The notes under the pieces: model-generated
What the model saw: only the letters and a program-made list of their open reading frames with translations
Database searches by the model: none
Told to the model about the DNA's origin: nothing
Translations under genes and position numbers: made by a program
In this document: in pieces, positions 1 through 64,000 of the stretch
Layout of the letters: each line of letters opens with the position of its first letter
Position numbering within the stretch: the first letter of the stretch is position 1
Assembly (NCBI GenBank): GCA_002171655.1
Contig: NHEC01000014.1
Coordinates: forward strand, 1 to 64,000
Source: Planctomycetes bacterium TMED75
GTDB lineage: Bacteria; Planctomycetota; Phycisphaerae; Phycisphaerales; SM1A02
Direction: 5' to 3'
Length of the DNA stretch: 64,000 nucleotides

Positions 1-42
1 CCCGCCGTCGCCAATACCTTGGCGGCGGCCGGGTTTTTTTTT
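1..42 (+). terminator. Rho-independent terminator (copy 1 of a near-identical pair)
   Basis: CCCG-CCGTCGCCAA / tacc / TTGGCGGCGG-c-CGGG followed by nine T; stem with one G:U pair and one bulge. Confidence 0.8.
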
Positions 43-292
43 GCCTTCTCGGACTTTACCGTTGGACTTTTCTGAAGTCGTGTTAATTTGTATTCAGGAG
101 CTGAGGCAGAGCGTCTGCCAGCAAGAGAAAAGGGACAATCAAATAACCAGAGATCACGATGTGACGTAGTTCGAAGACGTCAGTATTCGGTTCTTGAACA
201 TGAGACCATGTTTCACGAGAACCGTCCTCACGCACTTAGTAAAGAGTGGCGGAGACTGGCCGACGAGACACACAAACGAACCACGACTCCCA

Positions 293-331
293 CCCGCCGT
301 CGCCAATAACTTGGCGGCGGTCGGGTTTTTT
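293..331 (+). terminator. Rho-independent terminator (copy 2 of a near-identical pair)
   Basis: CCCGCCGTCGCCAA taac TTGGCGGCGG t CGGG TTTTTT; differs from 1-42 only at loop and bulge positions. Confidence 0.8.
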
Positions 332-710
332 GAATAGCTGGCCATCTTCAGACGTAACGCGCGGGGAACAGCGTATTCGAAGACCAGATCCAGACCACTT
401 AAAACAGGCTTTACTCAAACAGGCCCAGGAACAGATAAGCCCCGGACAAGAAGGCAGATAACGACAAAATATTCCTTCGAAAAGGGCCGAAAACCAAAAG
501 TACTCCGATGCCTTGAAGCCCGTGAAGAGGAGCATCATGCCTTTTTTGGGAATTCACGGACGTCAAGCTCGAAGGGATGGGCTACTCTTAAAGGTGGCCA
601 TGCAGCAATAAGGCGATCATTGCCTTCAGACTCACCCCACCCTCTCGAGTCGGTGGCCCACACAAGTGTACGAACAACAAAAGAGAACACAGTTTGTGGA
701 GAATCCCGTT

Positions 711-2129
711 TTGAACAAGAGAATCACAATTGCGAGTGCATTGATCGGATGTACGGCAGTCATGCTCGGCCATCTGAACTCCGATGCCATAGCATCCCGT
801 GGGACCACGGCTGGCACATTTCCCGACGTCATTGTTGGTTCACTCCACAACCATACGAGGTATGGAGAGTCTGGTGGCGTGACTGCCTTCTCAATCGGAA
901 CCGTCTCATGCAATCAAGGCAACGATTACCTCGAATGGGACGGGAACAACAACTTTCATCCGACCATCGGGCAGAACATGTACCGGGTCACCGAACTTGA
1001 GAACGGCTGCAGCCGAATCGATATGATCGGAATGAGTTGGCTCAAGCACGGTTTCTGCGCGCTCCAAGGAACACTCTGCGGATCTTGCGACAACTCAGGA
1101 GGCGGCGGTTGTGCTGATCGACTGGGTTGGAACTGCTCTGATCCCTACGACTCGTTCTACAACGGGCAACAAAGCAACCTTGGACCACGCAAGCCAGTCA
1201 ATGCCTCCACGGGTTACTTCCCCTACCCGTTCAGTGCTCCGGGCTTCGAGCCGTTGCTCGGTCGACGACTGCAAGTTCGCTCCGCGGATATGGATCCCAG
1301 CAACTACCCCCCAAGTACCAACTCATTCTTTGTGGAGGGCATGTACGTTCACCCTGAGGATGCGGTGGCATGCATGGGATTCAATAATGCGTCATACCGA
1401 CCCATTTCCATCAGTGGACTTGGAAACAACGGGTTCGACATCAATCTTGAAAGCTCCACCAGGCAGATGGAACCAGCCATCTTCGCTTGGAAGGAAGTCG
1501 ATCCCGAGGTGGAAATCACCGAAGTCACGCTCTCGAACTGCGCGCAGTCAGGGCTCAATGAAACCTTCTTCATCGGATCAAAGGTCTGTGAACTTGGTGG
1601 TGGCATGTGGCACTACGAGTACGCGGTCTACAACCTCGACTGCGACGTTGCGATTTCGAAGTTCGAAGTCCCGGCGACCATGTCAGCAAACGTCTCACAG
1701 AACCTCCCGAAGTACCACTCTGGCTCAGTGGTCAACATGGCAGCCTGGAATGACGGCATCGACTCATCCACCGGCATGATGTCGTGGTCTACCAAGAGCT
1801 TCGATGAGGATCAGGACGCGAATGCCATCCTTTGGAACTCGATGAATACGTTCAGCTTTGACACCAACAGCCCACCAGTTGAAGGTGAAGCCACCGTGGG
1901 ACTCTTCAAGACTGGTGAAGACATCCAGGTGAACATCATGGTTCCCAACGCGGAACCTGTCATCCCCTGCACCGGCGACCTCGACGGCGATTGCAGCGTT
2001 GATGGCATTGACCTGGCCCAAATCCTCGGAAACTGGGGTTTGTCCGGCGGTGACGTCAATGGTGACGGAAACACCAATGGCGAAGACCTGGCCACCGTAT
2101 TGGCCAACTGGGGTTGCGAGTGCGGCTGA
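711..2129 (+). CDS. Secreted protein with Cys-rich 'HPTIGQNMYR...IGMSWLKHGFCAL' domain and C-terminal dockerin-like repeats; proposed TTG start at 711 (ORF track uses GTG at 666)
   Basis: Signal-like N-terminus LNKRITIASALIGCTAVMLGHLNSDAIASRG aligns one-to-one with the start of the 2364 paralog; GGAG lies 9 nt before TTG; C-terminus GDLDGDCSVDGIDLAQILGNWG...GDVNGDGNTNGEDLATVLANWG. Confidence 0.8.
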   Translation: MNKRITIASALIGCTAVMLGHLNSDAIASRGTTAGTFPDVIVGSLHNHTRYGESGGVTAFSIGTVSCNQGNDYLEWDGNNNFHPTIGQNMYRVTELENGCSRIDMIGMSWLKHGFCALQGTLCGSCDNSGGGGCADRLGWNCSDPYDSFYNGQQSNLGPRKPVNASTGYFPYPFSAPGFEPLLGRRLQVRSADMDPSNYPPSTNSFFVEGMYVHPEDAVACMGFNNASYRPISISGLGNNGFDINLESSTRQMEPAIFAWKEVDPEVEITEVTLSNCAQSGLNETFFIGSKVCELGGGMWHYEYAVYNLDCDVAISKFEVPATMSANVSQNLPKYHSGSVVNMAAWNDGIDSSTGMMSWSTKSFDEDQDANAILWNSMNTFSFDTNSPPVEGEATVGLFKTGEDIQVNIMVPNAEPVIPCTGDLDGDCSVDGIDLAQILGNWGLSGGDVNGDGNTNGEDLATVLANWGCECG

Positions 2130-2166
2130 GCCTGTAAAACAGTCGATTTATCACACCACCGACATC

Positions 2167-2199
2167 AAAGCGACGGCCAGAAATGGCCGTCGCTTTTCA
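2167..2199 (+). terminator. Rho-independent terminator downstream of 711-2129
   Basis: AAAGCGACGGCC agaaat GGCCGTCGCTTT, 12 bp perfect stem with T-rich 3' side. Confidence 0.8.
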
Positions 2200-2363
2200 T
2201 TGAGACCGATGATTGGCCGCCTTTCAAGGCAACAGTGCCGTGAGCCTGATTCAAGCATGGACAATCTGGTCTGAGGGTTTATAGTGGGAATTCGAGCGAA
2301 CCCACACTCACCCCCCCCACGACCAAAAAAGAGCTCACTACATAGAGAATCTGGAGCCCCAAG

Positions 2364-4673
2364 ATGAATCTGAAGACTTCCATGCTTGCCACACTGTTCG
2401 GAGGCCTTGCGGTCACTGCCGGATACTGGAACTCTGATGCAGTCGCTTCGCGAGGAGCGGCATCCGGAACATTTCCTGATGTGATCATCGGCTCTCTTCC
2501 AGACGTCGCGAGTTACGGGACATCCGGAGGCATCAGTGCCTACTCAGTGGCAACCACTTCGTGCAATCAAGGGAATGACTACCTTCTCTGGGAGGCACAA
2601 AATAACAATCATCCCACCATTGGCCAGAACATGTATCGAGTGATCGAACTGCCCAACGGATGTACTCGAATCGAACACATCGGGATGAGTTGGCTCAAGC
2701 ACGGGTTCTGTGCACTTCAGCAAACCCTCTGCGGAAGTTGCAGCAACCCGTACGGTGGTGGCTGTTCGGACCGCCTCGGTTGGAACTGCTCGGATCCCTA
2801 TTCGGCAGGCAACAACGGGCAACAGTCAAACCTGGGCCCCCGAAATGAAGTGAACGCATCCACGGGCTACTTCCCTTTCCCGTTCAGCGCACCCGGCTAT
2901 CCAGCAGTGATTGGCAGAAGACTCAATGTGCTGACCGCAGACCTGGATCCCTCCACCTATCCAGACTCGACCTCTTCTTACTACGTGGAAGGCATGTACG
3001 TGCATCCACAAGATGCCGCAGCATGCATGGCATTCAACAATGCGGCCTATCGAGAGGTCAGTCGAAGCGGAACTGCTGCGGGCGGATACGACATCAACGT
3101 GACATCCACCACCAGGCAGTTGCTGCCCGGAATCTATGCCTGGCAGGAAGTTGACCCAGAAGTCACGATCACGGAGCACCAGATTTCCGACTGCAGTGTC
3201 TCGGGACTCAATGAGACGTTCTTCGTGGGTTCGAAGGTGTGCGATCTGGGCAATGGCATGTGGCACTATGAATACGCGGTCTACAACCTTGACTGCAATG
3301 ACGGGTTCCAGCGGTTTGAGGTCCCATTCAGTGGCACCTACATGAACAGCGAGCAAAGCTTTGCTGTCTACCACTCAGGCGAACCCTACTCGAACGCTTC
3401 CTGGGCAATCAGCAGTGAAAAGGCAGCGTCCGGACAACTTTCCTGGGCCTGCAAGCCATTTGCTACGGACCCCAACAGCAATGCTATTCGCTGGAACTCG
3501 ATGCACACTTTCAGCTTCGATACGGACACTCCACCCATTCCAGGTACGGCCAAGGTTGGCCTGTTTGAAAGTGGTACGGAACTCAGCATTGAAATCATTG
3601 TCCCAGAAACTCAGCAGCTCATTCAAATGAGTGCTGTCGGTTCTGTTCCAGAGTTCGTTACGCCCTCCGGACCGACGCTAAGTGTCCAGATCACCGAAGT
3701 TGAAGCCAATGGCTACGAAGACGGCAGTGCACAAGTCGTCTACAACACTGGTTCTGGAGAAGTGGCGCTGGCTCTTGCTCCCCAAGGCGGAGACGTCTAC
3801 TCTGCGACTCTTCCGGAACTCCCTTGCGGCGCCGATCTTGCCTGGTACTTCAGCGCAAACGACTCATCTGGCGCGACCAAGAATCTTCCGGCTGCAGGCG
3901 CATTCACGGCCACCATCGCGGATGGCATCAACCAAATCGCCAATGTGGACTTCAACATCTCTGCGGACTGGACCGTCTCCACCACTGCGACTGCCGGAGG
4001 CTGGGAGCGAGCGATTCCCTCCAACGACAGCACCTCGGTCGAAACGTGCAGCGCACCCGGAAGCGATAGCGACGGCAGTGGCCACGCCTATGTCACAGGC
4101 AACGGCGTCTCCGAAGCTGCCTGCGCCCTCGACATCGATGGCGGATCGACCATTCTGACTTCTGCGGTCTACGACGTTGACAGTCCGGACACTGATCTGA
4201 GCTTTGACTGGTGGTTCGACAACACCAGCTCGAACAACACCGAATACGACGACGTCTTCCTGATCGAGATCAGTGGAGATTCGGGTTCCAGCTGGACTGA
4301 GCTCGCCAGTATCTCAAACGGAAACAGTGCACAGACCGGCTGGACGACCAGCACCTGGCGAGTCGGCGACTACGTGACCGTCACCTCTGGGCTCAGGATT
4401 CGCTGGACTGCCAGCGACAACGATCCGGGCTCGGTGGTTGAGGCGGGTGTCGATGCATTCAAGCTCGTGGCACTCAGTTGTGGGGGTGATTCTCCAGAAT
4501 GCATCGCCGACCTTGATGGTGACAATGAAGTCGGTGGTACAGATCTGACTGAAATCCTTGCCAGCTGGGGCGCGACTGGAACCGACGCTTCCGGTGACCT
4601 GAATGGCGATGAACTCGTCAATGGCCTCGACCTTGCAATCGTCCTTGCAAACTGGGGATCATGCCCTAAGTGA
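2364..4673 (+). CDS. Secreted multidomain paralog of 711-2129 with dockerin-like C-terminus
   Basis: Same N-terminal domain (NNNHPTIGQNMYRVIELPNGCTRIEHIGMSWLKHGFCALQQTLCGSC), extra beta-rich region, C-terminal ADLDGDNEVGGTDLTEILASWG...GDLNGDELVNGLDLAIVLANWG; GGAG 8 nt before ATG. Confidence 0.85.
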   Translation: MNLKTSMLATLFGGLAVTAGYWNSDAVASRGAASGTFPDVIIGSLPDVASYGTSGGISAYSVATTSCNQGNDYLLWEAQNNNHPTIGQNMYRVIELPNGCTRIEHIGMSWLKHGFCALQQTLCGSCSNPYGGGCSDRLGWNCSDPYSAGNNGQQSNLGPRNEVNASTGYFPFPFSAPGYPAVIGRRLNVLTADLDPSTYPDSTSSYYVEGMYVHPQDAAACMAFNNAAYREVSRSGTAAGGYDINVTSTTRQLLPGIYAWQEVDPEVTITEHQISDCSVSGLNETFFVGSKVCDLGNGMWHYEYAVYNLDCNDGFQRFEVPFSGTYMNSEQSFAVYHSGEPYSNASWAISSEKAASGQLSWACKPFATDPNSNAIRWNSMHTFSFDTDTPPIPGTAKVGLFESGTELSIEIIVPETQQLIQMSAVGSVPEFVTPSGPTLSVQITEVEANGYEDGSAQVVYNTGSGEVALALAPQGGDVYSATLPELPCGADLAWYFSANDSSGATKNLPAAGAFTATIADGINQIANVDFNISADWTVSTTATAGGWERAIPSNDSTSVETCSAPGSDSDGSGHAYVTGNGVSEAACALDIDGGSTILTSAVYDVDSPDTDLSFDWWFDNTSSNNTEYDDVFLIEISGDSGSSWTELASISNGNSAQTGWTTSTWRVGDYVTVTSGLRIRWTASDNDPGSVVEAGVDAFKLVALSCGGDSPECIADLDGDNEVGGTDLTEILASWGATGTDASGDLNGDELVNGLDLAIVLANWGSCPK

Positions 4674-5096
4674 TCCGAATCGAGGGCACCGAACCCTGGT
4701 CCCCGACCTTGGTCAAGAATGAGACCACGCTGGTTTCTGCTGCGCAGAGTTGAGTTTTCAAGTGAAGCCTCGTTCGAGGAACCTCCCAACAGAGGCCTGT
4801 TCAGCAGTCCCGAGCTGTAGATAGGGGGAGTCTCCGGTCATTGACTTTGGCCTACCGGACTCCAGCTGGCAGGTGGTGGATGCCATACAAGCGATGTACG
4901 TGGTTCCAGAGCCAGCTCAAGTGGATTGACCGGGGCAAAAGGCACCGGGAAAGAACTTCTTCGTGGACCAACGAACAGCCGGGGCTATAGTTGAGTAGGA
5001 ACAGAGGAGATCTTCTGAAGCTGTTCATTTCCAGAGAATCCGACCCCTCTGCCTTCCACCGCCCAATTCACGGATAAATCAGGAGATCAGAACTCC

Positions 5097-7418
5097 ATGA
5101 ATTTAAATGCTCTAACCGTCCTCGGAGCTGGAACGCTGCTGGCTGTCTGCGGATCGCTCTTCGCACAACAGGATCGGATCCCGCTGGTGGGCGGTCTCTC
5201 CCAGCTGGAGCAGTTGGAGCTCCCGGGAACCGTCCCCCACGATTTGATCGAGATTGAACTCCCAGAGGGTCTCCCCTTGAAGTTCAACGCCGAAGTTCGC
5301 ATTGAAGGCATCAACCACACCCTGGAGCTCACCAGACACAGCATGCGTGCCGGTGATTTCACCATTCTTGTCGACGACGGACTTCAGCTCAATCGAATCG
5401 AGCCACCACCGGCTGCTACCTACAAAGGAACCGTTGAAGGCAGAGAGGAAACCGCTGTGCGGGGCTCCCTGCTCGAGGACGGCCTCCATGTCATAGTGGA
5501 CCTAGGTGAACAAGGTGGAACCTGGTTTGTCCAACCACTCGCTTCACTGGCAGACGACGCACTCAGACTCCCGGAGAACCCAAGTGAAAAGACTCATGTA
5601 GTCCTGACTGATCAATTCCAGCTTCCGGAAGGGTATGGCTGCGGAAACGACCTGTATGACCTTGGCGAACCGGTCGAGACTCAGGACAACGGTGACGGAA
5701 GCCTTGCGGGTGGAAACCTCTACCTGGTGGAAGTAGGCAGTGATACCGACTACGAATTCTTTGTCAAGAACGGATCGAGCATCACCAATACCATCAATGA
5801 TGTTGAGCTGATGTGGTCGATTACGGAAATTGTCTACGAACGAGATGTCTCCATCGTCTTCGAACTCTCGACGATCGTCGTGCGCGCCAGTGTCAATGAC
5901 CCGTGGTCCGACTCGACGGATTCATCGGTCATTCTCAATGCCTTTCGGAATCGCTGGAACAATTCCGGAAACGACGAATATCGAATCAAGCGAGATGTTG
6001 CACACATCTTCACGGGCAAGAACATTGCCAATTCAATCCTGGGACTGGCAACCGTGGGTGTTGTCTGCAACCAGTCCTTTGCTTATGCAATGGTCGAAAG
6101 CCGATGGACGAGCAATCTCACCTTGAGATCAGCCGTCACCGCCCATGAGCTGGGCCACAATTTCAATGCTCCACACTGCGATACGACGAGTTCATGCAGC
6201 GGATCCTGCCGCATCATGTGCTCGGGCGTGGGTGCCTGCGGCTCAATCTCAGGATCGAATTTCAAGTTTGAAGAGTGCGCGCAGGGCTTCATAATCAATT
6301 ACAGAAATTCAGTGTCTTGCGACACGATCTTCACCGAACTGCTTCCACTTCCATTCAGTGCTGATTTCGAATCTGGAAGCTATCCGTCCTCCTCCATCTG
6401 GTCATTCAACAAGGGTGGAGTACACAGCACCGGGGGAGTGAATGAACCCAGCGGAATTCGGGCACTCAATCTGGACTCGGTTGATGGCGGAGACTATTCA
6501 GACGATGAGATCCGAACCACCACATTCAGTGCTTCGGGGTTCGGACCCATGTGGCTGAGCTTCTACTCGCAACACAGGTCAGTGGAGGCTGGTGAGAAAC
6601 TGATCGTTGAATATGAAGCGGGTGGCAATGAGTGGATTCTCATTGATGAAATCATCTCCGATGGTACGACCCAGAGTGAATTCCAATTTCATGAATACCT
6701 TCTGGATGAGAGCGCACAGTCAAATCGTTTCAGACTTCGATTCCGTACCGACGGAGACGAACTCAACGATGACTGGTACATCGACAAGGTGGAGATTGAT
6801 GACTCTCCGGAAGAACCGGTGGTGGATCCGCCCGCTAACGATGAGTGTGTCAATTCGATCATCATCTCAGATGGTGCGACCACCTTCACAACTTTGGGAG
6901 CCACGGATTCGGATCCGGGACTCAACGCCTCCTGTGATGAAGGCAATGGCTACGAGATGAAGAAAGATGTGTGGTTCAGATACACCACCAGCTGTGGTCA
7001 GCTCATGACAATCACTACCTGTGGCAACACAGCTCTTGATACGCGCATCGCAATCTACGATGCGGGACAAGGGTGTCCCTTCAATGAAGCCTCATTGGTT
7101 GCCTGCAGCGACGACTCGGAAGAGTGTGGTGATGATGCCTATGTGGAAGTCAGAAGTGACGAAAACGCACTTCTTCTGATCCGGGTGGGCACCCAATCCG
7201 GTGAATCAGCTGAAAACCAGATCCTTGTGGTCACCTGCACCCCTTACCCCGTCGAATGCCCGGGTGATTTCGATAACAGCGGGACAATCGATGGTGCCGA
7301 CCTCAGCTATCTGCTGGCTGCCTGGGGTGGTAGCGGCGGCGACTTGACCGACGACGGTATCACCGATGGGCAGGACCTCAGTGTGATTCTCGCCGGATGG
7401 GGAGTCTGCCAGAACTGA
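5097..7418 (+). CDS. Secreted M12-like zinc metalloprotease with dockerin-like C-terminus
   Basis: HELGHNFNAPHC zinc motif (HExxHxxGxxH type), downstream IMCSG Met-turn-like motif, signal-like N-terminus, C-terminal GDFDNSGTIDGADLSYLLAAWG...DGQDLSVILAGWG. Confidence 0.88.
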   Translation: MNLNALTVLGAGTLLAVCGSLFAQQDRIPLVGGLSQLEQLELPGTVPHDLIEIELPEGLPLKFNAEVRIEGINHTLELTRHSMRAGDFTILVDDGLQLNRIEPPPAATYKGTVEGREETAVRGSLLEDGLHVIVDLGEQGGTWFVQPLASLADDALRLPENPSEKTHVVLTDQFQLPEGYGCGNDLYDLGEPVETQDNGDGSLAGGNLYLVEVGSDTDYEFFVKNGSSITNTINDVELMWSITEIVYERDVSIVFELSTIVVRASVNDPWSDSTDSSVILNAFRNRWNNSGNDEYRIKRDVAHIFTGKNIANSILGLATVGVVCNQSFAYAMVESRWTSNLTLRSAVTAHELGHNFNAPHCDTTSSCSGSCRIMCSGVGACGSISGSNFKFEECAQGFIINYRNSVSCDTIFTELLPLPFSADFESGSYPSSSIWSFNKGGVHSTGGVNEPSGIRALNLDSVDGGDYSDDEIRTTTFSASGFGPMWLSFYSQHRSVEAGEKLIVEYEAGGNEWILIDEIISDGTTQSEFQFHEYLLDESAQSNRFRLRFRTDGDELNDDWYIDKVEIDDSPEEPVVDPPANDECVNSIIISDGATTFTTLGATDSDPGLNASCDEGNGYEMKKDVWFRYTTSCGQLMTITTCGNTALDTRIAIYDAGQGCPFNEASLVACSDDSEECGDDAYVEVRSDENALLLIRVGTQSGESAENQILVVTCTPYPVECPGDFDNSGTIDGADLSYLLAAWGGSGGDLTDDGITDGQDLSVILAGWGVCQN

Positions 7419-7446
7419 CCGCGAAAAGACAATGCCCTTTGAACGC

Positions 7447-7475
7447 GAGCGCTCCACTGAAGTCGGGCGCTCGTA
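7447..7475 (+). terminator. Possible terminator hairpin after the metalloprotease gene
   Basis: CGAGCGC...GCGCTCG inverted repeat; weak T-tract. Confidence 0.4.
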
Positions 7476-7519
7476 TTCTTGATGGGATTTGCGTACTCGC
7501 GTACAGGCCCCTGACGGAA

Positions 7520-8416
7520 TCAGGAACTGGACCGGGACCTGGTTGGCTGGACTGCTGGAGTCTTGACCACTGCCGCAGGGATCGAACCCAGAAGGTCTTC
7601 TTCGTAACTGGTTTCAATCTTTCGCTGAGTCAGAGGGCCGTCTGCATCCCCGCGAAGGAACTGTCGGATGAGCCGATCATCCTCGGACAACTCAGTTGCT
7701 TCGGCATCGGACTTGATTCGCAGGGCGTCAAAGTCGTCTCGAGTACCGATTCGAAGCACACGTCCCTTATCCAGCATGCACATTCGGTCAGCGATGGTGA
7801 ACGCAGAATCCATTTCATGGGTCACCACTACGCTGGTGACCCCCAGCTTCTTGGTGAGATCAAGCATGAGTTGATCAATCTCCGCGGAAGTGACCGGATC
7901 CAGCCCAGCAGAAGGTTCGTCGTAAAAGAGGATCTGAGGATCAAGCGCAAGGGCTCTTGCGAGTCCTGCACGCTTCTTCATTCCACCCGAAATCTGGGAT
8001 GGAAACTTGTTGGCGTGCTCTCGGAGACCAACAAGTTCAAGCTTGATCTTCACCTGGATGTCGATGATGTTCGCATCCAGATCCGTGTGCTCGTGCAGGG
8101 GAAGTGAGACGTTGTCTGCAATGGTCATCGAATTGAAGAGCGCACCCGACTGAAAAAGGATGCCAAACTTCTTGCGGGTCTCATTGAGGTGGTCTTCGTC
8201 GAGTTGATTGACGTCTTGTCCAAACAGTTCAACACTTCCTGAAGTTGGAGGAAAAGAGCCGACCATCATTCGGAGGATCGTCGATTTTCCACAACCGGAC
8301 CCACCCATAACGACCATGGTCTCACCCCGAGTCACGTCGAGGTTGACTCCGGAGAGAACAGTCTGCGTGCCGAACTTCTTGACCAGCTCTTTAGTTCGGA
8401 TGATTGTTTCAGCCAC
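7520..8416 (-). CDS. ABC transporter ATP-binding protein (MlaF/Ttg2A-like); likely GTG start at 8416
   Basis: Walker A GGSGCGKST, signature ISGGMKKRAGLARAL, Walker B ILFYDEPSAGLDP. Confidence 0.88.
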   Translation of the reverse strand: MAETIIRTKELVKKFGTQTVLSGVNLDVTRGETMVVMGGSGCGKSTILRMMVGSFPPTSGSVELFGQDVNQLDEDHLNETRKKFGILFQSGALFNSMTIADNVSLPLHEHTDLDANIIDIQVKIKLELVGLREHANKFPSQISGGMKKRAGLARALALDPQILFYDEPSAGLDPVTSAEIDQLMLDLTKKLGVTSVVVTHEMDSAFTIADRMCMLDKGRVLRIGTRDDFDALRIKSDAEATELSEDDRLIRQFLRGDADGPLTQRKIETSYEEDLLGSIPAAVVKTPAVQPTRSRSSS

Positions 8417-9116
8417 CCTGTGGTACCTCGTTTGGAAGCGTTGTTGGATATTCGATGACCGCATCATCGCTTCGAATCTCAAACCTGACAAGGCGAAGGG
8501 TACCCGATGGCAGGCGTTCTACCACGATTTCACAGGGAAAGTCGGAACGAATCGTGGGATCTGTGACTGAAGCGAACACCGCTTGGTAGCCCCCAATCGT
8601 CCAAGGGCCCTCTCCTTCGATCTTCACTACTTCAGGAGAATTGCAGTAGAGGAATGCTCCAAACTCATTGGCAAGTCGGTCCTTGAAGACCGAGAGTGCT
8701 TCCTCATCTGCCGTGGCCCCTGGACCCGAAAACTCCGCATGGAATCCTGCGTGATTCTCCTGAGAGAGCTCGAACAGGGCATTGTTGGGTCCGGAAAAAA
8801 GGACCCGTCCCTCACGCTCCCATTGAGCTTGGGAATGACTGAAGACCAGAAGACCCAGCAGTCCCGCGAGTGTCCCCACCACACCCAGGCTGAGACCACC
8901 CCATGCGTAGCGACGCCATGAAGTCTCCTGGACCGCACCACGACCCTGAAAGAGCGCGAGCGCACCCGTCAGCACTGCAACCAAGCCCGCCAACGGACAG
9001 CAGAGAACCAGTCCACTGGCGAAGGAAAGGACCGCCAGTCGTGACGCAACGTCCTCCTTTCTCGAGAGTGGGTCCAATGCTGAGTCCCGTTGATCATTCA
9101 TCAGATACGGGTTCAT
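8409..9116 (-). CDS. Hypothetical membrane protein with N-terminal DUF4190-like hydrophobic domain (start uncertain)
   Basis: Long minus-strand ORF; hydrophobic segment LAVLSFASGLVLCCPLAGLVAVLTGALAL; nearly overlaps ABC gene. Confidence 0.6.
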   Translation of the reverse strand: MNPYLMNDQRDSALDPLSRKEDVASRLAVLSFASGLVLCCPLAGLVAVLTGALALFQGRGAVQETSWRRYAWGGLSLGVVGTLAGLLGLLVFSHSQAQWEREGRVLFSGPNNALFELSQENHAGFHAEFSGPGATADEEALSVFKDRLANEFGAFLYCNSPEVVKIEGEGPWTIGGYQAVFASVTDPTIRSDFPCEIVVERLPSGTLRLVRFEIRSDDAVIEYPTTLPNEVPQGG

Positions 9117-9843
9117 CTGGGAGGGAGGGGGATTGAACGGCCTCATCGTTGGAGTCCTCGGATTTCTCCGAGTCCGGCTGATCAGGAAGTGGTGGAGGAC
9201 CGAATTCCAGGAGCCCACCCTCCTCCAGATTCAGCTGCAAGGTGGAGATTCGAACCTGATAGGGACTGGACCATCCGGTGCCGATGATGGAGCACCGAGC
9301 AGCTCCAGTGGTCGTTCCCCCATCAAAAGTGAAGTAGAGGGCACATTCCTGATTGAGTTGAGACAGGATTCCGGATGCTATCGGAGAAGAGTTGATCAGG
9401 AGGACCGTACGAAATTGTCCGTACTGCTCCTCAACCTGTGCGACGAATCTCTCGACATCCTCCACTGACGGACGACGGCCTTCGTGAGCGCCGAGCACAC
9501 CTTCCAACTGTGACTGTCGATCGGGAAGCGAGGTATCGAAAAGAACATCGAAAGTTCGCTGGAACCCCTCCTTCTTCAATGCGCTCTGGTTCGATTCAAC
9601 CTGAGATGTGACGAAATACTGGACGGGGAGCATAATGAGTCCCAGAGCCATGGCCAGAAGTGCGATCTTTCGACCTCGAAGCAGCCCCTGGGAGGCGTTA
9701 ATCGCTCTCCATGAGATGAACCCGAGGATGAATCCCGCGAGTGGAGCGAACGGACAGCAGAAGATGCAGGAACAGACGAGGGCAAACACCGACATCGGGT
9801 GAATCTTGGGGCGGACACGCTCGTTGGTTGAATCCAATTCCAT
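9094..9843 (-). CDS. Hypothetical membrane protein with DUF4190-like domain; resembles the neighbouring ORF
   Basis: HPMSVFALVCSCIFCCPFAPLAGFILGFISWRAI; internal Met start chosen. Confidence 0.6.
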   Translation of the reverse strand: MELDSTNERVRPKIHPMSVFALVCSCIFCCPFAPLAGFILGFISWRAINASQGLLRGRKIALLAMALGLIMLPVQYFVTSQVESNQSALKKEGFQRTFDVLFDTSLPDRQSQLEGVLGAHEGRRPSVEDVERFVAQVEEQYGQFRTVLLINSSPIASGILSQLNQECALYFTFDGGTTTGAARCSIIGTGWSSPYQVRISTLQLNLEEGGLLEFGPPPLPDQPDSEKSEDSNDEAVQSPSLPDEPVSDE

Positions 9844-9911
9844 CGGGATGATTGTACTCTGCGCGAGCGCTGAAACGGAGTGATCTTGCCGTTGGCTGAT
9901 AGACTGATCGC

Positions 9912-11297
9912 ATGCCTGAGATTGGACCCGGAATGACGGTGATCGTGATGGGGCTGGGCCGATTCGGTGGAGGAGTTGGAGCGGCCTCCTACCTGCTCGC
10001 ACGAGGAGCCTCGGTCACGGTGACTGATCTGGCGGAGGCCGATAGCCTTCAGGACTCGATCACCACGTTGCGACAAGTCAAATCGACAGGGACGCTTGAG
10101 TTTGAACTGGGCACTCACGAAAACGTATCGTTCGAAGATGCGGCACTGGTCGTCGTGAGCCCTGCGGTTCCCAGACCATGGGAAAACAAGTATCTGAAGC
10201 GAGCCCGTGACGCAGGAGTGCCGGTATGCACCGAGATAGAACTCTTTCTGGAACGTGTTGATCATCGGAAACTGATCGCCGTGACCGGATCGGCAGGGAA
10301 GTCCAGCACCTGTGCGATGATTCATCATCTGCTTTTGGAATCAGACCGCCGGTGCCTGCTCGGAGGAAATCTCGGGGGGTCACTCCTCGGCTCTTCGCAG
10401 GAGGTTCTTGATGATGCGGACGCCATCGTGCTTGAACTGTCGAGTTTCATGCTCCACTGGATCAAGACCTCAGCGAGTCGCTTTCAACCCCAGGTCGGGG
10501 TCCTGACCAGCCTCAGTCAGAATCACATCGACTGGCACCAAACAGTCGAACACTATGTTGCAGCCAAACGCTTCCTTCTGGAATCAGTGGTTGCGGGCAA
10601 CCTGGTGCTTCCCAGCGCACCAGACGCTGTTGATTCCGAATTGAAGAATCACCTGGAGCCGGTCAAGGAGTGGATGGCACGGTCGGACAAGAGCTGGGAT
10701 GAAGCAAATGATCGGGTTTGCCTGCAGAATTCAATCCGACTGCATATTCCCGGAGCCCACCAGAAAGAGAATGCTTCCGTCGCCCTGATGGCAGTTGCCT
10801 GTTTCACGGAGGTGCTTCCAGAAGCTCGCCGGCAAACTGCACGAAGTCTTGCACCGATGATTGAATCCTTCAGTGGACTCCCACACAGGTTAAAACCACT
10901 GCCAGGATTCGAGACGATCATGGTGGTTGACGATTCAAAGTCGACCACGCCCGAAGCCACAATGAAAGCGGTGGAAGCGTTCGGCTCTGCCTCATCGATC
11001 CATCTCATTGCCGGCGGCTTCGACAAGAGGAGCGACCTTGGTGCAGTTGATCGACTCGGGGACCGTCTGGCGGGGCTGTATGCGATTGGCGCAACGAGTG
11101 ACCAGCTACTCTCAGGAGCCAACGCTCGATCTTGCAACACGGTTGAAGAAGCGGTTCGGTGCGCCAGTCAAGAAATCCGTGAAGGTGAAATCCTGCTCTT
11201 ATCACCAGGCTGCGCAAGCTGGGACCAATTCGAAAATTACGAGCAGCGTGGCCGGGCGTTTGAAACAGCAGCCCGCGCCCACCTCATGGGACGCTGA
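9912..11297 (+). CDS. murD: UDP-N-acetylmuramoyl-L-alanine--D-glutamate ligase
   Basis: Mur ligase architecture: N-terminal GLGRFGGG, ATP-binding VTGSAGKSSTCAM, ELSSFML, SQNHIDWH, DDSKSTTPEAT, IAGGFDKRSD. Confidence 0.9.
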   Translation: MPEIGPGMTVIVMGLGRFGGGVGAASYLLARGASVTVTDLAEADSLQDSITTLRQVKSTGTLEFELGTHENVSFEDAALVVVSPAVPRPWENKYLKRARDAGVPVCTEIELFLERVDHRKLIAVTGSAGKSSTCAMIHHLLLESDRRCLLGGNLGGSLLGSSQEVLDDADAIVLELSSFMLHWIKTSASRFQPQVGVLTSLSQNHIDWHQTVEHYVAAKRFLLESVVAGNLVLPSAPDAVDSELKNHLEPVKEWMARSDKSWDEANDRVCLQNSIRLHIPGAHQKENASVALMAVACFTEVLPEARRQTARSLAPMIESFSGLPHRLKPLPGFETIMVVDDSKSTTPEATMKAVEAFGSASSIHLIAGGFDKRSDLGAVDRLGDRLAGLYAIGATSDQLLSGANARSCNTVEEAVRCASQEIREGEILLLSPGCASWDQFENYEQRGRAFETAARAHLMGR

Positions 11298-11327
11298 GTC
11301 CAAAGAGAAGAGACAACACTTCTCCAC

Positions 11328-11822
11328 TCAGTCGTAGATGTTGCGATTTCCGACAGGGATGTCGTCTTCACTGTCCGCCTTGTCGACGCCCTCGAACACT
11401 GCATCTTGACGATACCGTTCCGAGTCAGGGATCGGGTGGTATTCAGGCTGACGAATCTCGATCTTGATCTTGCAGGCCTCTTCGGGAGGAGCGGTCATCT
11501 GGTTGGTCAACTGGCTTGCATTATTTCCAGCCTCGACCATCGCCCACTCAAGCCGCGCGGGTGAATACTGGGGGTTGTCCCCACCATCGGAGAGAAAGCG
11601 GAAGTTCAACTGCTTCCCGACCGGGACTTCCTTGACGAACCAAGGCTCACCGCTGCGGACGTCGTAAATGACCACAGTCTTGGGCGAGGTCGGGGTCGAT
11701 ACGTAGGCAAAGTAGCCAGTCACTCCACCGTTCGGATTGAAGCAGCCGGGGACTGAACAGAGAGCCGCGGCAAGGGCTCCGGAAAGAATCCAGCGACGGG
11801 AAGGGAGATTGATCGGTGCCAT
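11328..11822 (-). CDS. Hypothetical lipoprotein
   Basis: MAPINLPSRRWILSGALAAALCSVPGCFNPNGG signal with lipobox-like Cys. Confidence 0.65.
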   Translation of the reverse strand: MAPINLPSRRWILSGALAAALCSVPGCFNPNGGVTGYFAYVSTPTSPKTVVIYDVRSGEPWFVKEVPVGKQLNFRFLSDGGDNPQYSPARLEWAMVEAGNNASQLTNQMTAPPEEACKIKIEIRQPEYHPIPDSERYRQDAVFEGVDKADSEDDIPVGNRNIYD

Positions 11823-11954
11823 GTACGTACCTCTGTCCTCATGAGCTCTGTTGGGGGGCCGGATTGGTCCCTCAGAACCCTGATCGGCCGAATCGACCAC
11901 ATATCATCGATCTCGGTGGCAAATGAATGACGTCTGGAGGTAAATTGTCCAGTT

Positions 11955-12473
11955 ATGCCAACCCAACCACTGAGAATCGGACACGGCTATGACCTTCATC
12001 GACTGGAACCCACTCCCCCTGAGGGTCAGGGAAGACCATTCATTCTGGGTGGTGTGCACATCGCACACGACCATGGACCAATCAGCCATTCGGATGGGGA
12101 CGCACTGATGCATGCGGTGACTGACGCATTACTGGGGGCCATCGGTTCGCCAGACATCGGTCAACTGTTTCCTGATACCGCGCCAGAGCACAAAGACGCC
12201 GACTCAGCACCATTTCTCGAGGAAGCCGTTCGCAGAGTTGAAGCGGAAGGATTCGGCCTGGAAAACATGGATATCACCGTAGTCTGCGAACGACCTAAGC
12301 TCGGTCCGCACAGGGATTTGATCGTAAGAAATCTAGCTCGGATTATTGGCTGTACAGCGGAGCAGGTGAACCTCAAGGCAAAAACCCACGAACAGGTCGA
12401 TGCGATCGGTGAAGGGCGAGCCGTCGAGGTCCACGCAGTGGTCTTACTGTCAGGGCTCGAGCGGAGGCTTTGA
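11955..12473 (+). CDS. ispF: 2-C-methyl-D-erythritol 2,4-cyclodiphosphate synthase
   Basis: IGHGYDLHRL, GGVHI, HSDGDALMHAVTDALLGA, DIGQLFPDT. Confidence 0.95.
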   Translation: MPTQPLRIGHGYDLHRLEPTPPEGQGRPFILGGVHIAHDHGPISHSDGDALMHAVTDALLGAIGSPDIGQLFPDTAPEHKDADSAPFLEEAVRRVEAEGFGLENMDITVVCERPKLGPHRDLIVRNLARIIGCTAEQVNLKAKTHEQVDAIGEGRAVEVHAVVLLSGLERRL

Positions 12474-13589
12474 ACTGGCCAGCCGCACGCGAAGTTGACG
12501 ACCAGCCTCTTGGAGGGCTGATTCCGTGCCAGAGCTGGCAGTGACGTCCTTCAGACAGCCCGATAATTCAAGGTGGAAATCAAACATTCGTTTTATCTCT
12601 GGCAGCGTCGCGGGGTCTATTTGACCCGCTACGAGCGCCACCTTGGCACCGCACGCCCGAGCACATCGCGCAACCGCCCACGGAACCTTTCCCTGACGCG
12701 TTTGGTCGTCGTAGCGCCCTTCTCCGGTCACCACCCACTCAGCCGATGAGCAGGCCTCCTGAAGCCCGACAAGTGTTCCTACGAGCTGTGCTCCGGCAAC
12801 CAAGGTTCCTCCCGCTCCTGCCCTGAGCCCAAAGGCTGCCCCACCCGCTGCGCCGTCTCCAGGCTGGTCAGCCTTGGCCCCCATCAGACGGCTGAAACGG
12901 CGAAGTCCCTCTTCGAAACGCACAAACTCCTCTGGTCGAAGTCCTTTTTGAGCCCCATACTGGGCAATTGCGCCCTGGGGCCCCAGCAATGGATTGACCA
13001 CATCCGCCGCCAAGGTGCAAGAGATGCCTCGAAAGCGACGTCTGACCTCAGTCAGATCCAGAGACTCCAAGATCTGGAGGTCTGACGCGGTGATAGGAGC
13101 TCGCAAGGTTGTTCCAGCCGCTTGGAATCGGCCGCCCAACGCCTGGAGCAGGCCAGCCCCACCATCGACGGTTCCACTGCCCCCCAACCCAATGACCAAT
13201 CTTCGAGCCCCAGAATCCAGAGCAGAGCAGATCAATTCTCCGACGGGGTGGGAACTCATCTTTCCAGGGTCTGGTGGATGAGTGCTCGGGACTGTTTCCA
13301 GAGCCGCTCCCTGGGCAAACTCCACAAACGCACACCGATTGCCAAGATCCAGCCAGCGCCCTTTCTGAGGTGGCCCTCCAAGCCGAGCTGGACCCAGCGA
13401 CGTATTGACCCAACGTCCTCCCTGGGATGCCTCGATGGCGAGTGCGGTCCCCTCTCCGCCATCTCCCATCGGGAGAACGCGAGTCGGAAGCGGATGGAGC
13501 CCTTGAGCCAGACCGCGGGCCGCCGTCACGGAATCAACCGTCCCCTTGAATGAATCAGGAGCGCAGATCCAACCAGAGCGAGTGTGCAT
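12450..13589 (-). CDS. Glycerate kinase (type II/GarK-like family)
   Basis: CAPDSFKGTVDSVTAARGLAQGL, LPMGDGGEGT, GLGGSGTVDGGAGLLQALG, VTGEGRYDDQTRQGK. Confidence 0.9.
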   Translation of the reverse strand: MHTRSGWICAPDSFKGTVDSVTAARGLAQGLHPLPTRVLPMGDGGEGTALAIEASQGGRWVNTSLGPARLGGPPQKGRWLDLGNRCAFVEFAQGAALETVPSTHPPDPGKMSSHPVGELICSALDSGARRLVIGLGGSGTVDGGAGLLQALGGRFQAAGTTLRAPITASDLQILESLDLTEVRRRFRGISCTLAADVVNPLLGPQGAIAQYGAQKGLRPEEFVRFEEGLRRFSRLMGAKADQPGDGAAGGAAFGLRAGAGGTLVAGAQLVGTLVGLQEACSSAEWVVTGEGRYDDQTRQGKVPWAVARCARACGAKVALVAGQIDPATLPEIKRMFDFHLELSGCLKDVTASSGTESALQEAGRQLRVRLASSKPPLEP

Positions 13590-13667
13590 GAGCCTCCTGG
13601 AGTGCCTGGCAAATTTCATTGCTGGAAGCGAGAGGGCATTGGTGCAGGCTACACTCCTTGAATAGCG

Positions 13668-14420
13668 ATGACCACTGCACTTCTCCTATTTGAAGTTTCC
13701 CAGACCTGGGAGAGCATCGTCGGCCTGATTCAGGCTTCGACGCAAAGCGAGCCGGGCTCGACATTCAAAGATGTCCCATTCACTCGTTTCATTGGTGAAT
13801 ACGGCCCATGGGCGATGATCGCCCTGCTCCTGGCCTCGGGATTCGGCATTCCCATTGGCGAAGAGGTCGTCAATATCCCGGCAGGCATCTTCGTCGGCCG
13901 AGGAGAGATCAACGCACTGCCGGTCTACATCGCAGCCTACGTGGGCGTGCTTGGAGGAGATTACATCTGGTTCTCATTATGCAGGACCATTGGAAAATCA
14001 GTGCTGCACCGTCGCTGGTTCAAGAAGATGTTCCACCCCAGGAAACTCCTGCAGGTCAAGCATCAATTCGACCGCAAGGGCGCATGGGTTCTGGTGGTGT
14101 CTCGTTTCATCCCCGGAACCAGGTCACCGTCGCTGACCATCGCCGGGATTCTCCACATGCCGTGGCGTACCTTCACTGTGATTGAACTGACGATGTGCGC
14201 CATCACCACTTCACTTCAAGTGACGATCGGCTTGCTTATCGGGCGCCAGCTGGCCGATGAATCGCTGTCCACCACCATCTTCACGGCACTGGGCGTGGTG
14301 GCTGGAATCATCGCACTGACCGCAGTGGCTACGTGGATCGCCCGATCCCGAAAAAGCGAGGGACCGATTCCTCGGGAAAAGCTTCTCTGGTTGAAGAAGA
14401 ATCAGGTCAAGAGATCCTGA
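13668..14420 (+). CDS. DedA family membrane protein
   Basis: GIPIGEEVVNIPAG, GDYIWFSLCRTIGK, RFIPGTRSPSLTIAGILHMPWRTF. Confidence 0.85.
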   Translation: MTTALLLFEVSQTWESIVGLIQASTQSEPGSTFKDVPFTRFIGEYGPWAMIALLLASGFGIPIGEEVVNIPAGIFVGRGEINALPVYIAAYVGVLGGDYIWFSLCRTIGKSVLHRRWFKKMFHPRKLLQVKHQFDRKGAWVLVVSRFIPGTRSPSLTIAGILHMPWRTFTVIELTMCAITTSLQVTIGLLIGRQLADESLSTTIFTALGVVAGIIALTAVATWIARSRKSEGPIPREKLLWLKKNQVKRS

Positions 14421-14467
14421 AAGCGCTCTCGCTGGTACCCTTGTGATTCAACAAAAGGAGTTGATCA

Positions 14468-15601
14468 ATGCGAGCGATCGTGACCGGCCAGATTGGTGTC
14501 GACAAGAGACCTTACCTCGAAGACGTCTGCAAGCTGGCAGGCGAACGGGGGTCCAGTATCGACATCTACAACGTCGGAAACATGATGTACGGGGAGGCAC
14601 CGGATGTCAGGGCGGGAAGAATCCTCGACTTGCCTCTATCACGTCTGGCCAGCCTGCGACGAGCAGCCTTCAAGGACATCATTTCGGAGAGTTCTCCGGT
14701 AGAGGACAATCCCAACATCATTGTGAACACCCACGCCACCTTCCGCTGGCGTCACGGGCTCTTCAGTGCATTCGATTTCGATCAGATGTCACTGCTCAAG
14801 CCCGACATGATGATCTGTCTTGTTGACAATGTTGAAACCGTGCATCAGCGCCTGCATGACGAACATGACATCGACGCGACCTTGAAGGATTGCATGGTCT
14901 GGCGGGAAGAAGAGATCCTCGCGACCGAATTGCTCGCAAATGCCATGGGCTGCCACGACCAGTTCTACATCCTCAGCCGCGGACGCCATCAGGACACCGT
15001 GGAGACGTGCATGCGAATGATCACGCGCCCCGACGTCCGCCGGGTCTATCCCTCGTTTCCAATGAGCCATGTGGTAGACAAACCTGACGTGCTCGCTGAA
15101 ATTGAGGAATTCAGAGCCTCCATTGCCGAGCATTTCATAGCGTTCGACCCTGCAGACGTGGATGAAAAGCTCCTGCTGGACCGAGCGCTTGATGCCGCCC
15201 GAAATGGCGATGACTGGGTTGAAGTGGAAGCACACAGCTATGGGGGTAAGAAAGGTGCCGAAACGCAGAGACTTCCAGTCCGAGAGGTGCTGGACATCGC
15301 CGGGGATATTGACGGCCAGATCTACATGCGTGACTTCAAGCTGGTCGACCAGTCCGACATGATCATCTCCTACATCCCGGAGCTCGAAGGCGGAGTACCC
15401 GGCCTGTCCAGCGGGGTTGAACGGGAACTTCATCACGCCTGGGAACACACCAAGGAAGTGTACGTGGTCTGGAAACCTGCAAAGGCACCAAGCCCGTTTA
15501 TCACGGAAACGGCAACCAAGATCTTCCCCTCGGTCGAGGATGCACTTGAGTATTTCGCAGAGCAGGGAATGTTCCCACAACGGAACCTCTTCGGACACTG
15601 A
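14468..15601 (+). CDS. Uncharacterised two-domain protein: N-terminal P-loop/AMP-kinase-like domain and C-terminal nucleoside 2-deoxyribosyltransferase-like region
   Basis: N-terminal IVTGQIGVDKRPYLEDV degenerate P-loop; C-terminal VDQSDMIISYIPELEGGVPGLSSGVERELHHAW; stop 8 nt before truA start. Confidence 0.6.
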   Translation: MRAIVTGQIGVDKRPYLEDVCKLAGERGSSIDIYNVGNMMYGEAPDVRAGRILDLPLSRLASLRRAAFKDIISESSPVEDNPNIIVNTHATFRWRHGLFSAFDFDQMSLLKPDMMICLVDNVETVHQRLHDEHDIDATLKDCMVWREEEILATELLANAMGCHDQFYILSRGRHQDTVETCMRMITRPDVRRVYPSFPMSHVVDKPDVLAEIEEFRASIAEHFIAFDPADVDEKLLLDRALDAARNGDDWVEVEAHSYGGKKGAETQRLPVREVLDIAGDIDGQIYMRDFKLVDQSDMIISYIPELEGGVPGLSSGVERELHHAWEHTKEVYVVWKPAKAPSPFITETATKIFPSVEDALEYFAEQGMFPQRNLFGH

Positions 15602-15608
15602 GTCCACC

Positions 15609-16367
15609 ATGCCACGCTACAAGCTCACCGTTGCCTATGAAGGCACAGATTTTCATGGCTGGCAGAAGCAGGAGCCACGGAACCAGGCTCCACTGAGGAC
15701 AGTGCAGGGAGTTCTGGAGCAGGTGGTCGTAAAAGTCGTTCGAGAGCCCGTGGTCCTGGTCGGAGCTTCCAGAACTGACTCTGGAGTGCATGCAGTTGGA
15801 CAAGTCGCCGCATTCTCGACTTCTCGAGAGATTCCGGTCGAACGGCTTCCGCGCGCAATCACATCCCGTTGTCCTGATGACCTCCAGGTGATTCAAGCGG
15901 AAGAAGTCCCTGAGTCATTTGACCCGATCAGTGATGCAGTCAGAAAAAAATACTGCTACACAATTCAGCATGGAAGCGGGCTTCCTCCACTGTTCGATCG
16001 AAGATTGATCTGGCGTACGCACCACGACCTTGAAATCGGTCTGATGAACCAGGCTGCCGATTTACTTGTGGGCATACATGACTTTGAATCATTTGCCAGC
16101 GCTCATCATGGACGAGAAAACACCATTCGCGAAATTCTCAGTTGCCAGGTCACCGAACTCACCAAGAACCGACTGAAGATAGAGGTCGTGGGAAGTGGCT
16201 TCCTGTACAACATGGTTCGAATCATGTCTGGATCACTTCTTGAGATCGGCCGAGGAGCGAGAAGACCCAGCAGCATCACAGAGGCGATCAAGAACCAGGA
16301 TCGCAGGCTGACTGGCCCCACCCTCGGTCCCGAAGGCCTTCGACTGGAGTGGATTGAATATTCATGA
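15609..16367 (+). CDS. truA: tRNA pseudouridine(38-40) synthase
   Basis: YKLTVAYEGTDFHGWQKQ, GASRTDSGVHAVGQVAAF, GSGFLYNMVRIMSG; internal ATG used. Confidence 0.95.
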   Translation: MPRYKLTVAYEGTDFHGWQKQEPRNQAPLRTVQGVLEQVVVKVVREPVVLVGASRTDSGVHAVGQVAAFSTSREIPVERLPRAITSRCPDDLQVIQAEEVPESFDPISDAVRKKYCYTIQHGSGLPPLFDRRLIWRTHHDLEIGLMNQAADLLVGIHDFESFASAHHGRENTIREILSCQVTELTKNRLKIEVVGSGFLYNMVRIMSGSLLEIGRGARRPSSITEAIKNQDRRLTGPTLGPEGLRLEWIEYS

Positions 16368-16478
16368 GTACGGAATGAGTGGGCGCCGCGAGAAGTGAAC
16401 AGTCATAGAATGACGGTGTGATGCAAGCAGAATGGCAGAGCAACCACTGCCGGCGCTTGAAAAAACGGAGAACTCCTG

Positions 16479-17645
16479 TTGCGCATACTGCATATCTCAA
16501 CCCGGTTGATCCTGGGCGGATCGCAGGAGAACACACTGATCTCCTGTGCGGGGCAGGCCGACGAAGGCCACGAGGTGGCTTTGGCCTACGGGCCCATCTA
16601 CGGCCCCGAAGGCAGCATGCTGGACGAGGCGCGCGCCCACCAGGGCGTGGAGCCGATCGAGATTCCAAATCTGGTCAGACAACTGTCCCCCATCAAGGAC
16701 CTCGGATGCCGGATGGCTCTTCAACAGTTGATGAAAAGATACCGACCCGACGTGGTCCACACGCATTCTTCAAAGGCGGGAATTCTTGGTCGCGCAGCAG
16801 CACACTCCGCTGGAGTTCCCGCGGTGGTTCATACAATTCACGGGCTTCCCTTTCACCCGTATCAATCAAGGATCAAAAATCGCACGTATGTGGCGCTCGA
16901 AAAGTGGGCCGCACGAAGGTGTGATGCAATCGTGTGCGTGGCAGATGCCATGAAGGAACAGGCACTGGCCAGCGGAATCGGTCACCAGGAACAGTTCACC
17001 ACCATCTATTCGGGCATGGATGTGCAGGCCTTTCTTGATTGCAGAGTCGACAGAGCAGCATGGCGAAGAGCGCACGATCTCCGTGATGATGACTTTGTAA
17101 TCGGAACCGTGGCGAGACTCGCGGAGCTCAAGGGACATGACGACCTGCTGGAGGCCATGGGCGATGAGCTGAGAAAAGATGCGGGATTGAAGCTGCTCTG
17201 GGTAGGAGACGGGTACTGGGCAGAGCGATTGAAAAGTCGCGTCATACAACTTGGGATTGAGAAGAACGTAGTCTTCACCGGTAAACTGCCGCCAAATGAA
17301 ATCCCCGGCGCAATTCGCTCTATGGACGTGCTTGCCCACCCAAGCTGGAGAGAAGGGCTTCCGAGAACCGTTCCTCAAGCATTGCTCAGCGGCGTTCCGG
17401 TCGTCGCACATGATGTGGACGGTACTCGGGAGGTGATCCATGACGGGCGCACCGGAAGACTTGTGAGGCCGGGGGACATTCAAGGCCTAAGAGAGGCCCT
17501 GGTCAGAGCTCGGCTTCGAATTCCAGACGAGATCAGACTGGCAAGGGCGGGTCAAGAATTGTGCCAGGACATGTTCCCTGCTCATAAGATGGTTCATGAA
17601 CTGGAAACTCTCTATGAGTCGATATTGCAGAGAAAACAAAGCTGA
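16479..17645 (+). CDS. Glycosyltransferase family 4 (TTG start)
   Basis: MRILHISTRLILGGSQENT, VVHTHSSKAGILGRAAA, HPSWREGLPRTVPQALLSGVPVVAHDVDGTREVI; GGAG 8 nt before TTG. Confidence 0.88.
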   Translation: MRILHISTRLILGGSQENTLISCAGQADEGHEVALAYGPIYGPEGSMLDEARAHQGVEPIEIPNLVRQLSPIKDLGCRMALQQLMKRYRPDVVHTHSSKAGILGRAAAHSAGVPAVVHTIHGLPFHPYQSRIKNRTYVALEKWAARRCDAIVCVADAMKEQALASGIGHQEQFTTIYSGMDVQAFLDCRVDRAAWRRAHDLRDDDFVIGTVARLAELKGHDDLLEAMGDELRKDAGLKLLWVGDGYWAERLKSRVIQLGIEKNVVFTGKLPPNEIPGAIRSMDVLAHPSWREGLPRTVPQALLSGVPVVAHDVDGTREVIHDGRTGRLVRPGDIQGLREALVRARLRIPDEIRLARAGQELCQDMFPAHKMVHELETLYESILQRKQS

Positions 17646-17696
17646 ATTCTGAATTTCAATGCCCACGATCACACCAAAAACCAGCGAAGAGAAACC

Positions 17697-18374
17697 ATGA
17701 AGATCACTGTTGTAGGTCCCCACCCCGATGATCAGGAACTCGGCATGGGAGGAACTATCGCGTCACTCGCAGCAGAAGGCCATCAGGTGATGTTGCTGGA
17801 CATGACCAACGGGGAGCCGACTCCCTGTGGAGATCCCGAGACCAGGGCCGTGGAAGCCGACAAAGCCGCGAAGATCCTTGGAGTAAGCCGATTTTGCATT
17901 GGATTGAAGAATCGATTCATCGAACATAATCTCGAGTCGCGGCACGCGGTCGCGGGATTCATTCGGCAGGAACAGCCAGAAATTCTATTCCTTCCATATC
18001 CGGAGGATGCGCATCCAGACCACGTAGCAACGAGTCGTATCGTCGAGGATGCTCGCTTTGATGCCAAACTCACAAAGATCGACCTGCCAGGATCACCCTG
18101 GCACGTGCCACGCCTGATCTACTACTTTTGCACGCACTTGAAGATCGTGCCCCAACCAAGCTTCATCTTCGATACCAGTAGGTTTCATGAGCGGAAAATC
18201 GAGTCGATCCTGGCATACGTAAGCCAGTTTGTGGCACGAGAGCAGAATCGAAAGATAGTTGATTGGATCACTGCAGGAAACAGCTACATGGGAAGTCGAA
18301 TCGGTTCAGAATATGGGGAACCATTCCATGTCAAGGAACCACTCGGACTGAGGACACTGAATCAACTCATCTGA
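17697..18374 (+). CDS. PIG-L/LmbE family N-acetylglucosaminyl deacetylase-like protein
   Basis: VVGPHPDDQELGMGGTI and PEDAHPDHVATS metal-binding motifs. Confidence 0.88.
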   Translation: MKITVVGPHPDDQELGMGGTIASLAAEGHQVMLLDMTNGEPTPCGDPETRAVEADKAAKILGVSRFCIGLKNRFIEHNLESRHAVAGFIRQEQPEILFLPYPEDAHPDHVATSRIVEDARFDAKLTKIDLPGSPWHVPRLIYYFCTHLKIVPQPSFIFDTSRFHERKIESILAYVSQFVAREQNRKIVDWITAGNSYMGSRIGSEYGEPFHVKEPLGLRTLNQLI

Positions 18375-18389
18375 ATCGGAGGCCACCGA

Positions 18390-19568
18390 TCAGAGTGAGG
18401 AGACGATCGAAAGAAGGGTGTCCATGACATGTTCCTTCTGCGCCTGAGTCAGATCAGGATAGATTGGGATGGCAATGGTCTCACGAGAAGCACGCTCGGC
18501 TGCAGAAAGATTGAGTTCGAAAAGATCGAGATCTCTGTAACACTCCTGCTGATGCAATGCGAGGGGATAGTAGACTTCCGTCCCGATCCTTGCTTCGGAA
18601 AGTCGGGCGCGAATCATATCCCGGTGTCCCGCAGGCACTCTGATGATGTACTGATTGTAGATGTGCCGACTCGCCCCAGAAGCGGGAAGCGGATAACGAA
18701 TGGGAAGCTTGCTTGTTTCACCCAGTGAAACATCACTGGACAATCCACCCGCTTCACAAATGCAGTCGTCATAAAAACGGGCATTTTCCCGACGGCCTTC
18801 GGTCCAGGAATCGAGATGCCTCATTTTGACTCTGAGCACCGCGGCCTGAAGGGCATCAAGCCTGGAGTTGCAACCGACCTCGTGATGGTAGTACTTGGGC
18901 TCCATCCCGTGGTTGCGCAGGCGTGCCGCACGCGAAGCCATTTCGGGATCTTGAAAAGTCATGACCCCCCCATCACCGAAGCCTCCGAGATTCTTGCTGG
19001 GGAAAAAACTGAAGCACCCGGCCACAGACATTGATCCTGCACGTCGCCCGTGTACATCCTCCGAACCGAGTGCCTGCGCCGCATCCTCGATGACCGAGAT
19101 ACCTTGATCGGCGGCCAGGCCCATGATCGAATCCATATCGCAGCACTGCCCAAAGAGGTGGACCGGCATGATTGCTTTCACGCGCCCTTGCGGTGCTTTC
19201 GATAATGCCACATCCAGTGATTTCGGATCCATGTTGTAGGTAGCTGGATCCACGTCCACCAACAAGGGGATTGCACCAATACGACTGATGGAGCCAGCAG
19301 TCGAAAAGAACGTGTAGGTGGGACACACCACAATGTCACCAGGATTGACATCAGCTGCTTGGAGCGCAAGCTGAATCGCATCAGAACCACTCGCACAACC
19401 GACCGCGCGCGAAGTCGTGCAGTACTCAGCAATGTCTTCCTCAAGTTGAGTGACATTTGGACCGCCAATGAACCACTGGCTTTCGATGACTTCCTTGACC
19501 ACTGGCTCAAGCTCATCACGCAAGCCGGCGTACTGAGCCTTGAGATCTAGTAGTGGAACCTCGATCAT
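18390..19568 (-). CDS. DegT/DnrJ/EryC1/StrS family PLP-dependent sugar aminotransferase
   Basis: VPLLDLKAQYAGL, GCASGSDAIQLAL, VIEDAAQALGS, FFPSKNLGGFGDGGV. Confidence 0.92.
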   Translation of the reverse strand: MIEVPLLDLKAQYAGLRDELEPVVKEVIESQWFIGGPNVTQLEEDIAEYCTTSRAVGCASGSDAIQLALQAADVNPGDIVVCPTYTFFSTAGSISRIGAIPLLVDVDPATYNMDPKSLDVALSKAPQGRVKAIMPVHLFGQCCDMDSIMGLAADQGISVIEDAAQALGSEDVHGRRAGSMSVAGCFSFFPSKNLGGFGDGGVMTFQDPEMASRAARLRNHGMEPKYYHHEVGCNSRLDALQAAVLRVKMRHLDSWTEGRRENARFYDDCICEAGGLSSDVSLGETSKLPIRYPLPASGASRHIYNQYIIRVPAGHRDMIRARLSEARIGTEVYYPLALHQQECYRDLDLFELNLSAAERASRETIAIPIYPDLTQAQKEHVMDTLLSIVSSL

Positions 19569-19682
19569 GGTACGTGCACTCGTGGGCATTTCCTGGCTAC
19601 TCCATTGGCCTTTGGCTATTCCCTTGACCCTTCAAGAATAATGGTATCCACCAACGAGGCGCAAGTCTCTCAATCGGTCGAT

Positions 19683-20132
19683 TCAGCTACCAGTTGATCC
19701 GAAACCGCCCTGCCCGCGGGCCGTCTCAGACAATTCAGAGACCTCCTCGATCTGGGCCCTGAATACCGGGGTGATCACCATCTGGGCTATGCGCATCCCC
19801 GGCTCTACGCTGAAGGTCTTACGACCCAGGTTGATCAGCGGGACCATCACTTCGCCACGATAATCCGAGTCGATAGTACCTGGGGAATTCGGCAGTGAGA
19901 TTCCGTGACGAGTGGAGAGTCCGCTCCGGGGGCGGACCTGCGCCTCGAATCCAGCGGGTATCGACATCGCAAAGCCGCAGGGGATCAATTGGATGTCACC
20001 ACTGCAGATCTCGATTGCATCCTCTACGGCCGCATGAAGATCCATCCCGGCGGCGAAATCCGTCTGGTAATGAGGGACGGTAGCCAGAGGAGAGAGGCGC
20101 TTGAATTGAAAAGGAATGGCAGTCATCAGCAA
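19683..20132 (-). CDS. dut: dUTP diphosphatase
   Basis: AGMDLHAA, RSGLSTRHGI, NSPGTIDSDYRGEV, GQGGFGSTG. Confidence 0.95.
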   Translation of the reverse strand: MLMTAIPFQFKRLSPLATVPHYQTDFAAGMDLHAAVEDAIEICSGDIQLIPCGFAMSIPAGFEAQVRPRSGLSTRHGISLPNSPGTIDSDYRGEVMVPLINLGRKTFSVEPGMRIAQMVITPVFRAQIEEVSELSETARGQGGFGSTGS

Positions 20133-20164
20133 GGTGTACTCTTCAGAAGGGAGAGGACTCGAAT

Positions 20165-20647
20165 TCAGTGTTCTTCGATCGTGGCAAGTATGTCTGTATC
20201 GTGCTCGGGAACCTTCACCTTGTCCCAGCGATGTACGACTTTACCCTTGGGATCGATCAGATAGGTAGTTCGCACCACGCCCATGTACTTGCGACCGTAC
20301 ATCGACTTCTCCTGCCACACCCCGTACTTCGCGCAAATGGCCGGCGTTCCTTCCGAATCCTTGGGGTCCGCCAAAAGCGTGAAATTCAAATCGTGCTTGT
20401 CAGAGAACTTTCGATGACTCTTTTCATCATCGGGACTCACGCCAAGAATCACCGCTCCGTGTCTGCCAAAGTCGGATTGTGCATCCCTGAACTGACAAGC
20501 CTCTTTCGTGCAGCCCGAGGTGTCATCCTTGGGGTAGAAATAGAGCACAACGTGATGACCCCGATAGTCTTTAAGTGCATGCTTTTCGCCATCCGCATCG
20601 CGGAGCGTGAATGCAGGTGCGGTTTTTCCGATCTCGACAAGTGGCAT
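20165..20647 (-). CDS. bcp: Peroxiredoxin, Bcp family (thiol peroxidase)
   Basis: YFYPKDDTSGCTKEACQFRD, GVSPDDEKSHRKFSDKHDL. Confidence 0.93.
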   Translation of the reverse strand: MPLVEIGKTAPAFTLRDADGEKHALKDYRGHHVVLYFYPKDDTSGCTKEACQFRDAQSDFGRHGAVILGVSPDDEKSHRKFSDKHDLNFTLLADPKDSEGTPAICAKYGVWQEKSMYGRKYMGVVRTTYLIDPKGKVVHRWDKVKVPEHDTDILATIEEH

Positions 20648-20673
20648 GGACTAGCTCCAACTGATTATTTGGC

Positions 20674-21774
20674 TCAGGTATCCGATCGACGATAATCAAG
20701 ATCGGGAACTCTTGTGGGGTGCGAAGCCGCATGGTCACTGCGGAAAACTCCAACCCAGCGATTGGGGGATATTTCATGCAGGATGTATTCTTCATCGGGA
20801 TCGGCGAGGTTGGGAGTCACGTTTGCTGGCGGGTCCGGCCACCACGGAACGAGGCCTTTTTCAAAGCCATCAAGCTTCACGAATTCAGCCGGATTCTCAA
20901 CAATTTCTTCGACGGTAGTGAGTCGATGCGCCGACTCCCTGAGATTTGGAATGGATTGAAACAGCCCCCTGGTGTACGGATGAAGGGGGTTGTCAAACAG
21001 CTCGAAGACATTGGCGTACTCGACGACACGTCCGGCGTACATGACACAGACCACATCCGCGTTTTCAGCAACCACTCCGAGATTGTGGGTAATGAGCATG
21101 ATTCCCATGTTGCGCGTGTTCTGAAGTTCGCGGAGAAGCTCAAGAATCTGCGCCTGAATTGTGACATCCAAGGCAGTCGTCGGTTCATCTGCAAGCAAGA
21201 GCTTCGGCTGACAGGCCAGTGCCATTGCAATCATCACCCGCTGACGCATTCCCCCGGAGAACTGATGGGGATAGGACTTGAGGCGTTGTTCAGGCTGGGG
21301 TATCCCCACGTCTTTCATTGCCTGCAAGGCAATGGTTTCGGCTTCAGACTGACTCACTTTCTGGTGCAAGAGAATGGCTTCCATGATCTGATCACCGATC
21401 GTGTAGACCGGGTTCAAGGAAGTCATCGGCTCCTGGAAAATCATCGCAATGTCATCGCCACGCAATGAGCGAATCTGATTTTCGTTGAATTCAAGCACGT
21501 CCTGCCCAAGGAACAGTGCCCTGCCTCCATCAAATCGACCCGGAGGGCGAGGAACCAGCTGCATGGTACTCATCGCGGTAACGCTCTTGCCGCATCCGGA
21601 TTCACCTACAACCGCAAGTGTTTGCCGGGGATAAATGGTCATGTTCACACCTGCAACGGCCTGCACACGAGGGCTGCTGGGAGAAGATGGATTACCAAAG
21701 GAAACCGCAAGGTCGCGCACTTCGAGCAGTGGCTTGTTGGGATCGATGAGTTGTTGATGATCGATATCGGCCAT
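20674..21774 (-). CDS. Oligopeptide ABC transporter ATP-binding protein (OppD-like)
   Basis: [57 protein letters not shown] overlap with upstream permease. Confidence 0.92.
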
Positions 21775-23678
21775 CAGTTCGCAGCCTTCCTCATCTTGGG
21801 ATCGATGGCGTCTCGGAAATTCTCACCAAGCACGTTGTAAGCAAGTACCGTGAGGAAGATGGCCAATCCGGGAAACACCGCCATCCACCAGAGGAAGACT
21901 CCGGTCTCTCCGGTGGTAAGGGAAAGCAACTTACCCCACGAAGGTTGGCCATACGGACCGAGACCAAGATAACTCAAGGTGGCCTCCGCGATGATCGCGG
22001 CCGCAACCCCGAAAGATGCCTGGACCAAGACGGGAGTCACCCCGTTTGGCAGCATGTGACGGAACAGAGTCGAATGAAGCGGAAGCCCCACCGCACGACA
22101 GCTTTGGACGAAGTCCTGATTTCGTAACTTGAGGAACTCCGCACGGATGAATCGTGCCGAACCAGTCCAGGTGACGCAGCCGATGATCGTCATCATGACG
22201 TAGGTGTTTCGAGGCAGCACGGATGCCGCGACGATGAGGAGGAAGAGAACCGGAACTGCCATGAAGATCTCAAGGATTCTGGACAGGACAAGATCCACCC
22301 ATCCACCGAAATATCCCATCAATGCACCGACGATGATTCCAATCAGTACGGAGATCCCCGTGGAGACCAGACCGATCGATATCGAAAGCCTGCACGCCCA
22401 GAGCATCTGCGAGAGCACGTCGCGCCCAATCGGATCCGTTCCGAGATGAAAGACGCGAACACCGTACGTCGTCTTCAGGACATTCTCAGCCTTACGCAGG
22501 TAGTCGATGCGCTCGTCTATCTTTGTCTGCAATTCCGCGAGAGCGTCATTGATGGCGATGCCTGAATTGCGACCTGCACTTTGAAGCCCGCTGAACGATT
22601 CCTGGACCGCCTTGGCAGCGGTACGCGCTCCTGCGGAATCTTCCGACTCGATGGCGGCACGATAGTCAGCGAGTTCCTTGCCGGTCGACTTGAACAGCTG
22701 CACATACCGAGAGGAGACCCCGGCTTCCGAAAGTGCATCGAAGGGACCAGGGCAGTTGCAGATCAGTCCCTCAACCAGATTGTTCTTATTTTGGCGGCTG
22801 AGTGGAAGTCCCTCAATAGACCCTCCGAGATTGAAGACCACGGTCCGAGCAAGGTATCCCACCCCGTCATTCAGTCGATCTTCAGCGATCATCTCGAATG
22901 CATCACCAGTCGTGTTGCGCGGAGGAATGGAGTAATACTCTCCCCGCGACTGGGTTGGGGACCAGGGAATCAGTGTGTAGGTATTAGTCATGGTGCCTTC
23001 AGATTCACCACGAACAAACCGCTCCGGCTGGAGAACCGGTGCACTCCAACGATCGATGCAAACCAATCCCGCAATGAATGCAATCACGAATGCGAAGACT
23101 ATTCGACCAGGAATCGATCGGAACGTGGGCAACATGCAGAGAACTAAGCCAACTGCGAAACTGCTGCCAAAGCAGACCCACACCGAAAACGCCGACCATT
23201 CACCAGCGGACCCATCCTCCGGCATGAAGATGTATTGAAGAAGAGCGATCAGGACCACGATTGTCCCACCGATCACCGCAGCCGAGGTGATCACCCCAAG
23301 CTTTCTTTGCCGGGTCATCCCAATGGGAATGAAGAAGAGCAGAGGCCCGAGAACCCCCCCCAGCAGCAGTAGCAGATCGGTTGAAGTCAGCGATTCGAAA
23401 AGCGGCGAGAAGGAACGTGTAACTTCACCTTCGCCATCCAACTGGGTCTTCTCCACGGTCCACAGAGGCAGACCGTTGGCGATGACCGGTGCGAAGATTG
23501 CGAAGAAACCGACAATGGCGATCCAGAGCAGACCGGCCTGGGCTCCACGCCGAATCACCACACGGTGCCAGGCATCGGCCCAGAAAGGCTTGGCTCGCTC
23601 CACACCGACCCCCCGCATCACATCGATGCCGGAGATCGTCTTTTCGCTGTTAGCGGTTTTATCTGTGTGATTCGTCAT
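21774..23678 (-). CDS. Oligopeptide ABC transporter permease (OppC-like) with a large internal insertion
   Basis: C-terminal binding-protein-dependent permease domain ([46 protein letters not shown]), 634 aa with about 300 aa extra between the first TM and the core. Confidence 0.88.
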
Positions 23679-23694
23679 GAATTCAGTATCTGGA

Positions 23695-25416
23695 TCAATC
23701 GTAGGTCACGCGAGGGTCTGCAACCGCATAAAGGATGTCGGCCAACAGGAGGGCCAGGAGGTTCACGATCGCGATCATGAAGACGTTCGCAAGAATGACA
23801 TCCCGGTCCATATTGAAAATCGCCTGGATGATGAGAGAGCCCATCCCCGGTACGGAGAAGATTCGCTCGATGACCACCGAACCGGCAAGCATCGCTGGAA
23901 AAACCAGAACAAAGATAGTGATGATCGGGAGCAGGCTGTTGCGGAACACGTGGTGCCATTTCACGGAGCTGTCAGAGACTCCCTTTGCACGCGCGGTACG
24001 TACGAAGTCCATCGTGTAGTTATCAAGCATTGCGGCACGAGTCTGCTTGGCGAGGACGGCGAAACCACCGTAAACCAGACACATAACGGGCAAAACCAAG
24101 TGCCAGAGGAGATCAATCAGATAGCCCCGATTGAATATTCCGTCCACCCAGTTGGGAAGGTAGAGCATGTCATCCGCATTGTTCGAATGCAGTCCGGATG
24201 CAGGAAACCATCCAAGATACTGTTGATTGGCCAGGAAGCCGATGGCGAGAACACCCGCCCAGACAACCGGGATCGACCAGAACATCACGAAGACCGTTCC
24301 AGAAACCTTGTCGAACCACTTGTTCTGCTGGGCCGCTGCCTGCATCCCAAACGGAACCGCGATGAAGTAGATGAAGGGAATGGCAACGACATTGAGAAGC
24401 AGCGTCACAGGGAGTGCCTCGGCGATCAGATCTATGACCGAACGACCAATCGTGAAACTCTTTCCGAAGTCGGGCCAGTCCAGACTGACGACGTTTCCGA
24501 ATCCGATTCCAGATCGCGGGTACGGACCACGCCGATAGGCATCCTGGACTCGAGACAAGGCCGCAAGTGCCGCAGCCTGCTTCTGGACGGTGTCGCTGTA
24601 CGCGGAACAGACTGCCGGCCAGGTCTTGAGCGAAGTGTCCGGAGCAATGCGTGCAAGCGTGGAATAGTCAATCTCACCCGCATCCAGAATAGCGACCGAG
24701 TACGCCGACTTGACTGCGCTGGCAGCCTGCCGGGTTGCGACATCTGAGGGCATTCCAAGTCCCTCGAGGCGCTTGGTCTCGGCGGCGATCAGTCGGTCTG
24801 TATCTTCGGAGGCATAGCCGGCAATCGCACTGGCGAGCGTTCGAGTGGAGAGAAGGTACTGAGCGCGTGCCCTCAGATAGGACTTGTTCGCATCCTTGTA
24901 TTCGGGAATAGCACTCGGGTCCTGACCGACCGAGAAGCCCCGGTCCCTTCGTTCATCAGCCGCAGCTTCGGCCATTTCAACCTGGCCGATCCTCTGTTGG
25001 TTCACGTCGTTTGCGAGTGAGGGATTAGCTTCTATCGCCTTTTCGACCAGTTTTTTTTCGGCCGTGACATCTCCCTGGAACCATTGCTCACTGATGGGGA
25101 GGTCCTTGACCGGTCGTGGTGGATCCTCAAGATCGCCCGCATAATTACGCAACGAGCGATCACCGAACTTAATCGGGGAGATGCGGCTCAACCAACGAAA
25201 GTACTGGACAACCGCGGGATCGTTCAATCCATAGCGATCTTCGATGTACAGAAGCTGGAGGCTGGCCTTGCTGTCGGCATCGACGTTTCCACCGGCGGAT
25301 CGCAAGGACGCCCCAATGCCACCGGGCGCAAGTGCCAGCAACATGAACACCATGAAGGTAATCCCGAACAAGGTCGGGATCATCAGAAACAGGCGTCGTC
25401 CGATGTAGGAAAGCAT
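23695..25416 (-). CDS. Oligopeptide ABC transporter permease (OppB-like) with a large internal insertion
   Basis: MLSYIGRRLFLMIPTLFGITFMVFML start; permease core VKWHHVFRNSLLPIITI; 573 aa with about 250 aa extra after TM1. Confidence 0.88.
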   Translation of the reverse strand: MLSYIGRRLFLMIPTLFGITFMVFMLLALAPGGIGASLRSAGGNVDADSKASLQLLYIEDRYGLNDPAVVQYFRWLSRISPIKFGDRSLRNYAGDLEDPPRPVKDLPISEQWFQGDVTAEKKLVEKAIEANPSLANDVNQQRIGQVEMAEAAADERRDRGFSVGQDPSAIPEYKDANKSYLRARAQYLLSTRTLASAIAGYASEDTDRLIAAETKRLEGLGMPSDVATRQAASAVKSAYSVAILDAGEIDYSTLARIAPDTSLKTWPAVCSAYSDTVQKQAAALAALSRVQDAYRRGPYPRSGIGFGNVVSLDWPDFGKSFTIGRSVIDLIAEALPVTLLLNVVAIPFIYFIAVPFGMQAAAQQNKWFDKVSGTVFVMFWSIPVVWAGVLAIGFLANQQYLGWFPASGLHSNNADDMLYLPNWVDGIFNRGYLIDLLWHLVLPVMCLVYGGFAVLAKQTRAAMLDNYTMDFVRTARAKGVSDSSVKWHHVFRNSLLPIITIFVLVFPAMLAGSVVIERIFSVPGMGSLIIQAIFNMDRDVILANVFMIAIVNLLALLLADILYAVADPRVTYD

Positions 25417-25452
25417 GACTGGGTGTAAGGACCTTCGGAGAGGGGCGTCGGA

Positions 25453-27504
25453 TCAATTGGCTGGAGTGGCTTCATCAGCCGAGACACGGAAGAATTCATG
25501 TGGCATGAGTCCGACCGGATAGGTCTGGACATTGCCGATGTCGCGATTGATGAATCTGATCCAAGGCGCAACCCTGACGAACGTGTACGGCTGCTCGTCA
25601 TGCAGAATGGAATGAAAGTCGTGCCAGATCATCATGCGGGACTCAGCATCCATGGTCATCCGACCCTCGTCGATGAGGTCACTGGCAGCCTGGTTGTCCC
25701 ATTGGATGAAGTTGTCCCCTTGATTCTGTATCGAATCGCGGTGCCAGATCTGGCGAGGATCGCTCTCGGGTGCTGAAGCACTCCAGCCCATGATCATCGC
25801 ATCGAAGTCACGGCTCTTGAGCATGTCCGAGTAGAAGGACCAATCCACAACTCGAGGCTCACAGATGATCCCGAGTCCCTCACACTGGCTGACGAGGTAG
25901 CTGATGATTCGCTCGGAGATCTCGCCGGAATTGGTGATGGTGAACTCAAATTTGAAGGGTGTCCCCTTGGAGAAGTACTCATCGTCCTTCTGATACTCAA
26001 GGATGCCATCGCCGTCGAGATCTTCCCAACCGGATTCCTTGAGGAGGAGTCGCGACTGGTCAAGATCGTAAGGCCAGGGATCAATGCCAGGATTCGAAGC
26101 TGGAGAACTCGGACTGCTGGGTCCGGTGGAGACCACTCCGACTCCAGCGTAGATGTCTCGAATCATCTGCTCGCGGTCAAGAGCCATGGTCATCGCCTTG
26201 CGAACCCGCTTGTCGTGAAACGGGGTCCAGGTGCCATCTGGCGGGCCTCCGCGCTGCCCGCACTGCCAGCCGATGAATCCATTTCCCGAACGCATGTTGA
26301 CCCATTTGTAGATCGCATTGTCCGTCAGAAAGTCGGAGTTCGACCGAAGCTCGGCGTACTGTGATGAAGAGGGACTCAGCATGTCCCCATCCCCGTTCTG
26401 GAATCCGACCAGAGCCGCGACGGGCTCTGAGATCACCTTGTAGCGAAGGCTCTCCAATGCGGCCTTGTTGGGGCCCCAGTATCGATCGTTTCGAACGATC
26501 ACCACATCCGAACCCGGAGACCACTGGTTGTCCGGATCGTTTGATTCCAACTTGAACCAACCAGACCCCATGAGGAGGCCCGTTGACTGATTGATGAATG
26601 ATTCCTCGAACTTGGAGTAGTAGTGCTTGGGCAGAACGGCGACGCTCAGGGCCCCACTGAGATTCGAGAAGAGCGCCTTGTTGAAGGTGATCTCCAGTGC
26701 GTGATCATCGAGGACCTCGACGTCCTCGATCATGTCAAGAATCGAGCGAGAGCGCTCAGCTTCGATGCGTTCATTGAAGATGAAGTCCTGAATCGTCCAG
26801 CGAACATCCTCGGCGGTTACCGGGACACCGTCACTAAAACGGGCGTCGGGTCGCAGATGCACTCGCAGCCACATCCCGTCGGGGTCGAACTGCCAAGCAT
26901 CAGCGAGGACCCCTTCGAGCTTGAGGGTATCGGCGTTGTAGCTTGCCAGTGATTCGAGCACCTGATCGAGGATTCTTCGGCTGTAGACATCTCCAGACAG
27001 GTAAGGCGTGATACGGGGCAGCTGAGCGCCGAAGATCTCGGTGAACTCACCATTTTCCGCAAAGCCCGGAACCTCACGTGGATCGCTGGATGCGGTCATC
27101 GGTGGCTGCCAGTCGATCGGCACTCCCGGACGGGCCCAGGAGTCGTCGCGCTCGTTTGAAGAGGAGGACGTGCTTCTTGAAGTGGTTTCGTTCGGCGGTA
27201 CGGCTTGAGGCATGACCGGCATTGAACCACTTCCGTCGGCAGCAACACCATTGACGAACACATTGATGGGACGGGCATTGATGGCGTCACGGATCGCGTT
27301 CAATTCGCCTTGAACGGACTGCAACCCCTTCCCGGCATCCCCGCTGGTAGCGACGGCCTTTTCAAGCTCCGCCACCTTGCCTTCGATCTTCTGAACCTGG
27401 TCCAGAACCCGGTCGTTGCCGAACATCCCGACAATGACCAACAATCCGACGATGATGAGCAGGACGAGCATCAACCCATCCTTGAAGCCAAATCGATTCT
27501 GCAT
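25453..27504 (-). CDS. Family 5 (OppA-like) solute-binding protein with N-terminal membrane anchor and coiled-coil region
   Basis: N-term GLMLVLLIIVGLLVIVGMFG then VLDQVQKIEGKVAELEKAV; SBP_bac_5-like body LEGVLADAWQFDPDGMWLRVHLRPDARFSDGVPVTAEDV. Confidence 0.88.
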   Translation of the reverse strand: MQNRFGFKDGLMLVLLIIVGLLVIVGMFGNDRVLDQVQKIEGKVAELEKAVATSGDAGKGLQSVQGELNAIRDAINARPINVFVNGVAADGSGSMPVMPQAVPPNETTSRSTSSSSNERDDSWARPGVPIDWQPPMTASSDPREVPGFAENGEFTEIFGAQLPRITPYLSGDVYSRRILDQVLESLASYNADTLKLEGVLADAWQFDPDGMWLRVHLRPDARFSDGVPVTAEDVRWTIQDFIFNERIEAERSRSILDMIEDVEVLDDHALEITFNKALFSNLSGALSVAVLPKHYYSKFEESFINQSTGLLMGSGWFKLESNDPDNQWSPGSDVVIVRNDRYWGPNKAALESLRYKVISEPVAALVGFQNGDGDMLSPSSSQYAELRSNSDFLTDNAIYKWVNMRSGNGFIGWQCGQRGGPPDGTWTPFHDKRVRKAMTMALDREQMIRDIYAGVGVVSTGPSSPSSPASNPGIDPWPYDLDQSRLLLKESGWEDLDGDGILEYQKDDEYFSKGTPFKFEFTITNSGEISERIISYLVSQCEGLGIICEPRVVDWSFYSDMLKSRDFDAMIMGWSASAPESDPRQIWHRDSIQNQGDNFIQWDNQAASDLIDEGRMTMDAESRMMIWHDFHSILHDEQPYTFVRVAPWIRFINRDIGNVQTYPVGLMPHEFFRVSADEATPAN

Positions 27505-27568
27505 ATGACCTTCCTAACGCACGCGGCAGCGTTGGCCTGAAGTCGTTCAAGTCTCAAGAAAGAGCAGG

Positions 27569-28570
27569 CTAAGGGGTGGAGCGGACAGGATCAAATCGAT
27601 CCTTCAAATGATCACCCAGGAAATTGAGTGCAAGCAGGGTTACTCCGATGAGGAAACAGGGCCAGACCAGCAGCCACCAGCGACTTTCCACAGTGTTCAA
27701 CTCGCTCAATCCGCTCGAGGCAAGATTTCCCCAGCTGGGAAGAGGCTCATTGACACCGATTCCAAGAAAACTCAGAAAACTCTCCGAGAGAATGGCCGCG
27801 GGGACCGCCAAGGTTGCGTAAACGATCACAGGCCCCATCAGATTGGGCAGAACATGCCTGGAGAGCTGCCGATGAACGGGCACTCCCCCCGCCGTCGCCG
27901 CCTCGATGAAGGGGCGTTCTCGAAGACTGAGGACCTGGCCACGAATCACTCGCGCCATGGCCAGCCAACTCACGGCTCCGATGGCGACCAGCAAAGTGAG
28001 CACATTGACGGCCTGCCGCGCAAATCCAGAAAGCTGAGCGCCCTCTCGTTGCAGAAAGCCATCCACCGCGACGGAAAGCAGGACCACTAGCAAGATGTAG
28101 GGGAGACCAAACAGAATGTCGACCAGGCGCATGAGCAGCGCGTCGACCCGCCCCCCACTCCAACCAGCAAGCCCACCGTAGATCGTGCCGATGAGAACTG
28201 ACAGGAACGCTGCGGCAAATCCAATGGCAAGGCTGATCGTTCCACCCATGAGACATCTGACGAAGAAGTCCCGGCCATATCGATCGGTCCCGAAGAGCAG
28301 ACCAGGAATGTAAGCACCCTGAGTTCTTTGAGCCTCGATTCGACTCTGATCTTCGGAAGACAGGCCCATCCAGATCGGAGGCAACAACGCCAGCTCAAGA
28401 TTGGAAGCTTCGTATCGTGGGCGCACTCCACCACGTACCTCCACATCGCCGAGAGACCATGGTAGAGAAAGGAAGCAGGCTGCAGTGATCACGAATAACA
28501 GTACAGGACCAGTCAAACCTGAATGAAGCAGGGAACGAATGCTGATTTTCTTTATGAGGTTCGGATCCAT
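27569..28570 (-). CDS. Second OppC/DppC-like ABC permease
   Basis: LFGTDRYGRDFFVRCLMGG, ESFLSFLGIGVNEPLPSWGNLA. Confidence 0.9.
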   Translation of the reverse strand: MDPNLIKKISIRSLLHSGLTGPVLLFVITAACFLSLPWSLGDVEVRGGVRPRYEASNLELALLPPIWMGLSSEDQSRIEAQRTQGAYIPGLLFGTDRYGRDFFVRCLMGGTISLAIGFAAAFLSVLIGTIYGGLAGWSGGRVDALLMRLVDILFGLPYILLVVLLSVAVDGFLQREGAQLSGFARQAVNVLTLLVAIGAVSWLAMARVIRGQVLSLRERPFIEAATAGGVPVHRQLSRHVLPNLMGPVIVYATLAVPAAILSESFLSFLGIGVNEPLPSWGNLASSGLSELNTVESRWWLLVWPCFLIGVTLLALNFLGDHLKDRFDPVRSTP

Positions 28571-28610
28571 CCAGGAACAAGTCTAGGAAATTCTGATCAA
28601 GACATCATGA

Positions 28611-29480
28611 TCAGGAATCCTTGGAGGGTCGCTTCTTGGAAGAACCGCTCTCCGGGCCGAGCCGAAGCTGCTGCCTCGAACCGTCTCCAGAATGCTCCTC
28701 GGGACGGGGGGGTGGATTCAAGTGCTTTTGAACGAGTTCTTCAGCCAGTTCCGATCGTTGCTCGAGTTCACCAATCATTTCAACTCTGAGCTGTTCCAAG
28801 GCTTCAGCCATGGCCGCCAACTCTTCTCCACGCACCCGGACTTGCAGATCCACCTGAGCCAGCGCCAGAACGCGCAGCTGCTCAAGAATGTCCTCGGCAC
28901 CCTGAAGATCCTCGGATTGCATCGCTTCGCGATACCCTCTCCCCAGATCCTTCAGTTGCTGTTCGTTTTTTGTTTCCAGCACACGGAGCTTGTACAGACT
29001 CGGCCAACGCTGATGAAGGTCGACAAGTCGCCAGAGGCGCCGCGATGAACCCACCGCTTTCTGAAACCCCTCCTGGTTGGTCTCTCTGAGCTCCTCCAGT
29101 CGAGTTTGCCACTTTGGATTGAGCTCGCCCGCGACCTTGATGAACAGATCCAGCTCCTCGGGACTTGCAGATCGTCCCCTGCGTCCGGGATGCGCCCGCG
29201 GGCCGCTGGAACCGGGAGAGAGATGAATCCCAGGCGGACCTCCACCTGATCCAGGAGGACCGCCGCGGAGAGGACGTTCTGAAGCGGGTGGCCTCGGGTC
29301 CTGCTTGCGTGGCTCTTCCACCACTGCTGTCTCTGAGACGCTCTGCTGCTGAGCTGAGGGCTCTGATTCAAAATCATCGTCAATCAAGAAGACTGGCAGC
29401 ATCCACGAGTGAGGTGCCATTGAACAGCTGCCCATTCCTGTAGGCAACAGAAAAATGCAGATGAGGAGGAGTCGAGTCAT
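28611..29480 (-). CDS. Hypothetical exported (lipo)protein with Pro/Gly-rich linker and helical Spy/CnrX-like region
   Basis: MTRLLLICIFLLPTGMGSCSMAP signal; helical Glu/Leu/Arg-rich C-terminal half. Confidence 0.55.
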   Translation of the reverse strand: MTRLLLICIFLLPTGMGSCSMAPHSWMLPVFLIDDDFESEPSAQQQSVSETAVVEEPRKQDPRPPASERPLRGGPPGSGGGPPGIHLSPGSSGPRAHPGRRGRSASPEELDLFIKVAGELNPKWQTRLEELRETNQEGFQKAVGSSRRLWRLVDLHQRWPSLYKLRVLETKNEQQLKDLGRGYREAMQSEDLQGAEDILEQLRVLALAQVDLQVRVRGEELAAMAEALEQLRVEMIGELEQRSELAEELVQKHLNPPPRPEEHSGDGSRQQLRLGPESGSSKKRPSKDS

Positions 29481-29534
29481 GCAGGGTGACCGGAAAAGGA
29501 TGGCTTCTCGAGCAACAGTGAAGGAGTACTTTCT

Positions 29535-30098
29535 CTATCGGCGCATCGAGCCTTCAATGGACTGGATCTCTTGGGCAAAGTCGTTGAGCTCAAAGCCAGT
29601 CGTCCCAAGAATAGGCGCAAAGGCTATGCCGTAGTTATCAGATCCATTCAAGTCGTCCACAAATTCAAGTTGCCCGCTCGCCCCCGCATCGAGCAGAGCG
29701 AAGAGGACCGTATCACGGTCGGACGCTGGCTCGAGATCAATGCCGAGTTCGGGAAGAGCAGATCCATCTGATGCCGCAATCAAGCCGCTGGAATCTCCAC
29801 GCATGGGCTCACGACCGGATGAATCCAGAACAAGTCGAGCCATGACCGCAAAGGCGAGGAGGACACACGCTGCCAACGCGATTCGACCCCAGACCAGAAC
29901 CGGACGCGACTGGGTGGGGAATTGAAGCAGTGTCTCAGAAGACTCGTGCTGTTCAAGAAGATCGACTGAAGCCAGATAGATTCGCTCTGCCAGCTCGTCA
30001 TCACCGCGGACCGCACCCGCATAGGACTCCAATCCATCAAGTATCTCAGCCTTGTCGGCTTCGGAAAGAGGAGCATGATCTTGGGATTCATGAGTCAT
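29535..30098 (-). CDS. Hypothetical single-TM protein, candidate anti-sigma factor
   Basis: One TM segment (GRIALAACVLLAFAVMARLVL); directly downstream of the ECF sigma gene on the same strand. Confidence 0.55.
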   Translation of the reverse strand: MTHESQDHAPLSEADKAEILDGLESYAGAVRGDDELAERIYLASVDLLEQHESSETLLQFPTQSRPVLVWGRIALAACVLLAFAVMARLVLDSSGREPMRGDSSGLIAASDGSALPELGIDLEPASDRDTVLFALLDAGASGQLEFVDDLNGSDNYGIAFAPILGTTGFELNDFAQEIQSIEGSMRR

Positions 30099-30217
30099 GA
30101 CAGTTTGATTTCATCAGTTCGGAATGCAGGAGGGGTGCGTTTGAGCCCTCTCGATGAGGTCTGGATCACTGATTAGAACGCCCCTTCGGGGCGGTGATTG
30201 CATGAAAAAGAGGGAAT

Positions 30218-30838
30218 CTAGCTGCTGGAAGGAGGTTTTTTATCTTTTTCCATCAGAGAGCGCAGTTTTCGGAGTGCTCGATGATGCCGAGCAAGCAAGG
30301 TTCCGATCGGCTCTTGTAAAAGGGTCTCTATATGTCGAAAAGACATCCCCCCCACATGCCGCAAGTCGATGATCTGTCGCTCCTTGGCTGATAACTGATC
30401 CAATGCCATGGCCAGTGCTCGACGGTCACTGTCATCGAAAAGGGGATCATCTGGTGCGGAAGAGTCATCAAGCAGGGCCATAACTTCGTTGGAAGTTGGG
30501 CGCGCATGCCTCTTTCTTCGCCGCATTTCATCACGCAATCGATTCATTGCGATCCGAAACAACCAGGCTTCGAAGCGACCGGTCTCCTCATAGCCATCAG
30601 TGATCTTCGAAGCCACGGTACAGAAGGTGGATTGGGTCAGCTCTTCGGCAAGTTCGGGATCACCACACTGGACTCGGATCAGACCGAATACCCGGGGGCC
30701 ATAGCAGTGAACGATTGAACGCCAGGCCTCCTGGTCGCCCGTTGAGGCTCGTCGAAGCAATTCGGCGATGTCATCAGGAGATTCTGGATCCATGGCAAAG
30801 AGGTCTCGCAGGCGTTGAAGGTGCCTTGGAGAGAGCAA
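30218..30838 (-). CDS. ECF-type RNA polymerase sigma factor
   Basis: Region 2-like FEAWLFRIAMNRLRDEMRRRKRH; region 4-like LSAKERQIIDLRHVGGMSFRHIETLLQEPIGTLLARHHRALRKL. Confidence 0.88.
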   Translation of the reverse strand: MLSPRHLQRLRDLFAMDPESPDDIAELLRRASTGDQEAWRSIVHCYGPRVFGLIRVQCGDPELAEELTQSTFCTVASKITDGYEETGRFEAWLFRIAMNRLRDEMRRRKRHARPTSNEVMALLDDSSAPDDPLFDDSDRRALAMALDQLSAKERQIIDLRHVGGMSFRHIETLLQEPIGTLLARHHRALRKLRSLMEKDKKPPSSS

Positions 30839-30938
30839 GGGATGAGAAAAACTACCCCTTTGTCATCGGATGGCTGCAGGTTTGATCAGGAGGATTGGAG
30901 GTAATCCAGTTGAATAAGAGCGCGAAACCAGAGGCAAT

Positions 30939-32474
30939 TCAGTGCGGCAGGGAGGAATCACCGAATCCACCGGCCCCGTATTCCTGCTCGGCCGACATGT
31001 GACTCCGATCACGGTACCGAGTGGATGCACCATCCCAAACGAGATGGACCGTTCCAGTCGGTCCGTTTCGCTGCTTTGCGATGATGATTTCACCAACCCC
31101 GACCCGATCAGGATTTGCAACGGCCCAATCTGGATCATGCCTGTGGTAGTACTCCTCCCGATGAAGCATCATCACCACGTCAGCATCCTGCTCGATTGAT
31201 CCAGATTCACGCAGATCGCTGAGGCGAGGGCGATGGCCCTCGCGTTGCTCTGCCGCACGATTGAGCTGACTGAGACAGATCACCGGGACTTCGAGCTCAC
31301 GGGCCATCGCCTTCACACCACGGCTCAATTCAGAAACTTCTTGCTGCCGGCTTTCAGTACGTCCGCCGGCGTGCATCAGCTGAAGGTAGTCGATCACGAG
31401 AAGCTTGATCCCGAAGCGCTCCTTCATCCGTCGCGCCTTGGAACGCAGTTGGAGCAGTGAGAGACCCGGGGTGTCATCGATGTACAAGGGAGATTGCTTG
31501 AGCTCGTCGCATGCGGCGAAGATCTTCGAGAAATCCTCGGTTCGCAGCATGTTGCGGCGGAGTCTCTGCGAATCGATGCCTCCGCGGGCACAGATGAGTC
31601 TCTGCACCAGCTGCTGGCGGCCCATTTCGAGCGAGAAAATGACGGCAGGGTGTTCCGCCATGGCGACGTGCTCGATCATGTTCAAGGCCACTGCCGTCTT
31701 ACCCATTGAAGGACGGGCGGCAAGGATGATCAGCTCTCCTGGCTGCAATCCGTTGGTCAATTCGTCGAGATCCATGAACCCCGAGGGCAGACCGGTCATT
31801 GATCGGCCTTCATTGTCCTCGATCGCACGAATTGCTTCATCAAGCAGTGAGCCCAGATCCTGAGCCGAAGCATGTTCGCGCTTCTGTGCGATGTGGAAGA
31901 TTCTCTGCTCTGCCTGCTCGAGGATCTCCTGAGCCTCTTCCGTACTCGTGTGGGCCTCGACAAGCGTTGTACCGGCCGCTTCGATCAATTCCCTCAAGGT
32001 TGCCTTCTCGCGAACGATTCGAGCGTAGTAGGGAGCATTTGATGCACTGGGCACGCTTTCCGCCAGCTTGACGATGTATTCGATCCCCCCCACATCCTCA
32101 AGAAGATCGGTATCGATGAGTCGCTGAGTCAGCTGCTCGCCATCAAGCGCGCCGTTCTTGTCGTACAGCTCGATCATCGTTTCGAAGAGCACTTGGTGCG
32201 CAGCACGATAGAAGTCTCCACCAGTGGAGACGATGGGAATCACCTCGGGAATGACCGAGTGGTCCCACAGCATGGCACCAAGCAGACTCATCTCGGCTCC
32301 AGGTGCATGTGGAGGCAGCGCCTCGATGAGTCGGGTCAGATCCCTGCCACCAAGGCCGGTGCCAAGCCCTGATTGTGCGCCAGATCGGGCAAGCGAAGAC
32401 TCCCTTTCCGCTCGACCACCACTCCCCTTCCAGGGGCCACCTTCGTCGGAGGTTGTATCACCACGAACACTCAT
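30939..32474 (-). CDS. dnaB: Replicative DNA helicase
   Basis: PHAPGAEMSLLGAMLWD, LIILAARPSMGKTAVALNM, LLVIDYLQLMHAGGR, SDLRESGSIEQDADVVMMLHREEYY. Confidence 0.95.
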   Translation of the reverse strand: MSVRGDTTSDEGGPWKGSGGRAERESSLARSGAQSGLGTGLGGRDLTRLIEALPPHAPGAEMSLLGAMLWDHSVIPEVIPIVSTGGDFYRAAHQVLFETMIELYDKNGALDGEQLTQRLIDTDLLEDVGGIEYIVKLAESVPSASNAPYYARIVREKATLRELIEAAGTTLVEAHTSTEEAQEILEQAEQRIFHIAQKREHASAQDLGSLLDEAIRAIEDNEGRSMTGLPSGFMDLDELTNGLQPGELIILAARPSMGKTAVALNMIEHVAMAEHPAVIFSLEMGRQQLVQRLICARGGIDSQRLRRNMLRTEDFSKIFAACDELKQSPLYIDDTPGLSLLQLRSKARRMKERFGIKLLVIDYLQLMHAGGRTESRQQEVSELSRGVKAMARELEVPVICLSQLNRAAEQREGHRPRLSDLRESGSIEQDADVVMMLHREEYYHRHDPDWAVANPDRVGVGEIIIAKQRNGPTGTVHLVWDGASTRYRDRSHMSAEQEYGAGGFGDSSLPH

Positions 32475-32568
32475 GTCTCAGGATATGACCAGCTCACATG
32501 GGGATTCTGACGATTGCGTCAGTTCATCCACGCAAATTGATTTGAAAGAGTGGAAAAGTGGTCTCGGT

Positions 32569-32603
32569 AAAAAAAACGGCTCCTGATCATCAGGAGCCGT
32601 TTT
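32569..32603 (-). terminator. Terminator downstream of the HU gene
   Basis: AAAACGGCTCCTG atcat CAGGAGCCGTTTT, 13 bp perfect stem flanked by A/T runs. Confidence 0.85.
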
Positions 32604-32631
32604 ACACATCACGATTGGTTGGTGGCTTGAG

Positions 32632-32973
32632 TCAGTCCACCGAGTCAGCGGTCGTGACAACCTCGATGTTCAACTCCTGTTCGACATCGGGTTGTTCGAG
32701 TGTCTCACGCATGAGTCGTCCCACCTTGAACTTCACGGTACGTCGTGCAGGTACATGCACGCGTTCGAGAGTCTTGGGGTTCTGGGCGACTCGTGGTGCT
32801 CGATCTTTGATCTCGAAGACTCCGAAATCCCTGAATTCAAGGCGATTGCCTCGACCAAGTTCGTCGATGACCTGATCCAAAAAGGCTTGGACGGTCTTCT
32901 TGACATCCGCTCGACGTTGTTGGGTCGTGTCGGCGATTCGGTCGATGAGGTCTTTTTTAGTTGTGGTTGCCAT
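32632..32973 (-). CDS. HU/IHF family DNA-binding protein
   Basis: MATTTKKDLIDRIADTTQQRRADVKKTVQAFLDQVIDELGRGNRLEFRDFGVFEIKDRAPRVAQNPKT. Confidence 0.93.
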   Translation of the reverse strand: MATTTKKDLIDRIADTTQQRRADVKKTVQAFLDQVIDELGRGNRLEFRDFGVFEIKDRAPRVAQNPKTLERVHVPARRTVKFKVGRLMRETLEQPDVEQELNIEVVTTADSVD

Positions 32974-33069
32974 GCGCGGGCCCCTTAACACGGGTCATCT
33001 CTGTACCAATCATTCAGACCAAGCTTCCGGCATTGGGATCTGAAGGAATGGGGATCAGCAAAGGCCCAC

Positions 33070-33093
33070 AAAAAACCAACACCCACGTGCTGG
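33070..33093 (-). terminator. Probable terminator downstream of 33178-33558
   Basis: Minus strand: CCAGCAC GTGG GTGTTGG TTTTTT (7 bp stem, one G:U). Confidence 0.6.
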
Positions 33094-33177
33094 CACAGCT
33101 CTGCTGATCCGCAATGACGAGTATCGTCAGATGGATGCCGGGGGTCAAGCCTTCATATCGGACTACGAATGCTTCGG

Positions 33178-33558
33178 TCAGCGGGAAATGCGCTTGACCG
33201 CGTAGGTGGTGTCCTGATAGACGTTGAACGGACGTCCGACAGAAGTGAACTGCCGATCAAATATGAGGCGTTCGTAGCCATCCTCGACCCGCTCGAAAGG
33301 GGTTTCCCGGGTCCCTAGCCTGGAGTCGTTGCGACCGCTGAAGGGTCCAAACTCAGCGCCAGTTTCAGGCAAGCCTGCCATCAATTGGACCATTCGCAGC
33401 TCACCTGAAGGGACCACCAACGAACAGGAACTGGGAATGAGGGCCGCTGAAGAGGTTTTTGTCTGCTGAGAAGCGCATCCTGAGCCCATGAGGACCAGTC
33501 CACCTGCGAGCAGGGTGGGAGCGACGCCTTTGCAAAGAAGAGAGACCAGTCTCATCAT
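33178..33558 (-). CDS. Hypothetical lipoprotein
   Basis: LLCKGVAPTLLAGGLVLMGSGCASQQTKTSS signal with lipobox-like Cys. Confidence 0.6.
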   Translation of the reverse strand: MMRLVSLLCKGVAPTLLAGGLVLMGSGCASQQTKTSSAALIPSSCSLVVPSGELRMVQLMAGLPETGAEFGPFSGRNDSRLGTRETPFERVEDGYERLIFDRQFTSVGRPFNVYQDTTYAVKRISR

Positions 33559-33767
33559 CGGATCCTCGTTTTCGTATTTCAGAGCTCAAAGCCGCCTCGG
33601 GCGACAAATAACGGGAATCAGGCAATCAGCTGCTGGCTGAGCCTTCCAGTCGGTTCACTTCATGGTGACACGACCTTGTGGCCAGTCCAGACGAAATCCG
33701 AGCCTTGCCGGCGGATGGGAGTAAAGGCCACGCCTTCAGGGGATCACTCAAGGTCCTAGAACGCGAA

Positions 33768-35300
33768 TCAGGGTTCCGACCTGATCCGTTCGATCAGGGC
33801 GCTGGATCCCAGGCCAGGCCTCAAGGCTAATACGCGTACCTCGACACCAAGTTCGTTGAGCAGGTCAAACTCCGCGATCTCTTCCGGAGCATAATCCCCA
33901 CCTTTGACGTAGACATCAGGACGGACTGCCTTGATCAACTCATGAGCTCCTGGCTCCTCGAAGACCACCAGATAATCGATGCACTTGAGCTCGCCGAGAA
34001 TTTCAAGACGCTCTTGCTGTGTGAAGATCGGCCGATCTGGTCCCTTAAGGGCTGCAACCTGGTGATCGGAATTGAGGCCGACAACCAGAACATCACCTAC
34101 CAGGCTGGCTTCACGGAGGTAGGCAACGTGACCCGCATGAATGACATCAAAGCAGCCATTGGTCAGTACGATCCGACGCCCCTGAGAACGCAACCGATCA
34201 AGTTCCTCAACTAACTGACCGAGCTCGCGATGATTGGACGCCCCGCCAGGAACCTCATGGAGAAGCGCATGTCGAAGTTCATGAAGTGGAATCGGCCGGA
34301 CCCCGAAAGTTTCGACTTCCAGACCGGCTGCGACATTGGCCAAGTGAATGGAATCTACGGGATCAAGTGAATGGGCGTACGAGGCCGCGAGGACTGCAAG
34401 AACCACATCGCCAGCCCCCGTGACGTCATAGACATTGCGAACGCGAGTCGGGATGTGAACTGGACTTGACTGAGCGTTGTGAGCAAGAACCGCACCCTCC
34501 CGGTCGATGGTAACCACGACCTGCTCAATGCCGAGAGAACTACGCAAGGCGGCAGCGAGTCGTTTGCCACGGGCCACTCCTCCGTCATCCGATGAGACCT
34601 GTTCAATCGAATCACCAAGGACCAACTCGGCTTCACTTCGGTTGGGCGTGATCAGATTGGCGCCGGAGTAGAGTTCGTATGAAGTGCGTGGAGCGGGATC
34701 GACCAGAACTGGAACGCCATGCTTGGAAGCGAGACGAATCACTTCCTGACAGACATGTTCGGAGCAGACCCCTTTTCCGTAATCCTCGATGCAGATGACA
34801 TCGCTTCCAGTAATTGCTGCTTCGAAGCCATTGAGAAGTGCCGCCTCCATCGCAGTTGAGAGTGGAGCGGTGGATTCAAAGTCCAGACGAAACATCTTCT
34901 GAGGGTGCCGATGCTGTGCAAGGCCCACCAGGCTTTGTTTCACCGTGGTTGGCCTCGTTTCATCGGTGGTCAGACCGCTGACATCACAACCGATCTCTTC
35001 CAGACCAGCTCTCAGAAGCCTGCCTTCAGAATCATTGCCGACCACTCCGACACAATGAACCTCACCGCCCAGCGCCGTGAGGCATGCCGCAACGTTTCCC
35101 GATCCGCCCGGTGTGCTGCATACATCCTGGTGCGAACGAGCACGCAGGATGGGGACGGGAGCCTCGGGGCTCAGACGTTCAACCGTTCCCTTGATTTGCT
35201 GATCAAGCATGAAATCGCCGACCAGCAGCACTTTGAAGGAGCTGAATTCATCAACCGCCCGACACAGCTTGAGAAAAATGTTTTCTGGATCCGCATTCAT
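33768..35300 (-). CDS. hldE: Bifunctional heptose-7-phosphate kinase / heptose-1-phosphate adenylyltransferase
   Basis: Kinase: VLLVGDFMLDQQIKGTVERLSPEAPVPIL, NVYDVTGAGDVVLAV; adenylyltransferase: RIVLTNGCFDVIHAGHVAYL, YVKGGDY. Confidence 0.93.
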   Translation of the reverse strand: MNADPENIFLKLCRAVDEFSSFKVLLVGDFMLDQQIKGTVERLSPEAPVPILRARSHQDVCSTPGGSGNVAACLTALGGEVHCVGVVGNDSEGRLLRAGLEEIGCDVSGLTTDETRPTTVKQSLVGLAQHRHPQKMFRLDFESTAPLSTAMEAALLNGFEAAITGSDVICIEDYGKGVCSEHVCQEVIRLASKHGVPVLVDPAPRTSYELYSGANLITPNRSEAELVLGDSIEQVSSDDGGVARGKRLAAALRSSLGIEQVVVTIDREGAVLAHNAQSSPVHIPTRVRNVYDVTGAGDVVLAVLAASYAHSLDPVDSIHLANVAAGLEVETFGVRPIPLHELRHALLHEVPGGASNHRELGQLVEELDRLRSQGRRIVLTNGCFDVIHAGHVAYLREASLVGDVLVVGLNSDHQVAALKGPDRPIFTQQERLEILGELKCIDYLVVFEEPGAHELIKAVRPDVYVKGGDYAPEEIAEFDLLNELGVEVRVLALRPGLGSSALIERIRSEP

Positions 35301-35310
35301 GAGAACCAGT

Positions 35311-36354
35311 CTACAGCGCGATCGGCTTTCCACAGGCCGTGGAAAGTGCTTGTTCCAGCTGATCCTGACCGCGGGTGAATTCAATACTGACCTCTGGAAC
35401 GAGGATGGGGATATTCTCGGTGGTCACCAGCTCGGTTTCCCTCAGCTTTACCCAATCCTTGGCCGGTACCAACAGTCCGTCACAGTCCTTTGCGAGGGAC
35501 CGGATCCGGTTGATCTCCGCGGAATCGTACAGGGCATGGTCTCGAAGGGCTCGATGGAAAACCACATCGAATCCCTCCCGTCGCACATGAGACTCGAACG
35601 CTGCAGGATTGCCGAGGCCACTGACGATGCCGATACGAGTGAGGGGGAGCTCGGAGGACGTGGCGAGACGATGCAGAAGCTGCCCATTGGAGTACACATC
35701 GATGCCCGACCAGACATGGCGCGCCCACGCATCGGGACCGGAGCCTCGATGGCGGAGGACCGACTCGAATACAACGTCGTCGGTCTTGGAGTCCGCGGCG
35801 TTAGTCACCAGAACCAGGTCCGCTCGTTGTATCCGGCTGGCTGGCTCACGCAACCAACCATGAGGCAGCAGGTCACCATCCAGAGCGGGCCTCGACGCAT
35901 CCACCAGGACGATGTCGAGGTCTCGGTGCAGACAACGATGCTGAAAACCATCATCGAGAAGCAGGACGTCGAATGAACCCGGGGAGGACTCAAGCATGGA
36001 AAGTGCCGACCCAGCACGATCCGCTCCGACCAGCACCGGGATTTTTTCCAGACGCATTCGATACTCGATGGCTTCATCAGAGCCGTTGGTCTCATCGGCT
36101 CTGTATCCACGGAGTGCGACTCCCGGAGCTCCTCCAGAGTCTGCGATTGCTTGGGCGAATCTGGTGGTCACTGGGGTCTTGCCGGTGCCTCCGGCAGTGA
36201 GATTACCGATGGAGATAACCGGAACTGGAAGCTGTATCGGTGTGAGGTTCGCCATTCGCCTGGCAGAAACCCGTTCACCAAGTCCGTAGAGTCGTGCTGC
36301 AACCCAGGACAAGGGGCTCAATGAGTTTGGCAGTGGACCGCCTTCAGCCTTCAT
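35311..36354 (-). CDS. lpxK: Tetraacyldisaccharide 4'-kinase
   Basis: VPVISIGNLTAGGTGKTPVTTRFA, DVLLLDDGFQHRCLHRDLDIVLVDA. Confidence 0.93.
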   Translation of the reverse strand: MKAEGGPLPNSLSPLSWVAARLYGLGERVSARRMANLTPIQLPVPVISIGNLTAGGTGKTPVTTRFAQAIADSGGAPGVALRGYRADETNGSDEAIEYRMRLEKIPVLVGADRAGSALSMLESSPGSFDVLLLDDGFQHRCLHRDLDIVLVDASRPALDGDLLPHGWLREPASRIQRADLVLVTNAADSKTDDVVFESVLRHRGSGPDAWARHVWSGIDVYSNGQLLHRLATSSELPLTRIGIVSGLGNPAAFESHVRREGFDVVFHRALRDHALYDSAEINRIRSLAKDCDGLLVPAKDWVKLRETELVTTENIPILVPEVSIEFTRGQDQLEQALSTACGKPIAL

Positions 36355-36772
36355 CGGTGCCGTCTCTTTCGTTGATCGAAACCGAATCCTGTGACGATTG
36401 CCTCAGATTAGATTGGATTTCCTGAGCTGCCAACAAGGCATCCTGCAGGAGCATCCGACGGTAAATGAAAAAACTGTTGAGAACATCCATACCAACCAGA
36501 AGCACAAAGAGGAAAAGAAGTCCGATTGCCGCCAGCCACGAGTTGACGTAATCGGCAGGGCTGATTTCCGAGTCGACGAAGGATGCCGCCCTGACCAGAG
36601 CAAAGATGGCGAGTGCGGCAAGCACCAGTGAGGCTCGCCGAATACCGCGGCGTGAGGGCTCGACGTCCCGCCGACCGAGTCGCTGCCAGTACCACGCACA
36701 GGTGAGCAGCAGCAGGCCACCCAGGCCAATGCTGAGAAAGGGTGACATGTCAATCTGGGCGAGCAACATCAT
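36344..36772 (-). CDS. Hypothetical membrane protein
   Basis: ORF with several hydrophobic segments; tightly packed between lpxK and maf. Confidence 0.6.
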   Translation of the reverse strand: MMLLAQIDMSPFLSIGLGGLLLLTCAWYWQRLGRRDVEPSRRGIRRASLVLAALAIFALVRAASFVDSEISPADYVNSWLAAIGLLFLFVLLVGMDVLNSFFIYRRMLLQDALLAAQEIQSNLRQSSQDSVSINERDGTDEG

Positions 36773-37380
36773 GGACCACCATTGAGCAAGCGTTCAAGCT
36801 GTGGACGCAACCGCCGAATGGGAAGGCCCATGACCGTCGAGGGATCACCCACACAGGACACCGGCCAGCCTGCAGCCACTCGATCGGCAAGATTGTACCC
36901 GCCAGATTTTCCTTGCCACTCAGGTGAGTCGAGATATTTCTCAAGGAGATGGCCGTCCAAGGACCCCATGCTGACGTCGGCGACATCGCACCAGATGGAT
37001 CGCGACATGCTATCCCGATCAAGCAAGGCCACACCGGTGATGGTCCGGTGGCTGGATCCAATTAAAGCCGTAAGCATCTGCTCGGCCTCAGACCGGTTGC
37101 CTGGCTTGCCAAGCACTTTCCCATCAAGCTCGCACATGGTGTCGGCGGCGAGCAGGATCCCCCGGGAACCAAGCTCGGTGTCGTCCTGTTCCAAAAGGTT
37201 TCGATGGACACCAAGCGCCTTGAACCACGCACGAGCCGCGCAGATACCGAGCACACTTTGTTCGGTGAAACGAAGCTGATCGTCATCCAGGCAAGAACTT
37301 ATACAGGTGGGGTTGAAGCCAGCCTCCTGCAAAAGCTGTTTTCTACGAGGCGATGAACTCGCCAACCAGAGAGTTCTCAT
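36769..37380 (-). CDS. maf: Maf family nucleotide pyrophosphatase
   Basis: LWLASSSPRRKQLLQEAGF, LAADTMCELDGKVLGKP, GDPSTVMGLPI. Confidence 0.9.
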   Translation of the reverse strand: MRTLWLASSSPRRKQLLQEAGFNPTCISSCLDDDQLRFTEQSVLGICAARAWFKALGVHRNLLEQDDTELGSRGILLAADTMCELDGKVLGKPGNRSEAEQMLTALIGSSHRTITGVALLDRDSMSRSIWCDVADVSMGSLDGHLLEKYLDSPEWQGKSGGYNLADRVAAGWPVSCVGDPSTVMGLPIRRLRPQLERLLNGGP

Positions 37381-38423
37381 CAGCGGGCCCCAAGACGGTC
37401 GAGCGCATGTTCCAGCACCTGATCGAGGGCAATACCGTCAAGTGAGTTGGTCGATGTACTGGACGCACGATAGTCATGACCCGAGCCCGTGGCTGTCGGA
37501 GGGCGGAGGACGTGCTCAAGCGCTCCATAAGGGCCTACTTCCTCAGGATCCGTAGGACCAAACAGCCCGACTAATGGACGTGAAAAACCCACCGCGATGT
37601 GAAGTGGAGCGGAGTCGTTGGCCACGACTAGATTTGCGCCTTGAATTATGGCAAGCAGCTCCCCCACGCTGGTTCGACCGGCGAGCGAAGCGACTCGAAC
37701 TCCAGAAACGCCAACCGAGGCAGCAATTTCATCAATGGAGGCCTGCTCAGAGGAGCTGCCCACGAGTACAAAGTCACGGTGGCCATGCGCGGCCAGGGAG
37801 CCCATCAACTCGCACCAGCGTTCTCGAGGCCATTCCTTGCTGGCCCATCGGCTGCGGGGGGCGAGCACGATGTATGGGGCACCTGGATTCTGGGGGTGCA
37901 GACGCCACTGCTGCGATGAGGCGTCAGGCACGTGAAGACTCATGTCCATCTTGACCGGAACGCCGATCCCAGAAATCAGAGCCATGGTCCGATCGACAAC
38001 ATGCCGTTGCGAGCAAGGTATCCGGTCGGTTAAAAACACCCATCCGAATTCAGCTGCCCTGGCAAATCCAACTCTGCGCGGCGCTCCAGAAAACCAGGCA
38101 AACAGGCCGCTGCGAGCAAGTCCCTGGCAATCAAGGACCAGATCCCATCCAGGCCGAGACAGACTTCGCAGATAGGCAAGCGTCTTGAGGAGCCTTCGAG
38201 GGGACTTCCAAGCACCTCTGAGTGCCTGGCGAGGAAATGGAACCACCTCGTCAAGAGCTGGATGCGCTGAAACCGCCTCCGAAAACTCTTCTTGTATCAG
38301 CCAACCGATTCGGGCATCAGGCCACGCAGAGCGAAGCGAAGCCAGAACTGGGACCGTCCTGCAGACGTCACCAAGGGCACTGGGGCGGATGATGAGGATT
38401 GAGCTAGGGGTAGAATCAGTCAT
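37380..38423 (-). CDS. Glycosyltransferase family 9 (heptosyltransferase-like)
   Basis: ILIIRPSALGDVCRTVPVLASLRSAWPDARIGWL, VANDSAPLHIAVGFSRPLVGLFGPTDP. Confidence 0.9.
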   Translation of the reverse strand: MTDSTPSSILIIRPSALGDVCRTVPVLASLRSAWPDARIGWLIQEEFSEAVSAHPALDEVVPFPRQALRGAWKSPRRLLKTLAYLRSLSRPGWDLVLDCQGLARSGLFAWFSGAPRRVGFARAAEFGWVFLTDRIPCSQRHVVDRTMALISGIGVPVKMDMSLHVPDASSQQWRLHPQNPGAPYIVLAPRSRWASKEWPRERWCELMGSLAAHGHRDFVLVGSSSEQASIDEIAASVGVSGVRVASLAGRTSVGELLAIIQGANLVVANDSAPLHIAVGFSRPLVGLFGPTDPEEVGPYGALEHVLRPPTATGSGHDYRASSTSTNSLDGIALDQVLEHALDRLGAR

Positions 38424-38786
38424 CAAGTTCTCAGGGACTGCATAATCAGATGCAGCCATCGAAGCATCCTTCGCGAAGTATACGACGGGAGTCGACTCGG
38501 CAGTGTTCTTGACAGATACAGGGCGTTGGGACCATAGTTTCCCAACGATCCAGCCGGCGATCCGGTCTCTGGAGGCAAGGCTTCCGGTTGAACAGCCCTA
38601 CGGAGTATTGAAGCAATCAGCGCAGAGGAATCCCAACACGACGTTCCTGACCAGCATTCGGAAGCCTCGGAAGATGGCTCTGGAGAAGCGAACGGTGCGC
38701 AGAGTACCGAGGATGCGCGGGACGGCTCACGCACCGGGCAGGGTTTCGACACCGTAGTAGGGCGGATCGTCGTCGAACGGGGGCTG

Positions 38787-39974
38787 GTGACCTCGGACGA
38801 ACTGGACGAAGCATTGGAACTGGCTGCAAAGCGGCGCGAACTGGACCCCTCTCTTTCAGTCGCAGAAGTTCTGGTCGTCGAAGACATGATCACCCGGCGC
38901 CAGCTCGATCGTGTCCGAGGCGAATATGAAACCGACAAAAACAGTCAGCAGATTCCGGGGTACAAGATCCTGAGAAAGCTTGGAGCCGGAGCGATGGCGA
39001 CGGTGTTCCTGGCTCGCCAGCTGAGCTTAGATCGGTTGGTCGCGATCAAGGTACTTCCCAAGCGTTTCTCGGCAAACGAATCATTCATAGAACGCTTCTA
39101 TCGAGAAGGACGAGCGGCAGCCAAACTCAACGATTCCAATGTAGTTCAGGCCTACGACGTCGGCCAAGCAGGTGAACACCACTACTTCGTGATGGAATAT
39201 GTGGATGGTGAGACGGTTTATGACGCCATCAAACAGGAGAAGCGAATCAGCGAACGAGCTGCGCTCAAGATTCTCAAACAAGTCGCTTCGGCACTCAAGC
39301 ACGCTCATGAGCGGGGTTTCATCCACCGCGACATCAAGCCAAAAAACATCATGATTGCCTCCAATGGCACCGTAAAACTGGCAGACCTCGGACTTGCCAG
39401 AGCACTCAGCGACCAACAACTTGCCGAGTCCGAAGCGGGGCGCGCCTACGGCACCCCCTTCTACATCAGCCCGGAACAGATACGCGGTCGGGTGCAGATC
39501 GGTCCGGAGGCTGATATCTACGGCCTCGGGGCGACCATGTACCACATGGTGACAGGCAAGGTTCCATTCGAAGGGCGAACCCCTTCGCAAGTCATGCACC
39601 GTCACCTCAAGGACGACCTGGTGCCACCCGACCACGTCAACTCCAAGCTTTCGGCCGGTACCGCTCAGATCATCGAAATGATGCTGGAGAAGCGACCAAG
39701 CGACCGGTATGGGACGGCGTCTGACTTGATCGAGGACATCGACAGAGTGCTCGACAAGAAGAGACCGCTGCATGCAGGTTCAAGAATCGACCTTTCGACG
39801 GTTGCCCAGAGTCTCAGCAAGGATGAAACCGTTCCGGCCGGTCTTCCTGCGAGACCAGGGGCCCACTCTTCGACGCCCCGAGGCAGTCAAAGCGATGCAA
39901 CACTTAAGATCCTACTGATCACGATTGCCGGCCTGCTGGTTCTGATCCTGGCATTCATCTTCCTGTCGGGCTGA
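38787..39974 (+). CDS. Serine/threonine protein kinase with C-terminal TM; coding frame extends upstream of the track's GTG start
   Basis: Kinase motifs IHRDIKPKNIMIASNGTVKLADLGLAR, YGTPFYISPEQIRG; C-term LLITIAGLLVLILAFIFL; open frame back to 38592. Confidence 0.9.
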   Translation: MTSDELDEALELAAKRRELDPSLSVAEVLVVEDMITRRQLDRVRGEYETDKNSQQIPGYKILRKLGAGAMATVFLARQLSLDRLVAIKVLPKRFSANESFIERFYREGRAAAKLNDSNVVQAYDVGQAGEHHYFVMEYVDGETVYDAIKQEKRISERAALKILKQVASALKHAHERGFIHRDIKPKNIMIASNGTVKLADLGLARALSDQQLAESEAGRAYGTPFYISPEQIRGRVQIGPEADIYGLGATMYHMVTGKVPFEGRTPSQVMHRHLKDDLVPPDHVNSKLSAGTAQIIEMMLEKRPSDRYGTASDLIEDIDRVLDKKRPLHAGSRIDLSTVAQSLSKDETVPAGLPARPGAHSSTPRGSQSDATLKILLITIAGLLVLILAFIFLSG

Positions 39975-40428
39975 AACGAGCCATCAGTTCGATTTCAACG
40001 GTGGCACCCAAGGGGAGGGCGATGACTCCCACCGCAGCCCGCGCGTGACGCCCAGCCTCTCCAAAGAGATCCTGCATGAGTTCACTGGCACCATTGGCAA
40101 TGGCGGGTTGCCCATGAAAGCCTGCCTCGGATTGAACAAAGACCCCGAGTCGAAGGATCTGCTCAACCGAGTCCAGCCCACCGGGGAGCACTGAGTCGAC
40201 GACCGCCAAAGCGTTCAGGGCACACTGACGGGCTGCGTTTACAGCTTCTGCCTCACTCACCTCAGACGGAACAGACCCCTTGAACTGCAGGTTGCCTTCC
40301 ACCATGGGTATCTGACCACTCACGATGACCGTTCCCTCATGCACAACGGCTGGTAGATAGGCTGCAACGGGGTTCGGCGGGGTGGGCAGGCTCAAACCAA
40401 GCTCTGACAACTTGTGAGACGGGGTCAT
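39955..40428 (-). CDS. RidA/YjgF family protein
   Basis: VHEGTVIVSGQIPMVEGNLQFKGSVPSEVSEAEAVNAARQCALNALAVVDSVL, GRHARAAVGVIALPLGATVEIELMA. Confidence 0.88.
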   Translation of the reverse strand: MTPSHKLSELGLSLPTPPNPVAAYLPAVVHEGTVIVSGQIPMVEGNLQFKGSVPSEVSEAEAVNAARQCALNALAVVDSVLPGGLDSVEQILRLGVFVQSEAGFHGQPAIANGASELMQDLFGEAGRHARAAVGVIALPLGATVEIELMARFSPTGR

Positions 40429-41421
40429 GTGAAAAAATACTCCTTAAAACCAGCTCAGGCCCCAGAACAGCTGAAAGATGAATGGACCGAGACCTGGCGA
40501 TTGGTGCCGATCTCCATGGACTGGGACACAATACCAAAGCCAGTCAGATGGGCGGCTTACAGCCCCTGAGTCGTAAAAAGGACTCTGGTATCGACGAAAT
40601 AATCTGTTTCTTCACCAAAGAGCAGATACTTGACAACCACACGAGGGGCTTTAACGTACCTGTATGTGGCTTCTGTTCATTTGCAACAGGATTGAGGTCC
40701 TGACCTGCTATGCAACGGGTAACCACAGGCTGACGAGAGCCTCCTTTTATTCGATTTCACTCTCTTTGATTGAGATCACAACTGCACTTATTTCAGGCCT
40801 TTGCGCCGCCTTTTAGATCCCACTCGTCAGCGACAATTTGAAACGCTGTGCCAGCCTGAACACAAGCTGGCAATCTGTGGGTCTCCAGTAGCCTCTCTTC
40901 GACTCCTTGAATTCGAGGAGCAAGCTGAGCAGGAGGCATGGAGCATGTTGGCCAATCACCCTCAATGAACGATGGAATGAGCGGCCTCGAGCAAGGTGTG
41001 AAGACTCAAGGGTCGGGTTCAAAGGGAACCCGTGCGACCTCATTCCACCCTGTTCTGCAAGCCACCACCACCATGGACGTATGGCTCCAGGTTGTCCACC
41101 TCGTGGAAAAACTGGTCGCTGGTTCCAGGTGAAGGGGTCACCGCTGGGTCATCCCCTCTCCCGGACGTGCACACGCGGCACAGCAGGCACCAAACATGTG
41201 TCCTTTTCTTCCTCAATGCGGGGGAACCATTCTGCGAGCAGACAGCTCGCAAGGGTCTTGAGAAGTGACGTCACTGAAATAAGCACCCAAATCAACAGAA
41301 CAGGGCCTCTTCCTCCATTCAGCTTGCTCGACAAGTACTGACCCAGCGTGGATCGGAACGGCAGCCCGGAAATAAAGACCCCATGAACAAGCTACTCACT
41401 AGATTCCAACCGGAGAATTCA

Positions 41422-42420
41422 ATGAAGAAGACTCGAGGCTTCACACTCGTAGAACTGCTGGTCGTCATCGCAATCATTGCGCTGCTGATCGGCCTGCTCC
41501 TCCCAGCCTTGGCCAAGGCTCGGCAATCAGCACGGTCTACCAAGGACAGCTCGCAGATTAATCAGACCCACAAGGGAATGTTGATCTATGCCAACAGCGA
41601 CAAAAAGAATCGCCTTCCGATTCCTGGCATGAAGTACCCCGTCTGGTACCAAAACGGTGCCACCGTATACAAGGGGCGATACGGCTCAGAGCGTCAGGAG
41701 ATCAACAGCAGCAAGAACCTCTACTCACTCTGCATCGCTGAAGGTTACTTCAAGCCCAACATCCTGGTGGGTACCACTGAAGTCAATGATGCTGTCGAAG
41801 TCGATGAAGATTACGACTTCTCCTCGATCAGACCTGCGGAAAACAAGTACTGGGACACCGGCTTCTCCGCAAACATCGACGAGAGAGCTGAGGGCTCGTG
41901 CGATGACGAAGTCACTGATGAATGGCAAGGAAACACCTGCCCCGACACGTGCAATACTTCGTACGCCCACATGGCCATTCATGGCAAGACCAGCCCCCCC
42001 GCCAATAAGGCAAACCTCAGACGATCACAGAACTGGGTGAACTACGCCGGATCTGAACACGTCGTGATGGGCACTCGCGGTACTCGCGGTGGCGACGAAT
42101 CCAGCGAGACACATTACGCGAAGAGTCCCACCCTCCAGCTGCACGGACCGCAGGACCGATGGAACGGCTACTTCTGCTTCGGTGACAACCACATGGAGTA
42201 CGAAGAAAGCTTCTACGGCACGAACTACATGTGCATTGGTTCGGGCGGTAACCTCCCCGACAACGTGTTCTGGAGAGACTTCGGACCATCGGACCAGGGC
42301 CAGACTTCCCAGTGCGCCACCGGTGATATCCCGGCTGCGTGGGAAGGCGACAGCTGGATCGGTATCACGAGAACCGTCAATGACTTCGGCAGCTCGCACG
42401 CCTGGGACAAACGAGACTAA
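41422..42420 (+). CDS. Type II secretion/pseudopilin-like protein with prepilin N-methylation motif
   Basis: MKKTRGFTLVELLVVIAIIALLIGLLLPALAKAR; CFGDNHMEYEESF near C-term; GGAG 7 nt before ATG. Confidence 0.88.
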   Translation: MKKTRGFTLVELLVVIAIIALLIGLLLPALAKARQSARSTKDSSQINQTHKGMLIYANSDKKNRLPIPGMKYPVWYQNGATVYKGRYGSERQEINSSKNLYSLCIAEGYFKPNILVGTTEVNDAVEVDEDYDFSSIRPAENKYWDTGFSANIDERAEGSCDDEVTDEWQGNTCPDTCNTSYAHMAIHGKTSPPANKANLRRSQNWVNYAGSEHVVMGTRGTRGGDESSETHYAKSPTLQLHGPQDRWNGYFCFGDNHMEYEESFYGTNYMCIGSGGNLPDNVFWRDFGPSDQGQTSQCATGDIPAAWEGDSWIGITRTVNDFGSSHAWDKRD

Positions 42421-42505
42421 TCCCCAATTGGCATACCCAATCAATTGGCCTGAACATCTGAGCAGGGAGGGGGCTCACCCTCCTTGCTCCAACAAAGAAA
42501 AATGA

Positions 42506-43498
42506 ATGGAACTAAGTCATATGAATTATAAAAAAGCCAAACGAACAGGCTTTACCCTGATCGAGCTGCTGGTGGTCATGGCCATCATCGCACTTCTGCT
42601 CGGCATCCTGCTGCCAGCACTCAACAAGGCCCGCGCCAAGGCGCGACAGGTCAAGAGTGCAACCCAGCTCTCGCAGATCCATAAGAGTTTGATCACATAC
42701 GCTTCAGATGAGGACGGAGTCTTCCCTACGCCTTCGAAGATTTCACGACGTCAGTACAACGGAGCATTTGTCCCCGGCAAGGGTGCCGAAGACCATCTCC
42801 TGAACAACCACGCCAACATGTATTCGGCACTCATTCAGCGAAACTTCGTTTCGCCTCAGATCCTGGTCTGCCCCGCAGAAGTCAACTCACGAGTCGTCGT
42901 CGATTCAGACTATGACTACAGCGAGTACAAGCCGATTCAAGGCTCCTATTGGGACATGCACCCCAATTACACGGGAGATGAAAATCCCGCACTCGTGGGC
43001 AATGACGGCTTCCAGTCTGATCTGAATGGCGAGTGCAACGTCTCCTATGCAACCATGATGCTTGTCGGAAAACGACTCCGCAACCAGTGGCGCGATGGGA
43101 TGGATTCTTCATACGTTGTGCTCGGGACCCGCGGGCCCGGCGAAGATGAAGGAACCACCTATGCGATCGGCGCTCAAGCGTCTGGAACTAGCCTCTATGA
43201 AAACTCACAGACTCTCAACATCTTCGGGGGTCGTGAGGAGTGGTTTGGAAACCTCTGCTTTAATGATGGTCACTTGGAATATGACAACACCTTCATTCCA
43301 TCCGGCCACTCCCAATGGGAAGACAACAACAACGAGTACAATGAAGATGACGTATTTGTGAATGAAGACCTGACTCCCTCCAGTGGCAATGGCAACAGTG
43401 CGGGTAAGGATGCGTTCATCACCATGTGCAAGGAAGTCACCACCAACCCGGATAACGCCGATTGGGACTACACCGGCTACGTAGTCACCTACGACTGA
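42506..43498 (+). CDS. Second pseudopilin-like protein (paralog of 41422)
   Basis: RTGFTLIELLVVMAIIALLLGILLPALNKARAKARQ; CFNDGHLEYDNTF near C-term. Confidence 0.88.
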   Translation: MELSHMNYKKAKRTGFTLIELLVVMAIIALLLGILLPALNKARAKARQVKSATQLSQIHKSLITYASDEDGVFPTPSKISRRQYNGAFVPGKGAEDHLLNNHANMYSALIQRNFVSPQILVCPAEVNSRVVVDSDYDYSEYKPIQGSYWDMHPNYTGDENPALVGNDGFQSDLNGECNVSYATMMLVGKRLRNQWRDGMDSSYVVLGTRGPGEDEGTTYAIGAQASGTSLYENSQTLNIFGGREEWFGNLCFNDGHLEYDNTFIPSGHSQWEDNNNEYNEDDVFVNEDLTPSSGNGNSAGKDAFITMCKEVTTNPDNADWDYTGYVVTYD

Positions 43499-43525
43499 TC
43501 GACTCAACCTCCTATTTGACCATGC

Positions 43526-43560
43526 AAGGCGGTCACCCCGATGGGTGGCCGCCTTTTCTT
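43526..43560 (+). terminator. Terminator downstream of the pseudopilin pair
   Basis: AAGGCGGTCACC ccgatg GGTGGCCGCCTT TTCTT, 12 bp stem with one G:U. Confidence 0.8.
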
Positions 43561-43605
43561 ATTGGAGAGAGCGGGTATTGATGATGTGCTGGCTACAATG
43601 AGAGC

Positions 43606-45261
43606 ATGCCTGTACTCATGATGATGCTGACTGCATGGTTGGTTATCAGTGGCCAATCGGCCACGGATACCAACCTGACCGTTCCTGCCGGAAGGCAATC
43701 GGACTCGGTGGCGATCATTGACATCAGGACCCCCATCGACTCAATAACCAGCGCTTCAGTGAAACGTCGCCTCGAAGAGGCAATCAAGGACGGAGCTGAT
43801 GCAATTGTCTTTGACTTGAACACGCCGGGAGGCGAAGTGGAGGCGATGCTTGATCTCTGCCACACCATCAAACAGCAAGATGAAATCCTCACGGTTGGAT
43901 GGGTCAATCATCAGGCTTACTCCGCAGGAGCCTTGATCGCACTGGCCACTGAGGAGATCATTGTCACCGATGGTGCACGAATGGGCGATGCAGCCCCGAT
44001 CGCGGCCATGCCGGGGATGGGGCTGATGGAACTGCCGACAGCGGAGCGAGCGAAACTTGAGGCTCCGCTTCTAACCGAAGTCATCGACTCCGCACGCAGA
44101 AATGGATACGACGAAAAACTGGTTCAGTCCTTTGTCGCAGTGGGTTTCGCTCTTTGGGAGATTGAATCCCTGGACGGGAGCAAACGTCGTTTCATAGATG
44201 CCAATGAGTACGTGGAGATCTTTGGCAAGAAACCACCGATCCAACGTCTGCGAGGGGACCAACCCAAGGATGCATCGACCGCCCCCCCCCTTGATGCGGA
44301 GGCCTCCGAAATGCTGGAGGCGATGCAAGAGATTCCAAGTGACCGGACTTTGCCGGAGATGGAAACTTCAGCAAACTGGAAACTGACCGGCCAGATCGTC
44401 GGACAAGAAGAACTTCTGATCGTGGACTCAGAAAGTGCGCTTCGAACTGGATTGGCGACACAGAAGATTTCGTCCATGAAGGAACTCATGGGTTATTTCG
44501 GAGCGGCCCAGACCACCGAATACAAGGAACACTGGTCTGAACACTTGGCACGGTTTCTCATCAGCTGGCCGGTCCGAATCATCCTGGTGGTCGTGATGAT
44601 CATCACCTTTCTCATCGAAGCGGCAGTACCGGGAAGCGGCATTTTTGGTGGCATCGCACTGGTGTGCCTTGGACTGCTGATTGGTGCTCCACTGCTCATA
44701 GGAATGGCTGAATGGTGGGAGATCGTGCTGATTCTCACCGGACTTGCATTGATCGCGACAGAGCTCCTGGTGACGCCAGGAATTGGAATCATCGGCCTTC
44801 TTGGGGTGACTTCACTGCTCGTTGGCTTGGTGTCACTGGTGGTCACTGCAGATCTGGGGAGCCAAGAAGGAAGTCAGCAACTGGTCACGACGATCGCGGC
44901 CATAGCAGTATCCTTACTGGCCGGCTTGAGCGTGGCATGGTGGATCAGCAAGAAGACCGGGAAGTTGTGGTTGTTCAACAGGCTCGTACTTGATGCGCAA
45001 GTGGGGATGGATTCCAACTTGGTTGAACTCAACCAGTTCGAAACTCAGCCTGAGGATCTGACCGGCTGTGAGACCAAGGCGGAAACCGACCTGAGACCCA
45101 CTGGAAAGGTGAGGATTCGCGGAATCATCCATGACGCACGATCGAACAGAGGGTGGGTTGCCGAAGGCACACCGGTTAAGGTGGTAAATCGCTTCGGAGA
45201 AGAACTGGAAGTCGAGCCGCTCGACGTTCCCCCGAGTACGAAGGAGAGCCCGGATCAATGA
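43606..45261 (+). CDS. NfeD family long form with ClpP-like serine protease domain
   Basis: VFDLNTPGGEVEAM, VGWVNHQAYSAGALIALATEEI, multiple C-terminal TMs and OB-like tail. Confidence 0.85.
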   Translation: MPVLMMMLTAWLVISGQSATDTNLTVPAGRQSDSVAIIDIRTPIDSITSASVKRRLEEAIKDGADAIVFDLNTPGGEVEAMLDLCHTIKQQDEILTVGWVNHQAYSAGALIALATEEIIVTDGARMGDAAPIAAMPGMGLMELPTAERAKLEAPLLTEVIDSARRNGYDEKLVQSFVAVGFALWEIESLDGSKRRFIDANEYVEIFGKKPPIQRLRGDQPKDASTAPPLDAEASEMLEAMQEIPSDRTLPEMETSANWKLTGQIVGQEELLIVDSESALRTGLATQKISSMKELMGYFGAAQTTEYKEHWSEHLARFLISWPVRIILVVVMIITFLIEAAVPGSGIFGGIALVCLGLLIGAPLLIGMAEWWEIVLILTGLALIATELLVTPGIGIIGLLGVTSLLVGLVSLVVTADLGSQEGSQQLVTTIAAIAVSLLAGLSVAWWISKKTGKLWLFNRLVLDAQVGMDSNLVELNQFETQPEDLTGCETKAETDLRPTGKVRIRGIIHDARSNRGWVAEGTPVKVVNRFGEELEVEPLDVPPSTKESPDQ

Positions 45262-45872
45262 TGACGACATTCACCTGCTTCCTTGTCGCAGCCATCCAGG
45301 ATACGTCCACAATAGGGAACTCAGCCATGGCTGCCGAAGCTCCGGATGGAGGCCTTCTTCTTATCGCAATCGCGCTCCTGCTGGCAGGTGTCATCCTCTT
45401 CTTGCTTGAGGTCTTTCTTCCCTCAGGCGGAGTATTGGCTCTTCTCTCAGCAAGTACCCTGGTTGCCGCGGTGGTGGTGATGTTTATGTTTGACGGGATG
45501 CTGGGAATTGCGCTGCTGCTCGCATATTTCATACTCATTCCGGTATCCCTGTACTGGGGGCTCAAGGTGTGGCGTGGATCGGCGATAGGTCACAAGCTGA
45601 TCCTTGGGGCAGATACCGAGGGCACGGATGATGAGGAATCAATAGTACGTAGTGAGCAGGCTCGGCTGATTCGAGCAGACCGGATCAAGTCGATGATCGG
45701 CAAGATCGGGATTGCGGATTCGACACTCCGACCGGTGGGATTCGTGAGAATTGAAAACGAACGCCTCGACGCCATCGCCGAAGGGGAAGTCATTGAGCTG
45801 GGCCAAAGCGTAGAAGTAGTCGATGCTTACGACAATCAACTCAAGGTCAGACATCTGGCAGACCCTGATTGA
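45258..45872 (+). CDS. NfeD family short form
   Basis: Overlaps preceding NfeD gene by 4 nt; TM segments followed by GKIGIADSTLRPVGFVRIENERLDAIAEGEVIELGQSVEVV OB-like domain. Confidence 0.82.
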   Translation: MMTTFTCFLVAAIQDTSTIGNSAMAAEAPDGGLLLIAIALLLAGVILFLLEVFLPSGGVLALLSASTLVAAVVVMFMFDGMLGIALLLAYFILIPVSLYWGLKVWRGSAIGHKLILGADTEGTDDEESIVRSEQARLIRADRIKSMIGKIGIADSTLRPVGFVRIENERLDAIAEGEVIELGQSVEVVDAYDNQLKVRHLADPD

Positions 45873-45954
45873 TCAGAGAGAGTAGAATGTCAACTCGCCA
45901 AGCGGCTGAGATCACAGAAGTTGTGCAAGAAAATAAAGCTGGAGTACGAACGAG

Positions 45955-46986
45955 ATGAATGCAGACGGAAACACCTACCTGATCGCCCTAAGTGGACTGG
46001 AATGGGTCTTCATTGGAATTGGTGGCGTCGTCGTCCTGGTGGTTGTCCTCATACTCGGCCAGTTCTTTTCGCTGTGGCTTCAAGCACTTCTTTCAAATGC
46101 TTCGGTCTCATTTGCCAGTCTGATCGGAATGCGCTTGCGCAAGGTCAAACCAGACGTGGTGGTTCTGAATCGAATTTCAGCGAAGAAGGCCGGCTTGGAC
46201 TTCCCAACCAATCAACTGGAAGCCCACTACCTGGCAGGCGGAAACGTGAGTCGAGTGGTTCGTTCAATGATTGCTGCAGACAAAGCCAAGATCGATCTGT
46301 CTTGGGAAAACGCCACCGCAATCGACCTAGCGGGTCGAGACATACTTGCCGCAGTGCAGACCTCCGTCGATCCCAGAGTGATCGATTGTCCAAGCCAGGA
46401 GGTTGGGAATAAGTCGACGATTGCAGCCGTGGCTCAGGACGGGATCCAGCTCAGAGCAAAGGCCAGAGTTACGGTGCGAACCAACATTGCACGACTGGTT
46501 GGTGGAGCCACCGAAGAAACGATTGTGGCCCGAGTGGGTGAAGGCATCGTTTCGGCGATCGGTTCTTCGAACACCTACAAGGACGTACTGGAAAATCCCG
46601 ACAACATCTCCAAAACCGTGCTCGCCAAGGGACTCGATTCGGGCACTGCATTCGAGATTCTTTCGATCGACATTGCGGACATTGATGTAGGCGAGAATAT
46701 CGGAGCGAATCTCCAGGCGGATCAAGCTGGAGCGGACACCAAGCGGTATCAGGCCGAGGCGGAACAGAGGAGAGCCCTCGCGGTTGCGCAGGAAGCTGAA
46801 CACCAGGCCGAAGCACAGAAGAACCGTGCCATCGTGATCCTGGCTGAGGCTGAAGTACCAAAGGCCCTCGCGGAAGCATTCCGATCTGGACGCCTCGGCG
46901 TCATGGACTACTACAAGATGCAGAATGTCATCTCAGACACCGGGATGAGAAACTCGATCGCCGGTGGCGAAAACGACGAGGGCTGA
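45955..46986 (+). CDS. floA: Flotillin-like protein (FloA/YqfA family)
   Basis: [104 protein letters not shown]. Confidence 0.9.
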
Positions 46987-47012
46987 TCGGGAAAGTCCAG
47001 GGATACCCGATT

Positions 47013-47753
47013 GTGCCAACCCTGCATGTAGTCATTCCGTGTTTCAATGAGCAGCAAACGCTCGAGCAATGTGTGCGAAATCTCTACAAGGCGAACTGGG
47101 CACCTGATTGGCGAATCAGAGTCATTGTCGTTGATGACAGCTCCGGAGATAATTCCGTTGAGATCATTCGGTCTCTTGCAGAAGAATTTTCTGCCCTGGA
47201 TCTGATCGAGCAGCCAAGCAATCTTGGAAAGGGTGCTGCTATTCGGAGAGGAATGAGTGAGGTCCTTTTGGAATCTCATCATTCTGACTGCCTTGTCATC
47301 CAAGATGCAGATCTTGAATACGACCCGGAGGATCTACCCGAGATGATCCGGCTGCTTGAGTCGAACACTCAATCAGATGTGGTGTATGGGGACAGATTTG
47401 ATGCCGGAACCAGAGACTCTCCGATGGGCTTTCTTCATAAGTCCGTCAATCAATTCCTGACCTGGCTGAGCAACCGATTGACGGGCCTTAGAGTCCAGGA
47501 CATGGAATGCTGCTACAAGATGTTTCGAATCAGCTGTATAGAAAGGATCTTGAACGAGCTCACAGAAGATCGCTTTGGAATAGAGCCACAAGTCACAGCA
47601 GCACTTGCGCGACATGGAGTCAAACCGATCAATCATCCCGTGAGCTACAACCCAAGAAACTTCCAAGAGGGGAAAAAGATTGGGGCTAAAGATGGCTTCA
47701 GAGCGGTGTACGTCATGACCCGGGAAGCCTTGGTTGGAAACCGAAAAAGATGA
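47013..47753 (+). CDS. Glycosyltransferase family 2 (dolichol-P-mannose synthase-like)
   Basis: LHVVIPCFNEQQTLEQCV, VVDDSSGDNSVEII, NLGKGAAIRRG, IQDADLEYDPEDLPEM. Confidence 0.9.
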   Translation: MPTLHVVIPCFNEQQTLEQCVRNLYKANWAPDWRIRVIVVDDSSGDNSVEIIRSLAEEFSALDLIEQPSNLGKGAAIRRGMSEVLLESHHSDCLVIQDADLEYDPEDLPEMIRLLESNTQSDVVYGDRFDAGTRDSPMGFLHKSVNQFLTWLSNRLTGLRVQDMECCYKMFRISCIERILNELTEDRFGIEPQVTAALARHGVKPINHPVSYNPRNFQEGKKIGAKDGFRAVYVMTREALVGNRKR

Positions 47754-48727
47754 GTAGCGGCCACACATCCGATTCCAAGAACAAAATGCTTTCGGGTCGA
47801 CAGATGACCTTCCAGGTGATTGGGTTTCTCATCGGGATTGGCCTGCTCTATCTTTGCATACAGACTGCGTGGTCGAGCTCAGGGGATTGGAGCGCAATCA
47901 CGGAGGCTGAGCCGAGGCTCATTGTCGGGCTCATTGGCTTTGGCCTGGTGAGCACCATCATCGACGGGTTTGTCTTTTGGGCGGTACTACGTCCCTATCA
48001 GAAGCTCAAGCCAATGCAGGTTCAGTGCGTGAACATGACGGCGGCATTCCTCAACTATGCACCAATTCGGCTGGGTACGATTTTTCGAGTGACGTATCAC
48101 GCGCGAGTGGATCACGTGAAGCTGATCGCGATTGTTGGGTGGTTTGCTGCCATCATCGTCACCACACTGGCATGTGTAGGATCCGTAGTCGCAGCAACAC
48201 TGCTCTCAAGTGGGAGCATGCTGTTTCTGTCACTGTTGACTGCGCTGTTCCTGCTTGTCAGTGGAATCATTCTCTGGTTTGCCGCCCAGATCGGAGCTGT
48301 GCAGAGATTCTGCAAGGGCAAGGAGAAGATGCTGGGAGATTCACAAGCCCTGATTGCCGGGCTTGTAGGCAGGCTGCTGGTCCTGGCAAGCAATACCGTC
48401 AGAATGGGGTTTGCGGCAGAAATCCTCGATATTGATCTGGGCATTCGGAACGTCATCATTCTCTCAGTCGCAGCACTCATGCTCAGCTTTAATCCATTGG
48501 GACGAGTGGGATGGAGAGAGTGGACACTGATGATGCTGACCCCCTATCTGGCTGCAGGTGCATTCGAGGGGGAAAGCGTAGAAGCAATGGCAGCACAACT
48601 GGCTCTGGTGGAATCCGCCGGAGAATTCCTGGCAATCATCCCGTTTGGAATCCTGGCTGCGGCATGGTCTCTGCCCCGACTGATTCGAGGGCGAAGAGAA
48701 CACAAGGCAAGCGCGGCGATAGGGTAA
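47750..48727 (+). CDS. Lysylphosphatidylglycerol synthase TM region/UPF0104-like flippase-type membrane protein
   Basis: Polytopic membrane ORF overlapping the GT2 gene by 4 nt. Confidence 0.65.
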   Translation: MSSGHTSDSKNKMLSGRQMTFQVIGFLIGIGLLYLCIQTAWSSSGDWSAITEAEPRLIVGLIGFGLVSTIIDGFVFWAVLRPYQKLKPMQVQCVNMTAAFLNYAPIRLGTIFRVTYHARVDHVKLIAIVGWFAAIIVTTLACVGSVVAATLLSSGSMLFLSLLTALFLLVSGIILWFAAQIGAVQRFCKGKEKMLGDSQALIAGLVGRLLVLASNTVRMGFAAEILDIDLGIRNVIILSVAALMLSFNPLGRVGWREWTLMMLTPYLAAGAFEGESVEAMAAQLALVESAGEFLAIIPFGILAAAWSLPRLIRGRREHKASAAIG

Positions 48728-48730
48728 AGA

Positions 48731-49993
48731 TCAAAGGTAGCTGTAGATCAAACGCCGAAAACCGTGGTCCATCCTGAGGTAGTTCAGACGAACGCGCTCT
48801 ACGGGATTTCCCAGCCAGGGAGCTCTGCCGGATTGGCGATCCACCCTTCCGATTGCACGCTGATAATCTTCAAGCGAAGCGACGGTTCGAGATGCGGAAG
48901 CAGAATTCAGCTTGGCAATCCAAAGGATGCATGCCGCATTGAGGACCAGAGCCTGCAAGCCATCAGTCACCGACCACCCGTAATAGGCACTGCCCCATGC
49001 TCGGCCTGAATGCAATGTGGCTCGAAGATATCGAGTGAATAGCTCAGCGATTGAGACTGAATCCAGACTTTCCTCACAACCAGCCACACCACCTACCGTT
49101 CGAAAATCCACCCCAACGGGCAACTCTGCGGTAAGAAATGGAGTCTTGCCCCGACCAAGCCGCATTGCCCTACTCCGCTTTAACTGGGAGAGCGTGGAAC
49201 GAACTCTGCCTTTTCCTGTACCAATCCTGGGATCTTCAGTACGGGTGAAAACTGCCTGCCTGAGCAGACGGTCCTGGCGCCGGGAAGCAGCCGAGGGAGG
49301 CTGGAGGCGAAGTTCTTCTTCAAGAACCGAAAAGAGGGTGTCCAGAAGATCTGAGAAACGTTCATTGCGTACGTTTTTCAGTGTGGCATCACCGAGACAC
49401 GTGGAAATGAATGCCAGCCCATCGAGCCGGTTGGAAAAATCTAAATCCGATCGCGACAACCAATGATCAAGAGAATCCACGAGCTTCGCTACCTCTGATC
49501 GAGTGGCAGCGGACTCCCCGGATGCAAGAGGTGGATCAGGGGCAGGCCGAGCAAGTTCGGGAATGGCCCGAATAAAGCGGCGGATGTCCTTTTGATGAGT
49601 GCCCAACGCGCTGCCTTCATTACGCTGAACACTCTTGCAGAGAAAATTGAGGCCGACTTTGATTCCAGATGCGTCAGGGGCAATGTTGAACGGAAAGACT
49701 TGGCACGCAATGGGCTTTTCAGAAAAGCCGAATTCAGCATGAATCTTGCATAAGCCATGAGGGTCGAGAAATATGCATGATCCATCATCTTTTCGAGACA
49801 GATAAGACTGCCCTCGAAAGGACTGAACGACTTCGCCTCCCAACCGCTCAGTCCACCCCTGCTCAGACAGCTTCTTGAGATCCCGCTCTCTGAGCTGAAC
49901 CGTGAAGTCTCTGCAGCAATCACCACAACCATGGCAACTGTATTTCTGCCAAGGCAAGTTCGGCATGAGTATTGGGAGAGATCTGTTGGCCAT
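48731..49993 (-). CDS. YkgJ-like cysteine-cluster protein
   Basis: YSCHGCGDCCRDFTVQLRE, CIFLDPHGLCKIHAEFG, KPIACQVFPF. Confidence 0.82.
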   Translation of the reverse strand: MANRSLPILMPNLPWQKYSCHGCGDCCRDFTVQLRERDLKKLSEQGWTERLGGEVVQSFRGQSYLSRKDDGSCIFLDPHGLCKIHAEFGFSEKPIACQVFPFNIAPDASGIKVGLNFLCKSVQRNEGSALGTHQKDIRRFIRAIPELARPAPDPPLASGESAATRSEVAKLVDSLDHWLSRSDLDFSNRLDGLAFISTCLGDATLKNVRNERFSDLLDTLFSVLEEELRLQPPSAASRRQDRLLRQAVFTRTEDPRIGTGKGRVRSTLSQLKRSRAMRLGRGKTPFLTAELPVGVDFRTVGGVAGCEESLDSVSIAELFTRYLRATLHSGRAWGSAYYGWSVTDGLQALVLNAACILWIAKLNSASASRTVASLEDYQRAIGRVDRQSGRAPWLGNPVERVRLNYLRMDHGFRRLIYSYL

Positions 49994-49998
49994 AAAGA

Positions 49999-50616
49999 TC
50001 AAGCCTTGTCGAGATCACTGATGAGATTTGCAATCTGACGGGTGGCGTGACCACGGTGGGAACGAGCATTCTTGTCCTCTGGATCCAGCTGAGCACTGGT
50101 TCTTCCAATTTCGGGAATCAGAAGATGTGGGTCGTAACCAAATCCATTGGTTCCGCGTGGCTCATCGATGATTACGCCCTCAAATGTGCCTCGGGATTCG
50201 GCGAGTACCGCCCCGTCAGGGGAGGCCAGACACATTGCACAGACGAAACGTGCACTCCGACCGGATTCAGGAACGCCATGTAATTGCGCGACTAACTTGA
50301 GGTTGTTTGCTTGATCGCGCTCTTCACGAGAGCCGGTGACTCCAGAGTACCTCGCAGAGAACACACCCGGCGCACCATCAAGTGCGTCCACTTCGAGCCC
50401 CGAGTCATCAGCCAGACACAGTTGGTCGGTTGCCTTGGCGTAGTAGCAGGCCTTCAAGCGGGCATTGCCTTCGAAAGTCGGTGCATCCTCAACTGGCTCT
50501 GCAATGGTCACACCAACATCACCCAGCCCCAACACGACGAGACCGAGTGGACTGAGTATTTCAGTGACTTCGACAAGCTTGTGAGGATTTGATGTTGCGA
50601 GCAGAATGGAATCCAC
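49999..50616 (-). CDS. rdgB: XTP/dITP diphosphatase
   Basis: LLATSNPHKLVEVTEIL, LADDSGLEVDALDGAPGVFSARYSG, GTNGFGYDPHLLIPE, SHRGHA. Confidence 0.93.
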   Translation of the reverse strand: MDSILLATSNPHKLVEVTEILSPLGLVVLGLGDVGVTIAEPVEDAPTFEGNARLKACYYAKATDQLCLADDSGLEVDALDGAPGVFSARYSGVTGSREERDQANNLKLVAQLHGVPESGRSARFVCAMCLASPDGAVLAESRGTFEGVIIDEPRGTNGFGYDPHLLIPEIGRTSAQLDPEDKNARSHRGHATRQIANLISDLDKA

Positions 50617-50625
50617 AGTCTGGTC

Positions 50626-52290
50626 CTACGTCTGAAGCACGCCGGTATTGAACTTGCCTTCGAGGTCCGCGCGCTCTGCAACCTGAAGTGCGAAGGAAAG
50701 TTCGAAACGTGTCTTGGCCGGATCAATGATCCGGTCGAGCCAGCCGCGGGCAGCTCCGTATCGAATGTCCTGCTGTTCATGATAGGAATCAGAAATCGCC
50801 TTGAGGAGTTCGGCCCGCATGTTTTCATCAACCTCCTCACCCCGTCTTTTTCGAGCAGAAAGATCGATCTGAAGCAGGGTACTTGCTGCTTGGGCAGCGC
50901 CCATCACCGAACACTTCGAACCAGGCCAGGCAAGGGTGAGCAATGGGTCGAATGCGCGACCGCACATTGCATAATTCCCCGCCCCGTAGCTGGAATTGAG
51001 GATCAAAGAGATCTTCGGCACCACACAGTTGGCCATTGCATTGACCATTTTCGCCCCAGACCGAATGATTCCCCCCTGTTCGCTGTCACGACCAACCATG
51101 AATCCGGTCGTATCACTGATAAATACGAGGGGGATTCCTCTTTGATTACAGTCCATGATGAAGCGTGCAGACTTATCTGCGCTGTCGTCGTAGATCACTG
51201 CGGGCATGTTCATGGAGCTGGTTGGCCCCGATTTACCTCCGGGCATCTTACGTTGAGTCATCTTCTTTTGATTAGCAACGATTCCGCAAGGTCTCCCACC
51301 AATTCTGGCATAGCAGCACAAAAGTGACTGTCCATATTCTGCACGGTAGACATCAGCCGAATCACCGTCGACAAAGCAGTCAATCAGCTCTTCCATGTCG
51401 TACTGACTGCCAGGAGTACTTGTGAATACTTCGTAGATCTCCTCCGGCTTGCGTCGAGGCTCTGACACCTCAAAGGGAGGATCCCCCACCACAGGAACCG
51501 ACTTGTATGCAAGCATGAGGCGCTGAATGCGCGTGAGACAGTGCTCATCATCAGGCTCGTGAAAATCAACGGTTCCAGAAATTTCAGAGTGCATGGAGGC
51601 CCCGCCAAGTTCCTCGGAATCCACCTCCTGGCCGATAGCCGCTTTCACCAGAGCGGGACCCGCAAGATACAAACCGCTGCCTTCGGTCATGAGAAGCGTG
51701 TCGCAAAGAACGGGAAGGTAGCCTCCACCCGCGACACAGTTGCCCATGATCGCAGCGATTTGGGGGATACCCTGAGCGGAAAGGACCGCGTTGTTACGAA
51801 AGATGCGGCCGAAGTCGTCAGTATCAGGAAAGACATCCTCCTGGAGTGGCAGGAAGACACCAGCCGAATCGACGAGGTAGATCAGGGGCAGCTTCGCACG
51901 CTGTGCGATGTGCTGTGCACGAATGATCTTCTTGCACGTCATGGGGAAGAAGGCCCCCGCTTTCACCGTCGCATCATTGGCAATGATCATGGAGAGCCTG
52001 CCACCGACTTGACCGACCACGACTACGACACCTGCACCCGGTGCACCGCCGTATTCCTGATACATGCCCCAGGCGGCCCACATGCCGAGCTCCATGGGAA
52101 CGGTCCCTGCATCCAGCAGGCCTTCGATCCGCTCCCGGGCGGTCATTCGACCATGGGCATGCTGCCTGGAGGCCCCCTTTTCTCCTCCTCCCTGAGCGAT
52201 TTGTGCCTCAGTCAGGGCATAGGAATCAGCGGTTTCCGCTAAGGACGGCTCTGAATGCCCATTCTGGGCTTGATCTGGGTTGGTGGACAT
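50626..52290 (-). CDS. Acyl-CoA carboxylase carboxyltransferase (beta) subunit
   Basis: [77 protein letters not shown]. Confidence 0.9.
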
Positions 52291-52456
52291 GAAGGTAGTT
52301 TATCAGTCGCCTCAAGCAGAGTCCTGCTGGAATCGGTTCCTTGCCATGGGAGACCCCCCGCGGTATCCTTCTCGATCCATTGGAAAATACAAAAACAAGC
52401 TTCCGCAGGCGCGGAACACCTGTCCACCAGATGTGGACAGACCAGACGGATCCAAC

Positions 52457-52726
52457 ATGACCATCACCCAACAGAAGAAATCCGAGCTCATCAGTGAACA
52501 TGGCCGAGCCGGAACAGACACGGGTTCTCCAGAAGTGCAAATTGCCGTTCTCTCAGAGCGGATCAATGCACTCCAGGGCCACTTTAAGAACAACCACAAG
52601 GATCACGCGAGCCGAAGAGGCCTGCTTATGCTTGTGGGACGCCGTAATCGGCTCTTGAGGTATCTGGCCAGAACCAATCGACCGAGCTATCTCGAACTGA
52701 TCAAGAAGCTGGGACTCAGAAAGTAA
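52457..52726 (+). CDS. rpsO: 30S ribosomal protein S15
   Basis: [50 protein letters not shown]. Confidence 0.96.
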
Positions 52727-52920
52727 ATTGCATTGGTTCCGGACGTACCCGGAGCATGCATTCACACATGCCACGAATCGGCAGTGGGCGGATCGCATCA
52801 GCGATTGAACGCCTGTGCACTCCGCCTTCTGCCGGGGTTCGTGGTTTCAAGAGGCATCAGACTAGACAGAATTTCGTCTCATGCCAGAGGTGGCCAAGGG
52901 TCACTTAACAGGAGTACACC

Positions 52921-55074
52921 ATGACCAAGACCGTTGTAGAACGAGAAATTGGCGGCCGTATGATGCGGATGGAGACAGGACGGGTAGCCAAGCTGGCTTC
53001 CGGAGCTGTCATCATCAGCTACGACGAGACTGCAGTGCTTTCAACCTGCGTCCGGGCAGACCCACGACCAGGACTCGACTTCTTCCCCCTCCAATGCGAT
53101 TATCGGGAAAAGCTCAGCGCCGGCGGCAAGTTCCCAGGCGGGTTCCGCAAGCGCGAAGGCGCTCCAAGCGAAAAAGAAATCCTCACCATGAGAATGATGG
53201 ACCGCCCAATGCGTCCACTGTTTCCAGATGGTTTCATTGATGAAGTGCAGATCCAATGCTGGGTGATGTCCCATGACGGCCAGAACGATGCCGACGTGGT
53301 GGCTTGCTGTGGAGCTTCGGCAGCAGCACACATTTCGGATGCCCCCTTCGAGGGCCCCATCGCGACGGTTCGAATCGCACGAATCTACACTGATGCGGGT
53401 GCCGAATTCGTCCTCAACCCTTCCCAAGCCCAAATTGAGTTCAGTGATCTCGACTTGGTCCTTTCGGGTCACAAGGACGGGATCAACATGATTGAGGTTG
53501 GCGCCGCTGAGATCAGCGAAGCAGATCTCATCGAGGCCATGAAATTTGGCATCAAGGAAGGTATCAACCCCATTCTGGAGTTGATCGAGGAACTGCGAGA
53601 GAAGTGCAATGCTCCTGAAAAGCGCATGGGCAAACTTGCGCTGCCCAGTGAAGATGTCATGGACGTCGTGAAGAGTGCGATTTATGACGAACTCGTCGAA
53701 GCACGTAAGCTCAAAGGAAAGCAGATCCGCAACGACAAGGTTGCAGAACTTCGTGAGAAGGTCCTGCATGAGCACTTCGCTCTCCCCGAAGGTGGCGATT
53801 ACGTCAGCTACAAGCACGCTGAAACCCGCAGAAAGGACGCGGTCGAGTCGTTCCGCAAGCTTGAGAAGAAGATCACCCACATGCTCATCGCCGAACACGG
53901 GATCAGAGCTGAAGGGCGTGGACTGGATGTGATTAGAGACATCGAGATGGAACCCTCCATCTTCCCCAGAACACATGGATCAGCCTTCTTCCAGCGAGGT
54001 GAAACTCAGAGCCTCGTGACCTGCGTTCTTGGTACTCTCAAGGGGGAACAGATCGTGGACGGCTTGATGCCGGAATATGCCAAGAAGTTCTATCTCCACT
54101 ACAACTTCCCCCCCTTCTGCACCGGAGAAGCCGGACGGATCATGGGACCGGGCAGACGAGAGCTGGGCCACGGCTCACTTGCAGAGAAGTCACTTCTCGG
54201 AATCCTTCCTTCCAGTGAAGATTTTCCCTACACCATCAGACTGGTTTCCGACATCACGGAATCAAACGGGTCCTCTTCAATGGCCTCGGTCTGTGGAGGC
54301 TGCCTCGCACTGATGGACGCTGGAGTTCCGATCATCAACATCTGTGCAGGCATCTCAGTTGGTCGATTCACCTCTTCCGAAGGAAAGGTCACTCATGTGA
54401 TGGACATCCTGGGTGAAGAGGACTTCTTCGGCGAAATGGACTTCAAGGTTTCAGGTACTGTCGACGGCATCACCGGGATTCAGCTCGACCTCAAGGCGAG
54501 AGGCCTGGACCTGGATGAGGTCGCCGTGATCTTTGAGAAAGCCAAGACCGGTCGGCTTCAGATCATCGATCAGATCAAGTCGGTACTTCCCGAGCCTCGC
54601 GAAGATATCTCGAAGTATGCACCAAGAATCATGACCGTGAAGATCGATCCGGACAAGATCGGCAAGCTCATCGGCCCTGGAGGCAAGACCATTCGCTCCA
54701 TTCAGGAACGGACGGGCGCTCAGGTGGATGTCGAGGAAGACGGCACTGTCTTCATCGCCAGCGTCAACGCCGAGGGTGGCATGCAGGCCCGTGCGGAAGT
54801 GGAAGCACTGGGAGCCGAAATCAAGGTCGGGTCTGTATACGACGCCAAGGTGGTCTCAACCAAGGACTTTGGGTGCTTCGTCGAGCTGGCACCGGGAACT
54901 GACGCCATGTGCCACATCTCGGAATTGGATTCCGGCTATGTAGAAAACGTGGAAAAAGTTGTTTCCGTGGGCGACGTCATCAAGGTCAAGGTAATCAACG
55001 TCGACGAAAACGGCAGAATCAAGGTTTCTCGCAAGGCCCTTATGGGAGAGGCAGTTGCAAGCGAAAAGAACTGA
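52921..55074 (+). CDS. pnp: Polyribonucleotide nucleotidyltransferase
   Basis: RNase PH-like repeats (FFPLQCDYREKLSAGGKFPGGFRKREG; PFTIRL-like FPYTIRLVSDITESNGSSSMASVCGG), KH (KIGKLIGPGGKTIRSIQ), S1 (DFGCFVELAPGTDAMCHISEL). Confidence 0.97.
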   Translation: MTKTVVEREIGGRMMRMETGRVAKLASGAVIISYDETAVLSTCVRADPRPGLDFFPLQCDYREKLSAGGKFPGGFRKREGAPSEKEILTMRMMDRPMRPLFPDGFIDEVQIQCWVMSHDGQNDADVVACCGASAAAHISDAPFEGPIATVRIARIYTDAGAEFVLNPSQAQIEFSDLDLVLSGHKDGINMIEVGAAEISEADLIEAMKFGIKEGINPILELIEELREKCNAPEKRMGKLALPSEDVMDVVKSAIYDELVEARKLKGKQIRNDKVAELREKVLHEHFALPEGGDYVSYKHAETRRKDAVESFRKLEKKITHMLIAEHGIRAEGRGLDVIRDIEMEPSIFPRTHGSAFFQRGETQSLVTCVLGTLKGEQIVDGLMPEYAKKFYLHYNFPPFCTGEAGRIMGPGRRELGHGSLAEKSLLGILPSSEDFPYTIRLVSDITESNGSSSMASVCGGCLALMDAGVPIINICAGISVGRFTSSEGKVTHVMDILGEEDFFGEMDFKVSGTVDGITGIQLDLKARGLDLDEVAVIFEKAKTGRLQIIDQIKSVLPEPREDISKYAPRIMTVKIDPDKIGKLIGPGGKTIRSIQERTGAQVDVEEDGTVFIASVNAEGGMQARAEVEALGAEIKVGSVYDAKVVSTKDFGCFVELAPGTDAMCHISELDSGYVENVEKVVSVGDVIKVKVINVDENGRIKVSRKALMGEAVASEKN

Positions 55075-55120
55075 TTCCCCCCCTTTGAAATCCCTTATTA
55101 GAACTCAATGATGTAAATTT

Positions 55121-55157
55121 AAAACAACAGGCGCCAGAAGGGCGCCTGTTGTTTTTT
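55121..55157 (+). terminator. Terminator downstream of pnp
   Basis: AAAACAACAGGCGCC agaag GGCGCCTGTTGTTTT TT, 15 bp perfect stem. Confidence 0.9.
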
Positions 55158-55257
55158 CCCAGAGCACTTGCATATGTGGGAAGAAATGTTCAAACTGTTT
55201 GAGATAGTTGAAACCGGGCTAACAGGATCCAAGTTCATTTGAGGCGGTGCAGCGGAC

Positions 55258-55524
55258 ATGACTGAGACGGGAAAGATCAATACCCTGGAGACCGTTGAGG
55301 GCGAAGTGAAGTGGTTTGATGCCCGCAAGGGCTTCGGCTTCATTGTGGGCCCTGAAAACCAGGACATCTTCGTCCATTTCTCCGTAATCGATCAGGAATC
55401 CGGGTTCCGGACACTTAAGGACGGAGAGCGTGTGGTCTACAGTGCCACACAGGGCGACAAGGGATGGTCGGCGACACATGCCAAGGCCCTGGACCGATCC
55501 AGCGTCGGTTCGACCACGGACTGA
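55258..55524 (+). CDS. Cold-shock domain protein
   Basis: GEVKWFDARKGFGFIVGPENQDIFVHFSVI. Confidence 0.92.
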   Translation: MTETGKINTLETVEGEVKWFDARKGFGFIVGPENQDIFVHFSVIDQESGFRTLKDGERVVYSATQGDKGWSATHAKALDRSSVGSTTD

Positions 55525-55571
55525 CTGCAGTCCGAGTCAGTCCATTTCAGCCATGACAGGCGGTTTACCCG

Positions 55572-56447
55572 ATGAAATTCGGCATTGAAGCTGTACTTGT
55601 GGCCTCGCTGGTAGCCGCAGTAGTCACGGCGGTTGTTCTGCATTTCAGGCTGAAACGACGAGAGTTGCAGGCCCGTGCAGCAGAACGTCGTGCCGCCAAG
55701 GCAGAGCGACTTGCGGAACTTGGTTCGATGACCGGCGGACTGGCTCATGAGATTAAAAACCCGCTGTCGACAGTGGTACTCAATGCGCAACTCCTCAAGG
55801 AGGAAGTTGATGAGTCCAATATCAAAGACGAACACTCCGAGAGAATAGGCCGCAGAACGGACGCGCTTCAGAGGGAAGCAGAACGACTTCGAGAAATCCT
55901 CGAGGATTTCCTCCGCTTTGCCGGTCGGATGAAACTGGATCCAACCTCAACTGATGTCAAGGTGCTGGTGGACCAGCTGGTGGATTTCTTCCATCCACAA
56001 TGCGAACGTGCCGGCGTATTGCTGCGCGAGGACTTCCAATCTGATTCACTTATGGCCCGGGTCGACGACAGTCTGCTGAAGCAGGCGATTCTCAACCTAC
56101 TCATCAATGCCCTCCAATCCATGGAAGGGCTTGAGAAGGAGCACAAAGAGCTTCTGGTGAGGCTTGAACACAGTGCGGGAGAGCTTGGAATTCATGTCAT
56201 CGACCAGGGGAAAGGGATTACCCCGGACCAACTGGAATCGATCTTCAGACCGTATGTATCCACGAAATCAGGGGGAACAGGATTGGGACTGCCGACCACT
56301 CAACGAATTGTTGAGGAGCACGGAGGCAGAATCGAGGTTCACTCTGTGCCGGGACAGGGAAGTGACTTCACCATTAGGATCCCGATTGATGGCCCCACGG
56401 ATACCGAAAGTTCCACAGACCCCGGTCAATCAAGGAAGTCCATCTGA
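55572..56447 (+). CDS. Sensor histidine kinase
   Basis: GLAHEIKNPLSTV H-box, NLLINALQSM, DQGKGITPDQLESIFRPYVSTKSGGTGLGLPTTQRIVEEHGG. Confidence 0.9.
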   Translation: MKFGIEAVLVASLVAAVVTAVVLHFRLKRRELQARAAERRAAKAERLAELGSMTGGLAHEIKNPLSTVVLNAQLLKEEVDESNIKDEHSERIGRRTDALQREAERLREILEDFLRFAGRMKLDPTSTDVKVLVDQLVDFFHPQCERAGVLLREDFQSDSLMARVDDSLLKQAILNLLINALQSMEGLEKEHKELLVRLEHSAGELGIHVIDQGKGITPDQLESIFRPYVSTKSGGTGLGLPTTQRIVEEHGGRIEVHSVPGQGSDFTIRIPIDGPTDTESSTDPGQSRKSI

Positions 56448-57730
56448 CGCAGGCGTTCCGGGACGTATTCCTCGGTGACGTAGGAAATATCCTTGGTGAT
56501 GAGGGACTCCACTTCCATCTTGAATCCGTTACCCAGCATCTTCTTGATTTCAGTCTGCCAGTGCCGACGGTCCTTGAACCATGGGTACTCAGCGATTTGC
56601 TTGGCGCGAGTACGGTCTCGATCACTCAAGGCAATTTTTACATCATCTGAAAGACCACACCGCTCGTAATCGACAGCACGTATGCCAAGATATTTTGCCT
56701 CGGGAACAGCCATACGCTCGCTTTCATAGGCAAGGTTGATGGATCCCTGCTTGATCACGCTGTAGATGTAGTGACCCCAAGGATCGCAATCAAGCAGGCA
56801 ATAGATGGGGAGACCCAGTTCATTATGCAGCCGGTGCAGCAGGCGACGGACACCTCGTGGGGGTTGCCCGGAACCTTCGGTAAGAATGCAATTATGCGTC
56901 TCCCAGAACCGATCTTCGTTGAAACGACTCCAGACAGTGTCTTTCTCTACGTGAAGAACAAACTTGGCTTCCGACTTGCCAAACTTGATGACATTTGGCT
57001 CGCAGATCGAAGGTATTGCATAACCGCCACTGCCCATCCTTCGGCAATTGATTTCGTCACCTTTGTCAAACACCGTGATATTTCCGACCATGGTGCCGCG
57101 CTTCTTGGCGAACACATGCAAATCCTCTCGCAATGTAGCCAGAGTCACTTCGATGTCTTCAAGGATGGTGTCTGATTCCGACTGCTCGTCGAAAGTCTTC
57201 TCCTTGGTTCCCTGAATGGTGTGCAAACTCTTGTAGTACATGCCGCGAAGACTCAGCGTCTTTCCTACTTCGACAAGGTCCTTGCAGCCCTTGGCGAGGA
57301 GCAAGGTTTGCATGAACTTTCGAGCTTGATTGAGATTGAATAATTCTCGCCGCTGAGTATTTGACCCCATTTCCAGAATGCGTTTGGCGCGATTGAAGCG
57401 CATATTGGAGACTGCCCGGGTAGGGACCTCCATGAACGGATCCTGTTCGGCCAGACTCGAATCGACTACTTCAGTAGCCAGCTCATTAATCCGAGAGATG
57501 GTGAACTTGTTTCGATCTTTGGTGGAAAGGCCCGTTGGGGACTTGGCGCGCTTCTTGAGAATCTTGCCTTCCTTGCGGACGGGGGGGCTTCCCTTGGACC
57601 GGGACACCTTCTTCTTGGTTGCTGCCTTCTTGGTAGCGGTTTTCCTAGAAGTCTTCTTCTTCCGCGAAGGGGCAGAGGCCCTTGCCGAGGTCTTTGTTGT
57701 TTTTTTTGAAGCAGTCTTTTTCTTGGCCAT
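56426..57730 (-). CDS. top6A: DNA topoisomerase VI subunit A (Spo11-like), with basic N-terminal extension
   Basis: LSLRGMYYKSLHTI (candidate catalytic Tyr region), Toprim-like LPIYCLLDCDPWGHYIYSVIKQGS; N-term KKKTASKKTTKTSARASAPSRKKKTSRKTATKKAATKKK. Confidence 0.9.
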   Translation of the reverse strand: MAKKKTASKKTTKTSARASAPSRKKKTSRKTATKKAATKKKVSRSKGSPPVRKEGKILKKRAKSPTGLSTKDRNKFTISRINELATEVVDSSLAEQDPFMEVPTRAVSNMRFNRAKRILEMGSNTQRRELFNLNQARKFMQTLLLAKGCKDLVEVGKTLSLRGMYYKSLHTIQGTKEKTFDEQSESDTILEDIEVTLATLREDLHVFAKKRGTMVGNITVFDKGDEINCRRMGSGGYAIPSICEPNVIKFGKSEAKFVLHVEKDTVWSRFNEDRFWETHNCILTEGSGQPPRGVRRLLHRLHNELGLPIYCLLDCDPWGHYIYSVIKQGSINLAYESERMAVPEAKYLGIRAVDYERCGLSDDVKIALSDRDRTRAKQIAEYPWFKDRRHWQTEIKKMLGNGFKMEVESLITKDISYVTEEYVPERLRQMDFLD

Positions 57731-57733
57731 GTT

Positions 57734-59599
57734 TTATTTGCCTGACTTCCTCGGCTTGCTTACCGCACGCTTCTTCAAAGCCCTTGCTGCGTTTTTCTTT
57801 TTTGGGGGACTTGCATCCGAGTTACCAAAGAGATCTTCATCTGGATCCATCGGCCCAGAAACATCTCGGATGACCACATCTCCGTCCCTGGCCAGAGCTC
57901 CTCCATCATCGACAACCCGACCTTCGTCATCGAGCACATTGTCGGCCTCAGCGGTCTTGGACTCAGCTCGTCTGAGCAACGCGTCATAGACGAGACCTGC
58001 TTCGGTTCCAGTGATTGCTTCACAACTTCGAGAAATCTCACCGATATATCGTGCGAAGACATCTCGTCGCTGGGATTCGCGTTTCATCCGCATCCGACGA
58101 CGCAAGTACGTTCCAAGTTTGCGGCCACACTCCTGCAGAGCGAGCTTCATTTCCTTGCGGATTTCATCGTAGTCAGCGATCGCTTCCTTGGACTCGCTAG
58201 TGAATGGAACCCAAACACTAGCCATGTGGATCATGATCACAAGGGGTCCAGAGGGAAGGCTGGACCGCGACTGGGTCAGACCGTAGTTTTTCCAGGATGC
58301 TTCCATGGCGGCCTTGAACGAACAACACGCTGATTGCTGGTAGAGAAGCGGAACGCGATTTGCGAACCTCAGAACACGAGCAAGCTCATCACCGGGGAGC
58401 GAACCTCCGTAGGCGATACCAACCTCAATCTGGAATGGATTTCCTCGGTATACAGTGGGTGGCCTGCAAGAAGCGGTAAAAAACTCTGCCTCAACTTCTT
58501 TGAGCAGTCCAGCGAGCAGAGCCTTGCTGCCGATTGGAACGAGGCAGTTCGTTGGCGGAGACATGATCTTGACCTGCTGGATGGCCTCGTAGAGCTTCTC
58601 CGCGTCTTGATGCTCGACCTGTTTGATCCAGGTGCGATCAGTCAACTCCGCCCGTCTGCAGATTTCCTTAGCGACATTGGGACCAACCCGGCAGAATTCA
58701 TTCTTGAAGAACGCACCAAGCTGTGTTGACGATGTGCGCTCGAGCATCTGAATAAGGGTCCCAAGCTCAATACCCTTTGGGTGAGGTTTTATCTCCGAGG
58801 GCTCGGGCGGCAGTTCTTGGACCCCACGCGGAAAATCAGATCGTTCGTTCCCTGGGCTCAGGTAGGTAATGGAAGCATGGGGATTGGCAATGGCCGTTTG
58901 CTCAAGATATTCACCGATCGATTGTCGGCCTTTGAGATATCGGCCTTCCAATTCAATTGAGACCTGGGTTCCGCTCCCGTTTGGGAAGAGCTCATCCGCC
59001 GATGCTTTCTCAGTTTCACTCACCACATCTGCACGGTTCTTGGAAGTATCCATCTTCAGGACCACTTCGTGAGATGGTTTTCGCTTCGACGTCTTTGTGA
59101 CGATGACGACCGGCTGCCCTGTAGTCATCAATCCGTACATTCCGGCAGCAGAGATTCCAATCCCCTGCTGCCCTCTGCTCATTTTCAGTCGATGAAACTT
59201 GGAACCGTACAGAAGCTTGCCGAATATGTTCTCGATCTGCTTGCGAACAATTCCTGGACCATTATCTCGAATGGTGATTCGAAAACGAGTCTCACCAAGC
59301 TGCAGGACCTCCACATGAAGATCTGGAAGAATATTGGCTTCTTCACATGCATCCAATGCGTTGTCAACTGCTTCTTTGACCGTAGTGAGCATGGCTTTGC
59401 GTGGATTATCGAATCCAAGCAGATGCCGGTTTTTGGCGAAGAATTCACTGACAGAGATCTCACGCTGGCGAGAAGCCATCTCCTCAGCCGTGCTTCCACG
59501 TGTGGAACCCTTCTTCTTGCGGTCGGGTTGCTTTGTCTTGTCTGTAGCTGGCACGGTACTGGGTATGCTCACTGGATGACCTGCGAATGACGGAATCAA
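57734..59599 (-). CDS. top6B: DNA topoisomerase VI subunit B (GHKL ATPase), with basic C-terminal tail
   Basis: VKEAVDNALDACEEANILPD, IRDNGPGIVRKQIENIFGKLLYGSKFHRLKMSRGQQGIGISAAGMYGLMTTGQPV; 3 nt upstream of subunit A. Confidence 0.92.
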   Translation of the reverse strand: MIPSFAGHPVSIPSTVPATDKTKQPDRKKKGSTRGSTAEEMASRQREISVSEFFAKNRHLLGFDNPRKAMLTTVKEAVDNALDACEEANILPDLHVEVLQLGETRFRITIRDNGPGIVRKQIENIFGKLLYGSKFHRLKMSRGQQGIGISAAGMYGLMTTGQPVVIVTKTSKRKPSHEVVLKMDTSKNRADVVSETEKASADELFPNGSGTQVSIELEGRYLKGRQSIGEYLEQTAIANPHASITYLSPGNERSDFPRGVQELPPEPSEIKPHPKGIELGTLIQMLERTSSTQLGAFFKNEFCRVGPNVAKEICRRAELTDRTWIKQVEHQDAEKLYEAIQQVKIMSPPTNCLVPIGSKALLAGLLKEVEAEFFTASCRPPTVYRGNPFQIEVGIAYGGSLPGDELARVLRFANRVPLLYQQSACCSFKAAMEASWKNYGLTQSRSSLPSGPLVIMIHMASVWVPFTSESKEAIADYDEIRKEMKLALQECGRKLGTYLRRRMRMKRESQRRDVFARYIGEISRSCEAITGTEAGLVYDALLRRAESKTAEADNVLDDEGRVVDDGGALARDGDVVIRDVSGPMDPDEDLFGNSDASPPKKKNAARALKKRAVSKPRKSGK

Positions 59600-59785
59600 C
59601 CACTCGGATTCGCCGTGCAGGGATTGGGCGATGAGAAGCTCACCAGCCCTTCCGGGGGATACTCGACCTCCTTGCCGAGCACGACCAGAAGAATCCTAAC
59701 CGAAGGAAGTTCATGGGTCTCTGATCAAGAAAATCCGGTATGATTTCGACCCGTTTGACCCATCAATCCCAGGAGACTCAGAACC

Positions 59786-60256
59786 ATGGAAACGACACTC
59801 ATCATTCTCAAGCCCGACGCCGTGCAAAGAGGCCTCATGGGACGAATCATTTCGAGGTTTGAGGACAAGGGCCTCCAGGTTGTTGGTGGCAAGTTCATGA
59901 AGATCTCCCAGGAACTCGCCAGTGAGCACTACAAGGATCACGTTGAAAGACCGTTTTACGCCAGCTTGGTCAATTTCATGACCAGCTCCCCTGTTCTGGT
60001 CCTTGCCTTGCGAGGAAATGGCGCGATTGCTGTCTGTCGAAGCATGATGGGAGCCACATTTGGATCTCAAGCGGCTTCGGGGACGATCAGAGGTGATTTC
60101 GGGGTCTCCAATTCATTCAATCTGATTCATGGCTCGGACTCGCCTGAAAGTGCCGGAAGGGAGCTGAAGCTCTTCTTCACTGAAGGAGAAGTGCTTCAGT
60201 GGGACCGAGCCAGTGAAGGCTGGATCTACGACCTTTCCAGTGGAACCGCTGAGTAA
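59786..60256 (+). CDS. ndk: Nucleoside diphosphate kinase
   Basis: METTLIILKPDAVQRGLMGRIISRFEDKGLQVVGGKFM, ASGTIRGDFGVSNSFNLIHGSDSPESAGREL. Confidence 0.95.
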   Translation: METTLIILKPDAVQRGLMGRIISRFEDKGLQVVGGKFMKISQELASEHYKDHVERPFYASLVNFMTSSPVLVLALRGNGAIAVCRSMMGATFGSQAASGTIRGDFGVSNSFNLIHGSDSPESAGRELKLFFTEGEVLQWDRASEGWIYDLSSGTAE

Positions 60257-60550
60257 AGCTTGAGCGCTGCTGAATGCGAAAAAGAGCGCCAAGGTCCGAA
60301 TAACATAAATCCATTCATGAAATGGACTTGTGACACGGCAAGCCAGCCGCTCCGGCAGAATCCTCAGGATAAATGAAATCTGCGCAACCCATTGCTGCGT
60401 AACTCATATCAAGAACGATGTTGCGGACGAACCACCCCACTGCGGCCGTCGTAACAGATCACGTAAAGCTTTGCTCCAACAGCAGTACACGCTGACGGAG
60501 AGCACAAGGTGAAGTGTGAGCACATCGACGGCATTTGGGTGGCTCGACGA

Positions 60551-60600
60551 ATGGGGACATCACTCTACGGCGTGAATCACGTCGGCTGTCGTGTCCCCAT
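60551..60600 (+). promoter_or_regulatory. Possible structured leader upstream of the sigma-70 gene
   Basis: Perfect 9-bp inverted repeat ATGGGGACA (60551-60559) / TGTCCCCAT (60592-60600). Confidence 0.35.
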
Positions 60601-60619
60601 ATCAGGAGCTGCCCACATC

Positions 60620-61741
60620 ATGGACAACACAATGTTTCAAACGAACTCTCCTCTGCAAAGACGATCTTCGGCAAAGAAGTCAGGCCTGAGAGCTGAGCAT
60701 GATCCTTCGACCGCCCCATTGTCGGTATCGAGTTTCGGGAGCGAGGATTCGAAGAGCGAAGATCACTCACTCACAGCCAACTCCGGGGTCTCACTGACGA
60801 CTCGGGAAAATGAGACAGTCTCAAGACTGCTGTCCAAGGAGATCTCGTACATCTCATCACCGGAGTTTACGAAGAGAAATGCAAGCAAAACGATTTACAA
60901 AGACTCTCCGGAAGTAGAGAAGCCGGACGTCTCCTGGTATCGACCGCTGATGAATGACGCGGGAACCAAGGCCAAGGGAGCTCAAAAGCCAAGCAGAAAA
61001 GCATCAGTGGTGCTGACCCAGGCACAGGAGCGAATTCTCTTCCTGAAGTTCAATTATGCCAGACATCTTCAAGCGAAGATTCAGGCCAAGCTTGGAGGAA
61101 GACGCCCTTCCGAGTCAGTCAAGCGTGAACTCCTGCACTGGTACTACGTTGCCGAGCGCTACCGAGAACAAATAGCTGAGACCAACCTTGCCCTGGTCCT
61201 GGCCATGGCGAAAAGAGTGAAGTTGAGCGACGTCGACTTTTCCGACCTTGTCAGCGAAGGCAACATGGCGTTGCTTCGTTCGGTTGATAAGTTCGACTGC
61301 GAAAGAGGCTTTAAGTTCTCCACATATGCATGCCGGGCTATTCTGAAGTCGTTCAGCCGACAAGGCATGAAGAACACCCGATACCGACAGCGATTTCCAA
61401 CGGAATTCGACAGCACTCTGGAGAAGTCGGATCACCTTGAGACGCTTCGAGCGACGCACGAGCGAGAATGTGCGGACGAAGTGAAGCACATTGTGTTGAA
61501 CAATGATGCGAGACTCTCAGATGTCGAGCTTTCAGTCATTGGCCTTCGCTTTGGAATCACTGACGAGGCCGAACCCAGTGCCCGTAAAGCATTGACCCTT
61601 GAACAGGTAGGCCAAATCATTGGAGTGACCAAGGAAAGAGTCCGCCAAATCCAGAACAAGGCGATCAGGAAAATTCGTTCGATTCTGGATGATCCAAGGC
61701 CCGAAATTCACCGAAACCTGGCTATGCCATCTAACAACTAA
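60620..61741 (+). CDS. Sigma-70 family RNA polymerase sigma factor with divergent N-terminus
   Basis: Region 2-like NLALVLAMAKRVKLSDVDFSDLVSEGNMALLRSVDKFDCERGFKFSTYACRAILKSF; region 4-like LTLEQVGQIIGVTKERVRQIQNKAIRKIR; internal ATG start proposed. Confidence 0.88.
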   Translation: MDNTMFQTNSPLQRRSSAKKSGLRAEHDPSTAPLSVSSFGSEDSKSEDHSLTANSGVSLTTRENETVSRLLSKEISYISSPEFTKRNASKTIYKDSPEVEKPDVSWYRPLMNDAGTKAKGAQKPSRKASVVLTQAQERILFLKFNYARHLQAKIQAKLGGRRPSESVKRELLHWYYVAERYREQIAETNLALVLAMAKRVKLSDVDFSDLVSEGNMALLRSVDKFDCERGFKFSTYACRAILKSFSRQGMKNTRYRQRFPTEFDSTLEKSDHLETLRATHERECADEVKHIVLNNDARLSDVELSVIGLRFGITDEAEPSARKALTLEQVGQIIGVTKERVRQIQNKAIRKIRSILDDPRPEIHRNLAMPSNN

Positions 61742-61851
61742 TGGAATGAGTGAAATCATCGGCTGTACTGCATTCCACGAACAGAATTCATGCTTGTACA
61801 CTGCTCTCTGAGAAGACCGAGCCATCAGCCCGAGGCTCGCGAGGAGAGACC

Positions 61852-62547
61852 ATGGCAAGCAAGATATTTGGCACCCCCAAGGATGCGCTTGAGGGAATCA
61901 CGACTGATGGAATGACGGTTGCCGTCGGAGGCTTTGGCCTCTGTGGCATCCCGGAGGAATTGATCATCGCTCTGCGAGACAGTGGCGTTGTCGGGCTCAC
62001 GGCTGTGAGCAACAATGCCGGAGTCGATGACTGGGGACTGGGTTTGCTGCTGGCAACGCGACAGATTTCGAAGATGGTCAGCTCCTACGTTGGGGAGAAT
62101 GACCTGTTCAAAGAACAGTACATGTCGGGAGAGTTGGAATTGGAATTCAACCCTCAAGGCACTCTGGCTGAGAGGCTCAGGGCAGGTGGTGCGGGCATAC
62201 CGGCCTTCTTCACCAAAACAGGAGTAGGGACTGTCATTGCAGAGGGCAAGGAGCAGAGAGATTTCGAGGGGGAGCAGTTCGTGATGGAACGTGGAATTCG
62301 TGCTGACCTCGCCCTGGTAAAGGCCTGGAAGGGTGACGAATACGGGAATCTCGTGTTCAGGAAGACCGCGCGCAACTTCAATCCAATGGTTGCGACCTGT
62401 GGCAAGATGACGGTAGCGGAGGTGGAGCACCTGGTAGCACCCGGGGAGCTGGATCCCGACGAAATTCACACACCAGGAATCTTTGTGAATCGAATCGTCC
62501 AGACGGTTTCGGAAAAGCGGATCGAAAACAGAACCGTGAGCAGCTAG
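61852..62547 (+). CDS. 3-oxoacid CoA-transferase subunit A
   Basis: GMTVAVGGFGLCGIPEELIIAL, AVSNNAGVDDWGLGLLL, NPQGTLAERLRAGGAGIPAFFTKTGVGT. Confidence 0.92.
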   Translation: MASKIFGTPKDALEGITTDGMTVAVGGFGLCGIPEELIIALRDSGVVGLTAVSNNAGVDDWGLGLLLATRQISKMVSSYVGENDLFKEQYMSGELELEFNPQGTLAERLRAGGAGIPAFFTKTGVGTVIAEGKEQRDFEGEQFVMERGIRADLALVKAWKGDEYGNLVFRKTARNFNPMVATCGKMTVAEVEHLVAPGELDPDEIHTPGIFVNRIVQTVSEKRIENRTVSS

Positions 62548-62743
62548 AGCCGATCAAGAGCACTTGCTGACCTCTGGCGGAAGGACTGGATCCCGCAGGG
62601 CAGAGAAGCAGTGGAATTCCTGCTGAAAATGAAAATATGCACGCATAATGGGGGGAGCCGTGCGTTCTACGGATCCTGTAGAATCGGCTTTCTGTTTGGC
62701 ACCGATAATTCCAAGACCCGTTGAAGCATTGGAGATTTGCAAA

Positions 62744-64000
62744 ATGAGCACCGGTATCAGAGCTAGAAGCGGCAGAGTTGCGCTGAGCATGCTCCTGGGA
62801 CTCACCTTCCTGGCTACGGCTGCAAAGCCCGCCTCAGCTCAATTCGGCGACCAAGCTGGATTCACCGAGGTCTTCAGACCAGACTTCTACCGACGTGACA
62901 TGCAGCTGTACGCCGATTATCTGCGCCTTGAGGAATGGCAGAGACCAATCGTGGAAATACTCCTCGATGACTATCAGGTGAGCTTCGATCTTGGAACCAA
63001 GGAATGCCGGGACCGAATGAGCCGTCTCAAGGACGAGCTCCAGGCTGATCCTGAAAATGCAATGAAGATTGCACTTCGCCCCATTCGACAATGGGAAGCT
63101 GAAAAACGTGAGCTCAAGCGCCTTCTGATTGCTGATATCCAAGGCCAGCTCAGCCCGCTTCAGATCCAGAGATGGCCAAGCCTCGAGCGAGCGATGAGAA
63201 GAGAAAAGGAACTTCCTCAAGGCAATCTTCCCGGGGAGTCCATGAATATCTTCGTGGCGATCCAAGAGCTTGACCTGACTCCCGCAGACGAACAGGCAAT
63301 TGATCCAATACTGCTTGAATATGAAATTGCAATTGACCAAGCGCTGGCTCGGCGCAGAGAGACTATGGACAAGTATCAGGAAGTCCTGAAGGACGCCATG
63401 ATCTCGAAGGACACTGACTCTGGACTGAACGCACTTCGAAAAATCGGGGTGATGCGGTCGGAGGTTTGTGCCCACCACATGCAGGTGATTGACGAACTCA
63501 TTTCAGTTCTCCCTGAGGAATCCAGTATTTCGTTCAGACGCTCGGTTTTGGCAAGCGGTTTTCCTACCGTATTTGAAGAAACAAGAGTGGATCGCCTTCT
63601 GGTATCAGTCCGGAAATTGAAGGACCTCACTCCTGATCAGGCGGATCAGATAGATGCAATCGAGGCGAGGTATGAAATCGATTTGGCGACGGCAAATGTA
63701 TTGCTCATCGATGCCTACAAGGCCTATGGAGCAGAGATTCCAATTCTCGAGGCGAAGAGAGCAATTGCCCGGCGAAACAAGGAAACTGTTCGGATCCAGA
63801 AGCTACCGGATGCAATCATCGCTCTTCAAGACGAAAAGAATCAGATGGTCGAAGACTACCGGCAGCAAATACTGGGCGTTCTGAACAAAGAACAGGCGGC
63901 AGTGGTTCCGATGTCCATGAACAACGTCCGTCAAAATCAGAACAGGGCCACTCCGTCTTCAAGATCGAACATAGGTGGCAAACGAAGTAAACCTGGACAG
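62744..64000 (+). CDS. Partial exported hypothetical protein with repeated helical segments; runs off the window end
   Basis: My own translation from ATG 62744 (MSTGIRARSGRVALSMLLGLTFLATAAKPASAQFGDQ...) stays open to 64000; signal peptide-like N-term; not in the ORF track because no stop is reached. Confidence 0.75.
   Translation, partial: MSTGIRARSGRVALSMLLGLTFLATAAKPASAQFGDQAGFTEVFRPDFYRRDMQLYADYLRLEEWQRPIVEILLDDYQVSFDLGTKECRDRMSRLKDELQADPENAMKIALRPIRQWEAEKRELKRLLIADIQGQLSPLQIQRWPSLERAMRREKELPQGNLPGESMNIFVAIQELDLTPADEQAIDPILLEYEIAIDQALARRRETMDKYQEVLKDAMISKDTDSGLNALRKIGVMRSEVCAHHMQVIDELISVLPEESSISFRRSVLASGFPTVFEETRVDRLLVSVRKLKDLTPDQADQIDAIEARYEIDLATANVLLIDAYKAYGAEIPILEAKRAIARRNKETVRIQKLPDAIIALQDEKNQMVEDYRQQILGVLNKEQAAVVPMSMNNVRQNQNRATPSSRSNIGGKRSKPGQ

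Follow-up and report, generated by a model that had tools for sequence, protein, structure and literature searches.

The window analysed here, 64,000 nucleotides of Planctomycetes bacterium TMED75 (contig NHEC01000014.1, positions 1–64,000 of the forward strand), encodes a 377-residue fusion protein that is probably (at roughly 0.6) a deoxynucleoside 5′-monophosphate (dNMP) N-hydrolase with a nucleotide-binding pseudo-kinase domain, feeding the deoxyribose-phosphate aldolase DeoC. What was computed comprises the gene, its two folds, the conservation of residues, and the linkage and co-occurrence with deoC; from these we infer the catalytic activity, the substrate and the role of the N-terminal domain.

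A conserved fusion gene in Phycisphaerae

The fusion gene (14,468–15,601, + strand) was delimited from the open reading frame and its homologues; it starts with ATG, and a Shine-Dalgarno-like AAGGAG (14,455–14,460, + strand) lies 7 nt ahead of the start codon. The open reading frame is a real, conserved gene, since full-length homologues occur across the order and class and synonymous codon changes are in excess over non-synonymous ones in comparison with the closest relative (148 versus 51). The reading frame and both motifs quoted from it by a first-pass annotation are present in the sequence. Its neighbours between 11,955 and 19,589 are ordinary: ispF, glycerate kinase, a DedA/VTT membrane protein, truA, a GT4 glycosyltransferase and a PIG-L deacetylase. 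A nearby reading frame at 18,390–19,589 reads like a DegT-type aminotransferase.

Matches to the fusion were found in 40 of 392 sampled Planctomycetota genomes, 38 of them inside the window's class. Full-length homologues were present in every genome sampled from the window's order (31 of 31) and in 7 of the 10 others sampled from the class. Outside the class, one match was weak and partial (G201, E 1.5e-4); the other, a 63% homologue (L031, C466) in a genome of another class (G223), lies on a contig of 6.6 kb in a highly fragmented assembly of 1020 contigs and may represent contamination or transfer. At least 409 relatives occur in a named genome collection, and the best 80 of these 409 are apparently all from Phycisphaerae. 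The distribution looks vertical, and the gene is near-universal in the window's order. The C-terminal domain was always fused, with no stand-alone relative in the 392 genomes of the phylum. No curated family spans the full protein, and our literature searches found no description of a pseudo-kinase/NDT-type fusion. An origin in defence or phage was rejected, as homologues were not found in viral contigs, phage records or plasmid records, the PADLOC defence models gave no match, and the PHROG phage-protein families gave one weak chance match.

The C-terminal domain has an NDT/DNPH1-type fold

The C-terminal domain begins at about residue 188/190 and extends to residue 377 (residues 190–377, 15,035–15,598, + strand). 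The first-pass annotation had likened it to deoxyribosyltransferases, and an AlphaFold2 model built from 42 sequences (pLDDT 89.6) bears this out: in Foldseek searches the model has the fold of the nucleoside 2-deoxyribosyltransferase (NDT)/DNPH1 superfamily, the top match being Desulfotalea NDT (7o62, TMt 0.77–0.79). Human DNPH1 was matched with TMt 0.68–0.71 (8rpt 0.68, 8rqd 0.70), and YtoQ, BcmB (4jen) and MilB (4ohb) were also retrieved. At the sequence level, Pfam PF05014 (Nuc_deoxyrib_tr) stayed below its cut-off (11.6 bits versus 28.8; best member E 0.07), and a profile search of the PDB with this domain returned nothing useful. One homologue (L032:4042-5274, G368) carries an insertion of ~30 residues in a low-confidence loop near residue 260.

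All 153 homologues share five candidate active-site residues without exception: Tyr194, Asp289, Ser314, Glu320 and Ser342. Tyr194 lies in the motif YPSFPM (15,047–15,064, + strand) and would be equivalent to DNPH1 Tyr24 and NDT Tyr7; Asp289 (15,332–15,334, + strand) would correspond to DNPH1 Asp80 and NDT Asp72. The motif SSGVERE (15,407–15,427, + strand) contains Ser314, a putative ligand of the 5′-phosphate, and Glu320, the putative nucleophile, and Ser342 (15,491–15,493, + strand) is a possible equivalent of DNPH1 Ser128′, a position deduced from spacing. The order and spacing of the triad agree with DNPH1, in which Y24, D80 and E104 are catalytic while S98 and, from across the dimer, S128′ hold the phosphate (PMC10603095). 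An hhalign comparison with Lactobacillus leichmannii NDT paired Asp289 with Asp72 and Glu320 with Glu98, though the match was weak and needed an insertion of six residues in a loop; the loop ahead of Glu320 is longer by about that length than in the L. leichmannii enzyme. Ser314 sits six residues ahead of Glu320, the spacing found in DNPH1 and MilB. On these comparisons the family looks like a deoxynucleotide hydrolase, with Ser314 matched by spacing rather than by superposition. Because the Pfam test failed, we do not file the protein as a DNPH1 family member; it is predicted to work like one.

In the proposed reaction, Glu320 would act as the nucleophile, assisted by Tyr194 and Asp289, to release the base of a (d)NMP whose 5′-phosphate would be held by Ser314 and perhaps also by Ser342 of the partner subunit, and the products would be the free base and 2-deoxyribose 5-phosphate. 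Against this hydrolase reading count the identity of the top structural match, 7o62, which is a transferase, the similarity to PF05014 below cut-off, and the assignment of Ser314 through its spacing.

Linkage and co-occurrence with deoC

In a sister order, deoC lies directly 3′ of the fusion gene on the same strand at 25 of 46 loci, and downstream on the same strand within 3.5 kb at 34 of the 46; its product is an NCBIfam equivalog match to deoxyribose-phosphate aldolase. The linked pair belongs to a block, prfA-gene-deoC-...-nif3, that is conserved in part. Eleven loci of the sister order nevertheless link deoC to the fusion gene though prfA was not detected upstream, which argues that the deoC linkage is independent of the block as a whole. 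The two genes also occur together: among 118 sister-order genomes, 81 have both and 24 neither, with 7 and 6 carrying one gene alone. When the set was confined to genomes at least 90% complete (n = 65), 50 had both, 13 neither and 1 each one alone, 63 of the 65 being concordant. Fisher's test gives p ~1e-11 for this co-occurrence, a value that ignores relatedness.

Several findings weigh against the pairing. The joint losses come down to some three events (family f101, part of f7 and one genome of f104), the synteny is that of a block, and in the window's order deoC is not adjacent to the fusion gene. There are also exceptions: two genomes of family f5 (G303 and G372) have the fusion gene and no recognised deoC, and in G421 (L287:29-1386, C41) deoC directly follows prfA and the fusion gene is missing, a natural loss with deoC kept. 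The window genome's own deoC (L284:7986-11555, G000 C33) lies two genes ahead of an aldehyde dehydrogenase, which could be a user of acetaldehyde.

DeoC is usually supplied by deoB and pyrimidine nucleoside phosphorylase. Neither deoB nor the pyrimidine nucleoside phosphorylase domain PYNP_C exceeded its curated cut-off in any of 56 class genomes (0/56 for each). As 29 of 31 genomes of the window's order keep deoC while both are absent over cut-off, deoxyribose 5-phosphate must come from another source, unless an unrecognised phosphopentomutase supplies DeoC. A dNMP N-hydrolase would supply it in one step, and DeoC would then cleave it to acetaldehyde and glyceraldehyde 3-phosphate. Against this argument, PNP-family proteins are present, and other types of phosphopentomutase exist (PMC11641776). 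The PNP_UDP_1 family also covers other nucleosidases, so it is uninformative on the purine route.

These data bear on two other enzymatic activities. The protein might be a genuine nucleoside or nucleotide deoxyribosyltransferase with a base-swapping role in salvage, its kinase-like domain binding the acceptor or the product. We consider this unlikely: the best structural match is indeed an NDT, and the phage enzyme DmtZ, of the NDT family, both hydrolyses dAMP and transfers, but NDTs hold the free 5′-OH by Asp or Asn, as hydrolases do not (PMC12884076), and that residue is replaced here by Ser314 in 153 of 153 homologues. The association with DeoC, moreover, favours release of deoxyribose 5-phosphate. 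Lower still do we rate a ribonucleotide N-hydrolase of the MilB/BcmB kind, acting on CMP, another NMP or a modified nucleotide. BcmB and MilB are among the structural matches, yet such an enzyme would release ribose 5-phosphate, on which DeoC is not known to act. MilB keeps the phosphate-binding Ser as S97 but has F17 where DNPH1 has Y24, and the F17Y substitution shifts its preference to deoxyribose (PMC10603095); by this analogy, the invariant Tyr194 points to deoxy substrates.

Linkage to truA is confined to one clade

The gene truA (15,609–16,367, + strand; Pfam) follows the fusion gene at a distance of 7 nt, measured to its ATG at 15,609, one fewer than the 8 nt given by the first-pass annotation. 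A truA gene lies within 60 nt of the fusion gene in 50 of 80 close relatives, at 6 of 30 loci of the order and at none of the 7 loci sampled from the rest of the class, and no conservation of truA near the fusion gene was seen in the other families sampled. Among the clades sampled, the linkage was confined to the window's own; besides this clade-level link, the fusion gene has no common neighbour in the window's order. We therefore reject a partnership with truA as local synteny, and truA is a neighbour probably without functional link. RNA modification, one of the functions floated at first, is accordingly unsupported, since the linkage is restricted to that clade; nucleotide metabolism, another of them, fits.

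A sensor or signalling protein of TIR/SLOG-like kind, or an RNA-modification partner of TruA, is very unlikely. The C-terminal fold is distantly akin to Sir2/SLOG-type domains by structural search, and truA does adjoin the gene in the window and in many close relatives, but the defence, virus, phage and plasmid searches found nothing of this kind, the distribution seems vertical and near-universal in the order, and the truA link is missing in the other sampled clades.

The N-terminal domain is a putative pseudo-kinase

Residues 1–187 (14,468–15,028, + strand) form the N-terminal domain, in which a kinase-like P-loop had been noted. That domain call is right: Pfam AAA_17 scored above cut-off (E 2.5e-8), a family-profile search of the PDB returned the archaeal-type adenylate kinase 6ln3 (E 5e-10), and Foldseek matched the domain to the same structure (TMt 0.73). 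Structure prediction and fold search, proposed earlier as a check, gave two folds, one adenylate kinase-like and one of the NDT superfamily. The window genome also carries a separate canonical adenylate kinase.

The P-loop region VTGQIGVDKRPY (residues 5–16, 14,480–14,515, + strand) has been rewritten. The window reads GQIGVDKR, with Lys-Arg in place of Lys-Ser/Thr exactly as the first-pass annotation had observed, and the loop that it called degenerate is conserved across the class. Counted over 153 aligned homologues, the family form is GxxG-x-D-K-K: G7, G10 and K13 are retained, Lys13 being invariant, while position 12, canonically Gly, is Asp in 139, Asn in 9, Glu in 4, His in 1 and Gly in none. 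Position 14, canonically Ser or Thr, is Lys in 136, Arg in 7 and otherwise one of a few residues, with one Thr and no Ser among the types listed. Residues 87–99, NTHATFRWRHGLF (14,726–14,764, + strand), are nearly invariant, and here the kinase motif DTH reads NTH, with Asn87 for Asp in all 153. Features of the nucleotide-monophosphate (NMP) side, G37, M40, R59 and H89 (GxxMY, R59 and TH), are retained in the same alignment.

Decay of the P-loop in a single genome was rejected, as the altered loop is conserved in the 153 homologues; its constancy identifies it as a class-wide pseudo-kinase loop rather than local decay. The protein is not filed as a member of the adenylate kinase family: NCBIfam NF003122 (archaeal adenylate kinase) scored 27.8 bits against a cut-off of 155, and the pattern GxxGxGK[ST] is absent, position 14 being Lys or Arg in 143 of 153. 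We infer that the domain acts as a pseudo-kinase, binding a nucleotide monophosphate without using ATP-Mg. Its ATP/Mg site would have been lost and its nucleotide-monophosphate side kept, and it probably binds a nucleotide, either delivering it or gating the hydrolase. Were the domain instead an active kinase whose P-loop is unusual, the protein would be a bifunctional kinase/glycosidase. This reading would agree with the invariant Lys13 and the retained NMP-side motifs but is highly improbable, because Gly12 and the Ser/Thr that bind phosphate and Mg have been lost from practically every homologue, and the Asp of DTH is Asn in all 153.

Discussion

The preferred reading, a dNMP N-hydrolase upstream of DeoC, can be extended to the class. 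Tentatively, and at somewhat less than even odds, we suggest that Phycisphaerae break down deoxynucleotides or clean their pools by a route that bypasses nucleosides, in which a dNMP N-hydrolase gated by a pseudo-adenylate kinase passes its product to DeoC and replaces the nucleoside phosphorylase–phosphopentomutase route. If so, a core, unnamed protein of Phycisphaerae would gain a function, and the supply of DeoC would be explained in bacteria with no recognisable deoB or pyrimidine nucleoside phosphorylase. Human DNPH1, which sanitises the nucleotide pool, would then have a bacterial counterpart in this protein, whose built-in pseudo-kinase may serve as a nucleotide sensor.

The closest known systems each share part of this arrangement. 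DNPH1/Rcl, taken together with the CMP hydrolases MilB and BcmB, has the fold of the C-terminal domain, the Tyr-Asp-Glu triad and a Ser six residues before the Glu. By contrast with these enzymes, the fusion adds an adenylate kinase-like domain, and its C-terminal domain is larger, with additional helices and an extended loop ahead of the Glu; Pfam detects no similarity there at cut-off. Fold and triad are also common to NDTs (7o62, 1f8x), from which the fusion differs in the Ser for Asp at the 5′ pocket, the extra domain and the partnership with deoC. Short archaeal-type adenylate kinases (Aeropyrum pernix 6ln3, OdinAK) resemble residues 1–187 in fold and in NMP-side motifs, whereas the fusion lacks the P-loop Gly and Ser/Thr, has NTH for DTH and falls below the NCBIfam cut-off.

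Fusions of comparable design are known. In Zobellia galactanivorans, a nucleotide-metabolism enzyme, HGPRT, is likewise joined to an adenylate kinase domain, but that kinase is active and its partner is a phosphoribosyltransferase (PMC7326950). Phage DmtZ is likewise an NDT-family dNMP hydrolase, and in the NDT-dUTPase fusions such an enzyme is joined to another nucleotide enzyme; these phage enzymes, however, serve Z-DNA synthesis, and the partner is a dUTPase rather than a pseudo-kinase (PMC12884076).
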